A stretch of DNA of 64,000 nt from Acidimicrobiia bacterium (GTDB lineage: Bacteria; Actinomycetota; Acidimicrobiia; Acidimicrobiales; Poriferisodalaceae). Location: contig JAJDTF010000158.1 in assembly GCA_022827265.1 (NCBI GenBank), forward strand, positions 1 through 64,000, written 5' to 3'. Under the pieces are notes generated by a model. The model worked only from the letters and a program-made list of their open reading frames with translations. It was not told the DNA's origin and searched no databases. Shown one piece after another: positions 1-64,000 of this stretch (the first letter of the stretch is position 1; each line of letters opens with the position of its first letter). The position numbers and the translations under genes are program-made.

Positions 1-436
1 AGCCGATCTGATCCGCGGCAGCCGCCAGGTCGCCACCGCTGGTGCCGGGAATCGTCGGCACCCCGGCCGCCTCGGCCAGCGCACGTGCTTCGATCTTGGC
101 TCCCATCTGAGCGATGGCCTCTGGATGCGGTCCCACCCAGACCAGGCCCGCCTCAGTCACCGCTCGGGCAAAGGCTGCATTCTCGGAGAGAAAGCCATAG
201 CCGGGATGCACGGCATCTGTGCCGGTGTCGTGCGCAGCCGCCAAGATCGCATGGGTGTCGAGGTACGAGCGGTCGAGTGCCGCGGGACCGATGCAGCGGC
301 TCTCATCTGCTTCTGCGACGAAGGGAGCCGCCCGGTCCGGCTCGGCCCATACGGCCACCGTGCGCCAACCCAGCCGACGGGCGGTGGCGAAGACCCGGCT
401 CGCGATCTCTCCGCGGTTGGCTACCAGCAGCTTCAC
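1..436 (-). CDS. Acyl-CoA carboxylase biotin-carboxylase (alpha) subunit, N-terminal part, cut by window edge
   Basis: My reading of the minus strand from a GTG at 436 gives 145 codons opening with VKLLVANRGEIASRVF, the standard ATP-grasp biotin-carboxylase N-terminus, followed by DAVHPGYGFLSEN and WVGP, both conserved in the family. The enzyme carboxylates biotin with ATP and bicarbonate. An AGGA lies about 8 nt before the GTG, and no in-frame ATG follows the upstream stop. It sits 30 nt downstream of the carboxyltransferase gene on the same strand, so the two are probably cotranscribed subunits of one carboxylase. The rest of the gene, including any biotin-carrier domain, is outside the window. 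Confidence 0.92.
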   Translation of the reverse strand, partial: MKLLVANRGEIASRVFATARRLGWRTVAVWAEPDRAAPFVAEADESRCIGPAALDRSYLDTHAILAAAHDTGTDAVHPGYGFLSENAAFARAVTEAGLVWVGPHPEAIAQMGAKIEARALAEAAGVPTIPGTSGGDLAAAADQIG

Positions 437-466
437 GTCATTGATCCTCGTGCCGATTCCGGCGGG

Positions 467-2092
467 CTACATCCGGTAGACGATGCCGCTGCCGGGAGCC
501 GGGGCATCTTGGCGTGCCGTCAGCGCGAGGCACAGGCCGAGCGTGTCGCGGGTGTCGGCGGGATCGATGAGCCCGTCATCCCACAGGCGGGCAGTGGCGT
601 AGTAGGGGTCGCTCTGGCGCTCGTACTGGTCGGCCACCTCGGCTCGCATCGCGGCGATCTCCTCCTCGGTGGTCTCGGTGCCGCGCATGCCGGCCAGTCG
701 GATGTCCACCAGCACTGTCTGGGCAGTCTCGGCCGACATGGTGGCGATGCGGCTGTTCGGCCAGGCGAACAGGAATCTGGGGTTGAAGCCCCGCCCGCAC
801 ATGCCGTAGTTGCCCGCGCCGTAGGAGCCCCCGATGAGCACCGTGTAGCGGGGCACGGTGGCGTTGGCCACCGCGGAGACCATCTTCGCCCCGTGCTTGG
901 CGATGCCCGCCGCTTCGGAGTCGCTGCCCACCATGTAGCCCGTCGTGTTCTGCAGGAACAGCAGCGGCACGCGGCGCTGCTCGCAGAGCTCGATGAAGTG
1001 CGTGGCCTTGAGGGCATCGGGCGAGAAGATGATCCCGTTGTTGGCAATGATGCCGACCTGAAAGCCCCAGATACGGGCGAAGCCGCACGTGATGTGCTCG
1101 CCCCATTCGGGCTTGAACTCGCTGTAGCGGGAGCCGTCGACGAGTCGGGCGATGACCTCGCGAGCATCGAAGCCGATGCGGTCATCGGCGGAGATCACGC
1201 CGTAGATCTCCGTTGGGTCAAAATGCGGGGCTTCCGGCTCGGTCCACGACAGCCAGTTCTCACGATGGTCGACCAGCCGCTGGTTGGCAGCCGCGCACAG
1301 CTCGTGCAGCTTGCCGTAGGCGGATCGCTCGTCGGGCGCCATGTAGTCGGACACGCCCGAGACACGAGTGTGCAGCGCAGCCCCGCCGAGGTCGTCGGGC
1401 TCGATGATCTCGCCCATGGCAGCCTTCACGATGGGCGGACCGCCGAGGTAGATGCGGCCGATGCCCGACACCATGATGACTTCGTCGCTGAGTGCAGGCA
1501 CATACGCCCCGCCCGCAGTGCAGCCGCCGAGGACCACCGAGATCTGCGGCAAACCCTGAGCGGACAGCCGGGCCTGGCGGTAGAAGCTGCCGCCGAAATG
1601 GTCCTTGTCGGGGAAGATGTCGTCCTGCAGCGGCAGGAATGCCCCGCCGGAGTCGACCAGGTAGATCACGCCGAGGCCGTTCTCGGCGGCGATGTCCTGC
1701 GCTCGCACGTGCTTCTTGATGCTGATCGGCAGCAGCGAGCCGCCCTTCACCGTGGCGTCGTTGGCGATGAACATCCACGGCACGCCGCAGACCACGCCGA
1801 TGCCGGTGACGATGCCGGCGCCGGGAGCACTGTTGTCGTACATGTCCCAGCCGGCCAGCGTGGACAGCTCCATGAACGGCGTATCGGCGTCGCACACCAG
1901 GTCGATGCGGTCGCGCGGCAGGATCTTGCCGCGGCTGTGGTGGCGCTCGATGGAGCGCTCGCGGCCCGCGCCGCCCGAAATGGCGAACTGCTGCCGATCC
2001 CGCAGCGTCGCGAGCAGGTCGGCATAGGCAGCCGCGTTCTTTTCGAACTCGCTGCTGGCGGTATCGATGCGGCTCTCGAACTGTCTCATCAA
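467..2092 (-). CDS. mccB: Acyl-CoA carboxylase carboxyltransferase (beta) subunit, methylcrotonyl-CoA type
   Basis: This 541-residue protein has the normal length of a carboxyltransferase beta subunit, which moves CO2 from carboxybiotin to an acyl-CoA. The oxyanion-hole and CoA segments GGCTAGGAYVPALSDEV and IGGSYGAGNYGMCGRGF are those of methylcrotonyl-CoA carboxylase rather than the propionyl-CoA type, so a role in leucine or isoprenoid-acid breakdown is likely. Two crotonase-fold halves are visible, about residues 60-290 and 300-520. Its ATG overlaps the stop of the preceding small gene in an ATGA, and the biotin-carboxylase subunit follows. The geranyl-CoA carboxylase beta subunit is the main alternative for the substrate. 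Confidence 0.93.
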   Translation of the reverse strand: MMRQFESRIDTASSEFEKNAAAYADLLATLRDRQQFAISGGAGRERSIERHHSRGKILPRDRIDLVCDADTPFMELSTLAGWDMYDNSAPGAGIVTGIGVVCGVPWMFIANDATVKGGSLLPISIKKHVRAQDIAAENGLGVIYLVDSGGAFLPLQDDIFPDKDHFGGSFYRQARLSAQGLPQISVVLGGCTAGGAYVPALSDEVIMVSGIGRIYLGGPPIVKAAMGEIIEPDDLGGAALHTRVSGVSDYMAPDERSAYGKLHELCAAANQRLVDHRENWLSWTEPEAPHFDPTEIYGVISADDRIGFDAREVIARLVDGSRYSEFKPEWGEHITCGFARIWGFQVGIIANNGIIFSPDALKATHFIELCEQRRVPLLFLQNTTGYMVGSDSEAAGIAKHGAKMVSAVANATVPRYTVLIGGSYGAGNYGMCGRGFNPRFLFAWPNSRIATMSAETAQTVLVDIRLAGMRGTETTEEEIAAMRAEVADQYERQSDPYYATARLWDDGLIDPADTRDTLGLCLALTARQDAPAPGSGIVYRM

Positions 2093-2385
2093 CTCGTTCT
2101 GCTGTAGCGAGCCTGCACCTCATCGACGGGCAGCCTGAGCAGCTTGGCGATCCGCTCGGGTGAACTGCCGGTGCGGCGAGCCTCCTCGACTAGGTCGCAT
2201 ACGCGCTGCCGGTCGCTCGCGGCGCGCAGAGCGCAGCGCCAGAGCTCCTGCTCCGCGGCGGTCATCGGGGTCGTGTGCTTGGGGTCCAGCGAGTGCGCAT
2301 ACGCGCAGATCTCATCGGCGTGCGCTTCGCAGTAGCTGTCGATTTCCTCTTCGGCCATTCCCGTGAAGTCGAGATTCAGAGGCAT
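2089..2385 (-). CDS. Small acidic protein of unknown function upstream of the carboxylase
   Basis: The 98-residue product is not recognised. It is Cys- and Glu-rich in its first half, and its C-terminal segment (SPERIAKLLRLPVDEVQARY, about residues 74-93) looks like a helix-turn-helix of the sigma-region-4 kind. The stop overlaps the carboxyltransferase ATG (ATGA), so it is translationally coupled to that gene, and it begins 4 nt after the gene before it. A regulatory or accessory role for the carboxylase is possible but is inference only. Confidence 0.6.
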   Translation of the reverse strand: MPLNLDFTGMAEEEIDSYCEAHADEICAYAHSLDPKHTTPMTAAEQELWRCALRAASDRQRVCDLVEEARRTGSSPERIAKLLRLPVDEVQARYSRTS

Positions 2386-2389
2386 GTCC

Positions 2390-2635
2390 TCACCTTAGGC
2401 GTGTCGTTCTCGCAGGCATCGCGTGGATGATCCGGAGCTTCCCGCCAGCACCGTCATCCACGATGACGAGCTCCAGGAATGCGCCGTCGCGTTGGGAGCC
2501 GATAGCGAAGATGCGCCCGTCGTCTCCGAAGTCGATCTGGTGCGGATTGCGAAGGGCATGCAAGATGTCGGCATCGGGCACGCCGTGGCGACGCGCTGAC
2601 GGCGTGATAGCCGCTGGATCCTCGTCATTTTCCAT
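2390..2635 (-). CDS. Small protein resembling actinobacterial BrnT/toxin-like family
   Basis: The 81-residue reading from the ATG at 2635 contains ITPSARRHGVPDADILHAL, a charged segment around DDGRIFAIGSQRDG, and a LELVIVDD strand followed by RIIHAMPAR. From memory, this arrangement (S-A-R-K-H-G near the start, I-I-H-A near the end) matches a small actinobacterial family often labelled as putative toxin. No antitoxin partner is next to it. The frame is open further upstream to 2704, but that part runs into the decayed dehydrogenase fragment, so the shorter start is preferred. Function uncertain. Confidence 0.5.
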   Translation of the reverse strand: MENDEDPAAITPSARRHGVPDADILHALRNPHQIDFGDDGRIFAIGSQRDGAFLELVIVDDGAGGKLRIIHAMPARTTRLR

Positions 2636-2726
2636 CTGCGCGGCACGGTAAGAACGGCGATGTGCTCGCTGCAAACGAATTTCGGCAACGAGTCGGTGCG
2701 ACAACGTCCGGCATTGGCGCCTCCAG

Positions 2727-2985
2727 GTGTCGGCGCACGGTGTGCCAGGCGATGTCGATCAGGTCGGCATCGGTCTGAATGAGCACGAAGCACAAATGCC
2801 TCGGCCGGGTGCCGTCGACGATGTCGGCCAGGATCCACCAGTCGGCCGCGGTGCAGCACCCCTCGGAAGGCCGCGCCATTCCCTCGGGCACCCCGGAACC
2901 GGCGAAGACCGCACCTGGGTTGGTGGCGTAGAACCCGGCCACGGTAGTCGCTGCGAGGTAGGCGGCTCAGAATGGCTCTTCCGCG
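2727..2985 (-). pseudogene. Decayed internal fragment of an acyl-CoA dehydrogenase gene
   Basis: Read on the minus strand this stretch gives GFYATNPGAVFAGSGVPEG, CTAADWWILADIVDGTRP and LCFVLIQTDADLID. These match the internal part (about residues 109-187) of the intact dehydrogenase at 3797-4963. Relative to the intact copy, 12 codons are missing between ARP and CTAADWW, and similarity is lost on both sides: there is no N-terminal 100 residues and no C-terminal domain. Weak nucleotide similarity continues to about 2985. From there to 3109 I see nothing. It is the remnant of a second, partly duplicated copy. Confidence 0.85.
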
Positions 2986-3109
2986 GACGCGAAGACCCCA
3001 CCACCCCAGTACTCATGAAAAATCAGGGCGAGACACAAGCTGAATGCACTGTGGCGCTCGCGACCTTGACCTGCCGTCAAGACGGCGCTGCTGTCCACGG
3101 CCTCGGACA

Positions 3110-3127
3110 GTTATACTGAGATATAAC
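3110..3127. promoter_or_regulatory. Inverted repeat upstream of mazEF, probable autoregulatory operator
   Basis: GTTATA-ctgaga-TATAAC is a perfect 6-bp inverted repeat in an otherwise GC-rich context. It ends 14 nt before the antitoxin ATG and just before its GGAGG. MazE/AbrB-type antitoxins repress their own operons through palindromes at this position, and the A/T core could also hold the -10 element. The operator role is inferred from position and symmetry. Confidence 0.55.
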
Positions 3128-3141
3128 TTGCGGAGGCATTG

Positions 3142-3393
3142 ATGCATTCCACGACGATGCGGCAAGTCGGTGGCTCGGTCATGCTGGCAGTGCCGCCGGC
3201 ATTGCTCGACGTGATCGGCGTGCGCGCCGGTTCGACGGTCGACCTCGATATCGACAGCGGGCGTCTCATCGTCGCGCCTCGCAGCCGCCCGCAGTACACA
3301 CTTGAGCAGTTGATCGCCGAGTGCGACCAGGAAGCTCCAGACGACGAACGGGATTGGATTGACGGGGCGCCCGCTGGCCGCGAACTGCTGTGA
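3142..3393 (+). CDS. mazE: MazE-like antitoxin (AbrB/SpoVT swapped-hairpin family)
   Basis: The 83-residue product begins MHSTTMRQVGGSVMLAVPPALLDVIGVRAG, the swapped-hairpin DNA-binding fold of MazE antitoxins (a beta strand, then V-P-x-x-L-L, then G-V-x-A-G). The acidic C-terminus (residues about 57-75) would bind and neutralise the toxin. A GGAGG at 3132-3136 lies 5 nt before the ATG, which favours this start over the TTG one codon earlier. Its stop overlaps the start of the MazF-type gene (GTGA), the usual antitoxin-toxin coupling. Confidence 0.85.
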   Translation: MHSTTMRQVGGSVMLAVPPALLDVIGVRAGSTVDLDIDSGRLIVAPRSRPQYTLEQLIAECDQEAPDDERDWIDGAPAGRELL

Positions 3394-3725
3394 CCCAGCG
3401 GGGCGAGATCTGGCGCGTCGACCTCAACCCGACGGCTGGGCACGAGCAGCGCGGCACCCGGCCTGTCATGGTGGTGTCGCCCACTGAGTTCAACGCTGTG
3501 ACGGGCACACCGGTCGTGGTACCGATCACCACAGGCGGGCAGTTCGCGCGTCGGCGCGGGTTCGCCGTGCCGCTTGACGGTGCTGACACTCGAACCCGCG
3601 GCGTGGTGCGTTGCGACCAGCCCCGGGCGCTCGACCTGACTGCACGCAACGGGAAGTTCCTCGAAAGAGCACCCGACGGCATTGTCGATGAGGTGATCGC
3701 CCGGCTCGTGACCATACTCGGCTGA
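3390..3725 (+). CDS. mazF: MazF-type mRNA interferase toxin
   Basis: The 111-residue protein has the PemK/MazF pattern: RGEIWRVDLNPTAGHEQRGTRPVMVVS at the N-terminus, with the conserved GxE/HQ-x-x-RPxxVVS loop, then TPVVVPITT, then CDQPRALDL. The family cleaves RNA at short specific sequences and is held inactive by the MazE partner encoded just upstream. The start is a GTG overlapping the antitoxin stop. The pair lies between a decayed and an intact copy of the dehydrogenase gene, which suggests rearrangement at this spot. Confidence 0.9.
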   Translation: MTQRGEIWRVDLNPTAGHEQRGTRPVMVVSPTEFNAVTGTPVVVPITTGGQFARRRGFAVPLDGADTRTRGVVRCDQPRALDLTARNGKFLERAPDGIVDEVIARLVTILG

Positions 3726-3796
3726 ATGGCGACGGTTGGTTGGCCGTCAGCCGGTCATTGGCGTCGCCGATCCCGCTTCCGGATCGTCGCATCGGG

Positions 3797-4963
3797 TCAG
3801 AAGTTGGGGTCGTCTGAGTCGAGGCCGAGGAGTACGCGGCCGGCGGTGCCCATCTGGTAGCTGCCCACCATGAAGTGGCCGGCGACGGCCCTCACGTCGT
3901 TCAACAAGCCGCCGAGCGGCGACGAGGTGTAGTTGGCGCTGCTGCCGGTGGCGGTCACTAGCGTTTCCACCGCAACGATGCAGTTCTGCACGCTCCACGA
4001 GCACGCCAAGCGCGCACGCGCATGCTGTGCTGGCGACACGTCGCCGCAGGCTGAGGCGGTCTCCCAGATCTCCGACAGCACTTCGGCAACGAAGGCTCGA
4101 CCGGCACCGGCGAGTGCGGTGGCGCGGGCCATGGCTGCCTGGGCGTCGGGCCGACTGGCCAGCGCCGAGCGGTTGTACAGCGGGGTCTTGGCGGCAGCCA
4201 GCGCTGCGAATTCGTCGATCGCCCGGTCGGCGACGCCCGATGCCACGCCAGTCTTGGGGAAGGGGAATCTCAACCCCGACGGCAGGCGGTAATAGGGGTG
4301 CTCGTTCGGCTTGGGCAGCGAGAAATTCTCGACGACCGAGGCCCGCTCGTCGGGCACGAAGCGCTCCTTCAGCACGACGTCGTGGCTGCCGGTTCCTCGC
4401 AGGCCCACGGTGTGCCAGGTGTCGTCGATCAAGGCCGCATCGGCCGGAATGAGCACGAAGCACAGCTGCCTGGGCCGGGTTCCGTCGACGATGTTGGCCA
4501 GGATCCACCAGTCGGCCGCAGTGCAGCCGCTCACGAACGACCAGCGGCCGTCCACGATCCAGCCGCCGTCGCCCGGCCGTGCCACCCCCTTGGGCACCCC
4601 GGATCCGGCGATGACTGCACCTGGGTTGGTCGCATAGAACCCTGTCACCGTGGCGGGATCGAGGTAGGCGGCAAAGATCTCCGCTTCCTCATTGCAGGTC
4701 ATGGCCACCCAGCCCGTGGATGGGTGCTCGTAGGCAACCCGACGGCTGAACTCGATGAACTCAGCGGGGTGGCGCCCGCCGCCGCCGAGCTCGGAAGGCA
4801 CCAGCAGTCGCATGAGGCCGAGGCGCCCCATCTCGGCGATGATCTCAGGGTAGGGGTTGCGCTCGGCGTCGCTGTGCTCTCCTCCGGCGCGAACCCGCGC
4901 CAGCAGTTCGTCACTCAGCTCGGGGGGAGGCGGGTGCCGCCACGGCGACGGGCTGTCGGCCAT
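3797..4963 (-). CDS. Acyl-CoA dehydrogenase-fold flavoprotein (flavin-dependent monooxygenase-like)
   Basis: The 388 residues show the acyl-CoA dehydrogenase fold: an N-terminal helical domain (MGRLGLMRLLVPSELGGGG), the middle beta domain with FYATNPGAVIAGSG, GWIVDGRWSFVSGC and WHTVGLRGTGSHDVV, and a C-terminal helical domain of the Acyl-CoA_dh_2 type. This is the layout of HsaA/HpaH-like group D monooxygenases and related dehydrogenases. The usual catalytic Glu of true acyl-CoA dehydrogenases is not evident. It has its own ATG and no cotranscribed partner. A similar but damaged fragment lies 0.8 kb beyond its 3' end. The substrate cannot be told. Confidence 0.85.
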   Translation of the reverse strand: MADSPSPWRHPPPPELSDELLARVRAGGEHSDAERNPYPEIIAEMGRLGLMRLLVPSELGGGGRHPAEFIEFSRRVAYEHPSTGWVAMTCNEEAEIFAAYLDPATVTGFYATNPGAVIAGSGVPKGVARPGDGGWIVDGRWSFVSGCTAADWWILANIVDGTRPRQLCFVLIPADAALIDDTWHTVGLRGTGSHDVVLKERFVPDERASVVENFSLPKPNEHPYYRLPSGLRFPFPKTGVASGVADRAIDEFAALAAAKTPLYNRSALASRPDAQAAMARATALAGAGRAFVAEVLSEIWETASACGDVSPAQHARARLACSWSVQNCIVAVETLVTATGSSANYTSSPLGGLLNDVRAVAGHFMVGSYQMGTAGRVLLGLDSDDPNF

Positions 4964-5060
4964 CCGGGCAAGCTAACCGCCGCGCAACAGCGAGCGCCTG
5001 CGTATCGTCGTACCGGCCCGCACCGCGCAGGACTCGTTCCGGCGCAGCGCCTGACACATC

Positions 5061-7592
5061 ATGAGCGTGAGTTCAGGGACCCACATGACGTCACCCGAAG
5101 CCAGCCAGTACACGGCGTCGGCGCCGCTTGCGGGCATGGCCGTTCTGGACCTCACCGATCACCGCGGCGAATTCGGACCGTGGCTGCTGGGCGAGCTCGG
5201 CGCCGATGTGATCAAGGTCGAGCCGCCCGGCGGTACTGAGGGCCGAGCGGCACTGCCGCGGAGGCCGCAGCAGGGGCCCGCGGGCGACCTGCGCAGCTGG
5301 CAGTTCTGCGCGTACAACTCCAACAAGCGCTCCATCGTGCTGGATCTGGACGACCCCGACGACCGGCAGGTGTTCGAGGGCCTGGTCAAGCTCGGCGACT
5401 TCGTCTACGAGTCGGGTGTGGTGGGAAACCTGGCTGCAGCCGGGTACAGCCACGATGATCTCGGGGCGCTGAACCAGCGAATCGTTCACGTGCAGGTCAC
5501 GCCGTTCGGTCTCGACGGGCCCCGCAGCGCCGATCCCGCCTCGGAACTGTCGCTGGCGGCACTGGGCGGTCCGGCGAACATGCAGGGCGTCTTCGAGCGG
5601 GCGCCCGTGAAGATCTCGATCGCTCAGGCGTGGCGTCATGCGGGCGCGGAAGCCGCGGCGGCAGGGTTGATGGCCCATGCGCGCATGCGCGTCACCGGCT
5701 CAGCGCAGTACGTCGGCGTGTCGGCTCAGGCGGCGATGACCTGGACGCTCCTCAATGCCATGGAGACCCACGCGATCTGCGGGCGCGACTTCAAGCGCTC
5801 GGGCACGGTCGCGCAGCTGGCCGTGCCGCTGCAGATGCGCTACCGCACCCAGGACGGCTGGGCGATCGCTGTGGCCCGGGGCGTGGCAACGGGTCGGCTG
5901 CTCGACTGGTACATCGAGGAGGGCCTTGCAGACGAGAGCTGGCGTGCCGAGGACTGGAGCACCTACGACATGCGCGGCGCCGCCGGCGAACCGATCAGCC
6001 GGACGTTCGACGAGCTGTACGGGGCGATGGTGGGACTGTGCGAACGGCACACCAACGCCGACCTCCTGCAGCGTTCGATGCTGCTGAAGGAGACGATTGC
6101 GCCAGTTCACACCGTGGCCGACCTTGTCGGGCTGGAGCATCTGCGCGTGCGCGATTTCTGGCGGCCGGTGCACGGCGGGGATGCGGCAGGCGTCGAGCTC
6201 CCCGGTGGCCCTGCGACCATCGACGGAATCCGCATCGGCACGAAGCGGCAGCCGCCGCGCCTCGACGAGCACGGCGCCGAGATCAGGGCGCAACTCGCTG
6301 AAATCAGTGCCGATGTCGCCGCAGATGCCGAGCTTGCGGACCCGTCGCCCGCTCAACCGACAGTGTGGGGGGTGGGCGATGCTGATCTGCCCTTCGCCGG
6401 ACTCCGCGTAGCGGACTTCAGCTGGATCGGCGTGGGGCCTATCACGGCGAAGGCGCTCGCCGATCACGGCGCGACCGTGGTGCGGATCGAATCCAGCTCG
6501 CGACTCGACGGGCTGCGTGCGAACCCGCCGTTCAAGGACGACGTCATCGATGTCGACATGGCCCACTTCTTCGGCACGTTCAACACGTCCAAGCTCAGCA
6601 TCGATATCGACCTCAAGACTCCCGCGGGTGTCGAGATCGCCCGTCGGATGATCGCGTGGGCCGATGTGGTGGTGGAAGCCTGGACACCGGGCACCTTCGC
6701 TCGCACCATCGCCAGCGATGAACTGATCGCCGAGCTGAACCCGAAAGCCATCGTGGTGCACACGTCGCTGCTGGCCAGCGGCGGTCCGCTGTCGGCGCTC
6801 GGCGGATTCGGCTATCACGCTGCTGCCATCGCGGGCTTCTACCCGGTCGTGGGCTGGCCCGATCTGCCGCCCGATGGCCCCTACCTCGCCTACACGGACA
6901 CCATCTCCCCGCGCATCATCACCGCCACACTGCTGGCGGCGCTGGATCGCCGTCGCCGGACCGGCGAGGGCTGCGTCATCGAAGCAGCGCAGCTCGAGTG
7001 CGGATTGCAGTTCCTGGCTCCCGAGCTGGCGGACTACGGAGAAAGCGGCACCGTGGCCACCCGCATGGGCAACCGCGACCCCGAGGTGGCCCCGCAGGGG
7101 GTGTACCCGTGTGAGGGGGAGGACCGGTGGTGCGCCATCACCATCGCCGACGACGAGCAATGGGCAGCGCTGGTGAAGTTCATGGATGCTCCGCAGTGGG
7201 CCCTCGCGCCCGAGTTGTCGACAGTCGAAGGGCGCCTCGCGGCCCACGATGCGATCGACGACGAGATCGCGGCGTGGACCGCCGATCAGGATGCAGCCAC
7301 GCTGGAACGGCAACTGCTCGATGCCGGGATCGCAGCAGGCATGGTGCAGCGCAGCAGCGACCTGCTCGCCGACCCGCAGTATGCGCACCGCGGCTTCCAT
7401 CGGTGGCTGGAGCATCCCCGGATGGGGACCGTGCCCTACTCGGGCCACCAGTACAAGATCGCCGGGTACGACCATGGACCGAGGTTCGCGGCACCTATGA
7501 TCGGACAGCACACCTACGACGTGCTCAGCGGCGAACTGGGCCTCACCGACGACGAGATCGCCGAAGCCGCCGCAGCCGGCGCACTGGGCTGA
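5061..7592 (+). CDS. Tandem-domain CaiB/BaiF (family III) CoA-transferase
   Basis: At 843 residues this is twice the usual family length: one CoA-transferase domain at about residues 24-410 and a second at about 445-835. Each begins with the hallmark LDLTDHRGEFGPWLLGELGADVIKVE or its counterpart AGLRVADFSWIGVGPITAKALADHGATVVRIE. Each also has an N-x-x-K-x-S-I-x-x-D-L segment. Domain 2 keeps a Tyr-Thr-Asp at the position of the family's catalytic Asp; domain 1 reads SIAQAWRHAG there and lacks it. Family members transfer CoA between carboxylic acids. ATG 5085, which has an AGGGA before it, is an alternative start eight codons in. Confidence 0.88.
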   Translation: MSVSSGTHMTSPEASQYTASAPLAGMAVLDLTDHRGEFGPWLLGELGADVIKVEPPGGTEGRAALPRRPQQGPAGDLRSWQFCAYNSNKRSIVLDLDDPDDRQVFEGLVKLGDFVYESGVVGNLAAAGYSHDDLGALNQRIVHVQVTPFGLDGPRSADPASELSLAALGGPANMQGVFERAPVKISIAQAWRHAGAEAAAAGLMAHARMRVTGSAQYVGVSAQAAMTWTLLNAMETHAICGRDFKRSGTVAQLAVPLQMRYRTQDGWAIAVARGVATGRLLDWYIEEGLADESWRAEDWSTYDMRGAAGEPISRTFDELYGAMVGLCERHTNADLLQRSMLLKETIAPVHTVADLVGLEHLRVRDFWRPVHGGDAAGVELPGGPATIDGIRIGTKRQPPRLDEHGAEIRAQLAEISADVAADAELADPSPAQPTVWGVGDADLPFAGLRVADFSWIGVGPITAKALADHGATVVRIESSSRLDGLRANPPFKDDVIDVDMAHFFGTFNTSKLSIDIDLKTPAGVEIARRMIAWADVVVEAWTPGTFARTIASDELIAELNPKAIVVHTSLLASGGPLSALGGFGYHAAAIAGFYPVVGWPDLPPDGPYLAYTDTISPRIITATLLAALDRRRRTGEGCVIEAAQLECGLQFLAPELADYGESGTVATRMGNRDPEVAPQGVYPCEGEDRWCAITIADDEQWAALVKFMDAPQWALAPELSTVEGRLAAHDAIDDEIAAWTADQDAATLERQLLDAGIAAGMVQRSSDLLADPQYAHRGFHRWLEHPRMGTVPYSGHQYKIAGYDHGPRFAAPMIGQHTYDVLSGELGLTDDEIAEAAAAGALG

Positions 7593-7599
7593 GAGCCGG

Positions 7600-7950
7600 C
7601 TACCGCAGTCCGCGCTCCCGCTGTCGTCTGTCGCGTAACCGGTCTGCCGTGACTTGGCACAGATGCGTGACTATTGCCCGGTAGATGGCGGCAATCGCCC
7701 AGGTCCATGCCATCAGCACGACGAAGCAGCCGATGCCTGCAACGAGCCTCAGCCCTGTTCCGTTGAAGTGAGCAGAAAACCGCAGAGACATCCCCGGCGC
7801 CGAGTACACCCCCAACATGAGGTAAGCGACCTGAAAGAAGAGTCCGATCCGGTCTGCCAGCACGCCATAGCAGCGGTCGCTTGGTTGGAAAAAGCAAAGC
7901 TGCCAAGCGAACCGGCGTGCCCGATCGAAGAATGCGGCCACGGCTCTCAT
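7600..7950 (-). CDS. Small putative membrane protein
   Basis: The 116-residue product is not recognised. It has two hydrophobic stretches, about residues 37-55 and 70-93 (VAGIGCFVVLMAWTWAIAAIY), and a basic C-terminal tail (DRLRDRRQRERGLR), which suggests two membrane helices with a cytoplasmic tail. Third-position GC is lower than in its neighbours. A TAGGTT sits 9 nt before the ATG on this strand. It is transcribed away from the oxidoreductase gene at 7986 and towards the CoA-transferase. It may be a real small gene or a chance frame. Confidence 0.45.
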   Translation of the reverse strand: MRAVAAFFDRARRFAWQLCFFQPSDRCYGVLADRIGLFFQVAYLMLGVYSAPGMSLRFSAHFNGTGLRLVAGIGCFVVLMAWTWAIAAIYRAIVTHLCQVTADRLRDRRQRERGLR

Positions 7951-7959
7951 GTGCTGGGC

Positions 7960-7969
7960 AACCTAGCCT
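7960..7969. promoter_or_regulatory. Overlapping divergent -10-like boxes
   Basis: TAGCCT on the plus strand (7964-7969) and TAGGTT on the minus strand (7965-7960) overlap by two bases. They point at the oxidoreductase start (7986, with AGGAG before it) and at the minus-strand start at 7950. This is a positional inference from the TANNNT pattern. No clear -35 was found for either. Confidence 0.3.
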
Positions 7970-7985
7970 CGCAGGAGTGACTTCG

Positions 7986-9083
7986 ATGCATCCGTTGCCA
8001 CTGGGGGTGCTGGATCTGGCGACAGTCTCGCACGGGGGGACCAGCGCACAGGCGCTGGCCGAGACCACGGAGCTGGCTCGAGCCGCCGACCGGCTTGGCT
8101 ACGGGCGATTCTGGGTGGCTGAGCATCACAACATGGACACGGTGGCCAGCACGTCTCCGGCCGTGCTGATCGCGCACTTGGCGGCCCACACCGAGCGCAT
8201 CAAGCTGGGCTCGGGCGGGGTGATGCTGCCCAACCACAGCCCCGCCGTAGTGGCCGAGCAGTTCGCGATGCTCGAAGCACTGCACCCCGGCCGCATCGAC
8301 GTCGGCATCGGGCGGGCGCCGGGCAGCGACCGGCTGAGCGCTGCGGCCGTACGCTCCAGCGGCTCGTCGGCGGGGGAAGGCGGCGGCGTCGCCGACCCCT
8401 GGCAGGTGGACGACTTCCCGTCCAACCTCATCGACCTGATGGGCTACCTCGGTGATGCCCGCACTACCGACGGTCCCTGGACTGACTTCGCCGCCACGCC
8501 GACAGCCGAAACGGTGCCACAGGTGGTTCTGCTGGGCTCCAGTGGCTACTCGGCACAGCTTGCCGGCTATCTCGGCCTGCCGTTCGCCTTCGCGAACCAT
8601 TTCGGCGGGGGCGGAACGGTCCAGGCTGTCGAGCTGTACCGGCAGCGCTTTCGGCCGTCGGCGGCGCTCGACGAGCCATACGTCATCGTGAGCGTCGCGG
8701 CGGTAGTGGCGGCAGACGCGGAGCGAGCCCGTTACCTGTCCGCGCCGGGACGGCTGCGGCGCTGGGGCATCCGCACGGGCCGCTTCTGGCCTCTGTATTC
8801 GCCTGAGGAAGCGCGGGCTCACCCCGAATGGGAGCGCGCAGCGGCCATGCCCAGCAACTCTGTTGTCGGCAACCCTGACGATGCTGTCGCTGGATTGGAG
8901 GCACTGGCTGCCGAGACCAGGGCCGATGAGCTGATGGTGCACACCACCACCTTCGGCCTGCCCGAGCGCATCGAGAGCCTCGAACTCACTATGGAGGCTT
9001 GGCAGCGACGGGCAGTCGACACGGCGAGGCCGGAGGATGCTGCTGAGCCCGCCATCTCCGACGTCTCGGTCTCCGTCCCATGA
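7986..9083 (+). CDS. Luciferase-like (LLM class) flavin-dependent oxidoreductase
   Basis: The 365-residue protein begins LPLGVLDLATVSHGGTSAQAL and continues with YGRFWVAEHHNM, SPAVLIAHLAAHT, IKLGSGGVMLPNHSP and ALHPGRIDVGIGRAPG. This is the MsnO8/YhbW-type bacterial-luciferase fold, which uses FMN or F420. AGGAG lies 8 nt before the ATG at 7986; the frame is open further upstream, but that part lacks the fold. The stop overlaps the start of the molybdopterin oxidoreductase gene (ATGA), so the two are coupled. The substrate is unknown; the pairing suggests a shared redox pathway. Confidence 0.88.
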   Translation: MHPLPLGVLDLATVSHGGTSAQALAETTELARAADRLGYGRFWVAEHHNMDTVASTSPAVLIAHLAAHTERIKLGSGGVMLPNHSPAVVAEQFAMLEALHPGRIDVGIGRAPGSDRLSAAAVRSSGSSAGEGGGVADPWQVDDFPSNLIDLMGYLGDARTTDGPWTDFAATPTAETVPQVVLLGSSGYSAQLAGYLGLPFAFANHFGGGGTVQAVELYRQRFRPSAALDEPYVIVSVAAVVAADAERARYLSAPGRLRRWGIRTGRFWPLYSPEEARAHPEWERAAAMPSNSVVGNPDDAVAGLEALAAETRADELMVHTTTFGLPERIESLELTMEAWQRRAVDTARPEDAAEPAISDVSVSVP

Positions 9084-11554
9084 GCAGGCAGGGCGGCGCA
9101 ACGGCGCCCGACGTGCGCACCACCGCGATGGGGACGCACTTCGGATCGTTCCTGGTGGACTCGCGCGACGGCGAAGTTGTGGCGGTGCGCGGCCATCCCA
9201 CCGACCCCGAGCCATCCCACCTGGGTGAGTCGCTGCGCCACTTCGCAGAGAACCGGGTGATGCGACCCTCGGTGCGGCAGTCGTGGCTGGCAGACGGGCC
9301 CGGTGCAGCCACTCACCTGCGCGGCGAGGATCCGTTCGTCGAGGTCGACTGGGACACGGCGCTCGACATGGTGGCCGCCGAGCTGACGCGGGTGCGCGAC
9401 GACCACGGCAACGCATCGATCTTCGGCGGTTCCTACGGGTGGGGGTCCGCGGGGCGATTCGGACTGGCGTCGAGCCAGCAGCACCGCTTCATGCGCTTCT
9501 TCGGGGGCTGCACCGACCAGAAGGGCACCTACTCGTCGGCCGCCGCCGAGGCGATCTTCCCCTACATGGTCGGTACGGGCTATCACGCCGGGCTGGCACG
9601 GCAGACCTCGTGGTCGGTCATCTGCGAGCACACGGAGCTGTTCGTGTGCTTCGGCGGCATGCGTGCCAGCAACAGTCATGTGACCTACGGCGGCCAAGGT
9701 CCGCACCATCACAACGACTGGGTTGCCCGTGCGAGCACGGCAGGGGTGCAATTCGTCAGCGTCGGACCTCTGCGTGACGACTTCGACAAGTCCGCAGACG
9801 CTCGCTGGCTCCCCATTCGGCCCGGCACCGATGTCGCGCTGATGCTCGGGCTGATGCACACGCTGGTCACCGACGGCTTGGCCGACGAGGAGTTCTTGTC
9901 TATGTACTGCTCGGGCTGGCCGGTGCTGAGCGCCTATGTCATGGGCGAGGGCCGCGACGCTGCGCAGAGTCGAGTGGACGACCTGCGCCGATTCGCAGCA
10001 GAGGCCGACTTGGCGGGTCGAACGCCCGACCGGGAGGCCGGCTCGCAGACCCACGGCTCGCCCAGCCCGGTCGATCTCGGCACCTGGCCGCTCGCCTACG
10101 ACACGCCGAAATCGGCGCAGTGGGCGGCGGAGGTGACCGGCATCGACGCCGACCGCATCGTCTCACTGGCGCACGAGATGGCCGCCAAGCGCACGCTCGT
10201 CAATCTCTCCCTGTCCACCCAGCGTGCCCACCACGGCGAGCAGCCGTACTGGATGGCCCTCGCATTGGCGTGCGTGCTCGGCCAGGTCGGTCTGCCCGGC
10301 GGGGGATATGCCTTCAGCTTCGGCACCCAGGGCAACACCGGTGCCGGGCAGACGCGGGCGCGCATTCCGGGCCTGCCGGTGCCGATGCGCCAGCCGGGAC
10401 CTCCCACTATCGCGGTCTCGCGCATCACCGAGATGCTGGAGCGGCCGCTCGAGCAGTACGACTTCGACGGTCGTACCGGTCGGTTCCCCGACATCCGCCT
10501 CGTGTACTGGTCGGGAGGGAACCCATTCCACCACCACCAGGACCTGAACCGCCTGATGCAGGCGTGGCAGCGGCCCGAGACGATCGTGGTGCAAGAGCCG
10601 TTCTGGTCGCCAGTCGCCCGCCGGGCCGACATCGTGCTGCCGGCGACGACGCCGCTCGAGCGCAATGACATCGGCGGTGCCGAGACGATGCTCATCGCAA
10701 TGGCGGCAGTGGCCCAACCGGTGGGGGAGTCGCGCGACGACTACTGGATCTTCGCTCGCTTGGCCGAGCGCCTGGGGTTCGGGGAGCAGTTCACCGAGGG
10801 ACGAACGGCCGACGAGTGGATCGAGGTCATCTACGAGATGCACCGTGCCGCCGATCCGCAGGCCCCGACCTATGACGAGTTTCGTGCCGAGGGCTACGCG
10901 ATGGCCCCCGGCAAGGCGCTGATGGGGGAGCCCACGCAGGTCTATCTCGGAGGATTCCGCGCTGATCCCAAGGGCAAGCCGTTGCGTACCCCGAGCGGGC
11001 GGATCGAACTGTGGAGCGACACCATCGCCGGCTATGGCTACGACGACTGCCCGCCCCACCCGGCCTGGCTGGAGCCGTTCGAACGGCTGGGCGGTGCGCG
11101 AAGCGATCGTTGGCCGTTGCACCTGGTGTCGAATCAGCCTCGGGCCCGCCTGCACAGCCAGTACGACCACGCCGCTCCCAGCCAGGCGACGAAGGTGGCG
11201 GGCCGTGAGCCCGTTCGCATGCACCCGGCGACTGCCGCGGCGCGCGGCATCGCTGACGGTGACGTGGTGCGGCTCTACAACGATCGTGGCGCGTGCTTGG
11301 CAGGTGCCGTTGTCGACGATGCCGTCATGCCCGAAGCAATTCAGCTGTCGACCGGCGCCTGGTACGACCCTGCGCCTGACGGCACCTGCCGTGCCGGCAA
11401 CCCCAACACGCTGACCGCCGACGTCGGAACCAGCCGCCTGGCGCAAGGACCGTCGGCGCACACGTGCCTCGTCGAGGTTGAACGGTACGACGGCGAACCG
11501 CCTCCAGTGCAGTCGTACCGGTCACCGAAGATCATCCCGCTCACACAGCCTTGA
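9080..11554 (+). CDS. Molybdopterin-dependent oxidoreductase, BisC/TorA (DMSO-reductase) type
   Basis: The 824-residue protein has a TorA/BisC-like layout. The FGGSYGWGSAGRFG segment (about residues 116-129) would carry the Ser ligand of molybdenum, followed by GGCTDQKGTYSSAAAE, the FWSPVARRADIVLPATTPLERND cofactor segment, and a C-terminal dinucleotide-binding domain (PLHLVSNQPRARLHSQYDH). There is no N-terminal Cys cluster for an iron-sulfur centre and no twin-arginine signal, so it is probably cytoplasmic, as biotin/methionine sulfoxide reductases are. It overlaps the flavin oxidoreductase gene by 4 nt, and that enzyme may supply electrons (inference). Confidence 0.88.
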   Translation: MSRQGGATAPDVRTTAMGTHFGSFLVDSRDGEVVAVRGHPTDPEPSHLGESLRHFAENRVMRPSVRQSWLADGPGAATHLRGEDPFVEVDWDTALDMVAAELTRVRDDHGNASIFGGSYGWGSAGRFGLASSQQHRFMRFFGGCTDQKGTYSSAAAEAIFPYMVGTGYHAGLARQTSWSVICEHTELFVCFGGMRASNSHVTYGGQGPHHHNDWVARASTAGVQFVSVGPLRDDFDKSADARWLPIRPGTDVALMLGLMHTLVTDGLADEEFLSMYCSGWPVLSAYVMGEGRDAAQSRVDDLRRFAAEADLAGRTPDREAGSQTHGSPSPVDLGTWPLAYDTPKSAQWAAEVTGIDADRIVSLAHEMAAKRTLVNLSLSTQRAHHGEQPYWMALALACVLGQVGLPGGGYAFSFGTQGNTGAGQTRARIPGLPVPMRQPGPPTIAVSRITEMLERPLEQYDFDGRTGRFPDIRLVYWSGGNPFHHHQDLNRLMQAWQRPETIVVQEPFWSPVARRADIVLPATTPLERNDIGGAETMLIAMAAVAQPVGESRDDYWIFARLAERLGFGEQFTEGRTADEWIEVIYEMHRAADPQAPTYDEFRAEGYAMAPGKALMGEPTQVYLGGFRADPKGKPLRTPSGRIELWSDTIAGYGYDDCPPHPAWLEPFERLGGARSDRWPLHLVSNQPRARLHSQYDHAAPSQATKVAGREPVRMHPATAAARGIADGDVVRLYNDRGACLAGAVVDDAVMPEAIQLSTGAWYDPAPDGTCRAGNPNTLTADVGTSRLAQGPSAHTCLVEVERYDGEPPPVQSYRSPKIIPLTQP

Positions 11555-11640
11555 CGCGTGTGCTCAACCGGTGCCATATGGGCCGCCGCGACGGGAGCGT
11601 CAGCAGCGAGCACCGATGCGATCAATGCCCGAGTGCTGCG

Positions 11641-11646
11641 TAGACT
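11641..11646 (+). promoter_or_regulatory. -10 box (TAGACT) of a probable leaderless start
   Basis: TAGACT ends 6 nt before the GTG of the Phd-type antitoxin gene, so transcription would start at or next to the start codon. There is no Shine-Dalgarno sequence between them, which fits the leaderless mRNAs common in actinobacteria. Confidence 0.4.
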
Positions 11647-11652
11647 TGGCGC

Positions 11653-11925
11653 GTGCAGCTCCACACGGTCGATGTCGCCTCGAGCAATCTGGCCGACCTG
11701 CTCGACGACCTACAGCAGGCCGAGACTGCGGTGGCAATCGTCGACAACGGCAAGCCGGTTGCGCTGCTCATCAAGCCGGGCGACTACGACGGATTGGTCG
11801 AAACACTTGAGGTGATGTCCGACGCCGAACTCGTCGCCGACATCGAACAGGCACGCGCCGACTACGCGGCCGGACGCACGGTAGAAGGAATCGAAGCCGC
11901 GCGGGCTCTGCGCCCCGGTGCCTGA
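11653..11925 (+). CDS. Phd/YefM-family antitoxin
   Basis: The 90-residue product begins with a VDVASSNLADLLDDLQQ helix and has VAIVDNGKPVALLIKPGDYDGL, the Phd/YefM pattern (x-I-V-x-x-x-G-K-P-V-A-x-L-V). An acidic toxin-binding tail follows (ELVADIEQARADYAAGRTVE). Such proteins repress their own operon and bind the toxin. The gene overlaps the RelE-type toxin gene by 8 nt, the standard arrangement. The start is GTG, with a TAGACT box just upstream and no ribosome-binding site. Confidence 0.88.
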   Translation: MQLHTVDVASSNLADLLDDLQQAETAVAIVDNGKPVALLIKPGDYDGLVETLEVMSDAELVADIEQARADYAAGRTVEGIEAARALRPGA

Positions 11926-12202
11926 CGAACCTTGGCATCTCAGCATCACGCCCCCCGCACGGCGTGACATAGCGTCACGGCTGCCTCTGCGAGTCGCGCA
12001 GGCTTGCCTCGATCACATAGAGCAGGCCGTCCTCGTCAACCCACGGCGAGTGGGCAAGCCTCTCAGGTGGGATCTCGCGGGAGTCTGGTCGGCCCGGCAA
12101 GGCAGCTACCGCATCCTGTACGAGATCGACGAGTCGCGAAGAACTGTCGTGCTGCTGCGCATCGCGCACCGCCGGGATGCGTATCGTCGACCGCCGATCT
12201 AG
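11918..12202 (+). CDS. relE: RelE/ParE-family toxin
   Basis: The 94 residues carry the RelE fold signature: ITPPARRDIASRLPLRVAQACLDHI, then RVGKPLRWDLAGVWSARQGSYRILYEIDE, then VVLLRIAHRRDAYR. The R-x-G-x-Y-R-I-x-Y-x-I strand and the C-terminal H-R-x-x-x-Y are typical of ribosome-dependent mRNA endonucleases. The start is a GTG inside the antitoxin gene. The stop shares a CTAG with the stop of the convergent DUF2461 gene, so each strand reads TAG there. Confidence 0.9.
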   Translation: MPDEPWHLSITPPARRDIASRLPLRVAQACLDHIEQAVLVNPRRVGKPLRWDLAGVWSARQGSYRILYEIDESRRTVVLLRIAHRRDAYRRPPI

Positions 12203-12888
12203 AAATCCAGCCCCACGGCCCCGCAGAGGAATGCCATGAGCGGGCGTGTTTCGTGGCACCATGCCGTGATCACCGATGGGAACTCCGGCGTGAGCGCCAC
12301 GCCGTGGTCGAAGTCGCGTACCGCGATGAAGCTCTTGCGTTTGAGATCCTCGATCATCGGGTGGTCCGCGGACCAATCACGAGGCGAGCGCTTGAGCCGT
12401 TGGCCTTCCATGCGCCAGCCATCGGTCTGGCAGGTGTCCCGGGCCCGGATCCACGCCGCGGATCGCTCGTCGATCGCGATGCGGTAGGCCGCCAGCGCGT
12501 CGCGATCGGGCATCCAGCTGCCGGCGCCGAAGAAGCAGTTCTCGGTGTCCAGGTGCACGTAGTAGCCAGGCGCATGCACATCGCCGCCCCGTACATGGCG
12601 GAACTGGATGCCCACGTTGGTCTTGTACGGCGTCTTGTCGGCGGAGAAGCGCGTGTCGCGGAAAACGCGCATCAAAGAGCCGCCGACCTTCGTGTCCCGT
12701 GCGGTCATGTGGGGTGAGATCTCGCCCAGCAGTGCGCCCATGGCCCGGATGAAGTCGAACGCAGGCTCGCGGACTTCCTCCTCGTAGCGCTCACGATTCT
12801 CGTTGAACCACTCCCGGTTGTTGTTCGCTTCCAGTTCTTCCAGAAATTCGAACAGCTCAGGTCCGAAAATGCCCTCGTCGTCGCTCAC
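12199..12888 (-). CDS. DUF2461 domain protein
   Basis: The 229-residue protein is the DUF2461 (TIGR02453) family at full length. It has FLEELEANNNREWFNENRERYEEEVREPA at the N-terminus, the RVFRDTRFSADKTPYKTNVGI core and GGDVHAPGYYVHLD. The biochemical function of the family is not established. It stands alone, converges on the RelE toxin gene with a 4-nt overlap, and is divergent from the DUF6457 gene. Confidence 0.88.
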   Translation of the reverse strand: MSDDEGIFGPELFEFLEELEANNNREWFNENRERYEEEVREPAFDFIRAMGALLGEISPHMTARDTKVGGSLMRVFRDTRFSADKTPYKTNVGIQFRHVRGGDVHAPGYYVHLDTENCFFGAGSWMPDRDALAAYRIAIDERSAAWIRARDTCQTDGWRMEGQRLKRSPRDWSADHPMIEDLKRKSFIAVRDFDHGVALTPEFPSVITAWCHETRPLMAFLCGAVGLDF

Positions 12889-12997
12889 CGGTGTCCTCTC
12901 GGCTCAGCCTCTCGTGGCGCCTGCCGCATTCGCACCGTAGCGATCCACTGAAGGTGGACGAGCATGCACTGCCCGCACTGATGCGACCGGCCAAACG

Positions 12998-13003
12998 TAC
13001 GCT
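12998..13003 (+). promoter_or_regulatory. -10 box (TACGCT) of a probable leaderless start
   Basis: TACGCT is followed by 6 nt and then the ATG of the DUF6457 gene at 13010. An in-frame GTG at 13004 abuts the box and would not be transcribed from it, so the box favours the ATG as start. Confidence 0.4.
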
Positions 13004-13009
13004 GTGGCG

Positions 13010-13264
13010 ATGAGCGACGAGACGGGTTCCGGACCGCCGAGCACGACGGCGCAGGAGTGGCTGGCGGGCTATGCCGCAGTGATCGGCGCGCCTGCGCCTG
13101 ATGCGGTTGTCACCGACGCGCTGCTGAACCTGGCCGGCGCCGCTGCACACGACTCCGAGCGGATCGCAGCCCCCATCGCCTGCTGGATGGCCGGCGTCGC
13201 CGGCTTGCACCCTGAGGAGGCGCTCGAACGTGCTCGGAAATACGTCGAGAGCCGGTCCGGCTGA
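13010..13264 (+). CDS. DUF6457 family small protein
   Basis: The 84-residue product shows the DUF6457 pattern: EWLAGYAAVIGA, then LLNLAGAAAHDSERIAAPIACWMAGVAGL, a helical segment with conserved A-H-x-S-E-R-x-A-A-P. This actinobacterial domain is often found fused or next to molybdenum-cofactor guanylyltransferases (recalled, not checked), which would fit the molybdopterin enzyme 1.5 kb upstream, though they are not in one operon. The start at 13010 was chosen from the TACGCT box; GTG 13004 is possible. Confidence 0.75.
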   Translation: MSDETGSGPPSTTAQEWLAGYAAVIGAPAPDAVVTDALLNLAGAAAHDSERIAAPIACWMAGVAGLHPEEALERARKYVESRSG

Positions 13265-13318
13265 GACGTTTTTTGCAGCTTCCGCCGGTGCCGACCTCGG
13301 CACGCTGGGTGCCCGTCG

Positions 13319-13324
13319 TAGGCT
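13319..13324 (+). promoter_or_regulatory. -10 box (TAGGCT) of a probable leaderless start
   Basis: TAGGCT lies 7 nt before the ATG of the sulfhydrylase gene, with no ribosome-binding site between. It follows the same pattern as 11641 and 12998. No riboswitch fits in the 67-nt spacer. Confidence 0.4.
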
Positions 13325-13331
13325 GCGCTAG

Positions 13332-14621
13332 ATGAGCGATCACCAGTTCGGGTTCCGCACCCGCGCGCTGCATGCAGGCGGCCGGCCCGACCCCACGACC
13401 GGGGCACGCGCAGTTCCGGTCTACCAATCCACGAGCTTCGTGTTCGAGGACACAGCAGACGCTGCCGACCTGTTCGCATTGCAGAAGTACGGCACGATCT
13501 ACACCCGCATCTCGAACCCCACCGTCAACGCCTTCGAGGAGCGGATGGCAAGCCTCGAAGGCGCCATCGGCGCAGTAGCGGCAGCTTCGGGCATGGCAGC
13601 GGAGTTCCTCACTGCCGCGGCGCTCTGCAGCGCCGGCGACAACCTGGTGACCTCGACGGCGCTGTACGGCGGCACCCACACGATGTTCGACGTGACGCTC
13701 GGTCGCTTCGGCGTCGAAGCCAGGTTCGTCGACGGTGACAGCGTCGATGCGTATGCGGCCGCCATCGATGAGCGCACGAAGTTCTGTTACACCGAGATCG
13801 TCGGCAATCCCTCGGGTTCCATTCCGGACCTGGCCGGCATTGCCGAAGTAGCGCACGCACACGGGCTGCCGCTGGTGGTCGACGCCACCTTCGCCACGCC
13901 GTACCTCTGCCGACCGATGGAGCACGGGGCCGACATCGTGCTGCACTCGGCCACCAAGTTCATCGGCGGGCACGGCAACTCCATCGGCGGCGTGGTGAGC
14001 GAGTCGGGCCGCTTCGACTGGGGCAGTGGGCGCTTTCCGAACATGACCGAGCCCGTCGCCAGCTACAACGACCTCCGATTCTGGGAGAACTTCGGCGAGT
14101 ACGCCTTTTGCACCAAGCTTCGGGTGGAGCAGCTGCGTGACATCGGTGCCGCCATGTCGCCGATGAACGCGTTCCTGCTGCTGCAGGGGCTCGAGACGCT
14201 GCCCCAGCGCATGGATGAGCATGTCACCAACGCTCAAGCGGTTGCGGAGCACCTCGAGGCCCATCGTGCGGTGAGCTGGATCAGCTACGCCGGTCTCGAC
14301 TCCTCGCCCTACCGGGAGCTCGCCCGCCGGTACCTGCCCCAAGGACCTGGCGCCATCTTCACCTTCGGCGTGAAGGGCGGCCGCCAAGCGGGCTCGGACT
14401 TCATCGAGGCGCTGCAGATGATCAGCCACTTGGCGAATGTCGGCGATGCCCGCACGCTGGTCATCCACCCCGCCTCGACCACCCACCAGCAGCTCTCCGA
14501 AGAGGCGCTCGCCGCCGGCGGCGTGGGTGCCGACATGATCCGGCTGTCGGTGGGCCTCGAAGACCTCGACGACATTCTCTGGGACCTCGACCAAGCCCTC
14601 GCGAAGGCGGTGCCCGCATGA
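13332..14621 (+). CDS. metY: O-acetylhomoserine sulfhydrylase (aminocarboxypropyltransferase)
   Basis: The 429 residues match the Cys/Met-metabolism PLP family, with the MetY length and features: FRTRALHAGGRPDPTTGARAVPVYQSTSF, RISNPTVNAFEERMASLEGA, ALYGGTHTMFDVTLGRFG, and the PLP-lysine segment LHSATKFIGGHG (about residues 207-218). It makes homocysteine from O-acetylhomoserine and sulfide. The stop overlaps the ATG of the CoA-binding protein gene (ATGA), a pairing common in actinobacteria. No SAM riboswitch is visible upstream. Confidence 0.93.
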   Translation: MSDHQFGFRTRALHAGGRPDPTTGARAVPVYQSTSFVFEDTADAADLFALQKYGTIYTRISNPTVNAFEERMASLEGAIGAVAAASGMAAEFLTAAALCSAGDNLVTSTALYGGTHTMFDVTLGRFGVEARFVDGDSVDAYAAAIDERTKFCYTEIVGNPSGSIPDLAGIAEVAHAHGLPLVVDATFATPYLCRPMEHGADIVLHSATKFIGGHGNSIGGVVSESGRFDWGSGRFPNMTEPVASYNDLRFWENFGEYAFCTKLRVEQLRDIGAAMSPMNAFLLLQGLETLPQRMDEHVTNAQAVAEHLEAHRAVSWISYAGLDSSPYRELARRYLPQGPGAIFTFGVKGGRQAGSDFIEALQMISHLANVGDARTLVIHPASTTHQQLSEEALAAGGVGADMIRLSVGLEDLDDILWDLDQALAKAVPA

Positions 14622-15127
14622 CGATCACCCATGAGCCGGTAGACGGCTGGACGGAACCCGGCGCCGCCGAGCGCCTGGAGCTCATCGGGCGCACTGAGAC
14701 CGTCGCGATGGTGGGTGTCTCCGCCAACCCGGCCCGACCGTCGAACTTTGTGGCTACCTACCTGCTGAGCTCGAGCACCGACTTCGAGGTGCACTTCGTG
14801 AACCCCGTGGTCGACGAGATCCTGGGCCAGCCGTGCTATCCGAGCCTCGCCGATCTGCCGGTGGTGCCCGATCTCGTGGACGTGTTCCGGCGACCGGCCG
14901 ACCTGCCCGGCGTGGCTTCGGAGGCCGTCGACATCGGGGCGCAGGCATTCTGGGTGCAGCTCGGACTGTGGAGCCCTGAGGCTGCCAAGCTGGCCAACGA
15001 CGCAGGCCTCGACGTGGTGATGGATCGCTGCCTCAAGATCGAGCACGCCCGATTCCACGGCGGTCTGCACCTCGCCGGGTTCGACACTGGCGTCGTGGAC
15101 TCGCGTCGCACCGTGGGCAGTCGCTAG
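14618..15127 (+). CDS. CoA-binding domain protein (YccU family)
   Basis: The 169-residue Rossmann-like protein carries ETVAMVGVSANPARPSNFVATYLL, the CoA_binding_2 nucleotide loop, then VHFVNPVVDEILGQPCYPSL, VDVFRRPADLP and QAFWVQLGLWSPEA with GLDVVMDRCLKIEH near the end. The conserved Cys in DRCLKIEH is typical. The family binds CoA but has no settled role. It is translationally coupled to metY, so a link to sulfur or methionine metabolism is suggested. Confidence 0.87.
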   Translation: MTITHEPVDGWTEPGAAERLELIGRTETVAMVGVSANPARPSNFVATYLLSSSTDFEVHFVNPVVDEILGQPCYPSLADLPVVPDLVDVFRRPADLPGVASEAVDIGAQAFWVQLGLWSPEAAKLANDAGLDVVMDRCLKIEHARFHGGLHLAGFDTGVVDSRRTVGSR

Positions 15128-15147
15128 CCGGCGACAGGCCGGTACCG

Positions 15148-17334
15148 ATGCGAGCATTCGAGCGGGGGATCGGCCGGCGACGGAGACGCGGCCTTGGCCT
15201 GCTCGCGGCACTCCTGCTCGCGGCCGCCTGCTCTTCGCCCGAGGTGGGCGAGCCGGCGACCGCGTCGAGTGAGCCGGCTGCCGCCGACACTGATCCTGCA
15301 CAGGCGACCGCGGCCACGCCCGACGACGACCAGGTCGCGACAACCGATGGCGCCGCAGACAGCGCGGACACTGACGCCGAACCGGTCGAGCTGACCTTCG
15401 AGGGCGGCCCGGCGGCCCCAGAGTTCCCTGCCGGCTACGACTGGTTCAACGTGAGCCGGCCGCTGTCGATGAGCGGCGACCTGCGCGGCAAGATCGTGCT
15501 GCTCGACTTCTGGACCCAAGGCTGCATCAACTGCATCCACATCATCCCGGATCTTCACCGGCTGGAGCAGGACTATCCCGACGAGGTGGTGGTGATCGCG
15601 GTGCACTGGGCCAAGTTCCCCAGTGAGCGCGAGTCCGAAGCTGTGCGGGAGGCATCGATCCGGTATGGCCGCCAGCACCCGATCGTGAACGACGATCAAG
15701 AACTGCTGCGCCGGGCGTACGGCATCAACGCCTGGCCGACCGTTGTCGCCATCGACCCATTGGGCCGGGTGCTGGGCCCCATTGCCGGCGAGGGCGTATA
15801 CGAACGGCTGGCACCCGCGATCGGCGTCATGGCTGACGAGTACGGCCACAACGGCCTCATCGATCCGACGCCGCTCGGTGAGCTCCTCGAGATCGAGCCG
15901 GCGCTGCCGACCGTGCTGAGTTTTCCTGGCAAGGTGCTGGCCGACGAGGCCGGCGACCGGCTCTTCATCGCCGACACGGGCCGTCACCGGGTGCTCGTGG
16001 CCACCCTCGACGGCGAGCTGGTCGACGTGATCGGCACGGGCGCCGAAGGTCGGACCGACGGCGGTTTTGCCGAAGCGTCGTTCCGGCGCCCGCAGGGCAT
16101 GGCCCTGGCGCGTGATGGCAACACCCTGTACATCGCCGACCGTGAGAACCATCTGATCCGGGCCGCTGATCTGCGCGCCCGCGAGGTGACCACCGTCGCC
16201 GGGACCGGCGAACCGGTCACGGCGTTCCAGGCTGGACCGGCTGCACAGACCGCCATCGCCTCGCCGTGGGACCTGCACCTCGAAGGCGAAGTGCTGTACA
16301 TCGCGGGGGCCGGCCGACATCAGCTCTGGCTCATGAACACAGCGAGCGCGGTGCTCGACTTCTTCGCCGGAACGGGCGCCGAGGGTCTCGATGACGGCCA
16401 CCGCCTCGCCGCCACGCTCTCGCAGCCCTCCGGGCTTGCGGCTGGGTACGGCGTGCTCTACTTCACCGATCCCGAGGCCAGCGCGGTACGGCAGGTCTCG
16501 CTCGGCCTCGACGGGCAGCTCGACACGCTGGTGGGCAAGCACCTGTTCGTGTGGGGCGATGAGGTGGGCAGCTTCGACGACACGCTGCTGCAGCACGCGG
16601 TGGGCATTGAGTTCGTGCCGGGTGCGCAGGGCGCCGGGCTGCTGTACGTGGCAGACACGTACAACCACCGGATCAAGGTGCTCGACCTCGACACGCAGAC
16701 GTCATCGGTGCTGGTGGGCGGCGGCACGCCGGGACTGCAGGATGGCTTCGGCACCGACGCGCTGCTGGCTGAGCCGAGCGGGCTCAGTGCGACGACCGAC
16801 ACGCTCTATGTCGCCGATACCAACAATCACCGCATCCGTACGCTGGATCTCGCCACCGGCGAGCTGACCACGCTGGCGCTGTCGAATCTGGAAATCGCCA
16901 CGGTGACGATGGCCGGCGTGATCGACGACCACGTCGTGCTGCTGCCCCAGCGAGTCGCCCCCGGCACTGTCGAGATCGTCCTGGATCTCAAGGTGCCAGA
17001 GGGATACAAGTTCAACACTGACGGGCTGTTCGAGTTCGAATGGTCTGCCGAGGGCGATCTGCTGGCTCCTCGGGACACGGCACGCTACGAGGCGCGGGGT
17101 CCCGAAATGCCGGTCCGGCTGACGGGCACGATCGGCGCGGACAGCGGCACCGCGGTGCTGACGGCTACCGCGGTGGTGTTCTACTGCCCGGCCGTCGATG
17201 AGACTTTCTGTCTCATCCGGGATGTGAACTTCACTGCGCCGATCGAGGTGGACTCCGCCGGTGGGAGCAGCATCTATCTGCCGCACCAACTGTTGTCTGC
17301 CGAGGAGCTGGAACAACGCCTGGGAACGGGTTGA
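15148..17334 (+). CDS. Lipoprotein with thioredoxin-like and NHL-repeat domains (NHLRC2-like)
   Basis: The 728-residue protein starts with a basic n-region, a hydrophobic core and the lipobox LLAAACSS, so it is probably a membrane-anchored lipoprotein. After a Thr/Ala/Asp-rich linker (to about residue 85) comes a thioredoxin-like domain with the redox pair in WTQGCINCIHIIPDLHRLE. NHL beta-propeller repeats follow from about residue 250 to 580 (LFIADTGRHRVLV, LYIADRENHLIRAA, LYVADTYNHRIKVLD, LYVADTNNHRIRTLD), then a beta-rich tail. This is the NHLRC2 architecture moved outside the membrane. Role unknown; extracytoplasmic thiol chemistry is inferred from CINC. Confidence 0.88.
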   Translation: MRAFERGIGRRRRRGLGLLAALLLAAACSSPEVGEPATASSEPAAADTDPAQATAATPDDDQVATTDGAADSADTDAEPVELTFEGGPAAPEFPAGYDWFNVSRPLSMSGDLRGKIVLLDFWTQGCINCIHIIPDLHRLEQDYPDEVVVIAVHWAKFPSERESEAVREASIRYGRQHPIVNDDQELLRRAYGINAWPTVVAIDPLGRVLGPIAGEGVYERLAPAIGVMADEYGHNGLIDPTPLGELLEIEPALPTVLSFPGKVLADEAGDRLFIADTGRHRVLVATLDGELVDVIGTGAEGRTDGGFAEASFRRPQGMALARDGNTLYIADRENHLIRAADLRAREVTTVAGTGEPVTAFQAGPAAQTAIASPWDLHLEGEVLYIAGAGRHQLWLMNTASAVLDFFAGTGAEGLDDGHRLAATLSQPSGLAAGYGVLYFTDPEASAVRQVSLGLDGQLDTLVGKHLFVWGDEVGSFDDTLLQHAVGIEFVPGAQGAGLLYVADTYNHRIKVLDLDTQTSSVLVGGGTPGLQDGFGTDALLAEPSGLSATTDTLYVADTNNHRIRTLDLATGELTTLALSNLEIATVTMAGVIDDHVVLLPQRVAPGTVEIVLDLKVPEGYKFNTDGLFEFEWSAEGDLLAPRDTARYEARGPEMPVRLTGTIGADSGTAVLTATAVVFYCPAVDETFCLIRDVNFTAPIEVDSAGGSSIYLPHQLLSAEELEQRLGTG

Positions 17335-17396
17335 CGCCCGAGGGCGGCCACTTGTCCGAGCCGCAGCGCGCGTCGCTGCGGTATAGGCGATCACGA

Positions 17397-18917
17397 ATGA
17401 GACGGGTCATTTCGGCGACGATGGTGCTGCTGATCGCAGCCGGCTGGTTTGCGGCCCTGCCTGACGCATCTGCGCAGACATCCAGCGAGTCGGAAACCCC
17501 GCCACTCGTCACCGTTGTGCCCGATGCCGGATCTGGGGATTCTCAAAGCGAGCCGACCCCGCCCCGGGTGGTAGCGGTGCTGCGCGGTCCGGGCGGGATC
17601 GGCTACTGGGTGATCGGTGTCGACGGCACCATCGAACCGGTCGGCACATCGATCCTGCCGATCGTGAGCGAGCTGCCTCAATTGACCACCCAGGTCGTCG
17701 GCGCTCGTCTCGGGGCGCCCGGGGCACTCGGCGTCTGGTTGCAGCTCGCGGACGACTCGGAGGTGGCCATCGGCGATCCGGGACCGACGGTCTTGACGGG
17801 GGAGGAGCGGCCCTTGGGTTGGCTCTCGGGAGTGGCGGTCCGTCAGCTGCTCTCAGGTGCGTGGTGGACCGATGTCGATCGGTGGTGCACCAGCGAGTTG
17901 CCGCTGCCGGTGCGGATCGGGCAGACGATCATGACGGCCCTCGGCGAGCGCTCGCTCGGATTCGCTGTCGAGGAGTCACGTGACCGTCGGATCGGCGGCA
18001 TCTTGGTACAGGGGCCGGTGACCGAGCATGTCTGGCGCCGCATCGCCGAGCTGCAGGATTTTGCGGGTCGTATCCCGTTGATTTTCGCCGTCGACGAGGA
18101 AGGCGGCCGGGTGCAGCGGCTCGCCGCTGTGGTGGGGCGCTTGCCCTCAGCAGCGGCCCAGACCGCCAGGTCGCCCGCTGAGGCAGCTGAGGTGGCCGCG
18201 GATCACGCTCGCAAGATGTACCAACTCGGCTTCACCATGAACTTCGCGCCGGTCATCGATGTCGGCGCAGGGGAGGGCATCGGGGATCGCTCATTCGGCA
18301 ACGACCCGGCCACCGTCACCGAGTACGGCATGGCGACAGTGGAGGGTCTCAGCGCCGGGGGAGTGGTGCCGGTGGTGAAGCACTTCCCGGGCCACGGCGC
18401 GGCCACTGCGGACACCCACGACCAACTGGCCTCCACGGCCCCACTTGACGAGCTGCGCCAGCGCGACCTGATCCCCTTCGCGGCCGTCGTCGGGGCCACC
18501 GACGCGGCGGTCATGGTGGGGCATCTGAACGTCCCCGGCTTGACCGGGGGGATGCCTGCCTCGCTGTCACCGGCTGCGATCGACGGGGTCCTGCGGAACG
18601 AACTCGGCCACTCGGGACTAATCGTGACCGACTCGCTGGTCATGGGTGCGATCCGCAGCCAGTGGTCGGCGAGCGAAGCGGCGCTGCTGGCAGTGAGTGC
18701 AGGCGCGGATCTTGCGCTCGTCGGCGGCCTGGAGGATGCCGATGCAGCCTTTGCCGAGATCGAGGCTGCAGTCGCCGATGGACGGCTGAGCTTGGAGCGC
18801 CTCGACGACGCGGCAACCAACGTGTTCCGAGCCAAGGGCGTCTACGCATGCACACTCGTCGGCCGCGATGGCTTGGGCCGCCCAGTGCTGTACGACCCGA
18901 CGCTGGTCGGCCGCTAG
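17397..18917 (+). CDS. nagZ: Secreted family-3 glycoside hydrolase (NagZ-like beta-N-acetylhexosaminidase)
   Basis: The ATG at 17397 gives a signal peptide (MRRVISATMVLLIAAGWFAALPDASAQ); the frame is open further upstream but would bury it. Residues about 50-140 form an extra domain not recognised. The GH3 N-domain follows, with FAVDEEGGRVQRL, KHFPGHGAATADTHDQ (about 327) and VTDSLVMGAI, whose Asp is the expected nucleophile. NagZ-type enzymes remove N-acetylglucosamine from muropeptides or other glycans. Length is 506 residues against about 340 for cytoplasmic NagZ, because of the signal and the N-terminal domain. It precedes a convergent thiamine-binding lipoprotein gene. Confidence 0.87.
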   Translation: MRRVISATMVLLIAAGWFAALPDASAQTSSESETPPLVTVVPDAGSGDSQSEPTPPRVVAVLRGPGGIGYWVIGVDGTIEPVGTSILPIVSELPQLTTQVVGARLGAPGALGVWLQLADDSEVAIGDPGPTVLTGEERPLGWLSGVAVRQLLSGAWWTDVDRWCTSELPLPVRIGQTIMTALGERSLGFAVEESRDRRIGGILVQGPVTEHVWRRIAELQDFAGRIPLIFAVDEEGGRVQRLAAVVGRLPSAAAQTARSPAEAAEVAADHARKMYQLGFTMNFAPVIDVGAGEGIGDRSFGNDPATVTEYGMATVEGLSAGGVVPVVKHFPGHGAATADTHDQLASTAPLDELRQRDLIPFAAVVGATDAAVMVGHLNVPGLTGGMPASLSPAAIDGVLRNELGHSGLIVTDSLVMGAIRSQWSASEAALLAVSAGADLALVGGLEDADAAFAEIEAAVADGRLSLERLDDAATNVFRAKGVYACTLVGRDGLGRPVLYDPTLVGR

Positions 18918-18961
18918 GCCGACAAATGAGACAGGGCCGCTAGGCCGACAAATGAGACAGG
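18910..18961. repeat. 26-bp tandem duplication at the nagZ stop codon
   Basis: Two perfect 26-bp copies lie head to tail (18910-18935 and 18936-18961), followed by a partial third start (GCGCTAG). The first copy contains the final Gly-Arg-stop of the glycosidase gene, so the duplication repeated the gene end. It fills the short spacer between two convergent genes. No hairpin terminator was seen in it. Confidence 0.85.
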
Positions 18962-18965
18962 GGCG

Positions 18966-20207
18966 CTAGGGGAGAGTGACGGTTACTTCGGGCTCGGGGG
19001 GCGGGGGGCCGCTTTCGAAGTTGCGGACCACCTGGCTCCAGGTGAGCTGCCACTCCTTCCAGTGAGCACCGACATAGGCAGGATCGGGCCGGTATGGATG
19101 CACTGTCACTCCGAACTCGTTCCACTCGGGCGTGCTGACAATGTCGCTGCGGGCCGGTCTCGAGCCGAAGCGGTCGCTGACGCCGAACTGGAACAGGGGC
19201 TCACCCATGGCGTCGATGAGCCGCCCCCCGAGTGAAGCATTCTGCGCTCCCGCTACCACCCCCGCATAGAACCCGATCCGGACGCAGTCATCGGTGACCA
19301 CCGCTATGTCCAGTGATGGGGGCAGGCCGGGTTGATACTCGGCGTACACCGACGGCAGACCGGTCGTGCCCCAAGTCAGCGGCAGGCGTCCGCGCAGCGA
19401 CTGCAACGTCACCGGATCCGGCTCGTCCTGGCTGATCGGCCGTTCTGGGGGCGGCTCCCCGCCGGCGAAGCGCTCGAACGTCGCAATCTCCCAGCTGGGA
19501 GCAAGTTCGACGTTCCACCTCAGCATCTGGTCGAGCACCTGGGGCCACGTGGTGGCCTCGTCGCCGCCGCGCTCGGGATGCAGTCGCTCGAGCGCCACCA
19601 GCAGGTACACGCCCATCCTGCTCGTTGCGGCATCCGGGATCACTGCGGTGCCTCCATGAGCCGGGTCCCACAGCGCGGCCAGGCCGCTGGGCACCGGCGG
19701 CGGCAAGAGCTCGGCGTCAGGCAGCTCATCGATGCGCCGTTCGGGCACCACGTAGAACGACGGCAGGTAGTTGAGGCAGGCGTCGATGTAGCTGATCGGC
19801 GTCATCGCATGATCGCCGACCGCCAGATCCTCGACCAGCGGACCGGGCGCAAGCGGCACGTACGGCTCGGTGAGCCCGCTGTCGATGACGTGTTGAAGGT
19901 CCAACGTGTCGACACCGACAACTACGTCTGCGACCGGGTGCGCCCGACTGCGCTCGAGCAGATCGATCACATCGTCGGGCGTGTCCTCCCGGAACACCAC
20001 AATCTCGATACCCGTCTCCTCGGTGAACGCTTCCAGCGCGTCGGCAGGAAGGTGAAAGTCACGATGAGTCAGGATGCGCACCGCGGCGGATCCCTGCGTT
20101 GTCTCGGCACACCCGGCGGCCACGACGGCAACCGCACACACGGCAGCGGCAACAACCCAGGCATGCCGAGCACGCCGGCGCGCCCGCTCAGGGAAGCGGC
20201 TTGCCAT
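18966..20207 (-). CDS. Thiamine-type ABC-transporter substrate-binding lipoprotein (ThiB-like)
   Basis: The 413-residue product has a basic start, a hydrophobic core and a lipobox ending in AAGC (about residue 33). The mature part begins VRILTHRDFHLPADALEAFTEETGIEI and continues DVVVGVDTLDLQHVIDSGLTEPY and MTPISYIDACLNYL, which is the pattern of thiamine/phosphothiamine-binding ThiB proteins of the iron/thiamine cluster. It starts 20 nt inside the thiamine pyrophosphokinase gene, which supports a thiamine ligand. No permease or ATPase gene is adjacent, so the transporter must be encoded elsewhere. Confidence 0.85.
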   Translation of the reverse strand: MASRFPERARRRARHAWVVAAAVCAVAVVAAGCAETTQGSAAVRILTHRDFHLPADALEAFTEETGIEIVVFREDTPDDVIDLLERSRAHPVADVVVGVDTLDLQHVIDSGLTEPYVPLAPGPLVEDLAVGDHAMTPISYIDACLNYLPSFYVVPERRIDELPDAELLPPPVPSGLAALWDPAHGGTAVIPDAATSRMGVYLLVALERLHPERGGDEATTWPQVLDQMLRWNVELAPSWEIATFERFAGGEPPPERPISQDEPDPVTLQSLRGRLPLTWGTTGLPSVYAEYQPGLPPSLDIAVVTDDCVRIGFYAGVVAGAQNASLGGRLIDAMGEPLFQFGVSDRFGSRPARSDIVSTPEWNEFGVTVHPYRPDPAYVGAHWKEWQLTWSQVVRNFESGPPPPEPEVTVTLP

Positions 20208-20868
20208 GTGTCTGTATCGCCAGCACAGTGCCCGACAGGACCCTGACGCCGGCCTCGGGCTCAGTGAGTTCGTTGCTCAGGCCGAGCGATGCCGCGCTCG
20301 TCAGCGGCATCGCCCCCGTCAGATTCCATCGCAGCCCGCTCGTGCGCAGGCTCGCAGTGCCGCCCACTGCCAGCAGCGTCAGCAGGTTCCCGTCGGCAAT
20401 CGGCAGTTGCAAGTGGATGCCCGCGGTTGCCGCCCGGACGACGCTCGCACCGATGTAGGCGGTGAGCGGCAGTGCGGCGTAGTACGGCCGTGCCAGCATC
20501 GTCACCGAGACCATCATGTGGTCGAGCCGGCCGCCGCCACCGCCGACCAGCGCAATCTCGGCAGGGTCCAGCCCCCAGGCAAAGCTCAGCGCCAAGTCCA
20601 AGTCGCTGTGCGCCTTGTGCCGGTCGTGTCGCTGGACCACCAGATCGGGCCACTGGTCACGCGTCCGCTCGAGCATCGCAGCGTCAACGGAATCGAAGTC
20701 GCCGATCACAACGTGAGGCCGCAATCCCAGCCGCAGCGTGTATGCCAAGCCACGGTCGACTGCGATGACGCAAGACGGCTCGCCCGGCGGGAGCCGTCGA
20801 GGCGCCACAGGCCCCCCATCAACGATCCAAACGCAGCCGGCATCAAGCTCCACCCCATCGGCGCTCAC
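20188..20868 (-). CDS. thiN: Thiamine pyrophosphokinase
   Basis: The 226 residues contain the family's catalytic segments: VIAVDRGLAYTLRLGLRPHVVIGDFDSVD, HKAHSDLDLALSFAWGLDP and LVGGGGGRLDHMMVSVTML, then a C-terminal beta domain with LLTLLAVGGTASLRTSGLRW. The enzyme converts thiamine and ATP to thiamine diphosphate. It overlaps the downstream thiamine-binding lipoprotein gene by 20 nt, giving a two-gene uptake-and-activation unit. The 56-nt upstream spacer is too short for a TPP riboswitch. Confidence 0.92.
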   Translation of the reverse strand: MSADGVELDAGCVWIVDGGPVAPRRLPPGEPSCVIAVDRGLAYTLRLGLRPHVVIGDFDSVDAAMLERTRDQWPDLVVQRHDRHKAHSDLDLALSFAWGLDPAEIALVGGGGGRLDHMMVSVTMLARPYYAALPLTAYIGASVVRAATAGIHLQLPIADGNLLTLLAVGGTASLRTSGLRWNLTGAMPLTSAASLGLSNELTEPEAGVRVLSGTVLAIQTHGKPLP

Positions 20869-20924
20869 AGCACCAGTGTGACCCCAAGCTGCGAGGCGCA
20901 GATGTCATAGCGGGGCGGGCGGCG

Positions 20925-23303
20925 GTGAACTCTGCGACGTTGCGACCTGCCGGATCGCTGGTCGCTGAGGGCACTGCCGCCCGCCCCGCGGGCGCACATG
21001 GGCGCACGGCTCTGCCCGGTACCTTGCAGTTCAACGTGGATCTCGCCCGCCGGCTCGCCCGGCTGCCCCTGCTGGCCGTGATGATCGCGGTCTGCGCAGC
21101 CGTCGTGACGATCGGTGCCCGCGCCTCGGCGCCGCACGCAGCGCGCACGCTCGATGCGGTCGAACGAGACCGAGATCACATCACCATCGATCTGCGTCCC
21201 GGTGCCCAGCGAACCCAGGTCTTCGACTCCGACGGCAACCCGATCGGCATCCTGGTGAACGACGTCGACCGCGAGATCATCACGCTGGACCAGGTGCCCG
21301 ATGACGTGATTGCCACGATCGTGGCGGTGGAGGACAGCAAGTTCTGGCTTCACAACGGTGTGGATCTGCGCGCGACGGCACGCGCCCTGGTCTCCAACGT
21401 GTCCGCTGGCGGGATTGCATCGGGCGGCTCCACGATCACCCAGCAGATCGTGAAGCTGCGTGTGGTGGGCAGCGAGCGCAGCTTCAACCGCAAGATCCGC
21501 GAGGCGGTCATCGCCGCCCGACTCGAGGAGGACTTCACGAAGGAGGAGATCCTGGAGTTCTACGTCAACGAGGTGTATCTCGGGAACGGGGCGTACGGCC
21601 TGCAGGCCGGGGCCGAGACCTACTTCGGCAAAGACGTCTCGGCGCTCGACGTCGGCGATGCAGCCTTCCTCGCGAGCCTGATTCGCAGTCCCGGCTTGTT
21701 TGACGGGTTCGACCAGAACATCGACACGATGACGCGGCGCCGCAGCAGGTCGCTGCAGCAGGCAGTCGACGCGGGGATCATCACCGAGGCCCAGCGGGAC
21801 GCGTTCGAGCGGAGACCGCTGCCGAGCCGCAACCTGTCGCCGCGCCGCACCGACGTCGCGCTCCGGCGTGATTACTTCCTGGTGGAAGTGCGGCGGTCGC
21901 TGCTGGCAAACCCGGCGCTCGGGGATACCTACCAGGCTCGTTTCAGCCAGGTGTTCGGCGGGGGTTTGCGGGTGTGGACAACGCTGCGTCCCGAGCTGCA
22001 GCGTGCAATGCGCACCTCGGTGGCGGAAGTCCTGCCAGAAGGCACCGGCGAATTCGAGGTCTCCATCGCCAGCGTGGATCCGACGACTGGGGCAGTGCAT
22101 GCGTTCATCGGCGGCCCGGCCTTCAGCGACTCGGAGTTCAACCTCGCCACCCAGGGGCGGCGCCAGCCAGGGTCATCGTTCAAGACATACGTGCTGGCTG
22201 CGGCGATTGAACGGGCCGGTCTGTACCCGTTCGACACCATCAGCGGTCAGGGCCCGTGTGTGTTCCCGAACCCGCCGCTCGACGACTACGAGGTGAGCAA
22301 CTTTGCCAACAGCCCAGGTCGGGTGGCCACGTTGGAAGAACAGACAACTGCCAGCTCGAACTGCGCCTTCGTCCGGCTGGGTTTGATCACCGGTCTCGAC
22401 GAGGTGGTCGGGATGGCGAACCGGCTGGTCGGCCGGTCCGACGCGGACAGCTACCTGCCGTACCCGTCCATCTCGCTGGGCGCGCAGGAGATCACCCCGC
22501 TTGAGCAGGCAGTGGCGTATGGCACGTTCGCCAATGGCGGCGTACGGATGGAGCCGTTCTATGTCGCCCGCATCGAGAACAACTTCGGGGAGGTGCTCCA
22601 TGAGCATGTGCCGCACGGCCGGCGGGTGGTGTCGCAAACCACGGCCGACTGGGTGACCTCGGTGCTGGAAGAGAACGTGCGAACCGGCACCGGCACGAGA
22701 TCGACGCTCGAGAGCGGTCAGGTCTCGGCGGGCAAAACGGGGACCACCCAGCAATTCCACGACGCCTGGTTCGTGGGCTTCACGCCGCACATGTCGACCG
22801 CGGTGTGGATGGGCCATCCCGACGAGCAAGTGCCGATGGGCGAGATACAGGAGCGGCGGGCAACGGGCGGTTGGATCCCGGCGCGCATCTGGTCGGCCTA
22901 CATGGGGCGGGCGCTGGAGGACGAGCCATTGCGAGTGTTCGCGCCCGCGCCGCCGCCACCACGGGCCAGCCAGTACCTCTTCCTGTCGGGCGACAGCTGC
23001 TCGGTCGCCGTCGCGGTGTCGCCGACGGAGCCCCCGTTGGAGTTCGATCTGCCATGCAGCATGGTCCGACCGACCGACGACAACGAGTTCGAGCCCTTGC
23101 CTGACGCGCTGTGCAAGGTTGCGGTGCCTGAGACCGACGGCGGCTCGAGGTTCGAGTGGCTCCGCTGTACTCAGATCGCCACCGAACTCAGGGCGCGGGC
23201 GACCGAACCAGTGGGCGATACTGACGAATCGCTGCCGCCCGACAGCTCCGGTGAAACCGGTGCGGACACTGGCCCGGACAGCACTGGAGAGGACGAGACC
23301 TGA
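20925..23303 (+). CDS. ponA: Class A penicillin-binding protein (glycosyltransferase plus transpeptidase)
   Basis: The 792-residue bifunctional peptidoglycan synthase has one membrane helix (about residues 47-68). The GT51 domain has VAVEDSKFWLHNGVD (catalytic Glu about 136), GGSTITQQIVK and KIREAVIAARLEEDFTKEEILEFYVNEVYLGNGAYG. The transpeptidase domain has SSFK (Ser about 417), SSN in TTASSNCAF, and KTGTT (about 603). The C-terminal tail is acidic and Cys-containing. The start is GTG; thiN is divergent. It polymerises and cross-links cell wall outside the membrane. Confidence 0.94.
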   Translation: MNSATLRPAGSLVAEGTAARPAGAHGRTALPGTLQFNVDLARRLARLPLLAVMIAVCAAVVTIGARASAPHAARTLDAVERDRDHITIDLRPGAQRTQVFDSDGNPIGILVNDVDREIITLDQVPDDVIATIVAVEDSKFWLHNGVDLRATARALVSNVSAGGIASGGSTITQQIVKLRVVGSERSFNRKIREAVIAARLEEDFTKEEILEFYVNEVYLGNGAYGLQAGAETYFGKDVSALDVGDAAFLASLIRSPGLFDGFDQNIDTMTRRRSRSLQQAVDAGIITEAQRDAFERRPLPSRNLSPRRTDVALRRDYFLVEVRRSLLANPALGDTYQARFSQVFGGGLRVWTTLRPELQRAMRTSVAEVLPEGTGEFEVSIASVDPTTGAVHAFIGGPAFSDSEFNLATQGRRQPGSSFKTYVLAAAIERAGLYPFDTISGQGPCVFPNPPLDDYEVSNFANSPGRVATLEEQTTASSNCAFVRLGLITGLDEVVGMANRLVGRSDADSYLPYPSISLGAQEITPLEQAVAYGTFANGGVRMEPFYVARIENNFGEVLHEHVPHGRRVVSQTTADWVTSVLEENVRTGTGTRSTLESGQVSAGKTGTTQQFHDAWFVGFTPHMSTAVWMGHPDEQVPMGEIQERRATGGWIPARIWSAYMGRALEDEPLRVFAPAPPPPRASQYLFLSGDSCSVAVAVSPTEPPLEFDLPCSMVRPTDDNEFEPLPDALCKVAVPETDGGSRFEWLRCTQIATELRARATEPVGDTDESLPPDSSGETGADTGPDSTGEDET

Positions 23304-23337
23304 GCCCGATGCACCTTCACTCGACGGACCCACAGCC

Positions 23338-24123
23338 ATGACGCCAGGCGCTGCTGGGACCGATGCTGCTGCGCCCGATCCCGTGCCGAGCGATGGAGGC
23401 GCTGCGCCGAGCCCGCTCGAAGTCCTCGCCCAGATCGGCGACCTCGACGTTCGGCTCGGTCAGATCACCCATCACGTGACCAACCTGCCCGAACGGGAGA
23501 CCCGGGCCGGCATCGAGGCCGAACTCGGTGCGTTCGCATCCGAAGCGAGGGTCCTCGACGCGCAGATCGCAGGTCTGGAGCGCCAGCAGCGCAGGCATGA
23601 AGACGAGGTTGCGCTGATTGAGACCAAGCGAGCGCACAACTCCGAGCGGCTGTACGACAGCCACCTCACATCGCCCAAGGAGGCCGAAGCACTCACTGCC
23701 GAGGCAGCGTCGCTCGGTCGGCGCCAAATTGAGATCGAAGATCAGATCCTGGAGCTGATGGAGGAGTTGGAGCCGCTCAATGAAGCCCGGGCCGACCTCG
23801 CGGCCCGCGAGACCGAGGCTGCCCAGCGCATGGAATCCGTCGATGCTGCGATCGCCGCCGCGGAGAGCGACGCCGACAGCGAACGCCGGGCTGTGCATGC
23901 TCAGCGAGCTGAGCTTGTGGCCGCCGCCGATCCGGCCTTGGTGTCGACCTATGAGCAGCGGCGGTCGCAGTCGCGCGGCGCGCCCGTGCTCGGCCGGCTC
24001 GTCGGCACCACGTGCACTGCGTGCCATCTCGACCTGGCCTCAGTGGAGCATGAGCGCATCACCCGTCTCGATCCCGCCGAGTTGGCCGAGTGCCCTGAGT
24101 GCGGGGCGCTGCTGGTCCGCTGA
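23338..24123 (+). CDS. Coiled-coil protein with C4 zinc ribbon (DUF164/CdsZ family)
   Basis: The 261-residue protein has a short low-complexity start, a long coiled coil (about residues 25-190, rich in Glu, Ala and Arg), and a C-terminal zinc ribbon with CTACHLDL and CPECGALL, four cysteines in all. This is the DUF164 family, widespread in bacteria. Its actinobacterial members are typically located near RNase H, NIF3-like or rnpB-linked genes, and rnpB does follow 1.2 kb downstream. The start at 23338 is tentative because there is no good ribosome-binding site; the frame is open upstream inside the ponA 3' end. Confidence 0.85.
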   Translation: MTPGAAGTDAAAPDPVPSDGGAAPSPLEVLAQIGDLDVRLGQITHHVTNLPERETRAGIEAELGAFASEARVLDAQIAGLERQQRRHEDEVALIETKRAHNSERLYDSHLTSPKEAEALTAEAASLGRRQIEIEDQILELMEELEPLNEARADLAARETEAAQRMESVDAAIAAAESDADSERRAVHAQRAELVAAADPALVSTYEQRRSQSRGAPVLGRLVGTTCTACHLDLASVEHERITRLDPAELAECPECGALLVR

Positions 24124-24165
24124 ACTGGCGGCTTCGCTGTTGCGCTGGCGAGGGGGATCGGGCTG

Positions 24166-24690
24166 ATGCTGCTGTGGTTTGTGGCGACCTCGCTCGTGGC
24201 CATGCGCTGGTGCTTCGGGGATCCCGCCATCGATCATCGCCTCGTCGTGGCGGGAGCACTCCTGCCCGACGTGCTGCACGCCGCGACGGGCGGGGCGCCG
24301 TTCGTTCACTCGCTGGCGCTGCCGACGTGCGGCTTGCTTGCGGTGATGCTGCTGACCGTCGGGCGCCGGCGCGCACGGCGCAGGTGGCTGGCGCTGCCGA
24401 TCGGCGTCTTCTGGCACCAGGTGTTCGGCGGTGCATGGATACAGCCAGCGCTGTTCTGGTGGCCATTCGCCGGTGATGCCTCCGATGCGACGTTTCCGCT
24501 GGCGACCCGGGGAATCTGGTTGATCTGCGCCATGGAGCTCGTCGGCCTGATCGGCTGCTGGTGGATATGGCGATCTTCGGGCATGGCGCACGATTCGATG
24601 GTTCGGAGCAATTTCGTGCGAGCAGGTCGCTTGGCCTACCGTTCAGGGCCGCGCTACCGGCGCGGGATGGGCGGAGACGGTTCCTCATGA
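24166..24690 (+). CDS. Small integral membrane protein
   Basis: The 174-residue protein is hydrophobic, with about four membrane segments (residues 1-14, 26-60, 76-96 and 118-134) and conserved-looking polar spots ALLPDVLHAATGG, PFVHSL and GVFWHQVFGG. The D-V-L-H and F-V-H-S pattern recalls membrane-bound metal-dependent hydrolases of the YdjM type, but the match is weak. The stop overlaps an ATG that opens the duplicated start of the phosphatase gene (ATGA at 24687-24690), so the two genes were coupled before the duplication. Confidence 0.75.
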   Translation: MLLWFVATSLVAMRWCFGDPAIDHRLVVAGALLPDVLHAATGGAPFVHSLALPTCGLLAVMLLTVGRRRARRRWLALPIGVFWHQVFGGAWIQPALFWWPFAGDASDATFPLATRGIWLICAMELVGLIGCWWIWRSSGMAHDSMVRSNFVRAGRLAYRSGPRYRRGMGGDGSS

Positions 24691-24769
24691 TTCTCATGCG
24701 CCACGGGCGCCCATGCTGATCCTCGTACGCCATGGGCGCCCATGCTGATCCTCGTACGCCACGGGCGCA
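24687..24769 (+). repeat. Tandemly triplicated 5' end of the histidine phosphatase gene
   Basis: Three consecutive copies of the gene start begin at ATG 24687, 24713 and 24742, spaced 26 and 29 bp. Each encodes M-(L/I)-x-(L)-x-R-H-G-R. Because neither spacing is a multiple of three, copies 1 and 2 give stubs of 10 and 11 residues, ending in TGA at 24717-24719 and 24746-24748. Each TGA lies inside the next copy's ATGCTGA, so a ribosome could stop and restart twice. Only copy 3 leads into the full gene. Confidence 0.9.
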
Positions 24770-25338
24770 CGAGTGCCAACGCGGCGGGCTTGTTGCAGGG
24801 ACGCGTCGACAACGAGCTCGACGACATCGGTGTGCAGCAGGCGAAGCAGATCGCGGCAGCTCTGATACGAAGCGATCAGCGTCCCGACCGGATCATCTCC
24901 TCACCGCTGATGCGTGCACGCCAGACAGCGCAGGCCACCGCAGAGCTCACGGGCCTGGACATCTCCATCGACGAACACTGGGCCGAGCTCGACTACGGCG
25001 AGTGGGATGGGATCCCCATCTCGGAGGTACAAGCCTCAGACTGGCAACGCTGGCGAGCCGACACCGGATTCGCGCCGCCCGGAGGCGAGTCGTTGGCACA
25101 GCTCAACACCCGCGTCAGTGCGGCCTGCGATGAGCTGGCCGCGGCGGCCGCAGACCGGAATGTTGCTGTCTTCACACATGTATCGCCGATCAAGTCGGCA
25201 GTGCGGTGGGCGTTGGGGACTGCTGACGAGATCTCCTGGCACCTGCACGTCTCGCAGGCACAGATCACCTGCATCGGCTTCCGGGGACCGGTGCCAAGGC
25301 TCACGTCCTACAACGACACGTCCCACCTCAGCCCATGA
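24742..25338 (+). CDS. Histidine phosphatase (phosphoglycerate-mutase-like)
   Basis: The 198-residue protein starts LILVRHGRTSANAAGLLQG, with the catalytic RHG at residues 6-8. It has RIISSPLMRARQTAQATAELTG, an acid/base Glu in the ELDYGEWDG segment, and the second His in VAVFTHVSPIKS. It is the broad histidine-phosphatase branch-1 family (cobC/GpmB-like); the substrate cannot be told. It is coupled through two short stub ORFs to the membrane-protein gene upstream. rnpB follows on the other strand, 32 nt after the stop. Confidence 0.9.
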   Translation: MLILVRHGRTSANAAGLLQGRVDNELDDIGVQQAKQIAAALIRSDQRPDRIISSPLMRARQTAQATAELTGLDISIDEHWAELDYGEWDGIPISEVQASDWQRWRADTGFAPPGGESLAQLNTRVSAACDELAAAAADRNVAVFTHVSPIKSAVRWALGTADEISWHLHVSQAQITCIGFRGPVPRLTSYNDTSHLSP

Positions 25339-25370
25339 GCCGCAGCGTCTCCAGCGCCGGAGGCGCCGCG

Positions 25371-25765
<395 letters not shown>

Positions 25766-25770
25766 CTCGA

Positions 25771-25776
25771 ATGCTA
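25771..25776 (-). promoter_or_regulatory. -10 box (TAGCAT) for rnpB
   Basis: TAGCAT on the minus strand lies 6 nt before the likely 5' end of the RNase P RNA. No convincing -35 was found. Confidence 0.45.
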
Positions 25777-25804
25777 CCCAGAGGTGCAGACGTGGATCGC
25801 TTGG

Positions 25805-26248
25805 TCAGGTCCGGCGGCGTCGCTGCTCGCGGACATCGAGCAGTGACCGCCGTCGCCGCTGGGCAATGCCAGCCAGGATGCCCCCCAGCGACGCCAGCGA
25901 AGCTGCGAGCAGCATCACGAGTGGGAGGCCGAGCGGCGCCACCGCGTCGCCTGAGCCGAAGCGGCGAATCAACTGCACCACTACCGCGAGGACCATCACC
26001 GGGCCCGAGCTGAGCACTGCAGACAGCAACTGGTTCTCGGTCGCCTTGGCCGCAGCCACCGCGCCTCCCGCGATCATCCCGCCGAACAGCAGGCCGTTGA
26101 CGGCGTACGCCGCCGCGGTTCGCTCTGCCACCAAGGTGCCGGCCACGACGCCCACCACCAGCGCGGTGCCGGTGGACACGAGCGCGCCCGACACGACTGC
26201 GCGTGGCTCAACGGTCCGACCGAAAATCTGCAACAGGCTGCGCATCAC
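25805..26248 (-). CDS. Small four-helix membrane protein
   Basis: The 147-residue protein has four hydrophobic stretches (about residues 18-40, 48-68, 79-95 and 105-128) rich in Ala, Gly and Val, and a basic C-terminal tail (QRRRRSLLDVREQRRRR). It resembles the general layout of TIGR04086-type membrane proteins but I cannot assign it. Two ATGs (26248, 26245) open the frame. It precedes rnpB on the same strand by 40 nt and is divergent from the WhiB gene across a 65-nt spacer. Confidence 0.65.
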   Translation of the reverse strand: MMRSLLQIFGRTVEPRAVVSGALVSTGTALVVGVVAGTLVAERTAAAYAVNGLLFGGMIAGGAVAAAKATENQLLSAVLSSGPVMVLAVVVQLIRRFGSGDAVAPLGLPLVMLLAASLASLGGILAGIAQRRRRSLLDVREQRRRRT

Positions 26249-26275
26249 GCTCCATACTGAACGCTCAATAAGGTC

Positions 26276-26304
26276 TTGACAAACAGCAGCGCATCGACAA
26301 GATT
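26276..26304 (+). promoter_or_regulatory. Putative promoter of the WhiB gene
   Basis: A perfect TTGACA (26276-26281) is followed after 17 nt by AAGATT (26299-26304), a weak -10, with the ATG at 26314. The -35 is one of the few consensus ones in the window. The -10 match is poor, so the start point is uncertain. Confidence 0.4.
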
Positions 26305-26313
26305 GCGCGTCAG

Positions 26314-26712
26314 ATGCCTCCTGTCACCGCAACTGCGCCGTCCTCTACGCAGACCCCGAGCCCACGCTCGGCGGCAGCCGACCCCATCCGGGTCATTGTG
26401 GACCAGCACGGTGGTCTCTCCACGGATCTGCTCGCCTGGCAACGTCATGCGGCCTGCCGGGGTCTCGAAACCGAGATCTTCTACCCACCCGACAGCGACG
26501 GCGCCGGCGATGACGAGTCCGCATTCGAGGCGAAGGCGGTCTGCGCAGCCTGTGCTGTATCGGGCGAGTGCCTCGAATACGCCATCGCGGTGCGGGAGAA
26601 GGAAGGTGTCTGGGGCGGGCAGACCGCGGCTGAGCGTGTGCGCATCATCCGGCGTCGTCGCCGTGCCGCCGCACGCGCTCGCAACGCGCAGGCGGCTGCC
26701 AAAACGAACTGA
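26314..26712 (+). CDS. WhiB-family iron-sulfur transcriptional regulator
   Basis: The 132-residue protein has the four WhiB cysteines (HAACRG, then CAACAVSGEC), the E-C-L-x-Y-A segment, the GVWGGQTAAERV turn and a basic Arg-rich tail (RRRRRAAARARN) for DNA contact. WhiB proteins bind a [4Fe-4S] cluster and partner with the principal sigma factor; they are restricted to actinobacteria and their phages. The N-terminus is a 30-residue Ser/Thr/Pro-rich extension. The stop overlaps the trpD-like ATG by one base (TGATG). Confidence 0.93.
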   Translation: MPPVTATAPSSTQTPSPRSAAADPIRVIVDQHGGLSTDLLAWQRHAACRGLETEIFYPPDSDGAGDDESAFEAKAVCAACAVSGECLEYAIAVREKEGVWGGQTAAERVRIIRRRRRAAARARNAQAAAKTN

Positions 26713-27800
26713 TGGACCGCTCCGATCCTGGCGAGGCTCACCCCCTCGAGCACTACGGCGGTTGGAAAGCGGTCCTCACCGACTTGGTCGCGGGCATCGA
26801 CCTGAGCCCCGAAGTGGCCCGGGCAGCGCTCGGCAGCATCCTCAGCGAGCGCGCAACCGACGCCCAGCTCGCTGGCTTCATCATTGCCTTGGGCATGAAG
26901 GGGGGTTCGGTCCCAGAGCTGACGGGCCTCGTGGACGCAATGCACGATGCCGCAGTGCCCCTGCGGGCTCCCGATGGCGCCATCGACATCGTCGGCAGCG
27001 GCGGGGCGCCGGTTCGGCAGCGGCATGCACTCAGCGTGTCCACCATGGCAGCGTTCGTGGCCGCCGCAGCCGGCGCTGTGATCTGCAAGCACGGATCGGT
27101 CGCCGCCACATCGTCGTCGGGTTCGTTCGACACACTCGGCGCGCTCGGCTTGGTGATCGATCTCGATGGACCGGACGTAGAACGGTGCATTGTCGAAATC
27201 GGCTTGGGCTTCGCCTTCGCGAAGAAATTCCATCCGGCGATGCGCTTTGCAGGACCGGTGCGCAGCGAGCTTGGGGTGCCGACGACCTTCAATTTCCTCG
27301 GGCCGCTGTCGAACCCGGCGCACGTGAAGCGGCAGGTGCTGGGTGTGAGCGACCCGGTCATGGCGCCACGGGTAGCCGGTGTGCTCGCGGCGCGTGGCTC
27401 GGAACGATCACTGGTCGTGCACGGCGCAGACCGGCTGGACGAGATCACGCTGACCGATCTCACGCGCATCTACGAAGTACGCGATGGCGAGATCGTGAAC
27501 GAGTACCAATTCGATCCAACGTCGATCGGGCTGGAGCGAGTGAATCGAGCGGAGCTGTGGGGCGGGAGTCCGCAACAAAACGCCGAAATCCTGCACAGGA
27601 TCGTGTCTGGGGACGAGACCGGGCCCCGAGCTCAGATCGTGGAGCTCAACGCCGGTGCCGGGCTGGTCGTCGCGGGGCTGGCTGAGAACTTCGCCGAGGG
27701 ATTCGAGATAGCGCGCGAGGCCGTGGCCGACGGACGCGCCGCGGCGAAACTCGAAGCAGCCGTCAGGCTCACGAACGAGCTGGCTGCCGACGGCAGTTGA
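26712..27800 (+). CDS. trpD: Anthranilate phosphoribosyltransferase-like protein with atypical PRPP site
   Basis: The 362-residue protein has the full TrpD fold: an N-terminal helical domain with TDAQLAGFIIALGMKG, then IDIVGSGGAPVRQRHALSVST, FAFAKKFHPAMRFAGPVR, ELGVPTTFNFLGPLSNPA and LVVHGADRLDEIT. The normal PRPP motif GTGGDG reads GSGGAP here (95-100), N-I-S-T reads SVST, and KHGNR reads KHGSV (126-130). Anthranilate-side residues in the FHPAMR and GPLSNPA segments remain. It may be a divergent TrpD or a paralogue with another substrate. No other trp gene is nearby; whiB precedes it directly. Confidence 0.8.
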   Translation: MDRSDPGEAHPLEHYGGWKAVLTDLVAGIDLSPEVARAALGSILSERATDAQLAGFIIALGMKGGSVPELTGLVDAMHDAAVPLRAPDGAIDIVGSGGAPVRQRHALSVSTMAAFVAAAAGAVICKHGSVAATSSSGSFDTLGALGLVIDLDGPDVERCIVEIGLGFAFAKKFHPAMRFAGPVRSELGVPTTFNFLGPLSNPAHVKRQVLGVSDPVMAPRVAGVLAARGSERSLVVHGADRLDEITLTDLTRIYEVRDGEIVNEYQFDPTSIGLERVNRAELWGGSPQQNAEILHRIVSGDETGPRAQIVELNAGAGLVVAGLAENFAEGFEIAREAVADGRAAAKLEAAVRLTNELAADGS

Positions 27801-27801
27801 C

Positions 27802-28038
27802 GTGGTCGTCGGCCTGTCCTTGCCGTTCGGTGTCGGTGACATCATCCGGTTAGCGGAGACCTCGGATGACCGTCGTGCCTCGCTGGTAGGCACGACGGGC
27901 ACGGTTGTCGGGGTTCGTCCGGGGGATCGTCGGGTGATGGCGATCGTTGCCTTCGACGAGGGTCCGGCTGAGACGGTCCTGGTGTACGGGATCGACGAAG
28001 CCGAGATCGTCGAGCGCTTCCGCCACGGTGTCAACTGA
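27802..28038 (+). CDS. Small protein of unknown function downstream of trpD
   Basis: The 78-residue product is mostly beta-strand in character (FGVGDIIRLAET, SLVGTTGTVVGVRPGDRRVMAIVAF, TVLVYGIDEAEIVERF), reminiscent of a small SH3/KOW-like barrel. It was not recognised. The GTG start lies one base after the trpD stop and third-position GC is high, so it is probably real and cotranscribed. A palindromic terminator begins within its stop codon. Confidence 0.6.
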   Translation: MVVGLSLPFGVGDIIRLAETSDDRRASLVGTTGTVVGVRPGDRRVMAIVAFDEGPAETVLVYGIDEAEIVERFRHGVN

Positions 28039-28061
28039 GCCCGCTGTTCGACTGGGCTCAG
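28035..28061. terminator. Bidirectional palindromic terminator between convergent genes
   Basis: CTGAGCCC and GGGCTCAG form an 8-bp perfect stem with an 11-nt loop. The left arm contains the TGA of the small plus-strand gene and the right arm contains, on the other strand, the TGA of the kinase gene. There is no run of T on either side, as is common for actinobacterial terminators. Confidence 0.65.
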
Positions 28062-28948
28062 GTTCGGCTGGTGAGCCTTCGCAGGAGGCCTCGGCGCCGC
28101 TCGTTGTCGTGGGCGGGGACTTCTACGGTTGCCAGGGCGGCGGCGAGGTCGGCGCCGCTTGCGAAGCGTTCTTCGGGAGCCTTGGCCATGGCAGTCAGGA
28201 TGATCTCGGACAGCTCGGACGACACGCCTCGTTCCGCCGGGTCCGGCGGCGGCGTGCGGACATGTGCGTGCAGCAGGTCGTTCCGCTCGCCGTAGAAGGG
28301 CGCAGAGCCCACGGCGAGCACGTACAGCGTCGATCCCAAACCGTAGATGTCGGTGCGAGCGTCCACCGGCTGCGCCAGTGCCTGTTCGGGCGACAGGTAC
28401 ATGGGCGATCCGTAGACACGACCCGGTGGAGACGGCGGCCCATCGAGGTCGTGCGCCAAGCCGAAGTCGAAGAGCACCGCCCGGTCGCCGCCGTCGGGTT
28501 GAGCGTCGAGCATGATGTTCGACGGCTTGACGTCGCGATGAACGATCCGGTGCTCGTGGACGTGGTCGAGCGCTGCGCAGATCTGCTGGACGATGGCAAT
28601 GCTCTCGGCAAGGCTCGGCGGGTGGCGGCTGCCGCACCGGTCGGCCAGGGTTTCGCCCTCCACGATCTCCATCTCCATGCAGTGGGCCCCGCCGATGACG
28701 CCGGCCCCGTGGACGGCGAGGACGTTCGGATGTCCCAGCCGCGCCATGAGCTCATATTCCTGCTCGAAGAGTGAGCGGATCTCCGCCCGTGCTTCAGCGA
28801 ATGGCGTCAGCACCTTGAGCCCGACTTCGTCGCCCCTCAGCGTCGTTGCCCGGTAGCAGTGCGCCACAGTGCCGCGGCCCAACACCCCGGTGATCTTGTA
28901 CGGGCCGTATTGGCGGCCAACCCAGACGTCAATTTGGTCTTCGTACAT
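28058..28948 (-). CDS. Soluble Ser/Thr protein kinase (Pkn type)
   Basis: The ATG at 28948 gives a 296-residue kinase; the frame continues upstream through repeat R1, which is not part of the fold. Motifs are in order: glycine loop VLGRGTVAHCY (22-32), Lys45 in VGLKVL, Asp139 in IVHRDVKPSN, DFGLA at 161-165, and YLSPEQA with Asp-x-Tyr-x-x-G. The protein ends with a short basic tail and has no membrane helix or sensor domain, unlike PknB, so it is probably cytoplasmic. It is divergent from queG, and its target is unknown. Confidence 0.9.
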   Translation of the reverse strand: MYEDQIDVWVGRQYGPYKITGVLGRGTVAHCYRATTLRGDEVGLKVLTPFAEARAEIRSLFEQEYELMARLGHPNVLAVHGAGVIGGAHCMEMEIVEGETLADRCGSRHPPSLAESIAIVQQICAALDHVHEHRIVHRDVKPSNIMLDAQPDGGDRAVLFDFGLAHDLDGPPSPPGRVYGSPMYLSPEQALAQPVDARTDIYGLGSTLYVLAVGSAPFYGERNDLLHAHVRTPPPDPAERGVSSELSEIILTAMAKAPEERFASGADLAAALATVEVPAHDNERRRGLLRRLTSRT

Positions 28949-28993
28949 TGCACCGGCCGCGGCTCGAGCGCCGCTTCCAGCATAAAACGACGG

Positions 28994-29128
28994 AGAGGCT
29001 GAGCCCAGGGCCTGAGCGGCCCGCGAGCGAAGCGAGCTAGAGCGGCAAGCACAGGGCGAAGCCGTGGCCCGAGCGGCCCGTGAGCGCAGCGAACAAGAGC
29101 GGGAAGCAAGACGTGAGGCAAAGGAACG
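28994..29128 (+). repeat. Interspersed repeat R1 (composite copy)
   Basis: Starts with AGAGGCTGAGCC and ends with the GCGGGAAGCAA segment shared by the family. This copy has an extra internal unit (AGCGGCCCGCGAGCGAAGCG then AGCTAGAGCGGCAAGCACAG) before the common core GGCGAAGCCGTGGCCCGAGC. It sits between the divergent kinase and queG genes, and its core reads in frame into queG as a false N-terminal extension. Confidence 0.85.
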
Positions 29129-29159
29129 TTGCGCCACTCGGCAACGGCACACTTGGGCG

Positions 29160-30338
29160 ATGACTGCGGGCGCAAACCGGTTGCTGCTCGAGCAGATCCA
29201 GCACGCTGCAGCGAGCGCCGGTCTCGATGCCGTCGGCGTGACCGACACAGCGCCATTCGCACAAGCGCGGCGAGCCATCGACGAGCGCAAGGCGGCCGGT
29301 CTGCACGCCGGCATGTGGTTCACCTACGGGCGGCCCGAGCGCTCGACCACTCCTGCCGGCATCCAGGCCGGTGCCCGCAGCATCGTGGTGTGCGCTCGCA
29401 GATACGAACCGCCGGATCCCCACACATCTGAGGGGTCTGGGACCGCCCACAGCGGCAGCGGGGCCGTGGCCGCATATGTGGCGAGCGACGCCTACGGAGT
29501 GTTGCGAGCCGGCCTCGAGCGAATCTGCGAGGTCTTGCGGCGAAATGGCTACGACGCCGTGGCCGTCTGCGATGACAATCGGCTGGTCGATCGAGCTGCT
29601 GCGGCCCGTGCCGGACTCGGATGGCTGGGCCACAACACCATGCTGCTTTCGCGAGAACTCGGCTCGTGGACCGTGCTGGGTTCGGTGGTCACCACTGCCG
29701 AGTTGCCGCGTTCAGGCGAGGTTCAAACCGACGGCTGCGGCACCTGCCGCCGCTGCCAGACGGCCTGCCCGACGGGCGCGCTGGACACTGCGGGCGTGCT
29801 CGATGCAAACCGATGCTTGGCGTGGCTGGTCCAGGCGCCGGGAGTCTTCCCGCCGGAATACCGCGTTGCCCTGGGCGATCGTCTCTACGGCTGTGACGAC
29901 TGCCAGACCGTGTGCCCCTTCAACGATGCCCCAGTCGCATCGGCGCGCAGTCAGCCAGTCGAGTTCGGCCTGGGCAGAGACGGTGCCACTCGTGGCGGCT
30001 CTGTAGGAGTCGTCGAATTGCTCCAGATGACCGACGACGACCTCATGGCCGCATTCGGGCACTGGTACATCCCCAGGCGACGTCCCGAGTACTTGCGACG
30101 CAATGCCCTCGTTGTGCTCGGCAACGTGGGCGATCCTGGTTCGCCCGCAGTCGAGGAGATGCTGCGCATGTCGCTCTCGTCAGGGTCGGACTTGGTCGCA
30201 GCCCATGCGGTGTGGGCGGCCCGCCGGCTGGGACGGGACGAACTGGTCGCCGAGGCACGATCCGTTGGGCTCGGAAATCACGACCCGGACGGTCTGGTGG
30301 CGGCTGAACTTGCCAGACCGGTGCCCCGGAAAGGCTGA
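29160..30338 (+). CDS. queG: Epoxyqueuosine reductase
   Basis: The ATG at 29160 gives 392 residues. An N-terminal cobalamin-binding domain has DDNRLVDRAAAARAGLGWLGHN, carrying the family's conserved Asp. Two [4Fe-4S] motifs follow, CGTCRRCQTACPTGA and CDDCQTVCPF, and the C-terminal HEAT-like part has RRNALVVLGNVGDP. The enzyme does the last step of queuosine synthesis in tRNA. The open frame further upstream (MARAARERSEQERE) is repeat R1 and should not be included. The stop TGA lies in the first bases of repeat R2. Confidence 0.93.
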   Translation: MTAGANRLLLEQIQHAAASAGLDAVGVTDTAPFAQARRAIDERKAAGLHAGMWFTYGRPERSTTPAGIQAGARSIVVCARRYEPPDPHTSEGSGTAHSGSGAVAAYVASDAYGVLRAGLERICEVLRRNGYDAVAVCDDNRLVDRAAAARAGLGWLGHNTMLLSRELGSWTVLGSVVTTAELPRSGEVQTDGCGTCRRCQTACPTGALDTAGVLDANRCLAWLVQAPGVFPPEYRVALGDRLYGCDDCQTVCPFNDAPVASARSQPVEFGLGRDGATRGGSVGVVELLQMTDDDLMAAFGHWYIPRRRPEYLRRNALVVLGNVGDPGSPAVEEMLRMSLSSGSDLVAAHAVWAARRLGRDELVAEARSVGLGNHDPDGLVAAELARPVPRKG

Positions 30339-30420
30339 GCCGAATGGCGAAGCCGTGGCCCGAGCGGCCCGTGAGCGCAGCGAACAAGAGCGGGTAGCGA
30401 CATGCGTTACAACGAGACGG
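30332..30420 (+). repeat. Interspersed repeat R2
   Basis: Starts AAAGGCTGAGCCGAATGGCG, continues with the common core GAAGCCGTGGCCCGAGCGGC and CCGTGAGCGCAGCGAACAAG, and ends near ACAACGAGACGG. Its GGCTGAGCC supplies the queG stop codon. It lies between queG and the pimB-like gene, in the same orientation as R1. Confidence 0.85.
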
Positions 30421-30460
30421 AACAGCTGTCCGTGACACCTCCGCGAGAGACCACAGGTTG

Positions 30461-31573
30461 ATGCGCCGTCACCTCTTGGTCACCAACGATTTCCCGCCGA
30501 AGGTTGGCGGCATCCAGAGCTACCTGTGGGAGCTGTGGCGCCGCCTGCCGTCCGAAGCCACCACAGTGCTCACTACGCCCCACCGCGGCGCCGCTGCGTT
30601 TGATGCCGCTCAACCCATGCGGATTGTGAGAACTCGGGATCGTGTGCTGCTGCCGCATCCAGGCTTGGCCAGACGGATCCGTGACTTGGCCGGCGAGGTG
30701 GGCGCCGAGATCGTGCTGCTCGACCCGGCATTGCCCCTCGGCGCACTGGGACCGCGGCTCGGTGTGCCGTACGGCGTCGTGCTTCACGGCGCGGAGGTGA
30801 CGGTGCCGGCCCGGCTGCCGGGCCTGTCAGCTGTCCTGGCAAGCGTGCTTCGAGAAGCCTCGATCGTTGTCTCAGCCGGCGGGTACGCGGCCGGCGAGGC
30901 GGAGCGATGTGCATCTTGTGAGCTGCCCGTCGCCGAGGTGGCCCCCGGGGTCGATACCGGGCGGTTTGTGCCTCTCGGCGCCGAGGACCGGCTGCGCGCC
31001 CGCCGCAAGTTCGGCCTGGACGGGGGACCGCTGGTGGTCTGTCTGAGCAGGTTGGTGCCGCGTAAGGGCTTCGACGCAGTCATCGACGCCGTTTCGCGTC
31101 TGAGGTCGAGACATCCCGGATTGCAGTTGGCCATTGCGGGCGCCGGGCGCGACCGGCCGCGATTGGAACGACTCGCCCGGCGCCTGGATGCCCCGGTGGT
31201 CTTCTTGGGCCGCATCAGCAGTGACGACGTGCCGCTGTTCATGGCCATGGGCGACGTTTTCGCAGCGCCGTGTCGCAGCCGGTGGGCGGGACTCGAGCAG
31301 GAGGGATTCGGCATCGTGTTCGTGGAAGCAGCCGCATGCGGAGTGCCTGCGGTCGCCGGTCGGTCGGGCGGCAGTCATGAAGCGGTGACTCACGGCCGCA
31401 CCGGGCTGGTGGTTGAACGGCCTGCAGAAGCGGGTGATGTCGCCAGCGCCATAGATGAACTGTTGTCCTCCGACGGCGATCGGGCCGCAATGGGGGCTGC
31501 GGCGCGCCGAGAGACCGAACAGCGATTCTCTTACGACGGGCTGGCAGCCAAGCTCGAAGCGGCCCTTTCCTGA
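30461..31573 (+). CDS. pimB: GT4 glycosyltransferase, PimB-like mannosyltransferase
   Basis: The 370-residue GT-B enzyme opens with RRHLLVTNDFPPKVGGIQSYLWEL, the PimB signature. It has PGVDTGRF, VVCLSRLVPRKGFDAVIDAV, and the donor-site segment EGFGIVFVEAAACGVPAVAG with the E-x7-E pair, then GGSHEAVTHGRTGLVV. In mycobacteria PimB adds the second mannose to phosphatidylinositol at the inner membrane face, so PIM-type lipids are suggested. The ATG at 30461 is preferred to the adjoining TTG. The acceptor is inferred from similarity only. Confidence 0.82.
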   Translation: MRRHLLVTNDFPPKVGGIQSYLWELWRRLPSEATTVLTTPHRGAAAFDAAQPMRIVRTRDRVLLPHPGLARRIRDLAGEVGAEIVLLDPALPLGALGPRLGVPYGVVLHGAEVTVPARLPGLSAVLASVLREASIVVSAGGYAAGEAERCASCELPVAEVAPGVDTGRFVPLGAEDRLRARRKFGLDGGPLVVCLSRLVPRKGFDAVIDAVSRLRSRHPGLQLAIAGAGRDRPRLERLARRLDAPVVFLGRISSDDVPLFMAMGDVFAAPCRSRWAGLEQEGFGIVFVEAAACGVPAVAGRSGGSHEAVTHGRTGLVVERPAEAGDVASAIDELLSSDGDRAAMGAAARRETEQRFSYDGLAAKLEAALS

Positions 31574-31696
31574 AGACGGCTCTGCACAGCAGGATCCACG
31601 GATGTCAGAACCGTGAAGATGCTGCGAATATGAGCCACTGCCGGCTGTGATCCTGAGACAATGGGGCAACCAGCACACAGGATGTGGGACGCAACG

Positions 31697-32149
31697 ATGA
31701 TCGACGAGATGACCATGACCACGGTTGTGACTGCGTCGCCTGAAGACTGCTACGCGCTGATCTCCGACATCGAGCACTACCCCGACTGGGCGACCGACGT
31801 GTCGTCGGCGACGGTGATCGAGAGCGATCCGGATGGGCGGGCAGTGCAGGCCTCGTTCCGGGTCGACGCACTGGGGCGGTCAGCGAGATACACCCTCGCC
31901 TACGACCACTGCGAAGCGCCGCACCGAATCTCGTGGAAGCTGGTCGACGGCGATGTCGTCAAGCAGCTCGACGGCAGGTACGAGTTCAACTCGACCGCCG
32001 AGCCGGGTCGCACCGAGGTGCTCTACCAGCTTGCCCTCGAATTGGCGGTGCCGCTGCCCGGCTTCGTCAAGCGCCGCGCGGAGCGGCGCATCGCCCACAC
32101 CGCGCTGGCCGATTTTGCAGCGCGGCTCGAGTCCGGTCCCGCGAGCTAG
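31697..32149 (+). CDS. SRPBCC (START-like, cyclase/dehydrase) family protein
   Basis: The 150-residue protein has the START-like pattern MTTVVTASPEDCYALISDIEHYPDWATDVSSATVIE, then SWKLVDGDVVKQLDGRYEF and a long C-terminal helix (FVKRRAERRIAHTALADFAARLE). Such proteins form a hydrophobic cavity for lipids or polyketides; the ligand here is unknown. The start is uncertain: ATGs at 31661 and 31682 are also in frame. It lies between the glycosyltransferase and an aminotransferase gene on the same strand. Confidence 0.82.
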   Translation: MIDEMTMTTVVTASPEDCYALISDIEHYPDWATDVSSATVIESDPDGRAVQASFRVDALGRSARYTLAYDHCEAPHRISWKLVDGDVVKQLDGRYEFNSTAEPGRTEVLYQLALELAVPLPGFVKRRAERRIAHTALADFAARLESGPAS

Positions 32150-32173
32150 AGCCCCGAAGGTCGCCCCAGCGCT

Positions 32174-33358
32174 ATGGAATTCCGCCGGATCGGTGGCCTG
32201 CCGCCGTATGTGTTCACCATCATCGACACGCTCAAGATCGAGCGTCGGCGCGCTGGCGCTGATGTCATCGATCTGGGCTTCGGCAATCCCGACCTGCCGT
32301 CGCCCGAGCGTGCCGTGAAGAAGCTGGCGGAGGCTGCTCTCAACGCCCGCAACCACCGCTATTCGGCCAGTCGCGGCATTCCGAAGCTGCGTGCGGCGGT
32401 CGGAGACCTGTACCGGCGCAAATGGGACGTCGAGCTCGATCCCGACACCGAGATCATCAACACGATCGGCGCGAAGGAGGGCTTCTCGCACTTGATGTGG
32501 ACCTTGCTGGCGCCCGGCGACGCCTGCTTGGTGCCAGCGCCGTCCTACCCGATTCACATCTTCGGCCCGCTCTTCACGGGCGCCAGCGTGCGAGAGGTGC
32601 CGCTCGACACAGGCGACACCTTCTTCGAGCGCCTGGTGGAGCGCTTCGAGTACTCCTGGCCGCGGCCACGGGTGATCGTGCTGTCATTCCCGCACAATCC
32701 CACCACCGCCTGCGTGGACCTGGAGTTCATGCAGCGCATCGTGGATTTCGCGCGTGAACGCGAGGTGCTGCTCGTTCACGATTTCGCGTACGCGGATCTG
32801 GGTTTCGACGGCTACGAACCGCCATCGATCTTGCAGGCCGAGGGCGCCAAGGATGTGGCCGTCGAGTTCTACAGCCTCACGAAGTCGTTCTCGATGGCGG
32901 GCTGGCGAGTTGCGTTCTGCGTCGGCAACGCCGAGGTGATCGCCGCGCTCGCGAAGCTCAAGAGCTATCTCGACTACGGAACGTTCCAGCCCATTCAGAT
33001 CGCGGCGACGGTGGTCATGAACGAAGAGCAGGACTACCCCCGCGAGGTACGGGAGACCTACCGCAACCGGCGAGATGTCCTGGTGCGCGGGCTGGGCCGC
33101 ATCGGCTGGGAGCTCGCACCGCCGAAGGGGACCATGTTCGCCTGGGCCAAGATCCCCGAGCCGTACCGGCACATGGGGTCGGTCGACTTCTGCAAGCTGC
33201 TCGTGTCCGAGGCGAACGTCGCGCTCTCCCCGGGCGTCGGTTTCGGTCCAGGCGGTGAGGGCCACGTCCGCTTCGCTCTGGTCGAGAACGAGCATCGGAT
33301 CCGCCAAGCCATCAGCCAGCTCCGCGGTGCCCTCGACCAACTGGTACAGCCCGACTGA
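32174..33358 (+). CDS. Class I/II aminotransferase (alanine transaminase AlaC-like)
   Basis: The 394-residue fold-type I PLP enzyme contains RIGGLPPYVFTIIDTLKIERRRAGADVIDLGFGNPDLPSP, the AlaC-type N-terminus, SFPHNPTTACVDLEFM, VLLVHDFAYADLGFDGY, and the PLP-lysine segment YSLTKSFSMAGWRVAF (Lys about 237). The likely reaction is pyruvate/alanine with glutamate; LL-diaminopimelate aminotransferase is a weaker alternative. It converges on glycerol kinase with 3 nt between stops. Confidence 0.88.
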   Translation: MEFRRIGGLPPYVFTIIDTLKIERRRAGADVIDLGFGNPDLPSPERAVKKLAEAALNARNHRYSASRGIPKLRAAVGDLYRRKWDVELDPDTEIINTIGAKEGFSHLMWTLLAPGDACLVPAPSYPIHIFGPLFTGASVREVPLDTGDTFFERLVERFEYSWPRPRVIVLSFPHNPTTACVDLEFMQRIVDFAREREVLLVHDFAYADLGFDGYEPPSILQAEGAKDVAVEFYSLTKSFSMAGWRVAFCVGNAEVIAALAKLKSYLDYGTFQPIQIAATVVMNEEQDYPREVRETYRNRRDVLVRGLGRIGWELAPPKGTMFAWAKIPEPYRHMGSVDFCKLLVSEANVALSPGVGFGPGGEGHVRFALVENEHRIRQAISQLRGALDQLVQPD

Positions 33359-33361
33359 GGC

Positions 33362-34867
33362 CTAGAGCTTGGGTTCGCCGGGCGACCAGTGCAGCGTCCG
33401 CTCGAGTGCCCGCCGCCACAGCGCATGAAGCCGATCAGCTTCGGCCTGATCGCCTGACGGCTCGAAACGCCGGTCCAGCCGCCACGCCGACGCTGCGTCA
33501 GCGGTGGACGACCACACGCCCTCTGCCAGCCCGGCCAGCATCGCCGCCCCCAAGGCGGTGGTCTCGGTCACGATCGGCCGGCTCACCAGCGCACCCAGCT
33601 GGTCGGCCTGGATGCTGCACAGCAGGTTGTTCACCGCTGCGCCGCCGTCGATCCTGAGCTCGGCGATCTCGCGCCCCGCAGCCGCACTCATCGTCTCGAC
33701 GACGTCGCGGGTCTGCAGTGCCATGGACTCGATCGTGGCCCGTGCGATGTGCGCTGGAGTGGACGCGAACGTGAGGCCCATGATCGCCCCCCGCGCAGTC
33801 GGATCCCACCACGGGCTGCCGAGGCCGGCGAACGCCGGCACCACGACGACGCCTGCGCTGTCGGGCACGCTTCTCGCCAGCATCTCGATCGCTGCGGCGT
33901 CCGTGGCTCCACCCAGGATGTCGGTGAGCCAGCCCACGGCCGAGCCTGTCGCAAAGATCGAGCCCTCCAGCGCGAACGTGGGTCCAGAACCGAGATCCCA
34001 AGCCACGGTCGTGAGCAGCCCGTCGACCGGCTCGGGGCACCTGCCCCCGACATTCATCAAGACGAACGATCCCGTTCCGTAGGTGTTCTTGGCCATCCCG
34101 ACGTCGTGGCAGCCCTGGCCGAACAGCGCAGCCTGCTGGTCTCCCGCCACGCCGCTGACGGCGATGCCCGGTCCTAGGGCTGTGGTGTCGGCTGTGACAC
34201 AGAATTGCCCGGCTGACGGGCGTATCTCTGCCAGCGCCTGCATCGGCACAGAGAGCAGGTCGCACATCGGCGCCGACCACTCTCCGTCGTTGATGTCGTA
34301 CAGCAGCGTGCGCGAGGCGTTCGTCGGATCGGTGACGAACGCGGCACCGCCGCTGAGCTTCCACATCAGCCAACTGTCGATGGTCCCCAGAGCCAGAGAT
34401 GCGCTTGCCGCAACGCCGCCATCGCGCAACAGCCACTCCGCCTTGGTGCCGCTGAAATAGGGGCTGAGCACGAGGCCAGTCCGGTGCCGGACCTCTGGCA
34501 GATGACCGGCGGCCTGCAGCTCAGCGCAGCGCGGCCCGGTGCGCACGTCCTGCCAGACGAGGGCTCGTGCGAGCGGTTGCGATGAGCGACGATCCCACGC
34601 AACGACGGTCTCGCGCTGGTTGGTGATGCCAATCGCCGCTACTGCGGGCATCTGCCCGTCTTCGAGTGCACGGAGGCTGGCGCAGAGCTCGTCGAGGGTG
34701 GCGACCGTTGCATCCCAGATCTCATCCGGGTCGTGCTCGACCAGGCCGGGACCCGGAAAGTGCTGGGGGAACGGCCGGTATGCGTACGCCACCTCGCCAC
34801 CGGTCTCATCCACCGCCATCGAGCGCACGCCGGTAGTGCCTGCATCTATCGCTATCACGAGCGCCAT
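33362..34867 (-). CDS. glpK: Glycerol kinase
   Basis: The 501-residue FGGY kinase has the normal length. It has IAIDAGTTGVRSMAVD at the start, GITNQRETVVAWDR, VWQDVRTGPRCAEL, SWLMWKLSGG, DQQAALFGQGCHDVGMAKNTYGTGSF and WWDPTARGAIMGLTFAST. It phosphorylates glycerol to glycerol-3-phosphate. A GGGAGG lies 4 nt before the ATG at 34867, which decides the start over one ten codons upstream. It stands alone, divergent from the Trk locus. The usual glycerol facilitator and glpD are not adjacent. Confidence 0.93.
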   Translation of the reverse strand: MALVIAIDAGTTGVRSMAVDETGGEVAYAYRPFPQHFPGPGLVEHDPDEIWDATVATLDELCASLRALEDGQMPAVAAIGITNQRETVVAWDRRSSQPLARALVWQDVRTGPRCAELQAAGHLPEVRHRTGLVLSPYFSGTKAEWLLRDGGVAASASLALGTIDSWLMWKLSGGAAFVTDPTNASRTLLYDINDGEWSAPMCDLLSVPMQALAEIRPSAGQFCVTADTTALGPGIAVSGVAGDQQAALFGQGCHDVGMAKNTYGTGSFVLMNVGGRCPEPVDGLLTTVAWDLGSGPTFALEGSIFATGSAVGWLTDILGGATDAAAIEMLARSVPDSAGVVVVPAFAGLGSPWWDPTARGAIMGLTFASTPAHIARATIESMALQTRDVVETMSAAAGREIAELRIDGGAAVNNLLCSIQADQLGALVSRPIVTETTALGAAMLAGLAEGVWSSTADAASAWRLDRRFEPSGDQAEADRLHALWRRALERTLHWSPGEPKL

Positions 34868-34912
34868 GGAGCCTCCCGCGTCATGGTGACTGCTCATTCC
34901 AGTGGCCCGAAG

Positions 34913-34918
34913 TAGGGT
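34913..34918 (+). promoter_or_regulatory. -10 box (TAGGGT) upstream of trkA
   Basis: TAGGGT lies 8 nt before the GTG of trkA with no ribosome-binding site between, again matching the leaderless pattern seen at 11641, 12998, 13319 and 50137. Confidence 0.35.
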
Positions 34919-34926
34919 CGCCCATT

Positions 34927-36270
34927 GTGAGGATTCTCGTGGTGGGGGCCGGCGAGGTCGGAAGCTACATCGCCGAGCGCCTCAGCCGTGAGGGCAACGA
35001 TGTCATCGTCATCGACCGGCACTCGCGGCGCCTCGACGCCCTCGCCTCCGAAGTCGACCTGCTCACCGTGAACGGGAGCGGCACCAATCCCAGCGTGCTC
35101 ACCGAGGCCGGCCTTGAACGTGCTGAGGTCGTAGTGGCCGTCACCGATTCCGACGAGGTCAACCTGCTCGTGTGCATGCAGGCGAAGCAGGCAGGCGTGC
35201 CGGCGACCGTGGCACGGCTGCAGGACGGTGACTTACGCGGTGCGCCGGGTCGCGGCCTGCGAAATGCGATCGGCGTCGACTTGGTGCTCGATCCCGATGA
35301 GCAGACCGCCGACGCCATCATGGATCTGCTCGTGTACCACGGGGTGACGGACATCAACGAGCTCGCGAACGGCGAAGTGCTGGTCGTGGGTGCGCGCCTG
35401 GCGGAAGATGCCCCGCTGGTCGGCAAGACGATGGCCGAGATCGGCGCGTACTACGAGCCGGAATGGGACTTCATCTTCGGCGTGCTGTCGCGCGGCGGTG
35501 ATGTCACCGTCATGCGCCGTGAGACCACGCTGCAGCCGCACGACTTGCTCAGGGTGGTGTGCCGGCGTCAGGGGCGGCGTGAGCTCATGGAGATCATGGG
35601 GCTGAGCCGTTCAGACTTGCGTCGCGTGATGATCCTGGGCGGGGGACGCACGGCTGGCCTGCTGGCCGGTCGACTGCTCGAGCGTCACATTGAAGTCGTC
35701 ATCATCGAGCAGCACCATGAGCGCTGCCTGGAGCTGAGCGAACGTCACGCAGGCGCGCTCGTGCTGCATGGTGACATCACCGATATCGACGTGCTCGCAC
35801 GCGAGGGCGTCGGCACCTTCGATGCTGTGGTGGCAGTGACCGGAGAAGACGATGCCAACGTCTTGGCCTGCCTGTATGCCAAGTCTGAAGGGGCTACCGA
35901 GACCATCGCTGTGGTGCATCGCCTGTCCTTGCTGCCGTTGCTGGAGCAGGTGGGCATCGACGCGGCGCTGTCGCCCCGCACGGCCAGCGCCAACATGGTC
36001 CTGCGGATGGTGCGCGGAGACGTCACTGCGGTGGCGACCTTCCTCGAAGGCGATGTCGAAGTCCTGGAATTCGAAGTGGGTGCCGGTTCGAGCGCCGACG
36101 GTTCGTTCGTGCGGGAACTTCACCTGCCCGGCCAGATGCTGCTCGCCGCGATCGTGCGGGATGGCAAGGCCCGCATTGCACGGGGCCGTAGCGAGCTGAG
36201 GGCGCGGGACCACGTGGTTGCCTTTGTGACGCCTGACTGCGTGGACGAGGTCAAGCAGGCCTTTCGGTGA
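34927..36270 (+). CDS. trkA: Trk potassium transporter regulatory subunit TrkA
   Basis: The 447-residue cytoplasmic ring protein has two RCK halves. The first NAD site is MRILVVGAGEVGSYIAERLSREG with the acidic VIVID, and the second is VMILGGGRTAGLLAGRLLE with VVIIEQ. Each is followed by a TrkA-C domain (about residues 140-220 and 365-447). It gates the TrkH channel in response to nucleotides. The start is GTG, and the stop overlaps the next gene's GTG (GTGA). It is the first gene of a three-gene potassium locus. Confidence 0.92.
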   Translation: MRILVVGAGEVGSYIAERLSREGNDVIVIDRHSRRLDALASEVDLLTVNGSGTNPSVLTEAGLERAEVVVAVTDSDEVNLLVCMQAKQAGVPATVARLQDGDLRGAPGRGLRNAIGVDLVLDPDEQTADAIMDLLVYHGVTDINELANGEVLVVGARLAEDAPLVGKTMAEIGAYYEPEWDFIFGVLSRGGDVTVMRRETTLQPHDLLRVVCRRQGRRELMEIMGLSRSDLRRVMILGGGRTAGLLAGRLLERHIEVVIIEQHHERCLELSERHAGALVLHGDITDIDVLAREGVGTFDAVVAVTGEDDANVLACLYAKSEGATETIAVVHRLSLLPLLEQVGIDAALSPRTASANMVLRMVRGDVTAVATFLEGDVEVLEFEVGAGSSADGSFVRELHLPGQMLLAAIVRDGKARIARGRSELRARDHVVAFVTPDCVDEVKQAFR

Positions 36271-37943
36271 CACCCCGTCCGGCTCGCCGGGCTACCGAGC
36301 GCGAAAGGCTCCGCCGCCTGGTGGTGCGGGTGGTGCGGGCCGCCGACGGCCTGCTGCACAGGTGGGCACGCGGACCGTACGAGTCGACGCTTGCCATCAC
36401 GGCTTTGGTTGTGCTGGCCGCCGCCTCGCCGGTGTTTGCGATCTGCGCGGTGTTCGACTGGCTGTTCGGCGGACGGGTTGCTGCGAGCGGCGAGTCAGGC
36501 ACTGATGCCTTGCCGCTGCTGGTTGCCGGTGCTGCCGTCGCGCTGTTCGCCCTGGGGCTGTTGCGACTGTGCCGGTTCGAGCGGCGCGTCACCGAGCGCC
36601 AGACTTTGACGGCGCTGGTGCTCGGATCATTCGCGGCGGTGGCCGCCGTCGCGATTGCACATCTCGCGACCGGCGCTGTGGAGCCCGGTGCGTTGGCAAC
36701 CGCATTTGCCGAAGCGGCGGCGACGGTGACCGGCACCAACAGCACGACGATCTCGGGGGCTGATCTCGGCGGCGGGATGCTGGCACTGCGAGCAGTGGGG
36801 CAGTGGCTGGGCGGGGCAGCATTCATCGTGGTGCTCGTCCGCGTGCTGCCCCATCTCGGTGTCGGCGGCCTGGACACGGACGGGGGAGTGGCGACCCGAT
36901 CGGCTCGCAGGCTGGCACCCCGCAGCGCCGGCACGATGGGTCGCCTCTTGCTGCTGTACGGCGTGCTCACGGTGCTGGTTGCAGTCGGCTTTGCACTAGC
37001 CGGCATGCCGTTGCTGCAGAGCGGGCTGCACGCGCTGACCACGGCCTCGACCGGCGGTTTCTCCACGCAGGAGGCCTCCCTGGGCGCATTCGACTCAGCA
37101 GCGATCGAATGGGTGGCGATCTTCGGCATGGCGGCGGGAGGAGTGAGCCTGCCGCTCATGTTCTTGGCGATCCGCCGCCGTGACCCGGCCCGGTTCATTC
37201 GCAGCTACGAATTCCGGCTGTACATGACGCTGATCATCTTTGCCGCGGTGGCTGTGGCGCTGTTGCCACGCGACGGCGTCGACTGGACGCACATCTTCGG
37301 CCGCGAGCACATCCGTGAATCGCTGTTTGCAGTGGTGTCGGTGATCTCGACCACCGGCTTCCAGACCACACCGCTCGTTGAACTGTCGACGGGCAGCCAA
37401 GCGTTCCTGATGGTGCTCATGCTGGTCGGCGGCATGAGCGCGTCGATGGCCGGCGGTTTCAAGGTGGTGCGGCTGCTGACACTGGCGTCCTTCATCGGAC
37501 GGGAACTGCGTCGTGCCATCTACCCGTCGCTGGCCGAACGGCTGCGCCTGGGCCGCTCGACCATCTCCGAATCGACGATCGGCCGCATCACCGGAGAGCT
37601 GCTGCTTGCATCGCTGCTGATCATCCCTGCCGCCGTACTGCTGGCTGCCAGCGGGCTGAACATCGTCGATGCACTGACCTACGCCGTGTCCACGCTGTCG
37701 AACGTCGGACCTGCGATGGCCGCCGCGGACTCGACTGGGCACTTGGCCGTCGCGGGCTCGACCGGGCACCTCGACGCGGTCAACGGGCTCGGTCGCATCA
37801 CGGCCGGGCTGCTCATGATGGGCGGGCGCATGTCGGTGACCGCCGCGGCTGTGGCGCTGAGCGTCGCGGCCTATCCGGCGGTGGCCGCCGTGCGGCATGG
37901 GCAGTGGCGTCGGCGCAGGCCTCACGGAGTGCGAGTGCGATGA
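36267..37943 (+). CDS. TrkH-like cation channel subunit, divergent paralogue
   Basis: The 558-residue membrane protein has the four M1-P-M2 repeats of the TrkH/KtrB family. Pore-loop segments are TVTGTNSTTISG (P1), TTASTGGFSTQ (P2), VISTTGFQTTP (P3) and TLSNVGPAMA (P4). P2-P4 keep the filter glycine; P1 aligns with TCTGATI of the second paralogue and has Asn in its place. A basic N-terminal extension of about 40 residues is present, and a 27-bp internal duplication gives STGHLAVAGSTGHL after P4. It is coupled to trkA and to the second trkH by 4-nt overlaps. Potassium or sodium selectivity is uncertain. Confidence 0.85.
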   Translation: MTPRPARRATERERLRRLVVRVVRAADGLLHRWARGPYESTLAITALVVLAAASPVFAICAVFDWLFGGRVAASGESGTDALPLLVAGAAVALFALGLLRLCRFERRVTERQTLTALVLGSFAAVAAVAIAHLATGAVEPGALATAFAEAAATVTGTNSTTISGADLGGGMLALRAVGQWLGGAAFIVVLVRVLPHLGVGGLDTDGGVATRSARRLAPRSAGTMGRLLLLYGVLTVLVAVGFALAGMPLLQSGLHALTTASTGGFSTQEASLGAFDSAAIEWVAIFGMAAGGVSLPLMFLAIRRRDPARFIRSYEFRLYMTLIIFAAVAVALLPRDGVDWTHIFGREHIRESLFAVVSVISTTGFQTTPLVELSTGSQAFLMVLMLVGGMSASMAGGFKVVRLLTLASFIGRELRRAIYPSLAERLRLGRSTISESTIGRITGELLLASLLIIPAAVLLAASGLNIVDALTYAVSTLSNVGPAMAAADSTGHLAVAGSTGHLDAVNGLGRITAGLLMMGGRMSVTAAAVALSVAAYPAVAAVRHGQWRRRRPHGVRVR

Positions 37944-39511
37944 GCGGCCTGGCAGTGCTGGGGGGACGACGCTTCGAATCCACCCCAGTGCACATCAGTG
38001 GGGTGGCACTGATGTTCGTGGGGATCGGCATGGCGATCTCCGCCGTTGTCGCGCTCATCGACGGCGGCGGAGGTGCGCTCGCGCTGGGAGCGTCGGCGGC
38101 GATCACCGCAGGGGTGGGCAGCGCCATGAACCGCAGCACGACAGCGTCGGACCGGGCGGATTCCCCGCTGGCGTTTGCTTCCGTGGCATGGGCGTGGCTG
38201 GCCGTTTCGCTCGCCGGAACGATGCCGTACCTGTTCAGCGGCGTGATCGGATGGAGCGAGGCCGACAACGCGCTGTTCGAGTCCATCTCGGGCTTCACCT
38301 GTACGGGTGCCACGATCCTGGCCGATATCGACGGGGTTGCTCACGGAATCCTCTTCTTTCGCAGCATGACCCAGTGGTTCGGCGGCATGGGCTTGATCGT
38401 GCTCGCAGTGAGCGTGCTGCCCGCTTTGAAGGTGGGCGGCTTGGAGCTGATTGCCAACGAGGCACCGGGTCCCACAGCCGATCGCTTCACGCCGCGCATC
38501 GCCGCGACGGCCCGCCGGTTGTGGATGCTGTACGGCGGATTCACGCTGGCGGTGGCGCTTGCACTGCTGGCAGCGGGAACCAGCCTGTTCGACGCGGTGG
38601 CACACGCGTTCACCACCGTGGCAACCGGAGGTTTCTCGACGCACTCGGCATCGATTGCATTCTTCGACTCGGTGGCCGTCGAACTGGTGATCATCGTCGG
38701 CATGATCACCTGCGGAGCGAGCTTCTCGATCCATTGGCACGTGATCACACGCGCCAAATCGCAGCGCCGGAGCTATTCGGAGTTGCGCTGGTACTTGGCG
38801 CTCATCTGCGGTGCCGCCGTTGCTCTGCTGGTGCTGAATTCAGGGAAGCTCAGTCTCGGCGACAACCTGCGGGAGGCGGCGTTCTACGCAGCCTCGCTGG
38901 GGTCCAATACCGGCTACGGCCTCACCGACTATGCGGATGAGCAATTCTGGACACCCTCGGCGCAACTGGTGCTGCTGGCCCTGTTCGTGATCGGCGGCAT
39001 GACAGGCTCGACCGCGGGCGGCATCAAGGTGCTGCGCTTGCAGATCGTGGCCCGCTACGCGATCCGGGAGGTCATCCGTGCTCGCCACCGCAGGGCCGTG
39101 CTGCCGATGCGCCTCGGCGACACCACCGTGGCCGAGGACGTCGCAGCCCGCGCACTGGGCTTCGTGCTGCTGTACTTGGGCCTCGCGCTGGCGGGCGGTG
39201 TGTTGATGACTGCGCTGGGCAACGATCTCGAAACGGGATTCTCCGGCGCTGTCTCGGCCATCGGCACCGTCGGCCCGGCGCTGGGCGAAGCGGGGCCGAC
39301 CTCTTCAGCGCTTGCGTTCGAACGCGGGTCTCGGCCGGTGATGATGGTGCTCATGCTGTTCGGCCGCCTTGAGGTATTCCCCACCATGCTGATGTTCGTG
39401 GCTGCGGTGCGTGCCGCCACCCGCTCGCGCAATCAGCGCCCGACCACCACACGCGGACCCCGCCGGCTCACACGGCTCCCTGCGCGCAAGGGAGGTTGGT
39501 CAGGAAACTGA
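37940..39511 (+). CDS. trkH: Trk potassium uptake channel subunit TrkH
   Basis: The 523-residue membrane protein has the TrkH fold with all four filter glycines: SGFTCTGATILAD (P1), TTVATGGFSTHSAS (P2), SLGSNTGYGLTD (P3) and AIGTVGPALGE (P4). FRSMTQWFGGMGLIVLAVSVLP and GGMTGSTAGGIKVLR are typical family segments. ATG 37940 overlaps the preceding paralogue's stop (ATGA). It forms the potassium pathway controlled by TrkA. Its 3' end overlaps the convergent GerMN lipoprotein gene by 12 bp. Confidence 0.93.
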   Translation: MSGLAVLGGRRFESTPVHISGVALMFVGIGMAISAVVALIDGGGGALALGASAAITAGVGSAMNRSTTASDRADSPLAFASVAWAWLAVSLAGTMPYLFSGVIGWSEADNALFESISGFTCTGATILADIDGVAHGILFFRSMTQWFGGMGLIVLAVSVLPALKVGGLELIANEAPGPTADRFTPRIAATARRLWMLYGGFTLAVALALLAAGTSLFDAVAHAFTTVATGGFSTHSASIAFFDSVAVELVIIVGMITCGASFSIHWHVITRAKSQRRSYSELRWYLALICGAAVALLVLNSGKLSLGDNLREAAFYAASLGSNTGYGLTDYADEQFWTPSAQLVLLALFVIGGMTGSTAGGIKVLRLQIVARYAIREVIRARHRRAVLPMRLGDTTVAEDVAARALGFVLLYLGLALAGGVLMTALGNDLETGFSGAVSAIGTVGPALGEAGPTSSALAFERGSRPVMMVLMLFGRLEVFPTMLMFVAAVRAATRSRNQRPTTTRGPRRLTRLPARKGGWSGN

Positions 39512-40165
39512 GCGCAGCGGGGTCAGCGGCATCAGCTCGCTGAAGTCGTCAACCCGCAGCACGCGAGGCAGTTCACCTGGCCGCACTTGAGCAATCGTGC
39601 CGGCGCCGTCGGGCAGCGATTGTGCCACCCCATCGAGAAAGAACAGCACGCCCTGGCTGTCACGTGCGAGCGCCGAGGCCGTGAGCACGAGCTGCGCCAC
39701 GGCACGTACTCGCTGCGCACCCTCGACTTCGAAGAAGACCTCGTTGAGGTGGATGGACACGACGTTGTTACGCAGGAGTTGCACGTCCACGACTTCGGTG
39801 CCGGCCGGAATCGCTGACTCCAGCCCGTTCTCGGCTTCGGTCGGCGTCGGACCGGCCAGCAGGTTGTTGAGCGGAGCATCGAGAAAGACAGGGGCAGCGA
39901 GCGGCCGTTGCAGCTCCACAAGCAAGCCGTCGCGCAGGAAATAGACGGCGTGCAGGGATGCGGTGGGAGTGTCCGGCTCCGCACCGACCACCGGTTCGTT
40001 CCGGTCGGGAAACACACCTGCCGGCACTTCGATGTGAGTCGGAGCGTCATCGGTAGGCAAACCGCACGCAGCGGCCGCCAGAGCGCACGTCACCGACGCG
40101 CAGATGCGTCTCAGCGCTGGCCTCCGCTGCGTGCGCCTGCTTCGCCTGCAACGGGGCCGTCTCAC
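39500..40165 (-). CDS. GerMN-domain lipoprotein, short LpqB equivalent
   Basis: The 221-residue protein begins with a basic stretch and the lipobox LAAAACG, so it is a lipoprotein. The rest is one GerMN domain: LHAVYFLRDGLLVELQRPL, NNLLAGPTPTEAENGLESAIP, NNVVSIHLNEVFFEVEGAQR and VLFFLDGVAQSLPDGAG. It is the third gene of the mtrA-mtrB set, the place where mycobacteria have LpqB (about 580 residues: GerMN plus a propeller domain). Here the propeller part is absent. The GTG start overlaps the mtrB stop (GTGA). It probably modulates the sensor MtrB. Confidence 0.85.
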   Translation of the reverse strand: MRRPRCRRSRRTQRRPALRRICASVTCALAAAACGLPTDDAPTHIEVPAGVFPDRNEPVVGAEPDTPTASLHAVYFLRDGLLVELQRPLAAPVFLDAPLNNLLAGPTPTEAENGLESAIPAGTEVVDVQLLRNNVVSIHLNEVFFEVEGAQRVRAVAQLVLTASALARDSQGVLFFLDGVAQSLPDGAGTIAQVRPGELPRVLRVDDFSELMPLTPLRSVS

Positions 40166-41577
40166 CGGTGCCCCGCAATGGGAAGTTCGACCACGAAGCG
40201 GGCACCGCGCTCGCCGTCAGGCCGTGACTCGACACGCACTGAGCCGCCGTGACGCCGGGTGTGCTCGTACACCAGGGCCAGACCGAGACCGGCACCGGTG
40301 CCGGCTCCCCGCTTCCGCGCCGCCGCGCCGCGCGTGAAGCGCTCAAAGACCAGATCACGCTCGGAGGGCGTGACGCCCGGCCCATCGTCCTCGACGGCGA
40401 CGCGCACCAGGTTGCCGGGCCGTGAGATCCCCACCCAGGTGACACCGCCACCGTGCTTTTCGGCATTGCGCAGCAGGTTGTCGAAAACCTGTGCGAGCCC
40501 TCGCTTGTCGCCGATCACCACAGCATCCGTGGCAGCAGCGCTGATGTTCAGCTCTACGTCGGGCCCAAGTGTGCCGACGCGATGCTGGACCAGCTCGGTG
40601 ATGTTGACGAGACCGCGCTCGAAGACCGATCCGTCAGCGTCGGGTCGGGAGATCTCCAAGAGATCCTGCACGAGCTGCTGGAATCTGTCGACTTCGGCTG
40701 CGAGCAGGTCCAGTGCCGTTGCCCCTTGAGCGGACAGCTCATCGCGGTGGCCGTTCAGATAGTCAATCGAACTTCGCAAGGTCTGCAGCGGCGATCGCAG
40801 CTCATGGCTCACATCGGACGCGAATCTCGCGTCGCGCGCGATGCGGCGCTCCATGGCGTCAGCCATGTCGTTGAAAGACTCCACGATCACCGCGAGGTCG
40901 GGATCGTCGCTGCGTTCGACTCGCGTGTCGAATCGACCGTGCGCGATCGAGTTCGCAGCGTCGGACACGGTTGCGAGCGGTCGCAGCAATCGCCCGCCGG
41001 CCCAGGCCCCGACGGCAACGCCGATCAGCACCGTCAGGGCCGCTCCGACACCCAGAATCAGCCGCAAGCTGGCGAGCGTGGCTTCGATCTCTGAGAGGGG
41101 GACGACCTCGAAGTAGAGCGTCTCGCTGAGCTGCGATACCGCAGCCGGGCGCAGCCGCAAACCGAGCGCGAGCTGGGGGACACCGTCGAGCCGATATCGC
41201 ATCGCGTGGGCCTGATCAGATCGCTCGACAGCCTCCACGAGCTCATCAGGAAGATCGCTGGGCACCAGGGACGGCGATCGCCAGATGTCGGGCCCGGTTC
41301 GGACAATGGAACGGCTGCCGCTGAGGCTCGGGAGCGATTCGAGCAGCACCGCGAAGTCGGGACTCTCCGCGCGTAGCGAGCCCTGCACCTGGGTGGCGTT
41401 TGCGAAGAACTGAGCCTCAGAGGAGTCCTGGCGCAGGCCCAGCATTGAGCCCCGGGAGAGGCTGTAGGTCATCACCACGAGCAGAAATGCCGCCAGCAAC
41501 GCGCCCAGAGTGAAGGCGCCGACAACGCGAGCGCGAAGCGGCAACCGGCGCAGCGGCCGCGGCCAGCGCAGCCTCAT
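40162..41577 (-). CDS. mtrB: MtrB-type sensor histidine kinase
   Basis: The 471-residue sensor kinase has membrane helices at about 17-38 and 170-194, flanking an extracytoplasmic domain of about 130 residues. A HAMP domain follows (RLLRPLATVSDAANSIAHG), then HisKA with His258 in DVSHELRSPLQTLRS, and the ATPase with NLLRNAEKHGGG, DDGPGV, FERFTRG and GTGAGLGLALV. The gene order (regulator, kinase, GerMN lipoprotein) identifies it as MtrB, which senses cell-wall or division state. Its first 13 codons are duplicated 73 bp upstream. Confidence 0.9.
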   Translation of the reverse strand: MRLRWPRPLRRLPLRARVVGAFTLGALLAAFLLVVMTYSLSRGSMLGLRQDSSEAQFFANATQVQGSLRAESPDFAVLLESLPSLSGSRSIVRTGPDIWRSPSLVPSDLPDELVEAVERSDQAHAMRYRLDGVPQLALGLRLRPAAVSQLSETLYFEVVPLSEIEATLASLRLILGVGAALTVLIGVAVGAWAGGRLLRPLATVSDAANSIAHGRFDTRVERSDDPDLAVIVESFNDMADAMERRIARDARFASDVSHELRSPLQTLRSSIDYLNGHRDELSAQGATALDLLAAEVDRFQQLVQDLLEISRPDADGSVFERGLVNITELVQHRVGTLGPDVELNISAAATDAVVIGDKRGLAQVFDNLLRNAEKHGGGVTWVGISRPGNLVRVAVEDDGPGVTPSERDLVFERFTRGAAARKRGAGTGAGLGLALVYEHTRRHGGSVRVESRPDGERGARFVVELPIAGHR

Positions 41578-41655
41578 GTCACACCCGGAGTCCGGTTGCC
41601 GCCACCAAGCACAGCAACCGGCGCAGCGGCCGCGGCCGGCGCAGCCTCATGTCAC
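41541..41655 (-). repeat. Duplicated 5' end of mtrB (42-bp direct repeats)
   Basis: Two 42-bp direct copies (41541-41582 and 41614-41655) differ at one base and are 73 bp apart. The downstream copy is the real mtrB start; the upstream one carries the same GTGACATGAGGCTGCGC start sequence. Thus the first 13 codons of mtrB and the bases just before them are present twice. Confidence 0.88.
41579..41650 (-). other. Leader-like ORF made by the mtrB 5' duplication
   Basis: From the duplicated ATG at 41650 the frame gives a 23-residue stub (starting MRLRRPRPLRRLLC) ending in TGA at 41581-41579, one base before the mtrB ATG (TGACATG). Translation of the stub could couple to or attenuate mtrB. Whether it is translated is unknown. 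Confidence 0.45.
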
Positions 41656-41688
41656 GTCCTCAAGCGGCAAGCGGATTGGCAGGTCTTC

Positions 41689-41788
41689 CGTCGTAGCGGC
41701 CATTGCTTCCCGCTCTTGTTCCCCGTCTTCATTCGATACGGGCTCACGGGCCGCTCGGGCCACGGCTTCGCCATTCGGCTCAGCCTCT
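41689..41788 (-). repeat. Interspersed repeat R3 (variant B)
   Basis: Minus-strand copy starting AGAGGCTGAGCCGAATGGCG, whose GGCTGA supplies the last Gly and the stop of mtrA. Variant B carries GTGAGCCCGTATCGAATGAA then GACGGGGAACAAGAGCGGG where variant A has GTGAGCGCAGCGAACAAGAG. It separates mtrA from the mtrB duplication. Confidence 0.85.
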
Positions 41789-42460
41789 GAGCTTGTAACC
41801 CAGGCCGCGAGCCGTTGCGACGTAGCGCGGGCTGGCTGGATCGTCCTCGATCTTGAGGCGCAGCCGGCGGACATGCACATCCACCAGGCGACCGTCGCCG
41901 AAGTAGTCGTAGCCCCAGACTCGTTCGAGCAGCTGCTCGCGGCTCATCACCTTGCCGGGGTTGTCGGACAGTTCGCAGAGCAGCCGGAATTCGGTCTTGG
42001 TCAGGTGCAACTCGTCGCCACCCTTGGTCACGACGCCCTCGTCGGGATAGATCTCCAGGTCGCCAATGGTTCGAGGCAGGCCGCTGCCGTCCACGGTCCG
42101 GCTTCGCCGCAACAGTGCCCTGATGCGCGCCGAGAGTTCTTTCGGGGCGAAGGGCTTGGTGAGGTAGTCGTCGGCTCCGGCTTCGAGCCCTGCAACGACG
42201 TCGTGGGTGTCATCGCGAGCCGTCACCATGATGATCGGCACATGACTGATCCGCCTGATGGAGCGGCACAGCTCGAACCCGTCGAGACCGGGCAGCATGA
42301 TGTCGACGAGCACGACATCGGTGCTCTCGGGTGTGAATCGCTCGAGAGCCTCCTCGCACGACTCGGCCTCGCTGACCTGCCAGCCTTCGTCCTCCAGCGC
42401 GAGACGCAGCGCTGTGCGGATCCGCTCGTCGTCTTCGACTGCGAGAACGTTGGTGGTCAA
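41780..42460 (-). CDS. mtrA: MtrA-type response regulator (OmpR family)
   Basis: The 226-residue OmpR-type regulator has a receiver domain with VLAVEDDERIR, phospho-acceptor Asp53 in VVLVDIMLPGLDG, MVTARDD and YLTKPFAPKEL. The winged-helix domain has LTKTEFRLLCELSDNPGKVMSREQLLERVWGYDYFGD and VDVHVRRLRLKIE. The start is a TTG at 42460 with AGGGAG 7 nt upstream, overlapping the stop of the small membrane-protein gene (TTGA). The final Arg-Gly-stop is encoded by the edge of repeat R3. It controls wall and division genes in mycobacteria. Confidence 0.92.
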   Translation of the reverse strand: MTTNVLAVEDDERIRTALRLALEDEGWQVSEAESCEEALERFTPESTDVVLVDIMLPGLDGFELCRSIRRISHVPIIMVTARDDTHDVVAGLEAGADDYLTKPFAPKELSARIRALLRRSRTVDGSGLPRTIGDLEIYPDEGVVTKGGDELHLTKTEFRLLCELSDNPGKVMSREQLLERVWGYDYFGDGRLVDVHVRRLRLKIEDDPASPRYVATARGLGYKLRG

Positions 42461-42777
42461 CGCCGCGCTCCCTTCTTGCGGAACTGCACGGAGGCCTGGT
42501 CGGCCCACTCGCTCATGGATCGCAGCACGAGGGCCGCGAGCGCAGCTACCCCAGCGGCGGCGGCGAGGGCGCCGATTGCCGTTCCGCCCAACGCCGGGCC
42601 GACGCATCCCCCGCTGCACTGCAGAGCGCTCGTCGCATATCCCGCGAGGCCGCCGCAAACAGCCGCAACGACAATCGCTCCGAAGGCCACGGCCCTGGCC
42701 AGCACCGACGGCAGCGCGGTGGGCGCCGCAGTGAGCCCAATGCCGTCGCCGTCGTCGTGCATGCTCACCTGCGCCAT
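42457..42777 (-). CDS. Two-helix membrane protein at the head of the mtrAB operon
   Basis: The 106-residue protein has two long hydrophobic segments (about 27-48, and 60-84 with AIGALAAAAGVAALAALVL) separated by a Cys-containing loop (LQCSGGCVGP), and a basic end (QFRKKGARR). Its TGA overlaps the TTG of mtrA, so mtrA translation is coupled to it. A second ATG five codons in (42762) is possible. The frame is open further upstream through repeat R4, which is not part of the protein. The family was not recognised. Confidence 0.6.
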   Translation of the reverse strand: MAQVSMHDDGDGIGLTAAPTALPSVLARAVAFGAIVVAAVCGGLAGYATSALQCSGGCVGPALGGTAIGALAAAAGVAALAALVLRSMSEWADQASVQFRKKGARR

Positions 42778-42800
42778 GGTACGGCCATGCGTGCAGCACG

Positions 42801-42890
42801 TCGTCAATCGCCCCGCTTCCTTCCCGCTCAGGTTCCCGTCTTCATTGGATACGGGCTCACGGGCCGCTCGGACCACCGGCTCAGCCTCGT
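42801..42890 (-). repeat. Interspersed repeat R4 (variant B, degenerate)
   Basis: Minus-strand copy starting GAGGCTGAGCCGGTGGTCCG, missing part of the common core, then GAGCGGCCCGTGAGCCCGTA and TCCAATGAAGACGGGAACC. It lies between the divergent mtr operon and the Nudix gene and is the most diverged copy. Confidence 0.75.
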
Positions 42891-42913
42891 GCCTTGCGTG
42901 GCAGACTGCGCCA

Positions 42914-43420
42914 ATGTCGCCTGACGTGCACCGATGGGCTGTCGCCGGCGGCATCCTCGCGCATGATGATGCCGTGCTCATGGTCAACAACCGGCGGCGC
43001 AACGGCAGCACCGACTGGAGCACACCGGGCGGTGTCGTCGATCCGGGCGAGACCGTGCTCGGAGCTTTGACGCGTGAGGTAGCCGAAGAAACCGGCCTGC
43101 AGGTATCGGCCTGGGACGGCCCGCTGTACACCGTCGAGGCAGACGGCAGCGCCGGACCAGGCTGGTTCCTGACGGTGGAGGTTCACGAAGCCCAGCACTG
43201 GAGCGGCGACCTGGACATCGCCGATCCTGACGGCATCGTCTTCGATGCCCGGTGGGTACGTGTCGGCGAACTCGAAGATCTGCTCACCGGCCAGTACGCA
43301 TGGATGGCTGAGCCGTTGCTGAGGTATCTCGCAGGCGGTGCTCCGCGGGGCCATGTGTTCCGGTACACGGTGACCGGGGACCATCGCGACGGATTGGTGG
43401 TGACGCCGGCCACCTCATGA
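42914..43420 (+). CDS. Nudix hydrolase
   Basis: The 168-residue protein has a complete Nudix box: GGVVDPGETVLGALTREVAEETGL, i.e. G-x5-E-x7-R-E-V-x-E-E-T-G (about residues 39-62). The N-terminal strand is WAVAGGILAHDDAVLMVNN, and the later segment ARWVRVGELEDLLTG is typical. It hydrolyses a nucleoside diphosphate linked to another group; MutT-like housekeeping is plausible next to dinB. Its stop overlaps the dinB ATG (ATGA), so the two are cotranscribed. Confidence 0.9.
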   Translation: MSPDVHRWAVAGGILAHDDAVLMVNNRRRNGSTDWSTPGGVVDPGETVLGALTREVAEETGLQVSAWDGPLYTVEADGSAGPGWFLTVEVHEAQHWSGDLDIADPDGIVFDARWVRVGELEDLLTGQYAWMAEPLLRYLAGGAPRGHVFRYTVTGDHRDGLVVTPATS

Positions 43421-44781
43421 GCCAGCCACAGCGTCGACCGCCCGGCGAGCTGCCGATCCTTCATGTCGATATGGACGCGTTCTACGTAGAAGTCGAACGC
43501 ATGCGCGATCCATCGCTGATCGGGCGCCCCGTGATTGTCGGGGGATCGGGCAGGAGAGGTGTTGTTGCCTCCGCCAGCTACGAGGCGCGTGCAGCAGGCG
43601 TGCACGCAGCCATGCCGACCGCGCAGGCACGTCGCCTCTGCCCATCCGCTGTCGTGGTCACCTCCGACTTCTCCGGCTACATCGAAGCCTCATCGGCGAT
43701 CGCGGAGGTCTTCGAGTCGGTCACTCCCCACGTGGAGCCCATCGCGCTGGATGAGGCCTTTCTGGATGTCTCCGGCGCCCACCGGTTGTTCGGCTCGTCG
43801 TCGGAGATCGCCTGGCACCTGCGCAATGCCGTACGGGAAGCGGTGGCGCTGGACTGTTCTGTCGGCGTCGCGTCGAACAAGACGCTGTCCAAGCTCGCGT
43901 CGGTCGCGGCAAAACCGGCCGTGCACCCTGATGGACCCCGGCCGGGGCTCGGCGTCTGTGTGGTCAGCGTCGCGGACGAACTGGACTTCCTGCAGGCTCA
44001 TCGTGTGGAGGCGCTGTGGGGGGTCGGCCCCGTAACGCTCCGCCGGCTGAACGGGATCGGCGTCTGCACCGTGGGCGACCTGGCTGCTGTGCCGCTGGAG
44101 CGGCTGGTCTCGACTGTCGGTGCCGCGCACGGCGCGCATCTCGCAGCGCTGGCGCAGGGAATCGACGACCGGCCGGTTCATCGGGGCGGACTCCCGCGTT
44201 CGGTGAGTCACGAGCAGACGTTCGAGACCGATCTGACCGGTGCCGATCGCGTGCGCAGCGAAGCGGTGCGCCTCGCCGACGCCGTCGCATCACGCTTGCG
44301 GGCCGGCGGGCTGTCAGGGCGGACGGTGACCGTCAAGGTCAAGCATCCCGACTTCTCGTTGCGGACGCGAGCACACACGCTCCCCGAGCCGATCCGGACC
44401 GGGCATGCGCTTGCCCATGTTGCGCAGAAGCTGATCGGCACGTTGGATCTCCACGCAGGGATCCGCTTGCTGGGAGTTGCCGTATCGAACCTGGAAGAAA
44501 CGGCGTCTGCGGAGACGGAGTTCGCGACAGGATCATTCAACGAGCGCGAGGCGGCCCCGGCGCAGCCTCATCAGATGGCACTCGATTTGGACCTGCCGCC
44601 CGATGCCGCGACTGGGTGCGGTGACGAGACAATTCGGGGACCGACGGGTGACACCGAGCTCGACCTCAGGCTGGCAGATGCCCTTGATGCCATCCGAGAC
44701 CGCTTCGGCCGCTCCGTGATCGCCCACGGCTCAGCAGCTCTGCGGGACAGCACGCCAGGCGAGCGTCGCTGGGGCCGCTGA
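43417..44781 (+). CDS. dinB: DNA polymerase IV (Y family)
   Basis: The 454-residue translesion polymerase has ILHVDMDAFYVEVE (first catalytic Asp pair), RRGVVASASYEARAAGV, and IALDEAFLDVSGA (second acidic cluster). The thumb has ALWGVGPVTLRRLNGIGVCTVGDLA, and the little-finger domain has RSVSHEQTFE. Near the C-terminus QMALDLDL fits a sliding-clamp binding motif. About 90 residues follow the little finger, longer than in E. coli DinB. It is coupled to a Nudix gene by a 4-nt overlap. Confidence 0.93.
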   Translation: MSQPQRRPPGELPILHVDMDAFYVEVERMRDPSLIGRPVIVGGSGRRGVVASASYEARAAGVHAAMPTAQARRLCPSAVVVTSDFSGYIEASSAIAEVFESVTPHVEPIALDEAFLDVSGAHRLFGSSSEIAWHLRNAVREAVALDCSVGVASNKTLSKLASVAAKPAVHPDGPRPGLGVCVVSVADELDFLQAHRVEALWGVGPVTLRRLNGIGVCTVGDLAAVPLERLVSTVGAAHGAHLAALAQGIDDRPVHRGGLPRSVSHEQTFETDLTGADRVRSEAVRLADAVASRLRAGGLSGRTVTVKVKHPDFSLRTRAHTLPEPIRTGHALAHVAQKLIGTLDLHAGIRLLGVAVSNLEETASAETEFATGSFNEREAAPAQPHQMALDLDLPPDAATGCGDETIRGPTGDTELDLRLADALDAIRDRFGRSVIAHGSAALRDSTPGERRWGR

Positions 44782-44869
44782 GCACATTCCCTGGGGGTGC
44801 GTGGAAGTAGGGCCGAGCGCGGTCCTACACTGGCAGCAACATCGGCAATACAGCATTTGGAGCCTGTGC

Positions 44870-45247
44870 GTGCCGCTTTCGGAAGACGAACAACGCATCC
44901 TGCTCGAGATCGAGAAGGATTTCTACGACACCGATCCCGAATTCGCGCGGGAGGTGTCAGAAACGACGCTGACTCGTCACGCGCTGCGCAACATCCGCTG
45001 GGCAGTGCTCGGTGGCGTCTTGGGGCTGGTCGGCATCGGCTTGGGCCTGCAGGTGCACTTCGCGCTGTCGTTCGTCGCGTTCTTGGTCGTGTTCGCCAGC
45101 GCAGTGGTGATCGAGCGCAACGTCCGCAAGATGGGCAGGCTGGGGCTCGAGAAAGTCTCGGATTCGATCGCCAAGCGGTCGCGGCCCTCCAATCCGGATT
45201 CCTTCGGCGACCGCATGCGGCGCCGCTTCCGCAACGACCCCAGCTAG
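44870..45247 (+). CDS. DUF3040 family small membrane protein
   Basis: The GTG at 44870 gives 125 residues starting PLSEDEQRILLEIEKDFYDTDPEFA, the actinobacterial DUF3040 signature, then two adjacent membrane helices (about 45-88: WAVLGGVLGLVGIGLGLQVH and LSFVAFLVVFASAVVI) and a basic tail. A GGAG precedes the start. A TACACT box at 44826-44831 may be its -10. The frame is open for 23 codons upstream but without similarity. Function is not established. Confidence 0.87.
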   Translation: MPLSEDEQRILLEIEKDFYDTDPEFAREVSETTLTRHALRNIRWAVLGGVLGLVGIGLGLQVHFALSFVAFLVVFASAVVIERNVRKMGRLGLEKVSDSIAKRSRPSNPDSFGDRMRRRFRNDPS

Positions 45248-45250
45248 CCC

Positions 45251-45387
45251 AGCTCTTTCTTTCCCGCTCTTGTTCCCGGTCTTCATCGAGTACGGGCTCA
45301 CGGGCCGCTCGGGCCACGGCTTCGCCCTGTGCTTGCCGCTCTAGCTCGCTTCGCTCACGGGCCGCTTTGGCCCGGGGCTCAGCCTCT
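45251..45387 (-). repeat. Interspersed repeat R5 (composite, variant B)
   Basis: Minus-strand copy starting AGAGGCTGAGCCCCGGGCC, with the same extra unit as R1 (GAGCGAAGCGAGCTAGAGCG then GCAAGCACAGGGCGAAGCC), then the core and the variant-B segment GTGAGCCCGTACTCGATGAA. It fills the gap between the convergent DUF3040 and transglutaminase genes and supplies the transglutaminase stop. Confidence 0.85.
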
Positions 45388-47646
45388 GGTGCCGTTGACG
45401 ACTGCTCGGTGGCGACGGCGCGAACGGGGCCCTGCCGTCAGCGCGGAAGGTCGGCACGCAGTCCCGATGCGATCCCATCGGCTGCGCGCCGACCGGATGC
45501 GCGCTTCGAGATGCTGTGCGTCCAGCCTGGCCTCAGTGACCGTCTGCGGCGGCGGGGGCTCGGCCGCGTACGCAGCCTCGGCAGCGGCAGCCGCCAACGA
45601 GCGCAGCTCGCCCGAATCGATGCGCAGCCTGCGATCGACGCGGTCGGCGAATTCGGCGTGCGTCTCGACCGCGCGCCGGTCAATGCCGAGGTTGAACAGC
45701 GTCTCAGCAACGTCATCCCATGCGGCACCGATCGCGGCGCGTGCATCGTGGCGGGCGCGGCGATGGTGCAGCGCCCGACGAACTCGCACGGCCGACGGCA
45801 CGATGATGAGCCAGCCGATCCCGACCGCCAGCACCGCATAGAACGGAACGACGAGCCACTCCGACCAGCTTCCCGTCGGCGCCTGCGAGCCCTCGAAATC
45901 GAGGACGTCGACGAAGCCTTCGAGATCGCCTGAGAGGCCTTCCAGATCCTCGAGACCCAGCTCGCCGATGAACCCCGAGCCCGCTTCGCCGGCCGCCTCA
46001 GGATCGCCCGGCACTACTTGCTGGGGTGCCACCCCGGTGTAGACGACAGCTCCAGGGGCTCCCCGCCCCGGGGTCGGCTCGAAGTACACCCAGCGTCCCC
46101 CAATCCAGACCTCGGGCCACGCGTGATAGTGCTCGCCCCTGACCACGTAGACGCCGTCGATCAGCTCGCCGGGCGTGAAGCCGACCGCGACGCGCGAGGG
46201 CAAGCCGATCGCCCGGGCCATCGCAGCATAGGTACCCGCGAATTGCTCGCAATAGCCGCGCCGCTCGGAGAACAGGAACTGTTCCATGCGCTCAGCGTCG
46301 TGGCCGCTGGGCACTCTCAACGCGTAGACGAAGTTCTCGAGGAAGAAGTTCTGCAGCGCCAGGGCCTTCGCGTATGGGCCGGAAGCATCGGCCGTGATGT
46401 CAGCCGCGAGGCCGGCCACGCGCCGATTGAAGCCGTCTGGCAAGGCCAAGTACTTCTCGGCGATGTCTGAAGGCACGTCTCCGCTGGCGGCCACGAGCCC
46501 TGCGATTGAGGGAACGTCGACGCTCGAGCTGACCGTGTAGGTCATGCCCGACTCCAGCTCGCTGCTGTGCGCGGTGACAAGGGTGCCCGTCTCCGGGTCG
46601 TACAGCGCCTCGGGGCCGTCGTAGGCGACCGGTTCGTATGCGGCTGGCAGCCAGATGCTGTCGAGCGCTGCGATAGTGACCTGCTGGGTGAGCAACTCGT
46701 CGCTGGTTCGTCTGTCCAAGTGCCGGGACGCATCTCCGTAGAGCTGCTCGGATCCCCAGAACGTCCCGTCGAAACGGCTGAGGCCTGAAACCCTCCAGTA
46801 CGCGGGCGCATCTGCCTCAACCCGGAACAACTCGGCACCCGAGGTGCCCACCAGGCGGCCTTGGGCATTGACCAGCGGGCTGATCGTCACCCTCGACGCG
46901 GGGGCACTGCCATCGAGGTCCTTCCATGAGACGATCGCCGGAGCGTCGCTGCCCGGCAGCAAGGGCACCAGCAGCGCAGCGCCGAGCGCGGCGGGGATTC
47001 CCAAGCGCAGCGCCGTGCGCATGGGCACCGTTGCGCGCCGCCGGTCGGATGCGCCCACCGATGTCCGGTCCCCGGTATGGAAGATGCCGTGTGCGGCCAC
47101 GAACGCAGCTGCACCGACAACCATCGCAGCGGCGCTGCGGATTCGCCATGCATCGGTACCCAATGCCCCCACGAACGCGAGCACGCAGAACGCGGGAAGC
47201 AGCCCTTGCCCGACCGAGCGCGCACGCAGTGCCAGTGCGTCGGCGACAAAGGCCGCCAGCCAGATGACGGCGCCGCCGGCCAGCAGGAAGCCTGCGGTGG
47301 CCGGCGTCGGCGCTTCTACGATGCCGAAGGCGTCCCAAGCCGCGGTCACGTCGGCTGCCGCTTGCCGCAGTGTTTCGGCGGTAGGGAGCAAGCGCAGCCA
47401 GAGTGTCTCGGAGTACAGGGCCAGTCCTTCGACGATGATCAGCATCACCGCCGATGCCGTCGCCGCCGGAGCAAGGGGCCAGCGCTGACGCCGTGTGACC
47501 GCAGCCGAGGCATGGCCGCCCAACGCCATGATGAGCCACAGCGGCGCGTAATCCCAAGCGTCGAACAGGCGGCGAGCAGTGAGAACCGAGAGCAGGGTCA
47601 GCAGCCAGAGCGAGACCTCCACCTGCCACAAGCTGCGCCCCTTCAT
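45379..47646 (-). CDS. Membrane transglutaminase-like protein (TgpA family)
   Basis: The 755-residue protein from ATG 47646 has a block of membrane helices (about residues 5-230). An extracytoplasmic transglutaminase core follows, with the catalytic Cys in RRGYCEQFAGTYAAMARAIGLPSR, the His in GEHYHAWPEVWIGG and the acidic residue in WVYFEPTPGRG. One more helix (about 640-660) and a C-terminal DUF4129-like domain (HAEFADRVDRRL) end it. The last Arg-Gly-stop is repeat R5. Its start overlaps the DUF58 stop (ATGA). It is the third gene of a moxR-DUF58-TgpA operon of unsettled envelope role. Confidence 0.9.
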   Translation of the reverse strand: MKGRSLWQVEVSLWLLTLLSVLTARRLFDAWDYAPLWLIMALGGHASAAVTRRQRWPLAPAATASAVMLIIVEGLALYSETLWLRLLPTAETLRQAAADVTAAWDAFGIVEAPTPATAGFLLAGGAVIWLAAFVADALALRARSVGQGLLPAFCVLAFVGALGTDAWRIRSAAAMVVGAAAFVAAHGIFHTGDRTSVGASDRRRATVPMRTALRLGIPAALGAALLVPLLPGSDAPAIVSWKDLDGSAPASRVTISPLVNAQGRLVGTSGAELFRVEADAPAYWRVSGLSRFDGTFWGSEQLYGDASRHLDRRTSDELLTQQVTIAALDSIWLPAAYEPVAYDGPEALYDPETGTLVTAHSSELESGMTYTVSSSVDVPSIAGLVAASGDVPSDIAEKYLALPDGFNRRVAGLAADITADASGPYAKALALQNFFLENFVYALRVPSGHDAERMEQFLFSERRGYCEQFAGTYAAMARAIGLPSRVAVGFTPGELIDGVYVVRGEHYHAWPEVWIGGRWVYFEPTPGRGAPGAVVYTGVAPQQVVPGDPEAAGEAGSGFIGELGLEDLEGLSGDLEGFVDVLDFEGSQAPTGSWSEWLVVPFYAVLAVGIGWLIIVPSAVRVRRALHHRRARHDARAAIGAAWDDVAETLFNLGIDRRAVETHAEFADRVDRRLRIDSGELRSLAAAAAEAAYAAEPPPPQTVTEARLDAQHLEARIRSARSRWDRIGTACRPSALTAGPRSRRRHRAVVNGTRG

Positions 47647-48836
47647 GTGCGCATCGCGTTCGCTTCGGACGATGTCTGCGCTGCAGCCCACCTGGGTCCG
47701 AGGTCGGCAAGCGTGCTGATGTCGACAACTCCCGGGCCGCCCGCCGGCAGAGCATCGCCAGATCTGCACACGCGGATGACGGTCATCGACGACGTGCGCG
47801 ACCCCGCTGCTGCGATTGCTTCGGCATCTCGCGCCGCATCGAATGCGGTGCCTCCGAGCACCACAACCACTGCGCCTACGGCCGTCGCCGCGGCTGCCGC
47901 GAGTGTGCTGCGCAGGGATCCCTGCACCGAGGTCGAGACGTCGGCGAGGTGATCGAACAGATGCGCCAAGCCTTCCCCTGAGGTCACGAAGCCGGTGTCT
48001 GCACCGGCCACCGTCAGCAGTCGCAGCGGGTCACGCCGGGTCGCGCTGGCGAGCACGACGCTCGCTGCCGCAGATACAGCAAGCTCGAAGCGCTCATTGA
48101 TGAGCGGGCCGGCATCGAAAGCGGTGCTGCGAGTGTCGAGCACCACCGTGACCCTGCTCCGGCGGGGCACTTCGTCTTCTCGCACCATGGGACGGCCGAG
48201 ACGCGCCGTCGAGGCCCAATGGATACGACGGACATCGTCGCCGGCGGTGTAATCGCGCAGCGCATAAAAATCTTCGCCGATGCGTTGCAGGGTGTGAACG
48301 TCAGCTGCGAGGCCCAACGGCTCAGGCCCGCGAGCCAGGCGAGGCGGCACCAGTGTCTGCGTTGCCGGATAGACGACCAGCATCGTCCGCGGGCCGTTGC
48401 CGATGGATGTGCGGGCCAGGCCGAGCGGATCGACGACGTCGACCTCCGTTGGCCCGATTTCCAAGCGGCCGCGGCGCTGGGTCGGCAGCAGGTATGACGT
48501 GCTCAGACGCTCGGCGGCGAGCAGTGGGCCGACCCCCAAGCGCGCGCCGAGGGTGCCGGTCACCGGATCGGTGAGCTGGAGCAGCGGGGCATGGCCGCCC
48601 AGGTTGGTGAGGACGAGTTGCACTCGTGCCTTGCCTCCGGCATGGACGCGCGCAGGCTGGACCGAACGCTGGATCCTGAGACGGATCCGGCGCGTCCTGG
48701 CCCACACCACCGACCCCGAGATCAGTGCGATCCCCGCCAATGCGAGCACCAAGAGCTCGCCCATGCCGAACAGCCGACCGGCTCCGGCGGCGACCGCCGA
48801 GCCGATCCCGACGGACCAGCCCCGCCGCGTCAGCAC
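47643..48836 (-). CDS. DUF58 domain protein
   Basis: The 397-residue protein has two membrane helices near the N-terminus (about 8-48: AGAGRLFGMGELLVLALAGI and so on), a beta-sandwich segment and the DUF58 core LQRIGEDFYALRDYTAGDDVRRIHWASTARLGRPMVRE, followed by a von-Willebrand-like half with VTVVLDTRSTAF. GTG 48836 with GAGGGG upstream was chosen because the longer frame (to 48938) is repeat R6 sequence. The family always travels with MoxR ATPases, and this one lies between moxR and the transglutaminase gene. Confidence 0.87.
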   Translation of the reverse strand: MLTRRGWSVGIGSAVAAGAGRLFGMGELLVLALAGIALISGSVVWARTRRIRLRIQRSVQPARVHAGGKARVQLVLTNLGGHAPLLQLTDPVTGTLGARLGVGPLLAAERLSTSYLLPTQRRGRLEIGPTEVDVVDPLGLARTSIGNGPRTMLVVYPATQTLVPPRLARGPEPLGLAADVHTLQRIGEDFYALRDYTAGDDVRRIHWASTARLGRPMVREDEVPRRSRVTVVLDTRSTAFDAGPLINERFELAVSAAASVVLASATRRDPLRLLTVAGADTGFVTSGEGLAHLFDHLADVSTSVQGSLRSTLAAAAATAVGAVVVVLGGTAFDAARDAEAIAAAGSRTSSMTVIRVCRSGDALPAGGPGVVDISTLADLGPRWAAAQTSSEANAMRT

Positions 48837-48870
48837 ACCGCTCAGCCCCTCGAAGCGGTGGCGGGCCGCA

Positions 48871-48963
48871 ACTCGTCTCGTTGCGTCACCGGTTGCTTCC
48901 CGCTCTTGTTCGCTGCGCTCACGGGCCGCTCGGGCCACGGCTTCGCCATTCGGCTCAGCCTCT
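48871..48963 (-). repeat. Interspersed repeat R6 (variant A)
   Basis: Minus-strand copy starting AGAGGCTGAGCCGAATGGCG at the moxR stop codon, through the core and GTGAGCGCAGCGAACAAGAG, to GGTGACGCAACGAGACGAG. It separates moxR from DUF58 inside one operon. Its GTG-GCC-CGA frame runs into DUF58 and produces a false N-terminal extension. Confidence 0.88.
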
Positions 48964-49943
48964 TAGCCGGCGGCGGTGGGGACAGCTACAGCGTCGAAGA
49001 CCTCGCGCAAGGCTGTCTGGGCGGTCAAGCCCTGCAGCTGCGCATCGGCGCTCAAGCGGATCCGGTGACCGAGCACCGGTTCAGCCACGGCCTTCACATC
49101 GTCGGGCACGACGTAATTCCGACCGGCGGCGAGTGCGCGCGCTTGTGCCACTCGCTGCAGGTCGAGCGTGGCTCGCGGGCTGATGCCCAAGGTGATCGTG
49201 CCGCGCTGTCGAGAGGCATCGGCGACGGCGACGATGTAGCGGCGCAGCACCGGCGCAACGTGGACTTCGGTGACGGTACGGGTCATCGCCAACACCTCGC
49301 CGGCAGTGGCAACGGGCTCAAGGGTGATCTCCGTGGCGCCGTCGTGGAGATCGAGCACCTCAACGGCCGAATCCGCATCCGGGTAGCCGATGCTCACGCG
49401 CATCAGGAACCGGTCGAGCTGAGACTCGGGCAACGGGTAGGTGCCCTCGTGCTCGATCGGATTCTGTGTGGCGATCACCATGAACGGCTGACCGAGCGGC
49501 CGTGTTGTGCGGTCGGTCGTGACCTGGCGTTCCTGCATTGCCTCGAGCAGTGCCGCCTGCGTCTTCGGCGAAGCCCGGTTGATCTCGTCGACGAGCACGA
49601 TGCTGGAGAAGAGCGCGCCGGGACGGAACTCGAATGTGCGCTCGCGCTCGTCCCAGACATTGACGCCGATGACGTCCGATGGCAGCACGTCCGGGGTGAA
49701 TTGGATCCGGCCGAACGGTGCGTCAACCGAGGCTGCGAGCGATTTGGCGAGGCTGGTCTTGCCAACCCCCGGCACGTCTTCGATCAGCAGGTGTCCGTCG
49801 CACAGCAAGCACAGCAGCGAGAGCCCGACCGCGTCGGGCTTGCCTCGAATGACCCGCTCCACGTTCGCAGTGATGCGCTCGAAGGTCTGCCGGAATGTCT
49901 CGGCATCGGCCACGTGCGTTTGCGGGGGAGTGTGATTGCGCAC
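48963..49943 (-). CDS. MoxR-family AAA+ ATPase
   Basis: The 326-residue ATPase has ETFRQTFERITANVERVIRGK at the start, Walker A in EDVPGVGKTSLAKSLA, the family motif FTPDVLPSDVIGVNVWDER, Walker B in SIVLVDEINRASPKTQAALLEAM, sensor 1 in VIATQNPIEHEGTYPLPE, and sensor 2 in ISPRATLDLQRVAQA. MoxR proteins act as chaperone-like remodelers. GTG 49943 gives a normal N-terminal length; an ATG at 50000 and a GTG at 49910 are alternatives. It is first in the moxR-DUF58-transglutaminase operon. Confidence 0.9.
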   Translation of the reverse strand: MRNHTPPQTHVADAETFRQTFERITANVERVIRGKPDAVGLSLLCLLCDGHLLIEDVPGVGKTSLAKSLAASVDAPFGRIQFTPDVLPSDVIGVNVWDERERTFEFRPGALFSSIVLVDEINRASPKTQAALLEAMQERQVTTDRTTRPLGQPFMVIATQNPIEHEGTYPLPESQLDRFLMRVSIGYPDADSAVEVLDLHDGATEITLEPVATAGEVLAMTRTVTEVHVAPVLRRYIVAVADASRQRGTITLGISPRATLDLQRVAQARALAAGRNYVVPDDVKAVAEPVLGHRIRLSADAQLQGLTAQTALREVFDAVAVPTAAG

Positions 49944-50047
49944 GGCGTCTGGCTTTCGGGGCTGGAAGATTCCGTGTAGCCGGCATCTCGGCCGGGACAT
50001 CGGAGAACGCTGTGAGGCTACTCAGCATCACTTCACCGTCACCGTCG

Positions 50048-50137
50048 CCTCCCGTTGCGTCACCGATTGCTTCCCGCTCTTGTTCGCTGCGCTCACGGGC
50101 CGCTCGGGCCACGGCTTCGCCATTCGGCTCAGCCTCT
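50048..50137 (-). repeat. Interspersed repeat R7 (variant A)
   Basis: Minus-strand copy starting AGAGGCTGAGCCGAATGGCG, nearly identical to R6 through GTGAGCGCAGCGAACAAGAG and GGTGACGCAACGGGAGG. It lies between the divergent moxR gene and the small gene at 50149. Its outer edge abuts that gene's TAGGGT box. Confidence 0.88.
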
Positions 50138-50142
50138 AGGGT
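50137..50142 (+). promoter_or_regulatory. -10 box (TAGGGT) of a probable leaderless start
   Basis: TAGGGT is followed by 6 nt and the GTG at 50149. The first base belongs to the edge of repeat R7, so the promoter sits exactly at the repeat boundary. Confidence 0.4.
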
Positions 50143-50148
50143 GGCCCG

Positions 50149-50478
50149 GTGCGCCGAACACGGACTCCACGCGGCCCCGGCATCGGGCCAGCTCTGGCGG
50201 CCGTGGCGATGCGCCCGCGGCTGTGGCTCACTGCTGGGCGGGCCATGAGGCGGCTGATCCCGTCGCGCTGGTGGACACGCCCGCCGTTCCTGCCAGTGCC
50301 TCACCGCGACTATGTGCGATTCCGGCTGTTGACCGCCGTCGGCTCTGACGGCAGTGCGGCCGCCGGACCTGCTGATCTGATCCAGTGGCTGGAATGGTGC
50401 CGATGTTGGCCTGCCGCCACTGCGGTGCACCCGTCGCATGACGCCCGTGATCCTGAGCCGGCGCTCCTGAGGCCGTGA
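50149..50478 (+). CDS. Conserved small actinobacterial protein of unknown function
   Basis: The 109-residue basic protein has MRPRLWLTAGRAMRRLIPSRWWTRPPFLPVPHRDYVRFR, then a disordered middle and LIQWLEWCRCWPA. From memory, this W-W-x-R-x-P-F-L-P-x-P-x-x-x-Y-x-x-F-R pattern with a C-terminal W-C-R-x-W is shared by many actinobacteria, often beside an HNH nuclease gene as here. Function unknown. It is followed by the HNH gene with one base between stop and start, so the two are cotranscribed. Confidence 0.75.
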   Translation: MRRTRTPRGPGIGPALAAVAMRPRLWLTAGRAMRRLIPSRWWTRPPFLPVPHRDYVRFRLLTAVGSDGSAAAGPADLIQWLEWCRCWPAATAVHPSHDARDPEPALLRP

Positions 50479-50479
50479 C

Positions 50480-51115
50480 ATGACTTCCGTTCGAACGGTC
50501 GCGTACGCGCCTCAGCCAGTTGCCGATGTCCTCAGCGGGAATGGTGCGACCAACGGCCATGCGGTCATTCGTGATGGGAAGATCTCGCGGCCCCGCACCG
50601 TGCTGTCGGAACGGACACTGGTGCTCAATGTCACCTACCAGCCACTGTCGATCACGACCGTGCGGCGCGCCCTGCTGCTGGTGCTGGCGGGCAAGGCCGA
50701 TGTCATTCACACCAGGCCCGGCAGCATTCGCTCGCCTCGCCTGACGATGTCTGTGCCCTCAGTCGTGCGGCTGACGTATCACGCACGGGCGCCCTACCGG
50801 AGGCGTGCCCCGCTCCACCGGCGGGCCGTGTTCGCGCGCGATGCCTACCGCTGCCAGTACTGCGGGAACCGGGCCGAGTGCATCGACCATGTCCATCCGC
50901 GCAGCCGCGGTGGGGAACACACATGGGAGAACGTGGTGGCCTGCTGCCGCGCTTGCAACGTGGGCAAGGGAGACTCGTTGCTGTCAGAGGGTCGGTACCG
51001 GTTGCGCCAGACTCCCTACGCCCCCGAGCCTCTCGCCGTAGTGGCGGCGATGCGCAGCGACACTCCCACTGAGTGGACCGACTACCTCGGCGACCTGCGG
51101 CCTCAGCTCGTCTGA
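50480..51115 (+). CDS. HNH endonuclease
   Basis: The 211-residue protein has an N-terminal region with LVLNVTYQPLSITTVRRALLLVLAGKADVI and an HNH domain: RRAVFARDAYRCQYCGNRAECIDHVHPRSRGGEHTWENVVACCRACNVGKGD, with two CxxC zinc pairs, the D-H-V-x-P first His and the N-V-V segment. This subfamily is conserved as a single chromosomal gene in actinobacteria (recalled). Its role is unknown and it is not tied to a restriction system here. It lies directly after the small conserved gene. Confidence 0.9.
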   Translation: MTSVRTVAYAPQPVADVLSGNGATNGHAVIRDGKISRPRTVLSERTLVLNVTYQPLSITTVRRALLLVLAGKADVIHTRPGSIRSPRLTMSVPSVVRLTYHARAPYRRRAPLHRRAVFARDAYRCQYCGNRAECIDHVHPRSRGGEHTWENVVACCRACNVGKGDSLLSEGRYRLRQTPYAPEPLAVVAAMRSDTPTEWTDYLGDLRPQLV

Positions 51116-51157
51116 ACCGCGCCGTGCGAACGCGCGGCTGTCTGCCATCGTGTTCCT

Positions 51158-51814
51158 GTGGCCGCGTGGGTACGCGACGAATGGCGCGCAAGCGCCGAAT
51201 TGCTGCATGCACGTCCGATGCCATGCGACGGCCGGCGTCGCGTCTCGTGGTTGCGCCCCGCCGCACCTGCACTGATCCTGGGTTCTGCTAGTCCTGACCC
51301 CTTCGGCGGGAGGCGGACAGATCTCGTCCGGCGGCGCAGCGGTGGGGGCTTGGTGTGGCTGGATCCTGAGACAAGCGCGTGGGTGGATGTGTTCGTGCCC
51401 GCTGATGATCCGCTCTGGCATGCAGACGTCAGCAAGGCCTTTCATTGGCTGGGTCGCACGCTGGCCACGGCGTTCGCCGATGTCGGTGTGCCCGCCAGCG
51501 TGCATCGCGGCGCATACGAAGCTGGACCGTCCGATGGTCTGGTGTGCTTCGCGTCGCTCGGCCCAGGCGAGGTGATGGTGAACGGCCGGAAACTCATCGG
51601 CATATCCCAGCGCCGCACACGTGAAGGCAGCCGTTTCCAGTGCATTGCCTACAACCGCTTTGAGCTCGGCCCCCTCGCGACTGTCCTGGATCCCGCCACC
51701 GCCACCCGCGTCCGCAACCAGGCAGTCGGCTGGGCCGACCTCGGCATCACAGCCTCGCCCACCCACATCGCCAAGCTCATGGTGCGCTTCATCACCGCCC
51801 ACGACGCTGACTAG
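51158..51814 (+). CDS. Lipoate-protein ligase A-like protein
   Basis: The 218 residues have the biotin/lipoate ligase fold: LVRRRSGGGLVWLDPETSAWVDVFVP (the R-R-x-S-G-G-G lipoyl-AMP loop), AFHWLGRTLATAFADVGV, VCFASLGPGEVMVNGRKLIGISQRRTR with the expected Lys in N-G-R-K-L-I-G-I-S, and FQCIAYNRF. It probably attaches or transfers lipoyl or octanoyl groups, but lacks an accessory C-terminal domain. The start is GTG. It stands alone before the mraZ promoter. Confidence 0.83.
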   Translation: MAAWVRDEWRASAELLHARPMPCDGRRRVSWLRPAAPALILGSASPDPFGGRRTDLVRRRSGGGLVWLDPETSAWVDVFVPADDPLWHADVSKAFHWLGRTLATAFADVGVPASVHRGAYEAGPSDGLVCFASLGPGEVMVNGRKLIGISQRRTREGSRFQCIAYNRFELGPLATVLDPATATRVRNQAVGWADLGITASPTHIAKLMVRFITAHDAD

Positions 51815-51867
51815 CGCCGGCCAGGAGTCGCGCGGGACAGAGCCAGCGGCGGCGGGCACATCTGGGG

Positions 51868-51910
51868 GTGGACAGAGTGGGTATCTGACCCATAAAGTGG
51901 TGCGAAGTGG
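51868..51910 (+). promoter_or_regulatory. mraZ promoter embedded in MraZ-box-like GTGG repeats
   Basis: GTGG occurs at 51868, 51877, 51897 and 51907, a spacing of about 10 or 20 bp (one or two helical turns), as in the repeated MraZ-binding boxes upstream of dcw clusters. A TGGACA (51869-51874) and TAAAGT (51893-51898) separated by 18 nt form a good -35/-10 pair within the boxes, so MraZ would repress its own operon here. Confidence 0.6.
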
Positions 51911-51973
51911 TTTGTAAGGGCAGAGATGCCCATGCAAATCAGGTTCCTATTCGGACCTTGCGGAGGCCCTGCG

Positions 51974-52420
51974 GTGGAGAGTCTGTTCGTCGGTCAGCAC
52001 GAGCACTCGCTCGACGCGAAGGGCCGCATCGTGCTGCCGGCGAGCTTTCGCAGCGCTTTCGAACCATCCGGCTTCCTGATCAAGCACAGCGAGGGTTGCC
52101 TCGCGCTCATGACGCCGGATCGGTTTGGCGAGATCGCAGGCCGGATGTCCGAGCGCTCCCAGTCCGGCGGGCCGCACGGGCGCGCAGCCAAGCGCTCATT
52201 CGGAGCGGGAGCAGCTCGGGTCCTGCCGGACAAGCAGGGCCGGATAGCGGTTCCTGAGGAACTGCGCCGCTTCGCCGGCCTGCAGCGCGAGTGCGTCGTG
52301 ATCGGCGCCATCGACGAAGTCGAGATTTGGGACGCAGGGCGCTGGCACGAGATGAACGCCCAAGGCGAGTCGCTCCTGGCGGCACCCGAGAGCGTCACCG
52401 AGACAGCGGAGCAGGCGTGA
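51974..52420 (+). CDS. mraZ: Transcriptional regulator MraZ
   Basis: The GTG at 51974, with GGAGG 7 nt upstream (51962-51966), gives 148 residues starting VESLFVGQHEHSLDAKGRIVLPASFR, the standard MraZ N-terminus; an upstream ATG at 51926 would add 16 unrelated residues. The second half repeats the fold with ARVLPDKQGRIAVPEELRRFAGL and EIWDAGRWHEM. MraZ forms ring-like oligomers that bind the repeated boxes upstream and control the division and cell-wall cluster. Its stop overlaps the rsmH GTG (GTGA). Confidence 0.93.
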   Translation: MESLFVGQHEHSLDAKGRIVLPASFRSAFEPSGFLIKHSEGCLALMTPDRFGEIAGRMSERSQSGGPHGRAAKRSFGAGAARVLPDKQGRIAVPEELRRFAGLQRECVVIGAIDEVEIWDAGRWHEMNAQGESLLAAPESVTETAEQA

Positions 52421-53373
52421 GCGTGTCCACCGCTGCTCGTTCCTTTCACGAACCCGTCATGGTCGACGAGATCGCCGGAGTCTTCGCACCCGTCGCCGGC
52501 GGGCTGTTCGTCGACGCAACTCTGGGGGGAGGCGGTCACGCCGAGATGCTCTTGCGGCAGCATCCGGAACGGCAGCTGCTCGGCATCGATCGCGATCCCG
52601 AGGCAATCGCAGCAGCACGGGAACGGCTTGTGGCCTTCGGGGACCGAGTCACGCTGCGCTGCGAGCGGTTTGACCGCCTCGGTGAGCTGATCGATGCGGC
52701 TGCTGGAGGCCCGCTCACTGGTGTTCTGTTCGACTTCGGCGTCAGCAGTCATCAACTGGATTCGGGTGAACGCGGTTTCTCCCACCGTCATGACGCCCCG
52801 CTGGACATGCGCATGGACTCCCGCTCGGAACTCGATGCCGCATGCGTCGTCAATACCTATGAGCTGGCCGAGCTGCGAGATCTGTTGAGGCGCCACGCAG
52901 ACGAGCCTCATGCCCAGCGCATCGCCGCAGCGTTGGTGACCGCCAGACCGGTGCGCACCACCGGCCAACTCGCCGACATCGTCAAGGCTGCTGTGCCGGC
53001 CGCAGCGCGGCGCGGCCGCCGCCATCCGGCGATGCGAACGTTCGCGGCAATCCGCATCGAAGTGAATGACGAACTGAACCTCATCGAACCCGCAATGCGA
53101 GCGGCGCTCGCGCGCCTGCAACCACGTGGGCGCCTCGCAACGCTCGCCTATCACTCAGGAGAAGACAGCATCGTGAAGATCATTCTGCGAGAAGCAGCCG
53201 ACGGGGTGTGCGAATGCCCATCGACGTTGCCATGCATCTGCGGAGCGGCACCCACCGTTCGCCTGCTGCGTCGCAAGGTCACACGGCCCAGCGCTGCTGA
53301 GGTCGAACGGAACCCGCGCGCCGCCAGTGCAGTGATGCGCGCTGCGGAACGCCTCGAGCCTGCACGCCGCTGA
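52417..53373 (+). CDS. rsmH: 16S rRNA (cytosine-1402-N4) methyltransferase
   Basis: The 318-residue SAM enzyme has HEPVMVDEIAGVF, FVDATLGGGGHAEMLL (SAM-binding loop), LLGIDRDPEAIAAARERL, GVLFDFGVSSHQLDSGERGFSHRHDAPLDMRMD, and TFAAIRIEVNDELNLIE. Near the end it has YHSGEDSIVK and a Cys-rich CECPSTLPCICG. The start is the GTG overlapping the mraZ stop; the frame is open inside mraZ but unrelated. This is the usual second gene of the dcw cluster. Confidence 0.95.
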   Translation: MSVSTAARSFHEPVMVDEIAGVFAPVAGGLFVDATLGGGGHAEMLLRQHPERQLLGIDRDPEAIAAARERLVAFGDRVTLRCERFDRLGELIDAAAGGPLTGVLFDFGVSSHQLDSGERGFSHRHDAPLDMRMDSRSELDAACVVNTYELAELRDLLRRHADEPHAQRIAAALVTARPVRTTGQLADIVKAAVPAAARRGRRHPAMRTFAAIRIEVNDELNLIEPAMRAALARLQPRGRLATLAYHSGEDSIVKIILREAADGVCECPSTLPCICGAAPTVRLLRRKVTRPSAAEVERNPRAASAVMRAAERLEPARR

Positions 53374-53406
53374 TCCCAGCGACCGCAGAGAACAAGACGT
53401 CGCCCG

Positions 53407-53856
53407 ATGGCCCTCGCCGCTGCCCACTTCGCTGTCGCGGACACGCCGCCGCTGGTGTCGGCGCGGCGCGCGGTAGGGCTGCGTCTCGTCGGCGTTACTG
53501 CGCTGCTGGCTGCTGCTGCGATCACCGTGCTCGCTGGGCTTGCGGTATTCCATTCCATGCTGGCCGCGGGCCAGTACCGGCTGTCAGAGCTGGAAGCGGA
53601 GATTGCTGCGGAACGAGAGCGTTTGATCGACCTTCGCTACGAACTCCAGACGCTCCATGGCCCTGCTGAGATCGAGCTGATGGGGGTGGGGGCGCTCGGC
53701 CTGGTGAGCGCGACGGATCCGATCGATGTACGGATCGAGCCGCGGCATATTGCCGCCGTCGACCCGCCGCAGCGAAGCATCCATGAAGGCGGAGACTGGC
53801 TCTCGATCAAGACGCTGCTGACCGACGCGTCCACAGCGCATGACCGACGTTCTTGA
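53407..53856 (+). CDS. ftsL: Cell-division protein FtsL-like
   Basis: The 149-residue bitopic protein has a short cytoplasmic start, one membrane helix (about residues 22-48, VGVTALLAAAAITVLAGLAV), then a heptad coiled coil (YRLSELEAEIAAERERLIDLRYELQTL). The M-G-V-G-A-L-G-L-V segment after it is typical of actinobacterial FtsL. It links early and late division proteins. Identity rests on position between rsmH and ftsI and on topology, since FtsL sequences are poorly conserved. It overlaps ftsI by 17 nt. Confidence 0.83.
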   Translation: MALAAAHFAVADTPPLVSARRAVGLRLVGVTALLAAAAITVLAGLAVFHSMLAAGQYRLSELEAEIAAERERLIDLRYELQTLHGPAEIELMGVGALGLVSATDPIDVRIEPRHIAAVDPPQRSIHEGGDWLSIKTLLTDASTAHDRRS

Positions 53857-55783
53857 GCACTCCGAGCGCCATACAGCTCCGGCGCCATGGCACCCGTCGA
53901 TGGGTGCTCCGCCGGGGCTGCGATCGCCGACCGCACGCTCGGGAACCGCATCGCGTGCGGGGACGACGGCATCTCGACGGTCTGACAACGCGACCTCTCG
54001 CCGGTGGCACCCCTCGTCGGGTACGAAGGGATCACGTGACGAACGGAGGCCGGAACCCGCCACAGCGAAGTCCGAGCATGGCCCTCACCGTCGCACGGCA
54101 CGTGCTGGACCGCCGCGCCGGCGGGCGCTGCTGCTGATCATCGCCTCGGCCGTGGCGCTGGCCACGCTGGGCGCTCGCCTGGTTCAGGTGCAGGTGCTCG
54201 ATCGCGAAACCTATGCCGCCCTCGGCGAACGGCAGGGGACAGCACAGTGGGAGCTGGAATCGGTCCGCGGCGCGATCCTCGACCGGAACCTGAATCTGCT
54301 CGCGGTGTCGGACAACCTGCCCACCGTCTGGGCCGATCCCCGCCTGGTGACCGACCCGTACCAGACGGCTGCCATATTGGCGTCGGTGCTGGATGTCGAC
54401 GCCGGCGTCATCGCCGAACGGCTCGCGAGCGATCGGCATTTTGTGTACGTGGCGCGTCAAGTGAGCCCCGAAGACGGGCTGGCGGTGCAGGAGCTGCAGC
54501 TTGCCGGCGTCGGCGTGCGCGGGGAGTCGTCGCGGCTGCGGCCCAACGGCGACGACTTCGCCCGCGGGCTGCTCGGCGCCACCGACATCGATCAGAACCC
54601 GCTGGGTGGCGCCGAGAAGCAATTCGCCGAGGTGCTCGACGGCACAGACGGCCGTGAGGTGGCACGGATCGCCCAGAGCGGCATGCCGTTGCCGACAGGA
54701 ACCGAGCTCTTTGAGCCCGTCAGCCACGGTGACGATGTGGTGCTCACGTTGCATACCCAGATGCAATGGGTGGCGGAGCGATCCGTCAGCGAAGCGGTCC
54801 GAGCGACCAGCGCCGAGAGCGGCATGGTGGTGGTGATGCAGACCGATACCGGCGACGTGCTGGCCCTGGCGGCGGTCGCCCGCGACCCCGAGACCGGCGA
54901 GATCAGGCCGGTGGCGTACAACCCCGCGTACACCGACGCCTTCGAGCCAGGGTCGGTGGCGAAGAGCTTCACGATCGCCACAGCGCTGGAAGCAGGGCTC
55001 ACCACGCCGGTCGAGTTGCATTCGACGCCGGCCAGGTACACCTTCGCGGACAAGGAGTTCATCGAGCCCTACTCCAAGCCCAGCGACCAGATGACGACCT
55101 CGGAGATTCTCGTTCACTCATCGAACATCGGCACGATCAAGCTTGCCGAGCGGATCGGCGCCTCCGAGATGCAGCGTTCGCTGCGATCGTTCGGCTTCGG
55201 CCGCCTGACCGGTGCCGACGAGGTCCCGGCACTGCCCGGCGAGAGCCGCGGCATCTTGCGTGCCGCGAATCAGTGGCGCGGCACCGACCTCGCCACGATC
55301 GCGTTCGGCCAGGGCATCGCCATGACGGCGATACAGCTCGCCGCTGCCTACAACGCCATTGCCAACGACGGCGTCTATGTAACACCGCGCCTCGTGCTGG
55401 GCAGCGTGGGCAGCAACGGCGCACTGCGGCCTGCTGACCCGGTTCCGACGCACCGGGTGCTCTCGGAGCAGACCGCTCAACAGATGCAGGCCATCCTGGC
55501 CGACGTCGTTCGCTCGGGCACGGGCAAGCGAGCCGCCATCGACGGCTACCAGGTGGCGGGCAAGACCGGCACTGCGCAGAAGCCCAGCCCTGACGGCGGT
55601 TACTCCTCGGAGGCATACACGAGCTCCTTCGCAGGATTCCTCCCTGCTGACCGACCTGAGCTCACTGTGGTGGTGGTGCTCGACGAGCCCGACGAATACC
55701 GGGCTGCCCTCGTGGCCGCACCGGTGTTCGCGGAAGTCGCCGAATATGCCCTGCGCATGCTCCAGGTGTCACCAGATGCCTGA
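53840..55783 (+). CDS. ftsI: Division-specific class B penicillin-binding protein (FtsI/PbpB)
   Basis: The 647-residue transpeptidase has a basic, disordered cytoplasmic tail of about 95 residues, one membrane helix (about 96-112), the dimerisation domain (RGAILDRNLNLLAVS) and the transpeptidase domain: Ser about 371 in FEPGSVAKSF, SSN in LVHSSNIGT, and KTGTA about 573. It cross-links septal peptidoglycan with FtsW. The long tail is usual for actinobacterial PbpB. The start overlaps ftsL and the stop overlaps murE by 8 nt. Confidence 0.94.
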   Translation: MTDVLEHSERHTAPAPWHPSMGAPPGLRSPTARSGTASRAGTTASRRSDNATSRRWHPSSGTKGSRDERRPEPATAKSEHGPHRRTARAGPPRRRALLLIIASAVALATLGARLVQVQVLDRETYAALGERQGTAQWELESVRGAILDRNLNLLAVSDNLPTVWADPRLVTDPYQTAAILASVLDVDAGVIAERLASDRHFVYVARQVSPEDGLAVQELQLAGVGVRGESSRLRPNGDDFARGLLGATDIDQNPLGGAEKQFAEVLDGTDGREVARIAQSGMPLPTGTELFEPVSHGDDVVLTLHTQMQWVAERSVSEAVRATSAESGMVVVMQTDTGDVLALAAVARDPETGEIRPVAYNPAYTDAFEPGSVAKSFTIATALEAGLTTPVELHSTPARYTFADKEFIEPYSKPSDQMTTSEILVHSSNIGTIKLAERIGASEMQRSLRSFGFGRLTGADEVPALPGESRGILRAANQWRGTDLATIAFGQGIAMTAIQLAAAYNAIANDGVYVTPRLVLGSVGSNGALRPADPVPTHRVLSEQTAQQMQAILADVVRSGTGKRAAIDGYQVAGKTGTAQKPSPDGGYSSEAYTSSFAGFLPADRPELTVVVVLDEPDEYRAALVAAPVFAEVAEYALRMLQVSPDA

Positions 55784-57269
55784 GCAGCGCAGCGGCGCGC
55801 CAGCCGAGGCAATACCGCTGGAGGAATTGGCCGCGGCAATCGGCGGTACCTGTGTACTGCCCCCGCGCCAGCGCGGCGACGAGACCGTGGGGCCGGCGAC
55901 CCTCGTGCGCGGCATCACCCACGACAGCCGTTCAGTCACGCCCGGGGCGCTGTTCGGCTGCGTCCTAGGGCAGCGGCACGACGGTCATCGCTTCGCCGCT
56001 GAGGCGTTGGATGCAGGTGCAGCGGCGTTGCTGGTGTCGCAGGTGCTCGATGTCGACGTGCCCCAGATCGTCGTGCCCGACGTGCGTGAGGTGCTCGGGC
56101 AGGCGTCAGCTGCGGTGTGGGGACAGCCATGGCACCGCTGCCCGGTCGTGGGCGTCACCGGGACAGCAGGCAAGACGACGGTCACGCACGCCATCGCCGC
56201 CATCGCGCGCGCGTGCGGTACCACTTGTGCGGTGATGGGCACGCTGGACGGAGCGCACACCACGCCCGAGGCGCCCGACCTGTGTCGGCGTCTCAGCCAG
56301 GCCGCTGATGCCGGAGCCGGGATGGTCGTGCTCGAGGTGTCATCTCATGCGCTCGCCCAGGGCAGGGTCGATGGCGCCAGCTTCGCTGCCGGTGTGTTCA
56401 CCAATCTCGGCCATGAGCATCTCGATTTCCACGAGACGATGGAGGACTATTTCGACGCCAAGGCGCGCCTGTTCGATGGTCGCAGCGAGATAGCTGTGTT
56501 GAACGTTGCCGATTCATGGGGTCGCCGCTTGGCATCGATCGCCGCCGGCACAACAGCCGAAGTCGTCGAGTGGCAGCCTTCCGATATCGACCGGATCGTG
56601 GTGAGCGCAGCGGGCATCAGCGGCCGATGGCGCGGCCGGTCCGTGCACTGCGGGCTGCTGGGCCGGTTCAATGCTGCGAACGTGGCGGCCGCAGCGGCAA
56701 CGGCCAGCGCACTCGGCTTCGATGATGATGCGATTGCCGACGCGATCGCTGCTGTGTCCCCGGTACGAGGGCGTCTGTGGCCCGTCAGCGGTCCCGATGA
56801 TGACATCACGGTCTTGGTCGACTACGCCCACAAGCCAGACGCACTTGCCGCCGCATTGGCCAGCGCTCGTGAACTCGGATCTGCAGGCGGCCGTCTGTGG
56901 GCAGTGTTCGGTGCAGGCGGTGATCGGGACCGGTCGAAGCGGGCGCTCATGGGCGCTGCCGCGGACCGCCATGCCGACGTGCTCATCCTGACCTCCGACA
57001 ACCCGCGCAGCGAGGATCCTGCTCGGATCGCGGTCGACGTCGCCGCGGGCGCAGTGAGCCGACATGACGCAGACGACGGCTTGCACGTCGAGTTGGACAG
57101 GTCGAGAGCTATCTCCTATGCCGTCAGGAACGCTCAGGCCGGCGATGTCATCGTGGTCGCTGGAAAGGGCCACGAGACCGCGCAAGTGAGCGCGGGGCAT
57201 TCCGTGCCGTTCGATGACGCAGACGCTGCTGCCGAGCACCTGAGACGGCGCGGGAGTGCACAGCGATGA
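55776..57269 (+). CDS. murE: UDP-MurNAc-tripeptide synthetase
   Basis: The 497-residue Mur ligase has VGVTGTAGKTTVTHAI (ATP loop, about 125), EVSSHALAQGRVDGASFAAGVFTNLGHEHLDFHETM, VDYAHKPDAL and the DNPRSEDPARIA motif (about 407). The D-N-P-R motif marks enzymes that add meso-diaminopimelate, which gives the wall chemotype. ATG 55776 is inside the end of ftsI. The stop overlaps mraY (ATGA); in most dcw clusters murF would lie between these two. Confidence 0.95.
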   Translation: MPEQRSGAPAEAIPLEELAAAIGGTCVLPPRQRGDETVGPATLVRGITHDSRSVTPGALFGCVLGQRHDGHRFAAEALDAGAAALLVSQVLDVDVPQIVVPDVREVLGQASAAVWGQPWHRCPVVGVTGTAGKTTVTHAIAAIARACGTTCAVMGTLDGAHTTPEAPDLCRRLSQAADAGAGMVVLEVSSHALAQGRVDGASFAAGVFTNLGHEHLDFHETMEDYFDAKARLFDGRSEIAVLNVADSWGRRLASIAAGTTAEVVEWQPSDIDRIVVSAAGISGRWRGRSVHCGLLGRFNAANVAAAAATASALGFDDDAIADAIAAVSPVRGRLWPVSGPDDDITVLVDYAHKPDALAAALASARELGSAGGRLWAVFGAGGDRDRSKRALMGAAADRHADVLILTSDNPRSEDPARIAVDVAAGAVSRHDADDGLHVELDRSRAISYAVRNAQAGDVIVVAGKGHETAQVSAGHSVPFDDADAAAEHLRRRGSAQR

Positions 57270-58318
57270 TTGCGCTCCTGATCGCCGCCAGCTCTGCGAT
57301 GTTCGTGTCGCTCGTGGGAACTCGTTACCTCATTCCCTGGCTGCAAGCCCGCGGCGTCGGTCAACCCATCCGCCTCGACGGCCCTCGAGGCCACATCACC
57401 AAGGCGGGCACACCGACGATGGGTGGCGTCGCAGTCGTCGCGGCGGCCGTCGTGGGATATGTCGTCAGTCACCTGCGGGCCGAGACCGTCATCACGCGGT
57501 CGGGCATCGTGCTGCTGGCAGCCGTCTGTGCCGCAGGTCTCGTGGGCTTGGCCGACGACTGGATCAAGGTGAGCCGCGAGCGCAATCTGGGATTGAACAA
57601 GCGGGCCAAGCTGATCGGGCTGATCGCGGTCGGCACCGGCTTCGCCGTCGCATCGGCGTGGTGGGTGGACCTCGATACCGCCGTCGCATTCACACGGCTG
57701 GACGGCAACGCGCTGCGGGTTCCCGCCGCAGTGTGGATTCTGTGGGCGGTCATCATCGTTCTCGGCACGTCGAACGCGGTGAACCTGACAGACGGGCTGG
57801 ACGGTCTCGCCGCCGGCGCTGCCGCAGTCGCCTTCGCGGCGTTCGTGGTTGTCGGGTACTGGGCATTCCGTCACCCCATCTCCTATGACGTCAAGCACCC
57901 GCTGGACCTTGCCATCGTCGCCGCCGCCATGGCCGGTGCCTGTGCAGGATTCCTGTGGTGGAATGCGCCCCCGGCGCGGATCTTCATGGGCGATACCGGC
58001 TCACTGGCCATCGGCACCGCGATGGCGGGGCTCGCAATGCTGTTGCACGTCGATCTCCTGCTCCCCGTCATCGGTGGCCTCTACGTCATCGAGACCGCGT
58101 CGGTGATCACCCAGGTGGGCTCATTCCGGCTCTTCGGCCGCCGCTTGTTCCGGATGGCGCCGATGCACCACCACCTCGAACTGGGCGGATGGCCGGAAAC
58201 CACCGTGCTCATCCGTCTCTGGGTGGTGAACAGCCTGCTCGTCGCGCTGGCATTGGGCATGTATTACGCAGACTTTCTGAGCCTGGATCTCGTCGAAATC
58301 CCGGCAGGTTCGTTGTGA
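57266..58318 (+). CDS. mraY: Phospho-N-acetylmuramoyl-pentapeptide transferase
   Basis: The 350-residue polytopic enzyme has about ten helices and the family's catalytic segments: GPRGHITKAGTPTMGG, GLADDWIKVSRERNLGLNKRAK, NAVNLTDGLDGLAAG, ARIFMGDTGSLAIG and APMHHHLELGGWPET. It transfers phospho-MurNAc-pentapeptide to undecaprenyl phosphate, making lipid I. It follows murE and precedes murD, each with a 4-nt overlap. Confidence 0.96.
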   Translation: MIALLIAASSAMFVSLVGTRYLIPWLQARGVGQPIRLDGPRGHITKAGTPTMGGVAVVAAAVVGYVVSHLRAETVITRSGIVLLAAVCAAGLVGLADDWIKVSRERNLGLNKRAKLIGLIAVGTGFAVASAWWVDLDTAVAFTRLDGNALRVPAAVWILWAVIIVLGTSNAVNLTDGLDGLAAGAAAVAFAAFVVVGYWAFRHPISYDVKHPLDLAIVAAAMAGACAGFLWWNAPPARIFMGDTGSLAIGTAMAGLAMLLHVDLLLPVIGGLYVIETASVITQVGSFRLFGRRLFRMAPMHHHLELGGWPETTVLIRLWVVNSLLVALALGMYYADFLSLDLVEIPAGSL

Positions 58319-59718
58319 GCGCCCCCGACCTGGCGCCCGCAGACGGGCCGGTCGTCGTGGTGGGCATGGGAGTGACTGGACGCGCGGTCGCCTCCGCTCT
58401 CGCGTCGCGCGGTCATGAGGTGATCGCGGCGGACGACCGACCAGGCGAAGCGGCGCGCAGACTTGCCGGGCAGGAAGCTGCATTCGGCGAGATTCACGAC
58501 TCCACCGATGAGGCACTGCTCAGCAACCTGGTCTCGGCCGCCGCGGCTGTGGTCCCCGCTCCGGGCGTGCCGCCGCGACACCTCAGCTACTCGCTGGCGG
58601 ATGCGGCCGGAGTGCCGGTGGTGAGCGAGCTGGATCTGGCAGCACAGTGGGACAGTCGACCTCTCGCAGCGATTACGGGCACCAACGGCAAGACGACGGT
58701 CACGGTCCTCACGGAGAGAATGCTGAACCGGAGCGGAATCTCCGCTGTCGGCGCCGGCAATACAGATATCGCCCTGGTGGACGCTATTGACCGTGAGGTC
58801 TCCACGTTTGTGGTGGAGGCATCGTCATTCAGGCTGCACCGGGCGCGCAGATTCGCTCCCGCTGTCGCTGCGTGGCTGAATCTGGCCCCTGATCATCTCG
58901 ACTGGCATCCTGACCTGCTCGAGTACGCCGCTTCCAAAGCCAGGATCTGGGCGGCGCAGGGCCCCGACGACGTCGCAGTAGTGCCCTTCGGCGACACCGA
59001 TGTTGAACCGTGGACGTCGGGGATCCGTGCACGGCGTGTGACCTTCGCGACGCCCCAGCAACTTGGGGCACCGTGCGATGTGCACTACGAGCGCGGCGTC
59101 TTGGTCGCCCATGGCGACAGCATTGCGACGGTGGCGGACTTGCCCCGACGGCGTCCCCATGACTTGTCGAATGCCGCCGCTGCAACGGCTGTTGCACTGG
59201 AGATGGGTGCATCCGCCGAGGCGGTGGCGACGGAGTTGCGGTCATTCGATGGCCTGCCTCACCGGCTCGCATTCGCAGGTCGCGTCGGAGAGGTGAGCTT
59301 TTACGACGACAGCAAGGCCACGGCGCCGCACGCCACGGTGGCAGCGCTGCGCGGCTTTTCCGATGCGGTGCTGATAGCGGGCGGCCGGAACAAGGGTCTC
59401 GATCTCGGAGAGCTTGCCGCCGTTGCCGCGCACGTTCACGGGGTTGTGGCGATCGGTGAGGCCGCTGGCGAGGTTGTCGACTGCTTCAGCCAGCCAGCGT
59501 GCGGCCAGATCGAGCTCGTCCGGGCCGATTCAATGCCAGAGGCTGTGGAGGCTGCCCACCGGATGGCGCAGCCCGACCGCGATGTGGTGCTGTCGCCCGG
59601 GTGCGCTTCGTTCGACTGGTACTCGAGTTATGGCCAGCGGGGTGAGCACTTCAGCACGGCCGTGGCGCATCTCGCTGAGCGCATGCGCTCACGCCCTTCG
59701 ACCGGAGACAAGCAATGA
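58315..59718 (+). CDS. murD: UDP-MurNAc-alanine D-glutamate ligase
   Basis: The 467-residue Mur ligase starts at a GTG overlapping the mraY stop; the frame is open far upstream inside mraY but only as a shadow. Segments are VVVVGMGVTGRAVASALASRG, AITGTNGKTTVTVLTERML, NLAPDHLDWHPDLLEYAASK, YDDSKATAPHATVAAL, and LSPGCASFDWYSSYGQRGEHF, the last being the MurD C-terminal motif. It adds D-glutamate to UDP-MurNAc-L-Ala in the cytoplasm. The stop overlaps ftsW (ATGA). Confidence 0.95.
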   Translation: MSAPDLAPADGPVVVVGMGVTGRAVASALASRGHEVIAADDRPGEAARRLAGQEAAFGEIHDSTDEALLSNLVSAAAAVVPAPGVPPRHLSYSLADAAGVPVVSELDLAAQWDSRPLAAITGTNGKTTVTVLTERMLNRSGISAVGAGNTDIALVDAIDREVSTFVVEASSFRLHRARRFAPAVAAWLNLAPDHLDWHPDLLEYAASKARIWAAQGPDDVAVVPFGDTDVEPWTSGIRARRVTFATPQQLGAPCDVHYERGVLVAHGDSIATVADLPRRRPHDLSNAAAATAVALEMGASAEAVATELRSFDGLPHRLAFAGRVGEVSFYDDSKATAPHATVAALRGFSDAVLIAGGRNKGLDLGELAAVAAHVHGVVAIGEAAGEVVDCFSQPACGQIELVRADSMPEAVEAAHRMAQPDRDVVLSPGCASFDWYSSYGQRGEHFSTAVAHLAERMRSRPSTGDKQ

Positions 59719-60845
59719 GCAAGCTGGATCTTCCGTGCACTCCGCCCCGGCTGGGCCAATCGGGCCCGTCGGTGCGCTACGCCGCCCTCCTGTCTGCCGT
59801 GTTCCTTCTGCTGCTCACCGGTGTCGTGCTGGTGTTGTCGGCCACATCGGCGACCGGAATCGATTCGTCCGACCGTCCACTGCAGTACTTCACCCGGCAC
59901 CTGTGGTCGGTGGGGATAGCCGTGGCCGTGCTGCTGGTCACACTTGGCGTCGATTACCGGCACTGGCGGCGCATGGCCCTGCCCCTCGCAGCTGCGAGCG
60001 TGAGCTTGTTGGTCATCGTGCTGGCAGTGGGTCAACGCACCGGCGGCGCCCGACGCTGGATTGAAATCGGCCAGTTCAGCGTTCAGCCATCGGAGATAGC
60101 AAAACTGGCACTCATCGTGGCGCTGGCCGCATTCCTGGACGCCCGCAAGGATCAGATCGAGCGGCCCGACCGGATCCTGCGGCCCGCGATGCTCCTGCTC
60201 ACCGCCGGCTGCTCGCTGGTACTGCTGCAGCCGGATCTGGGAACCACCCTCATCCTGGCCGGCATCGGGGTTGGCATGCTCTTCGTCGCAGGCCTGCCTG
60301 GCCGCGACCTGGCGAAGATCGCCGCCATCGTCGCTGTGGCGGCACCGTTGCTGGCGTACGCGGCGCCGTACCGCCGCGCGCGGCTGGCGGGCTTCCTGGA
60401 CCCGATCGCAGAACGGTCCGAGAGCGGCTACCAGACCTTTCAGAGCCTCGTGGGTCTGGCGCAAGGAGGACTGCGGGGCACCGGGTTGGGGGCAGGCCAA
60501 GCCAAATGGGGCTGGGTGCCCAATGCGCCCACCGACTTCATTTTTGTCATCGTCGGGGAGGAGATGGGTCTCCTCGGCGCCCTCGGGCTTGTGACGCTCC
60601 TTGGGGTCGTCGGCATCGGGGGGCTCCGGACAAGCCAGAAGGCACCCGACCTGTTCGGCTCATTGCTCGCAGCCGGCATCGCCATCTGGTTCGTGCTCCA
60701 GACCCTGGTGAACGTCGGCGGTGTGGTTGGATTGCTGCCGGTGACCGGTGTGACGCTGCCATTCCTGTCCTTCGGCGGGTCGTCGCTGGTGGTGACGGCA
60801 GCAGCCGCAGGTTTGCTCCTGAATGTGACGCGGCGATCCGGTTGA
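59715..60845 (+). CDS. ftsW: Septal peptidoglycan polymerase FtsW (SEDS family)
   Basis: The 376-residue protein has about ten membrane helices. SEDS motifs are present: GGARRWIEIGQFSVQPSEIAKLALI, LLQPDLGTTLILAGIG, SGYQTFQSLVGLAQGGLRGTGLGAGQAKW, PTDFIFVIVGEEMGLLGA, and VTLPFLSFGGSSLV near the end. It polymerises glycan from lipid II at the septum with the FtsI-type protein encoded upstream. It lies between murD and murG, the classical place. Confidence 0.94.
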   Translation: MSKLDLPCTPPRLGQSGPSVRYAALLSAVFLLLLTGVVLVLSATSATGIDSSDRPLQYFTRHLWSVGIAVAVLLVTLGVDYRHWRRMALPLAAASVSLLVIVLAVGQRTGGARRWIEIGQFSVQPSEIAKLALIVALAAFLDARKDQIERPDRILRPAMLLLTAGCSLVLLQPDLGTTLILAGIGVGMLFVAGLPGRDLAKIAAIVAVAAPLLAYAAPYRRARLAGFLDPIAERSESGYQTFQSLVGLAQGGLRGTGLGAGQAKWGWVPNAPTDFIFVIVGEEMGLLGALGLVTLLGVVGIGGLRTSQKAPDLFGSLLAAGIAIWFVLQTLVNVGGVVGLLPVTGVTLPFLSFGGSSLVVTAAAAGLLLNVTRRSG

Positions 60846-60848
60846 GCC

Positions 60849-62039
60849 ATGGCCGTACCCGGCAGCGCCCCGAACACTCCCAGCGTCCTGATCGCGGGGG
60901 GCGGCACCGCGGGGCACCTGATGCCCGGTTTGGCGGTGGCGTCGGCGCTGACCGAACGTGGCTGGCCCGCGGAAAGGATCCATTTCGTCGGCAGCGCCCG
61001 GGGCATCGATGCGCAGATCGTGCCCGATGCCGGCTTCGGTGTGACGTTGCTCGGAGGTCGGGGCCTTACTGCACGCCGGGTGAACCTGACGAATGCGCGC
61101 GCAGCAGCGAGCTTGGCGTGGGCCACAGTGCGCGGCATCGCGCTGGTGAAACGGCGGCGACCAGCTGCGGTGCTTTCGCTGGGCGGCTACGCCGCGCTTC
61201 CCGCAACCGTGGGCGCGGTGATCTGGCGCGTGCCATTGGTGATCGCCGAGCAGAACGCAGTCGCATCGGCAACGAACCGCCTGCTGGGCCGATTCGCACG
61301 CGCCGCGGCAGTACCCGTCCGCGGGACGGGGTTGCACAGGGAGGTCGTGACCGGCAATCCCGTGCGTCCGGCTGTCGTGGAGGCCGCGCTTGGAGCAGGC
61401 GAGGCGCGTACGGTGCTCGGCTGGCCCGCAGATGCGACCGTTGTGGTGGTGTTCGGCGGCTCGCTGGGCTCGCTCCGGATCAACACGGCCACCTGGACAG
61501 CGTTGGCGTCACTGCAGGACCGCGACGGCGTGTTCGTCTATCACGTGGTGGGCAAGCGCGACTGGGCTGAACGACCGCCGCCACCGCCACGGCGACCCGA
61601 TGGCTCGCGGGTGCGAGACTGGTACCGAGCCGTGCCGTTCGATGATCATCTGCCTGTCGCCCTGGCTGCGGCCGACGTCGCGGTCTGCCGAGCCGGGGCA
61701 TCGACGGTGGCGGAGCTGTCGGTCATCGGCACGCCGGCGGTGCTCGTCCCCTTGCCGATAGCGACCAACGACCACCAACGTCGCAACGCAGAGGAACTGG
61801 CCGCCACGGGCGCAGCGCGGGTGGTTGCCGACGCCGAGTTCGACGGGCAGCGGATGCTCGCAGAGCTCGAGCAGATGCTGGAATTGCGGCACCAGGCCAG
61901 ACCGGAGCGTCCCCCCGCGGCGACCTTCGGTCGTCCAGACTCGGCACAACAGGTCGCGCAGCTCGTGATACAGCACAGTTCAGCGGTTCCTGGCTCAGTG
62001 GCACACGAGGATCGTTTGCCGAGAAGGCACACAACGTGA
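60849..62039 (+). CDS. murG: Lipid II synthase MurG
   Basis: The 396-residue GT-B glycosyltransferase has SVLIAGGGTAGHLMPGLAVA, VLSLGGYAALPATVGA, VIAEQNAVASATNRLLGR, VTGNPVRPAV, VVVFGGSLGSLRINT and CRAGASTVAELSVIGTPAVLVPLPIATNDHQRRNAE. It adds GlcNAc to lipid I at the inner membrane face. A Pro/Arg-rich insert (RPPPPPRRPDGSR, about 245) is unusual. The last 25 residues are a charged tail. The stop overlaps murC (GTGA). Confidence 0.95.
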   Translation: MAVPGSAPNTPSVLIAGGGTAGHLMPGLAVASALTERGWPAERIHFVGSARGIDAQIVPDAGFGVTLLGGRGLTARRVNLTNARAAASLAWATVRGIALVKRRRPAAVLSLGGYAALPATVGAVIWRVPLVIAEQNAVASATNRLLGRFARAAAVPVRGTGLHREVVTGNPVRPAVVEAALGAGEARTVLGWPADATVVVVFGGSLGSLRINTATWTALASLQDRDGVFVYHVVGKRDWAERPPPPPRRPDGSRVRDWYRAVPFDDHLPVALAAADVAVCRAGASTVAELSVIGTPAVLVPLPIATNDHQRRNAEELAATGAARVVADAEFDGQRMLAELEQMLELRHQARPERPPAATFGRPDSAQQVAQLVIQHSSAVPGSVAHEDRLPRRHTT

Positions 62040-63460
62040 CCACGTCGCCGTCCATCGAACCAGCGCGCCCGACTCGGGAGCCGTCGAGTCGGCCTCCCGA
62101 CCTTGAGGAGCCTCGCACCATCCACTTGGTGGGAGCCGGTGGCGCCGGCATGAACGCCATCGGCTTGGTGCTCGCCGAGATGGGCCACTGCGTCAGCGGC
62201 AGCGACCTGAGGCCAGGCCCTGGCATGACGCGGCTCGCAGCCCACGGTGCCCGGGTCGTGATCGGTCATGATGCCGCCAACATCGGCTCGGCGGACATCG
62301 TGGCCCATTCGAGTGCGGTGCCCCAAGACAATGCGGAGCTCGTCGAGGCCCGCCGCCGAGGCATTCCGGTGCTCAGCCGGGCTGAGCTGCTCTCAGGGAT
62401 CTGCCGGCGCAAGCAGACGCTGGCGGTCGGCGGAACCCATGGCAAGACGACCACCTCGTCGATGCTGGCACTGTGCCTCGTGGCAGCAGGTGAACACCCG
62501 TCATTTCTCGTGGGTGGCGAGGTGAACGAAATTGGCTCCGGGGCCGTCTGGGACACAGCGGGGGAGTGGTTCGTCGTCGAAGCAGACGAATCTGACGGGA
62601 CATTTCTGGAGCTGGGTGCCGATGCGGTGGTCGTGACGAACGTTGAACCTGACCATCTCGACCACTACGGCAGTTTTGACGGCCTCGCGGCTGCATTCGA
62701 GAAGTTCGTCAGCCGCGCTGGGGGGCCACGCATCGTGTGTGCTGATGACCAGGGGGCTGCCGCGATGGCCGAGCGCGTCGGCGGCTGTGTGACCTACGGA
62801 AGCGCTCCGGGTGCCGACTACCGGATCACCGGCGCGTACAGCTCTCGAACCGGTGCGGGCTTCGAACTGGTCAGCGGCACGACGCCGATCGGCCATTGCG
62901 AGCTGCCGCTGCCTGGGCTGCACAATGTGGCGAATGCGGCCGGTGCTCTTGCAGCGGCACTTGAGCTCGGGGCCGCTGCGTCACCGATGATCGACGCTCT
63001 CGGTCGATTTGCCGGAGTGGCCAGGAGATTCGAGCGACGGGGCGAGCGTGATGGGGTGTCGTTCATCGACGACTATGCGCACTTGCCCACCGAGGTGACC
63101 GCGGCGATCACAGCAGCTCGCAGCGGAGGCTGGAAGCGGGTGGTCGCCGTGTTCCAGCCGCACCGTTACTCGCGGACTGCGGCGCTCTGGCAGGACTTCG
63201 CGGATTCCTTCACTGATGCCGACCACGTGGTCCTCACCGACATTTACGCCGCCGGCGAGGTGCCGCGACCCGGAGTGTCCACGGGGCTGGTGCTCGGCGC
63301 CGTGCTCGATTCCCATCCGTACGCGTCGGTGGCCTATCTGCCGGGCCGGTCTGAGTTGCGCTCGTACCTACGCACCAACCTGCGACCTGGCGACCTGTGC
63401 CTCACGTTGGGCGCCGGCGACCTGACGACGCTCCCAGATGAACTGCTGCATGTCTTCTGA
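62036..63460 (+). CDS. murC: UDP-MurNAc L-alanine ligase
   Basis: The 474-residue Mur ligase starts at a GTG overlapping the murG stop. After a 25-residue Pro/Arg/Ser-rich lead, the fold begins IHLVGAGGAGMNAIGLVLAEMG. It has VAHSSAVPQDNAEL, VGGTHGKTTTSSMLAL (ATP loop), VVEADESDGTFLEL, VTNVEPDHLDHYGSF, FIDDYAHLPTEVTAAI and VFQPHRYSRTAALW. It commits UDP-MurNAc to peptide synthesis. The stop is 11 nt inside murB. Confidence 0.95.
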   Translation: MTTSPSIEPARPTREPSSRPPDLEEPRTIHLVGAGGAGMNAIGLVLAEMGHCVSGSDLRPGPGMTRLAAHGARVVIGHDAANIGSADIVAHSSAVPQDNAELVEARRRGIPVLSRAELLSGICRRKQTLAVGGTHGKTTTSSMLALCLVAAGEHPSFLVGGEVNEIGSGAVWDTAGEWFVVEADESDGTFLELGADAVVVTNVEPDHLDHYGSFDGLAAAFEKFVSRAGGPRIVCADDQGAAAMAERVGGCVTYGSAPGADYRITGAYSSRTGAGFELVSGTTPIGHCELPLPGLHNVANAAGALAAALELGAAASPMIDALGRFAGVARRFERRGERDGVSFIDDYAHLPTEVTAAITAARSGGWKRVVAVFQPHRYSRTAALWQDFADSFTDADHVVLTDIYAAGEVPRPGVSTGLVLGAVLDSHPYASVAYLPGRSELRSYLRTNLRPGDLCLTLGAGDLTTLPDELLHVF

Positions 63461-64000
63461 GCAGTGGTCAGACCCGGATGCAGTTCGACGTGCTGCGACC
63501 GTGCTCGGCGACGATGCTCGCGTCAATTCGCCGCTGGGCGCGTTGACCACTTCGAGAGTTGGCGGTCCGGCCGCAGTGGCCTGCGTGGCAAACGGCCTGT
63601 CCGACCTGCAACGCGCGGCAGACGCCGCAGCAGCTTCTGGCCTCGAGATACTCGTCGTCGGGCGAGGATCGAACCTGCTGGTGGCAGACCGGGGATTTGA
63701 GGGCATCGCGCTCTTCCTGGGCGATGCCTACGAGGCGATCGATTTCGATCGTGTGAACGCGACCGTCACGGCGGGGGCATCTGTGGCCTTGCCGGTGCTG
63801 GCTCGTCAGTGCGCGGCGGCGGGCATCGGCGGCCTGGAATGGGCCGTCGGGGTGCCGGGTTCCGTGGGCGGAGCCGTGCGCATGAATGCAGGAGGGCACG
63901 GCAGCGATATGGCGTCGTGCTTGATCGACGCTGACATTGTCGATCTGGAAGCCGGGACCGGAGTTGCCTGCGACGTCAGCACCTTGAACCTGAGCTACCG
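63450..64000 (+). CDS. murB: UDP-N-acetylenolpyruvoylglucosamine reductase, N-terminal part, cut by window edge
   Basis: From ATG 63450 the frame runs open to the window end (183 codons). It shows LGALTTSRVGGPAAVACVAN, ILVVGRGSNLLVADRGFEGIA and GIGGLEWAVGVPGSVGGAVRMNAGGHGSD, which are the FAD-binding and active-site segments of MurB. The enzyme reduces UDP-GlcNAc-enolpyruvate to UDP-MurNAc. It overlaps murC by 11 nt. The C-terminal domain, and any ftsQ and ftsZ beyond, are outside the window. Confidence 0.94.
   Translation, partial: MSSEQWSDPDAVRRAATVLGDDARVNSPLGALTTSRVGGPAAVACVANGLSDLQRAADAAAASGLEILVVGRGSNLLVADRGFEGIALFLGDAYEAIDFDRVNATVTAGASVALPVLARQCAAAGIGGLEWAVGVPGSVGGAVRMNAGGHGSDMASCLIDADIVDLEAGTGVACDVSTLNLSY

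Follow-up and report, generated by a model that had tools for sequence, protein, structure and literature searches.

A TrkH paralogue with a replaced P1 filter glycine accompanies a canonical TrkH in trk operons of Acidimicrobiales

The window analysed here, a stretch of DNA of 64,000 nucleotides, carries a potassium uptake operon in which the gene for the gating subunit TrkA is followed by genes for two TrkH-type proteins, TrkH1 and TrkH2. In TrkH1 the glycine of the first pore loop (P1) of the selectivity filter is replaced by Asn158. K+ selectivity is attributed to the four filter glycines of Trk, Ktr and HKT proteins, and P1 is known as the sodium switch in plants. By sequence comparison TrkH1 belongs to one ancient bacterial paralogue clade, always found with a normal copy, in which exactly the P1 residue was replaced in several ways and the remaining filter was kept. 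The P1 replacement is family-wide, with Asn as one of three recurrent replacements. TrkH1 and TrkH2 form an obligate pair with an asymmetric filter. In this actinobacterial order, most of whose members are uncultured, the principal K+ uptake operon codes for two different channel proteins, one with its P1 glycine nearly always replaced, and this points to a possible division of labour within one uptake system.

A preliminary description of this DNA gave the order trkA-trkH1-trkH2, the gene coordinates and the overlaps of 4 nt, and all of these were exact on re-checking (Table 1). The overlapping nucleotides are GTGA for trkA/trkH1 and ATGA for trkH1/trkH2. The trkA product scored 397.8 bits with the NCBIfam TrkA equivalog model, which has a cut-off of 293. 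TrkH1 and TrkH2 share 32% identity over 501 aligned positions. The window belongs to an Acidimicrobiales MAG and corresponds to contig 89 of its assembly (3.8 Mb, 93% complete); the close named relatives are Acidimicrobiia/Acidimicrobiales MAGs. TrkH1 and TrkH2 are the only TrkH proteins in the assembly, and neither KdpA nor Kup was found in the 93% that it covers (ca. 7% may be missing), so that the trk operon is its sole K+ importer among the families searched.

Table 1. Genes of the trk operon and filter and gating positions of the two TrkH proteins, in window coordinates
Feature	Position	Strand	Remarks
trkA	34927..36270	+	double-RCK gating subunit; sole TrkA in operon; two TrkA_N and two TrkA_C stretches
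trkH1	36267..37943	+	TrkH paralogue, Asn at P1 filter position; GTG start, 558 aa
trkH2	37940..39511	+	canonical TrkH, four filter glycines; ATG start, 523 aa
TrkH1 Asn158, P1 filter position (VpTrkH Gly113)	36738..36740	+	AAC codon; AAC in 10/10 genus members compared
TrkH1 P2 filter glycine G264	37056..37058	+	Gly in 40/40 TrkH1
TrkH1 P3 filter glycine G364	37356..37358	+	Gly in 40/40 TrkH1
TrkH1 Lys399, D3M2 intramembrane gating loop (GGFK)	37461..37463	+	aligned with VpTrkH GGMK
TrkH1 P4 filter glycine G481	37707..37709	+	Gly in 39/40 TrkH1
TrkH1 gating arginine R521 of D4M2	37827..37829	+	Arg in 37/40 TrkH1
TrkH2 P1 filter glycine G123	38306..38308	+	Gly in 41/41 TrkH2

Both proteins match the Pfam TrkH family (PF02386, cut-off 27), TrkH1 with 105.4 bits and TrkH2 with 187 bits, and both score below the cut-off of 331 for TIGR00933, the NCBIfam TrkH family potassium uptake protein (168.9 and 246.6 bits, respectively). 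The AlphaFold2 model of TrkH1, computed from a 56-row alignment, had a pLDDT of 84.6 and a pTM of 0.87. It shows the TrkH fold with four M1-P-M2 repeats and matched VpTrkH (6v4k_A) with an E-value of 2.3e-18 and a TM-score of 0.88 of the target; the TrkH2 model had a pLDDT of 82.4. The D3M2 loop of TrkH1 (GGMSASMAGGFKV) and R521 align with VpTrkH. TrkH2 has glycine in all four pore loops (G123, G231, G325 and G445), as previously described, whereas TrkH1 has it in P2-P4 only. With Asn158 at P1, TrkH1 does not count as a canonical TrkH K+ channel and was classified as a variant-filter paralogue with the TrkH fold. It is not a class I plant HKT, which has Ser at P1 (SGGG) and an HKT sequence, since its P1 residue is Asn and it matches TrkH far better in both sequence and fold. 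It is not a KdpA either, PF02386 being its sole Pfam match. The loop following P4 in the TrkH1 model (window 37728-37776) is of low confidence and contains a repeated STGHL motif (DSTGHLAVAGSTGHLDAV) that is not seen in TrkH2.

In a phmmer comparison with TrkH sequences from the PDB, the P1 stretch of TrkH1 (AFAEAAATVTGTNSTTI) aligned without gaps to AFFESFSALTTTGATVI, which places N158 at G113 of VpTrkH. A misalignment, with G156 as the true P1 filter glycine, is very improbable. The TVTG sequence ending in G156 does resemble TCTG of TrkH2 and lies two residues upstream, but this register would require a deletion of two residues after Glu149, which is invariant. The homologues form a series with constant spacing (GFTTTGATV, GFTTTSLTV, GFTTTALTV, CTTNLSV, TVTGTNSTT), and the intermediate members GFTTTALTV, GFTTTSLTV and CTTNLSV contradict a filter role of G156. 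Structure prediction of the two single proteins had been proposed as a check in the preliminary description, and the helix ends of the AlphaFold2 models put N158 of TrkH1, not a glycine, at the filter. The P1 helix of TrkH1 ends at residue 155, with N158 at +3 and G156 at +1, and the filter glycines are at +4 in each of P2-P4, whereas that of P1 in the TrkH2 model is at +3. The earlier assignment of Asn to the P1 filter position and Gly to P2-P4 is therefore borne out by solved TrkH structures, by ca. 70 homologues and by the AlphaFold2 models.

Residue counts were made on 40 non-redundant TrkH1 proteins with at most 80% mutual identity, 41 TrkH2 proteins and 13 single-copy TrkH proteins. The P1 residue of TrkH1 was always Ala (19), Ser (8), Gly (7) or Asn (6), i.e. 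it differed from Gly in 33 of the 40. Glycine was found in all 40 at P2 and P3 and in 39 at P4, and the gating Arg in 37. TrkH2 had Gly at P1, P2, P3 and P4 in 41, 41, 40 and 41 proteins and the Arg in 41, and each of the 13 single-copy proteins had Gly at all four positions; P1 was Gly in 54/54 TrkH2 and single TrkH of the order. The restriction of P1 to A, S, N and G together with the retained glycines at P2-P4 indicates a local and constrained change, not general decay. The relevant property at P1 is the replacement of glycine, most commonly by Ala, rather than the presence of Asn as such, and the seven TrkH1 proteins with Gly show that TrkH1 can have its role without the change. The clade thereby offers a natural mutant series, with A, S, N or G at one site, for probing the role of the P1 glycine. 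The Lys of the intramembrane loop (GGxK) occurs in 4/40 TrkH1 (most have Arg instead), including that of the window, versus 40/41 TrkH2 and 13/13 single TrkH. Among TrkH proteins from the class and phylum scans P1 was Gly in 64/65. The exception (L197, genome G352) is a single-copy TrkH adjoining trkA with Ser at P1 (FTTTSSTIL); L196 (genome G324), a relative within its family, has Gly.

Whether Asn itself is conserved among orthologues, a point raised in the preliminary description, depends on the range considered: Asn occupies P1 in each of the other 15 close relatives sampled (L033-L037 together with the named MAGs L113-L126, of which four represent the same contigs), and over the whole clade P1 is most often Ala, as counted above. 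Asn at P1 arose independently in other families too. The change is thus not unique to the window genome. Within the genus dN/dS was 0.12-0.17 for TrkH1 and 0.07-0.14 for TrkH2. TrkH1 is under purifying selection without sign of decay, and its occurrence in independent MAGs together with these ratios rules out decay or a sequencing artefact.

Quick trees, with SH-aLRT values as the only support, were built without the P1 columns. TrkH1 formed one clade (SH-aLRT 99) and so did TrkH2 (SH-aLRT 98). The single-copy GGGG proteins, along with some few from other classes, grouped with TrkH1 (SH-aLRT 98), so that the P1 glycine would most simply be ancestral and lost in TrkH1. The Gly-bearing TrkH1 proteins are nested inside the clade, which implies that on a few occasions Gly was regained or was lost in parallel. 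On the larger tree six changes between Gly and another residue were counted at P1. In the analysis of the non-redundant proteins the P1 letter changed at least ten times on the tree. Mean pairwise identity, taken over the same genomes, was 31% for TrkH1 versus 45% for TrkH2, and TrkH1 was the faster evolving protein in 560 of 561 genome pairs.

For the distribution of the pair, 198 genomes were sampled from the order. A TrkH1 match was present in 72, and regions were fetched from most of these and their TrkH genes extracted. Both trkH1 and trkH2 were found in 52 sampled genomes and in the window, and 13 genomes had one GGGG trkH; in this set no genome had TrkH1 without TrkH2 or TrkH2 without TrkH1. 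The overlap was exactly 4 nt in 39 of 69 trkH1-trkH2 pairs, the starts of the others having been chosen automatically and possibly being off. A literature search for tandem or heteromeric TrkH, or for TrkH of Acidimicrobiia, gave no match, with most subscription papers outside its reach. In one family of the phylum scan (f98; L185-L189, L222-L228) TrkH carries Ala at P3 (TGTAFST, GGAG). Some genomes encode this protein in tandem with a GGGG TrkH; in others (G368, G389, G438) its gene lies next to trkA and it is the sole TrkH found, which rules out a normal partner as a general requirement of an altered filter.

VpTrkH of Vibrio parahaemolyticus is a homodimer in which every protomer has its own pore and a TrkA ring does the gating (PMC6987127); the filter glycines of TrkH come together inside the pore, whose gate consists of the intramembrane loop and an Arg (PMC5449183). 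The window proteins share with VpTrkHA (PDB 3pjz, 4j9u, 6v4j-l) the fold, the four M-P-M repeats, the intramembrane loop, the gating Arg and the TrkA partner. VpTrkH is a GGGG homodimer, whereas the window encodes two paralogues, one of them NGGG. The explanation that we favor, with a probability of roughly 45%, is that trkA-trkH1-trkH2 encodes one TrkA-gated K+ uptake system with two pore subunits, a normal TrkH2 and a TrkH1 with a relaxed filter, most likely as a heterodimer on one TrkA ring. TrkH2 would provide the conventional K+ pore with a GGGG filter. TrkH1 would go back to a second TrkH that split off anciently and in which the P1 glycine was lost close to the origin of its clade. Since the remaining filter and the intramembrane gating loop are kept, as is in most cases the gating Arg, TrkH1 most likely still conducts, and its relaxed P1 site may confer a lower K+ affinity and/or weaker selectivity. 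A heterodimer is judged most likely because TrkH1 and TrkH2 always occur together and have one TrkA in common; it would be a double-pore channel whose pores differ from each other. Only tentatively do we extend this to an obligate heterodimeric Trk, with one TrkA ring gating a GGGG and an (N/A/S)GGG pore, that is fixed across most of an actinobacterial order.

The obligate pairing could alternatively result from the common operon, with the proteins having no physical contact, and the pair raises the question whether heteromeric double-pore Trk channels are possible. Regarding the preliminary proposal of two different channels or a mixed complex, the differentiation of the filters is strongly supported, the P1 glycine being lost across the paralogue clade and all four glycines being kept in the partner. 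In view of the co-occurrence, the single trkA in the operon and the gene overlaps, it is plausible that the two proteins form a shared or mixed complex with TrkA.

Two separate homodimers using a common TrkA, with TrkH2 as a high-affinity K+ pore and TrkH1 as a low-affinity or Na+-permeable one, in the manner of E. coli TrkH/TrkG or class II/class I plant HKTs, appear somewhat unlikely. TrkH1 and TrkH2 are never apart and their genes mostly overlap, which favors a fixed ratio, whereas TrkG and TrkH of E. coli do not share an operon and form no tandem obligate pair. In two genomes (G058, G131) trkA-trkH1 is on one contig and TrkH2 on another, which is compatible with separate homodimers. A further argument for them is that E. 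coli has two TrkH-family pores of differing properties in one cell, TrkG importing Na+ and TrkH not; there, each pore loop keeps the conserved glycine and Na+ dependence differs via other residues (PMC9898762). In plant HKTs P1 alone varies between class I (SGGG) and class II (GGGG) and P2-P4 are conserved, Ser at P1 going with Na+ selectivity, with exceptions (PMC7918770). Some TrkH1 proteins are in effect SGGG. The window TrkH1 has Asn, and the HKTs are much more distant from it in sequence and in fold (TM-score 0.54-0.63 of the target). Plant HKTs are not known to have a TrkA partner.

We consider it unlikely that the P1 substitution is nearly neutral for selectivity, TrkH1 being a K+ pore that tolerates small P1 residues, with K+ coordinated by backbone carbonyls and not by the glycine itself. 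The Gly-bearing TrkH1 proteins and the repeated letter changes at P1 would fit such tolerance, but the invariant P1 glycine of TrkH2 and single TrkH in the order indicates that the position is not generally free. In KtrB, changes of filter glycines reportedly lower affinity and selectivity (Tholema 1999 and 2005, as cited in PMC9898762), and one such change to Ala is reported in the 1999 study to lower the affinities for K+ and for Na+ by two orders of magnitude. Tolerance is also suggested by the lone GGAG TrkH of f98 and by KdpA, a member of the same superfamily that has no glycine in P1 (TNTNWQ; N112-T-N-W-Q116, invariant in nine KdpA) and is highly K+-selective (PMC12629597). Both of these cases likewise disfavor a simple sodium switch in TrkH1. 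KdpA has an Asn two positions ahead of Q116, its entrance residue. It differs in being a subunit of a P-type ATPase pump (KdpFABC), and alone it does not support uptake (PMC6255902). In hhalign comparisons TrkH1 aligned with KdpA profiles from P2 on only (P2-P4) and with low probability; an equivalence of KdpA Asn114 with the P1 site of TrkH1 is a lead. A non-conducting TrkH1 that serves TrkH2 as a structural or regulatory partner is quite improbable. Its faster evolution and the rarity of the intramembrane-loop Lys in the clade would agree with such a role, but the almost invariant P2-P4 glycines and gating Arg would be needless in a dead pore, and the window TrkH1 retains the Lys.

Extra TrkH2-type copies occur in a few genomes (G013, G057, G099). 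Three tandem trkH genes are present at L041 (G013) and L074 (G057), one of TrkH1 type with Ala or Ser at P1 and two of TrkH2 type, and one TrkH2-type copy at L041 has Ala at P3. Outside the trk operon, further TrkA_N (RCK) domain matches were found at window positions 58351-58539 and at G000:C122:14141-14473; these possibly belong to regulators of K+ channels or antiporters.
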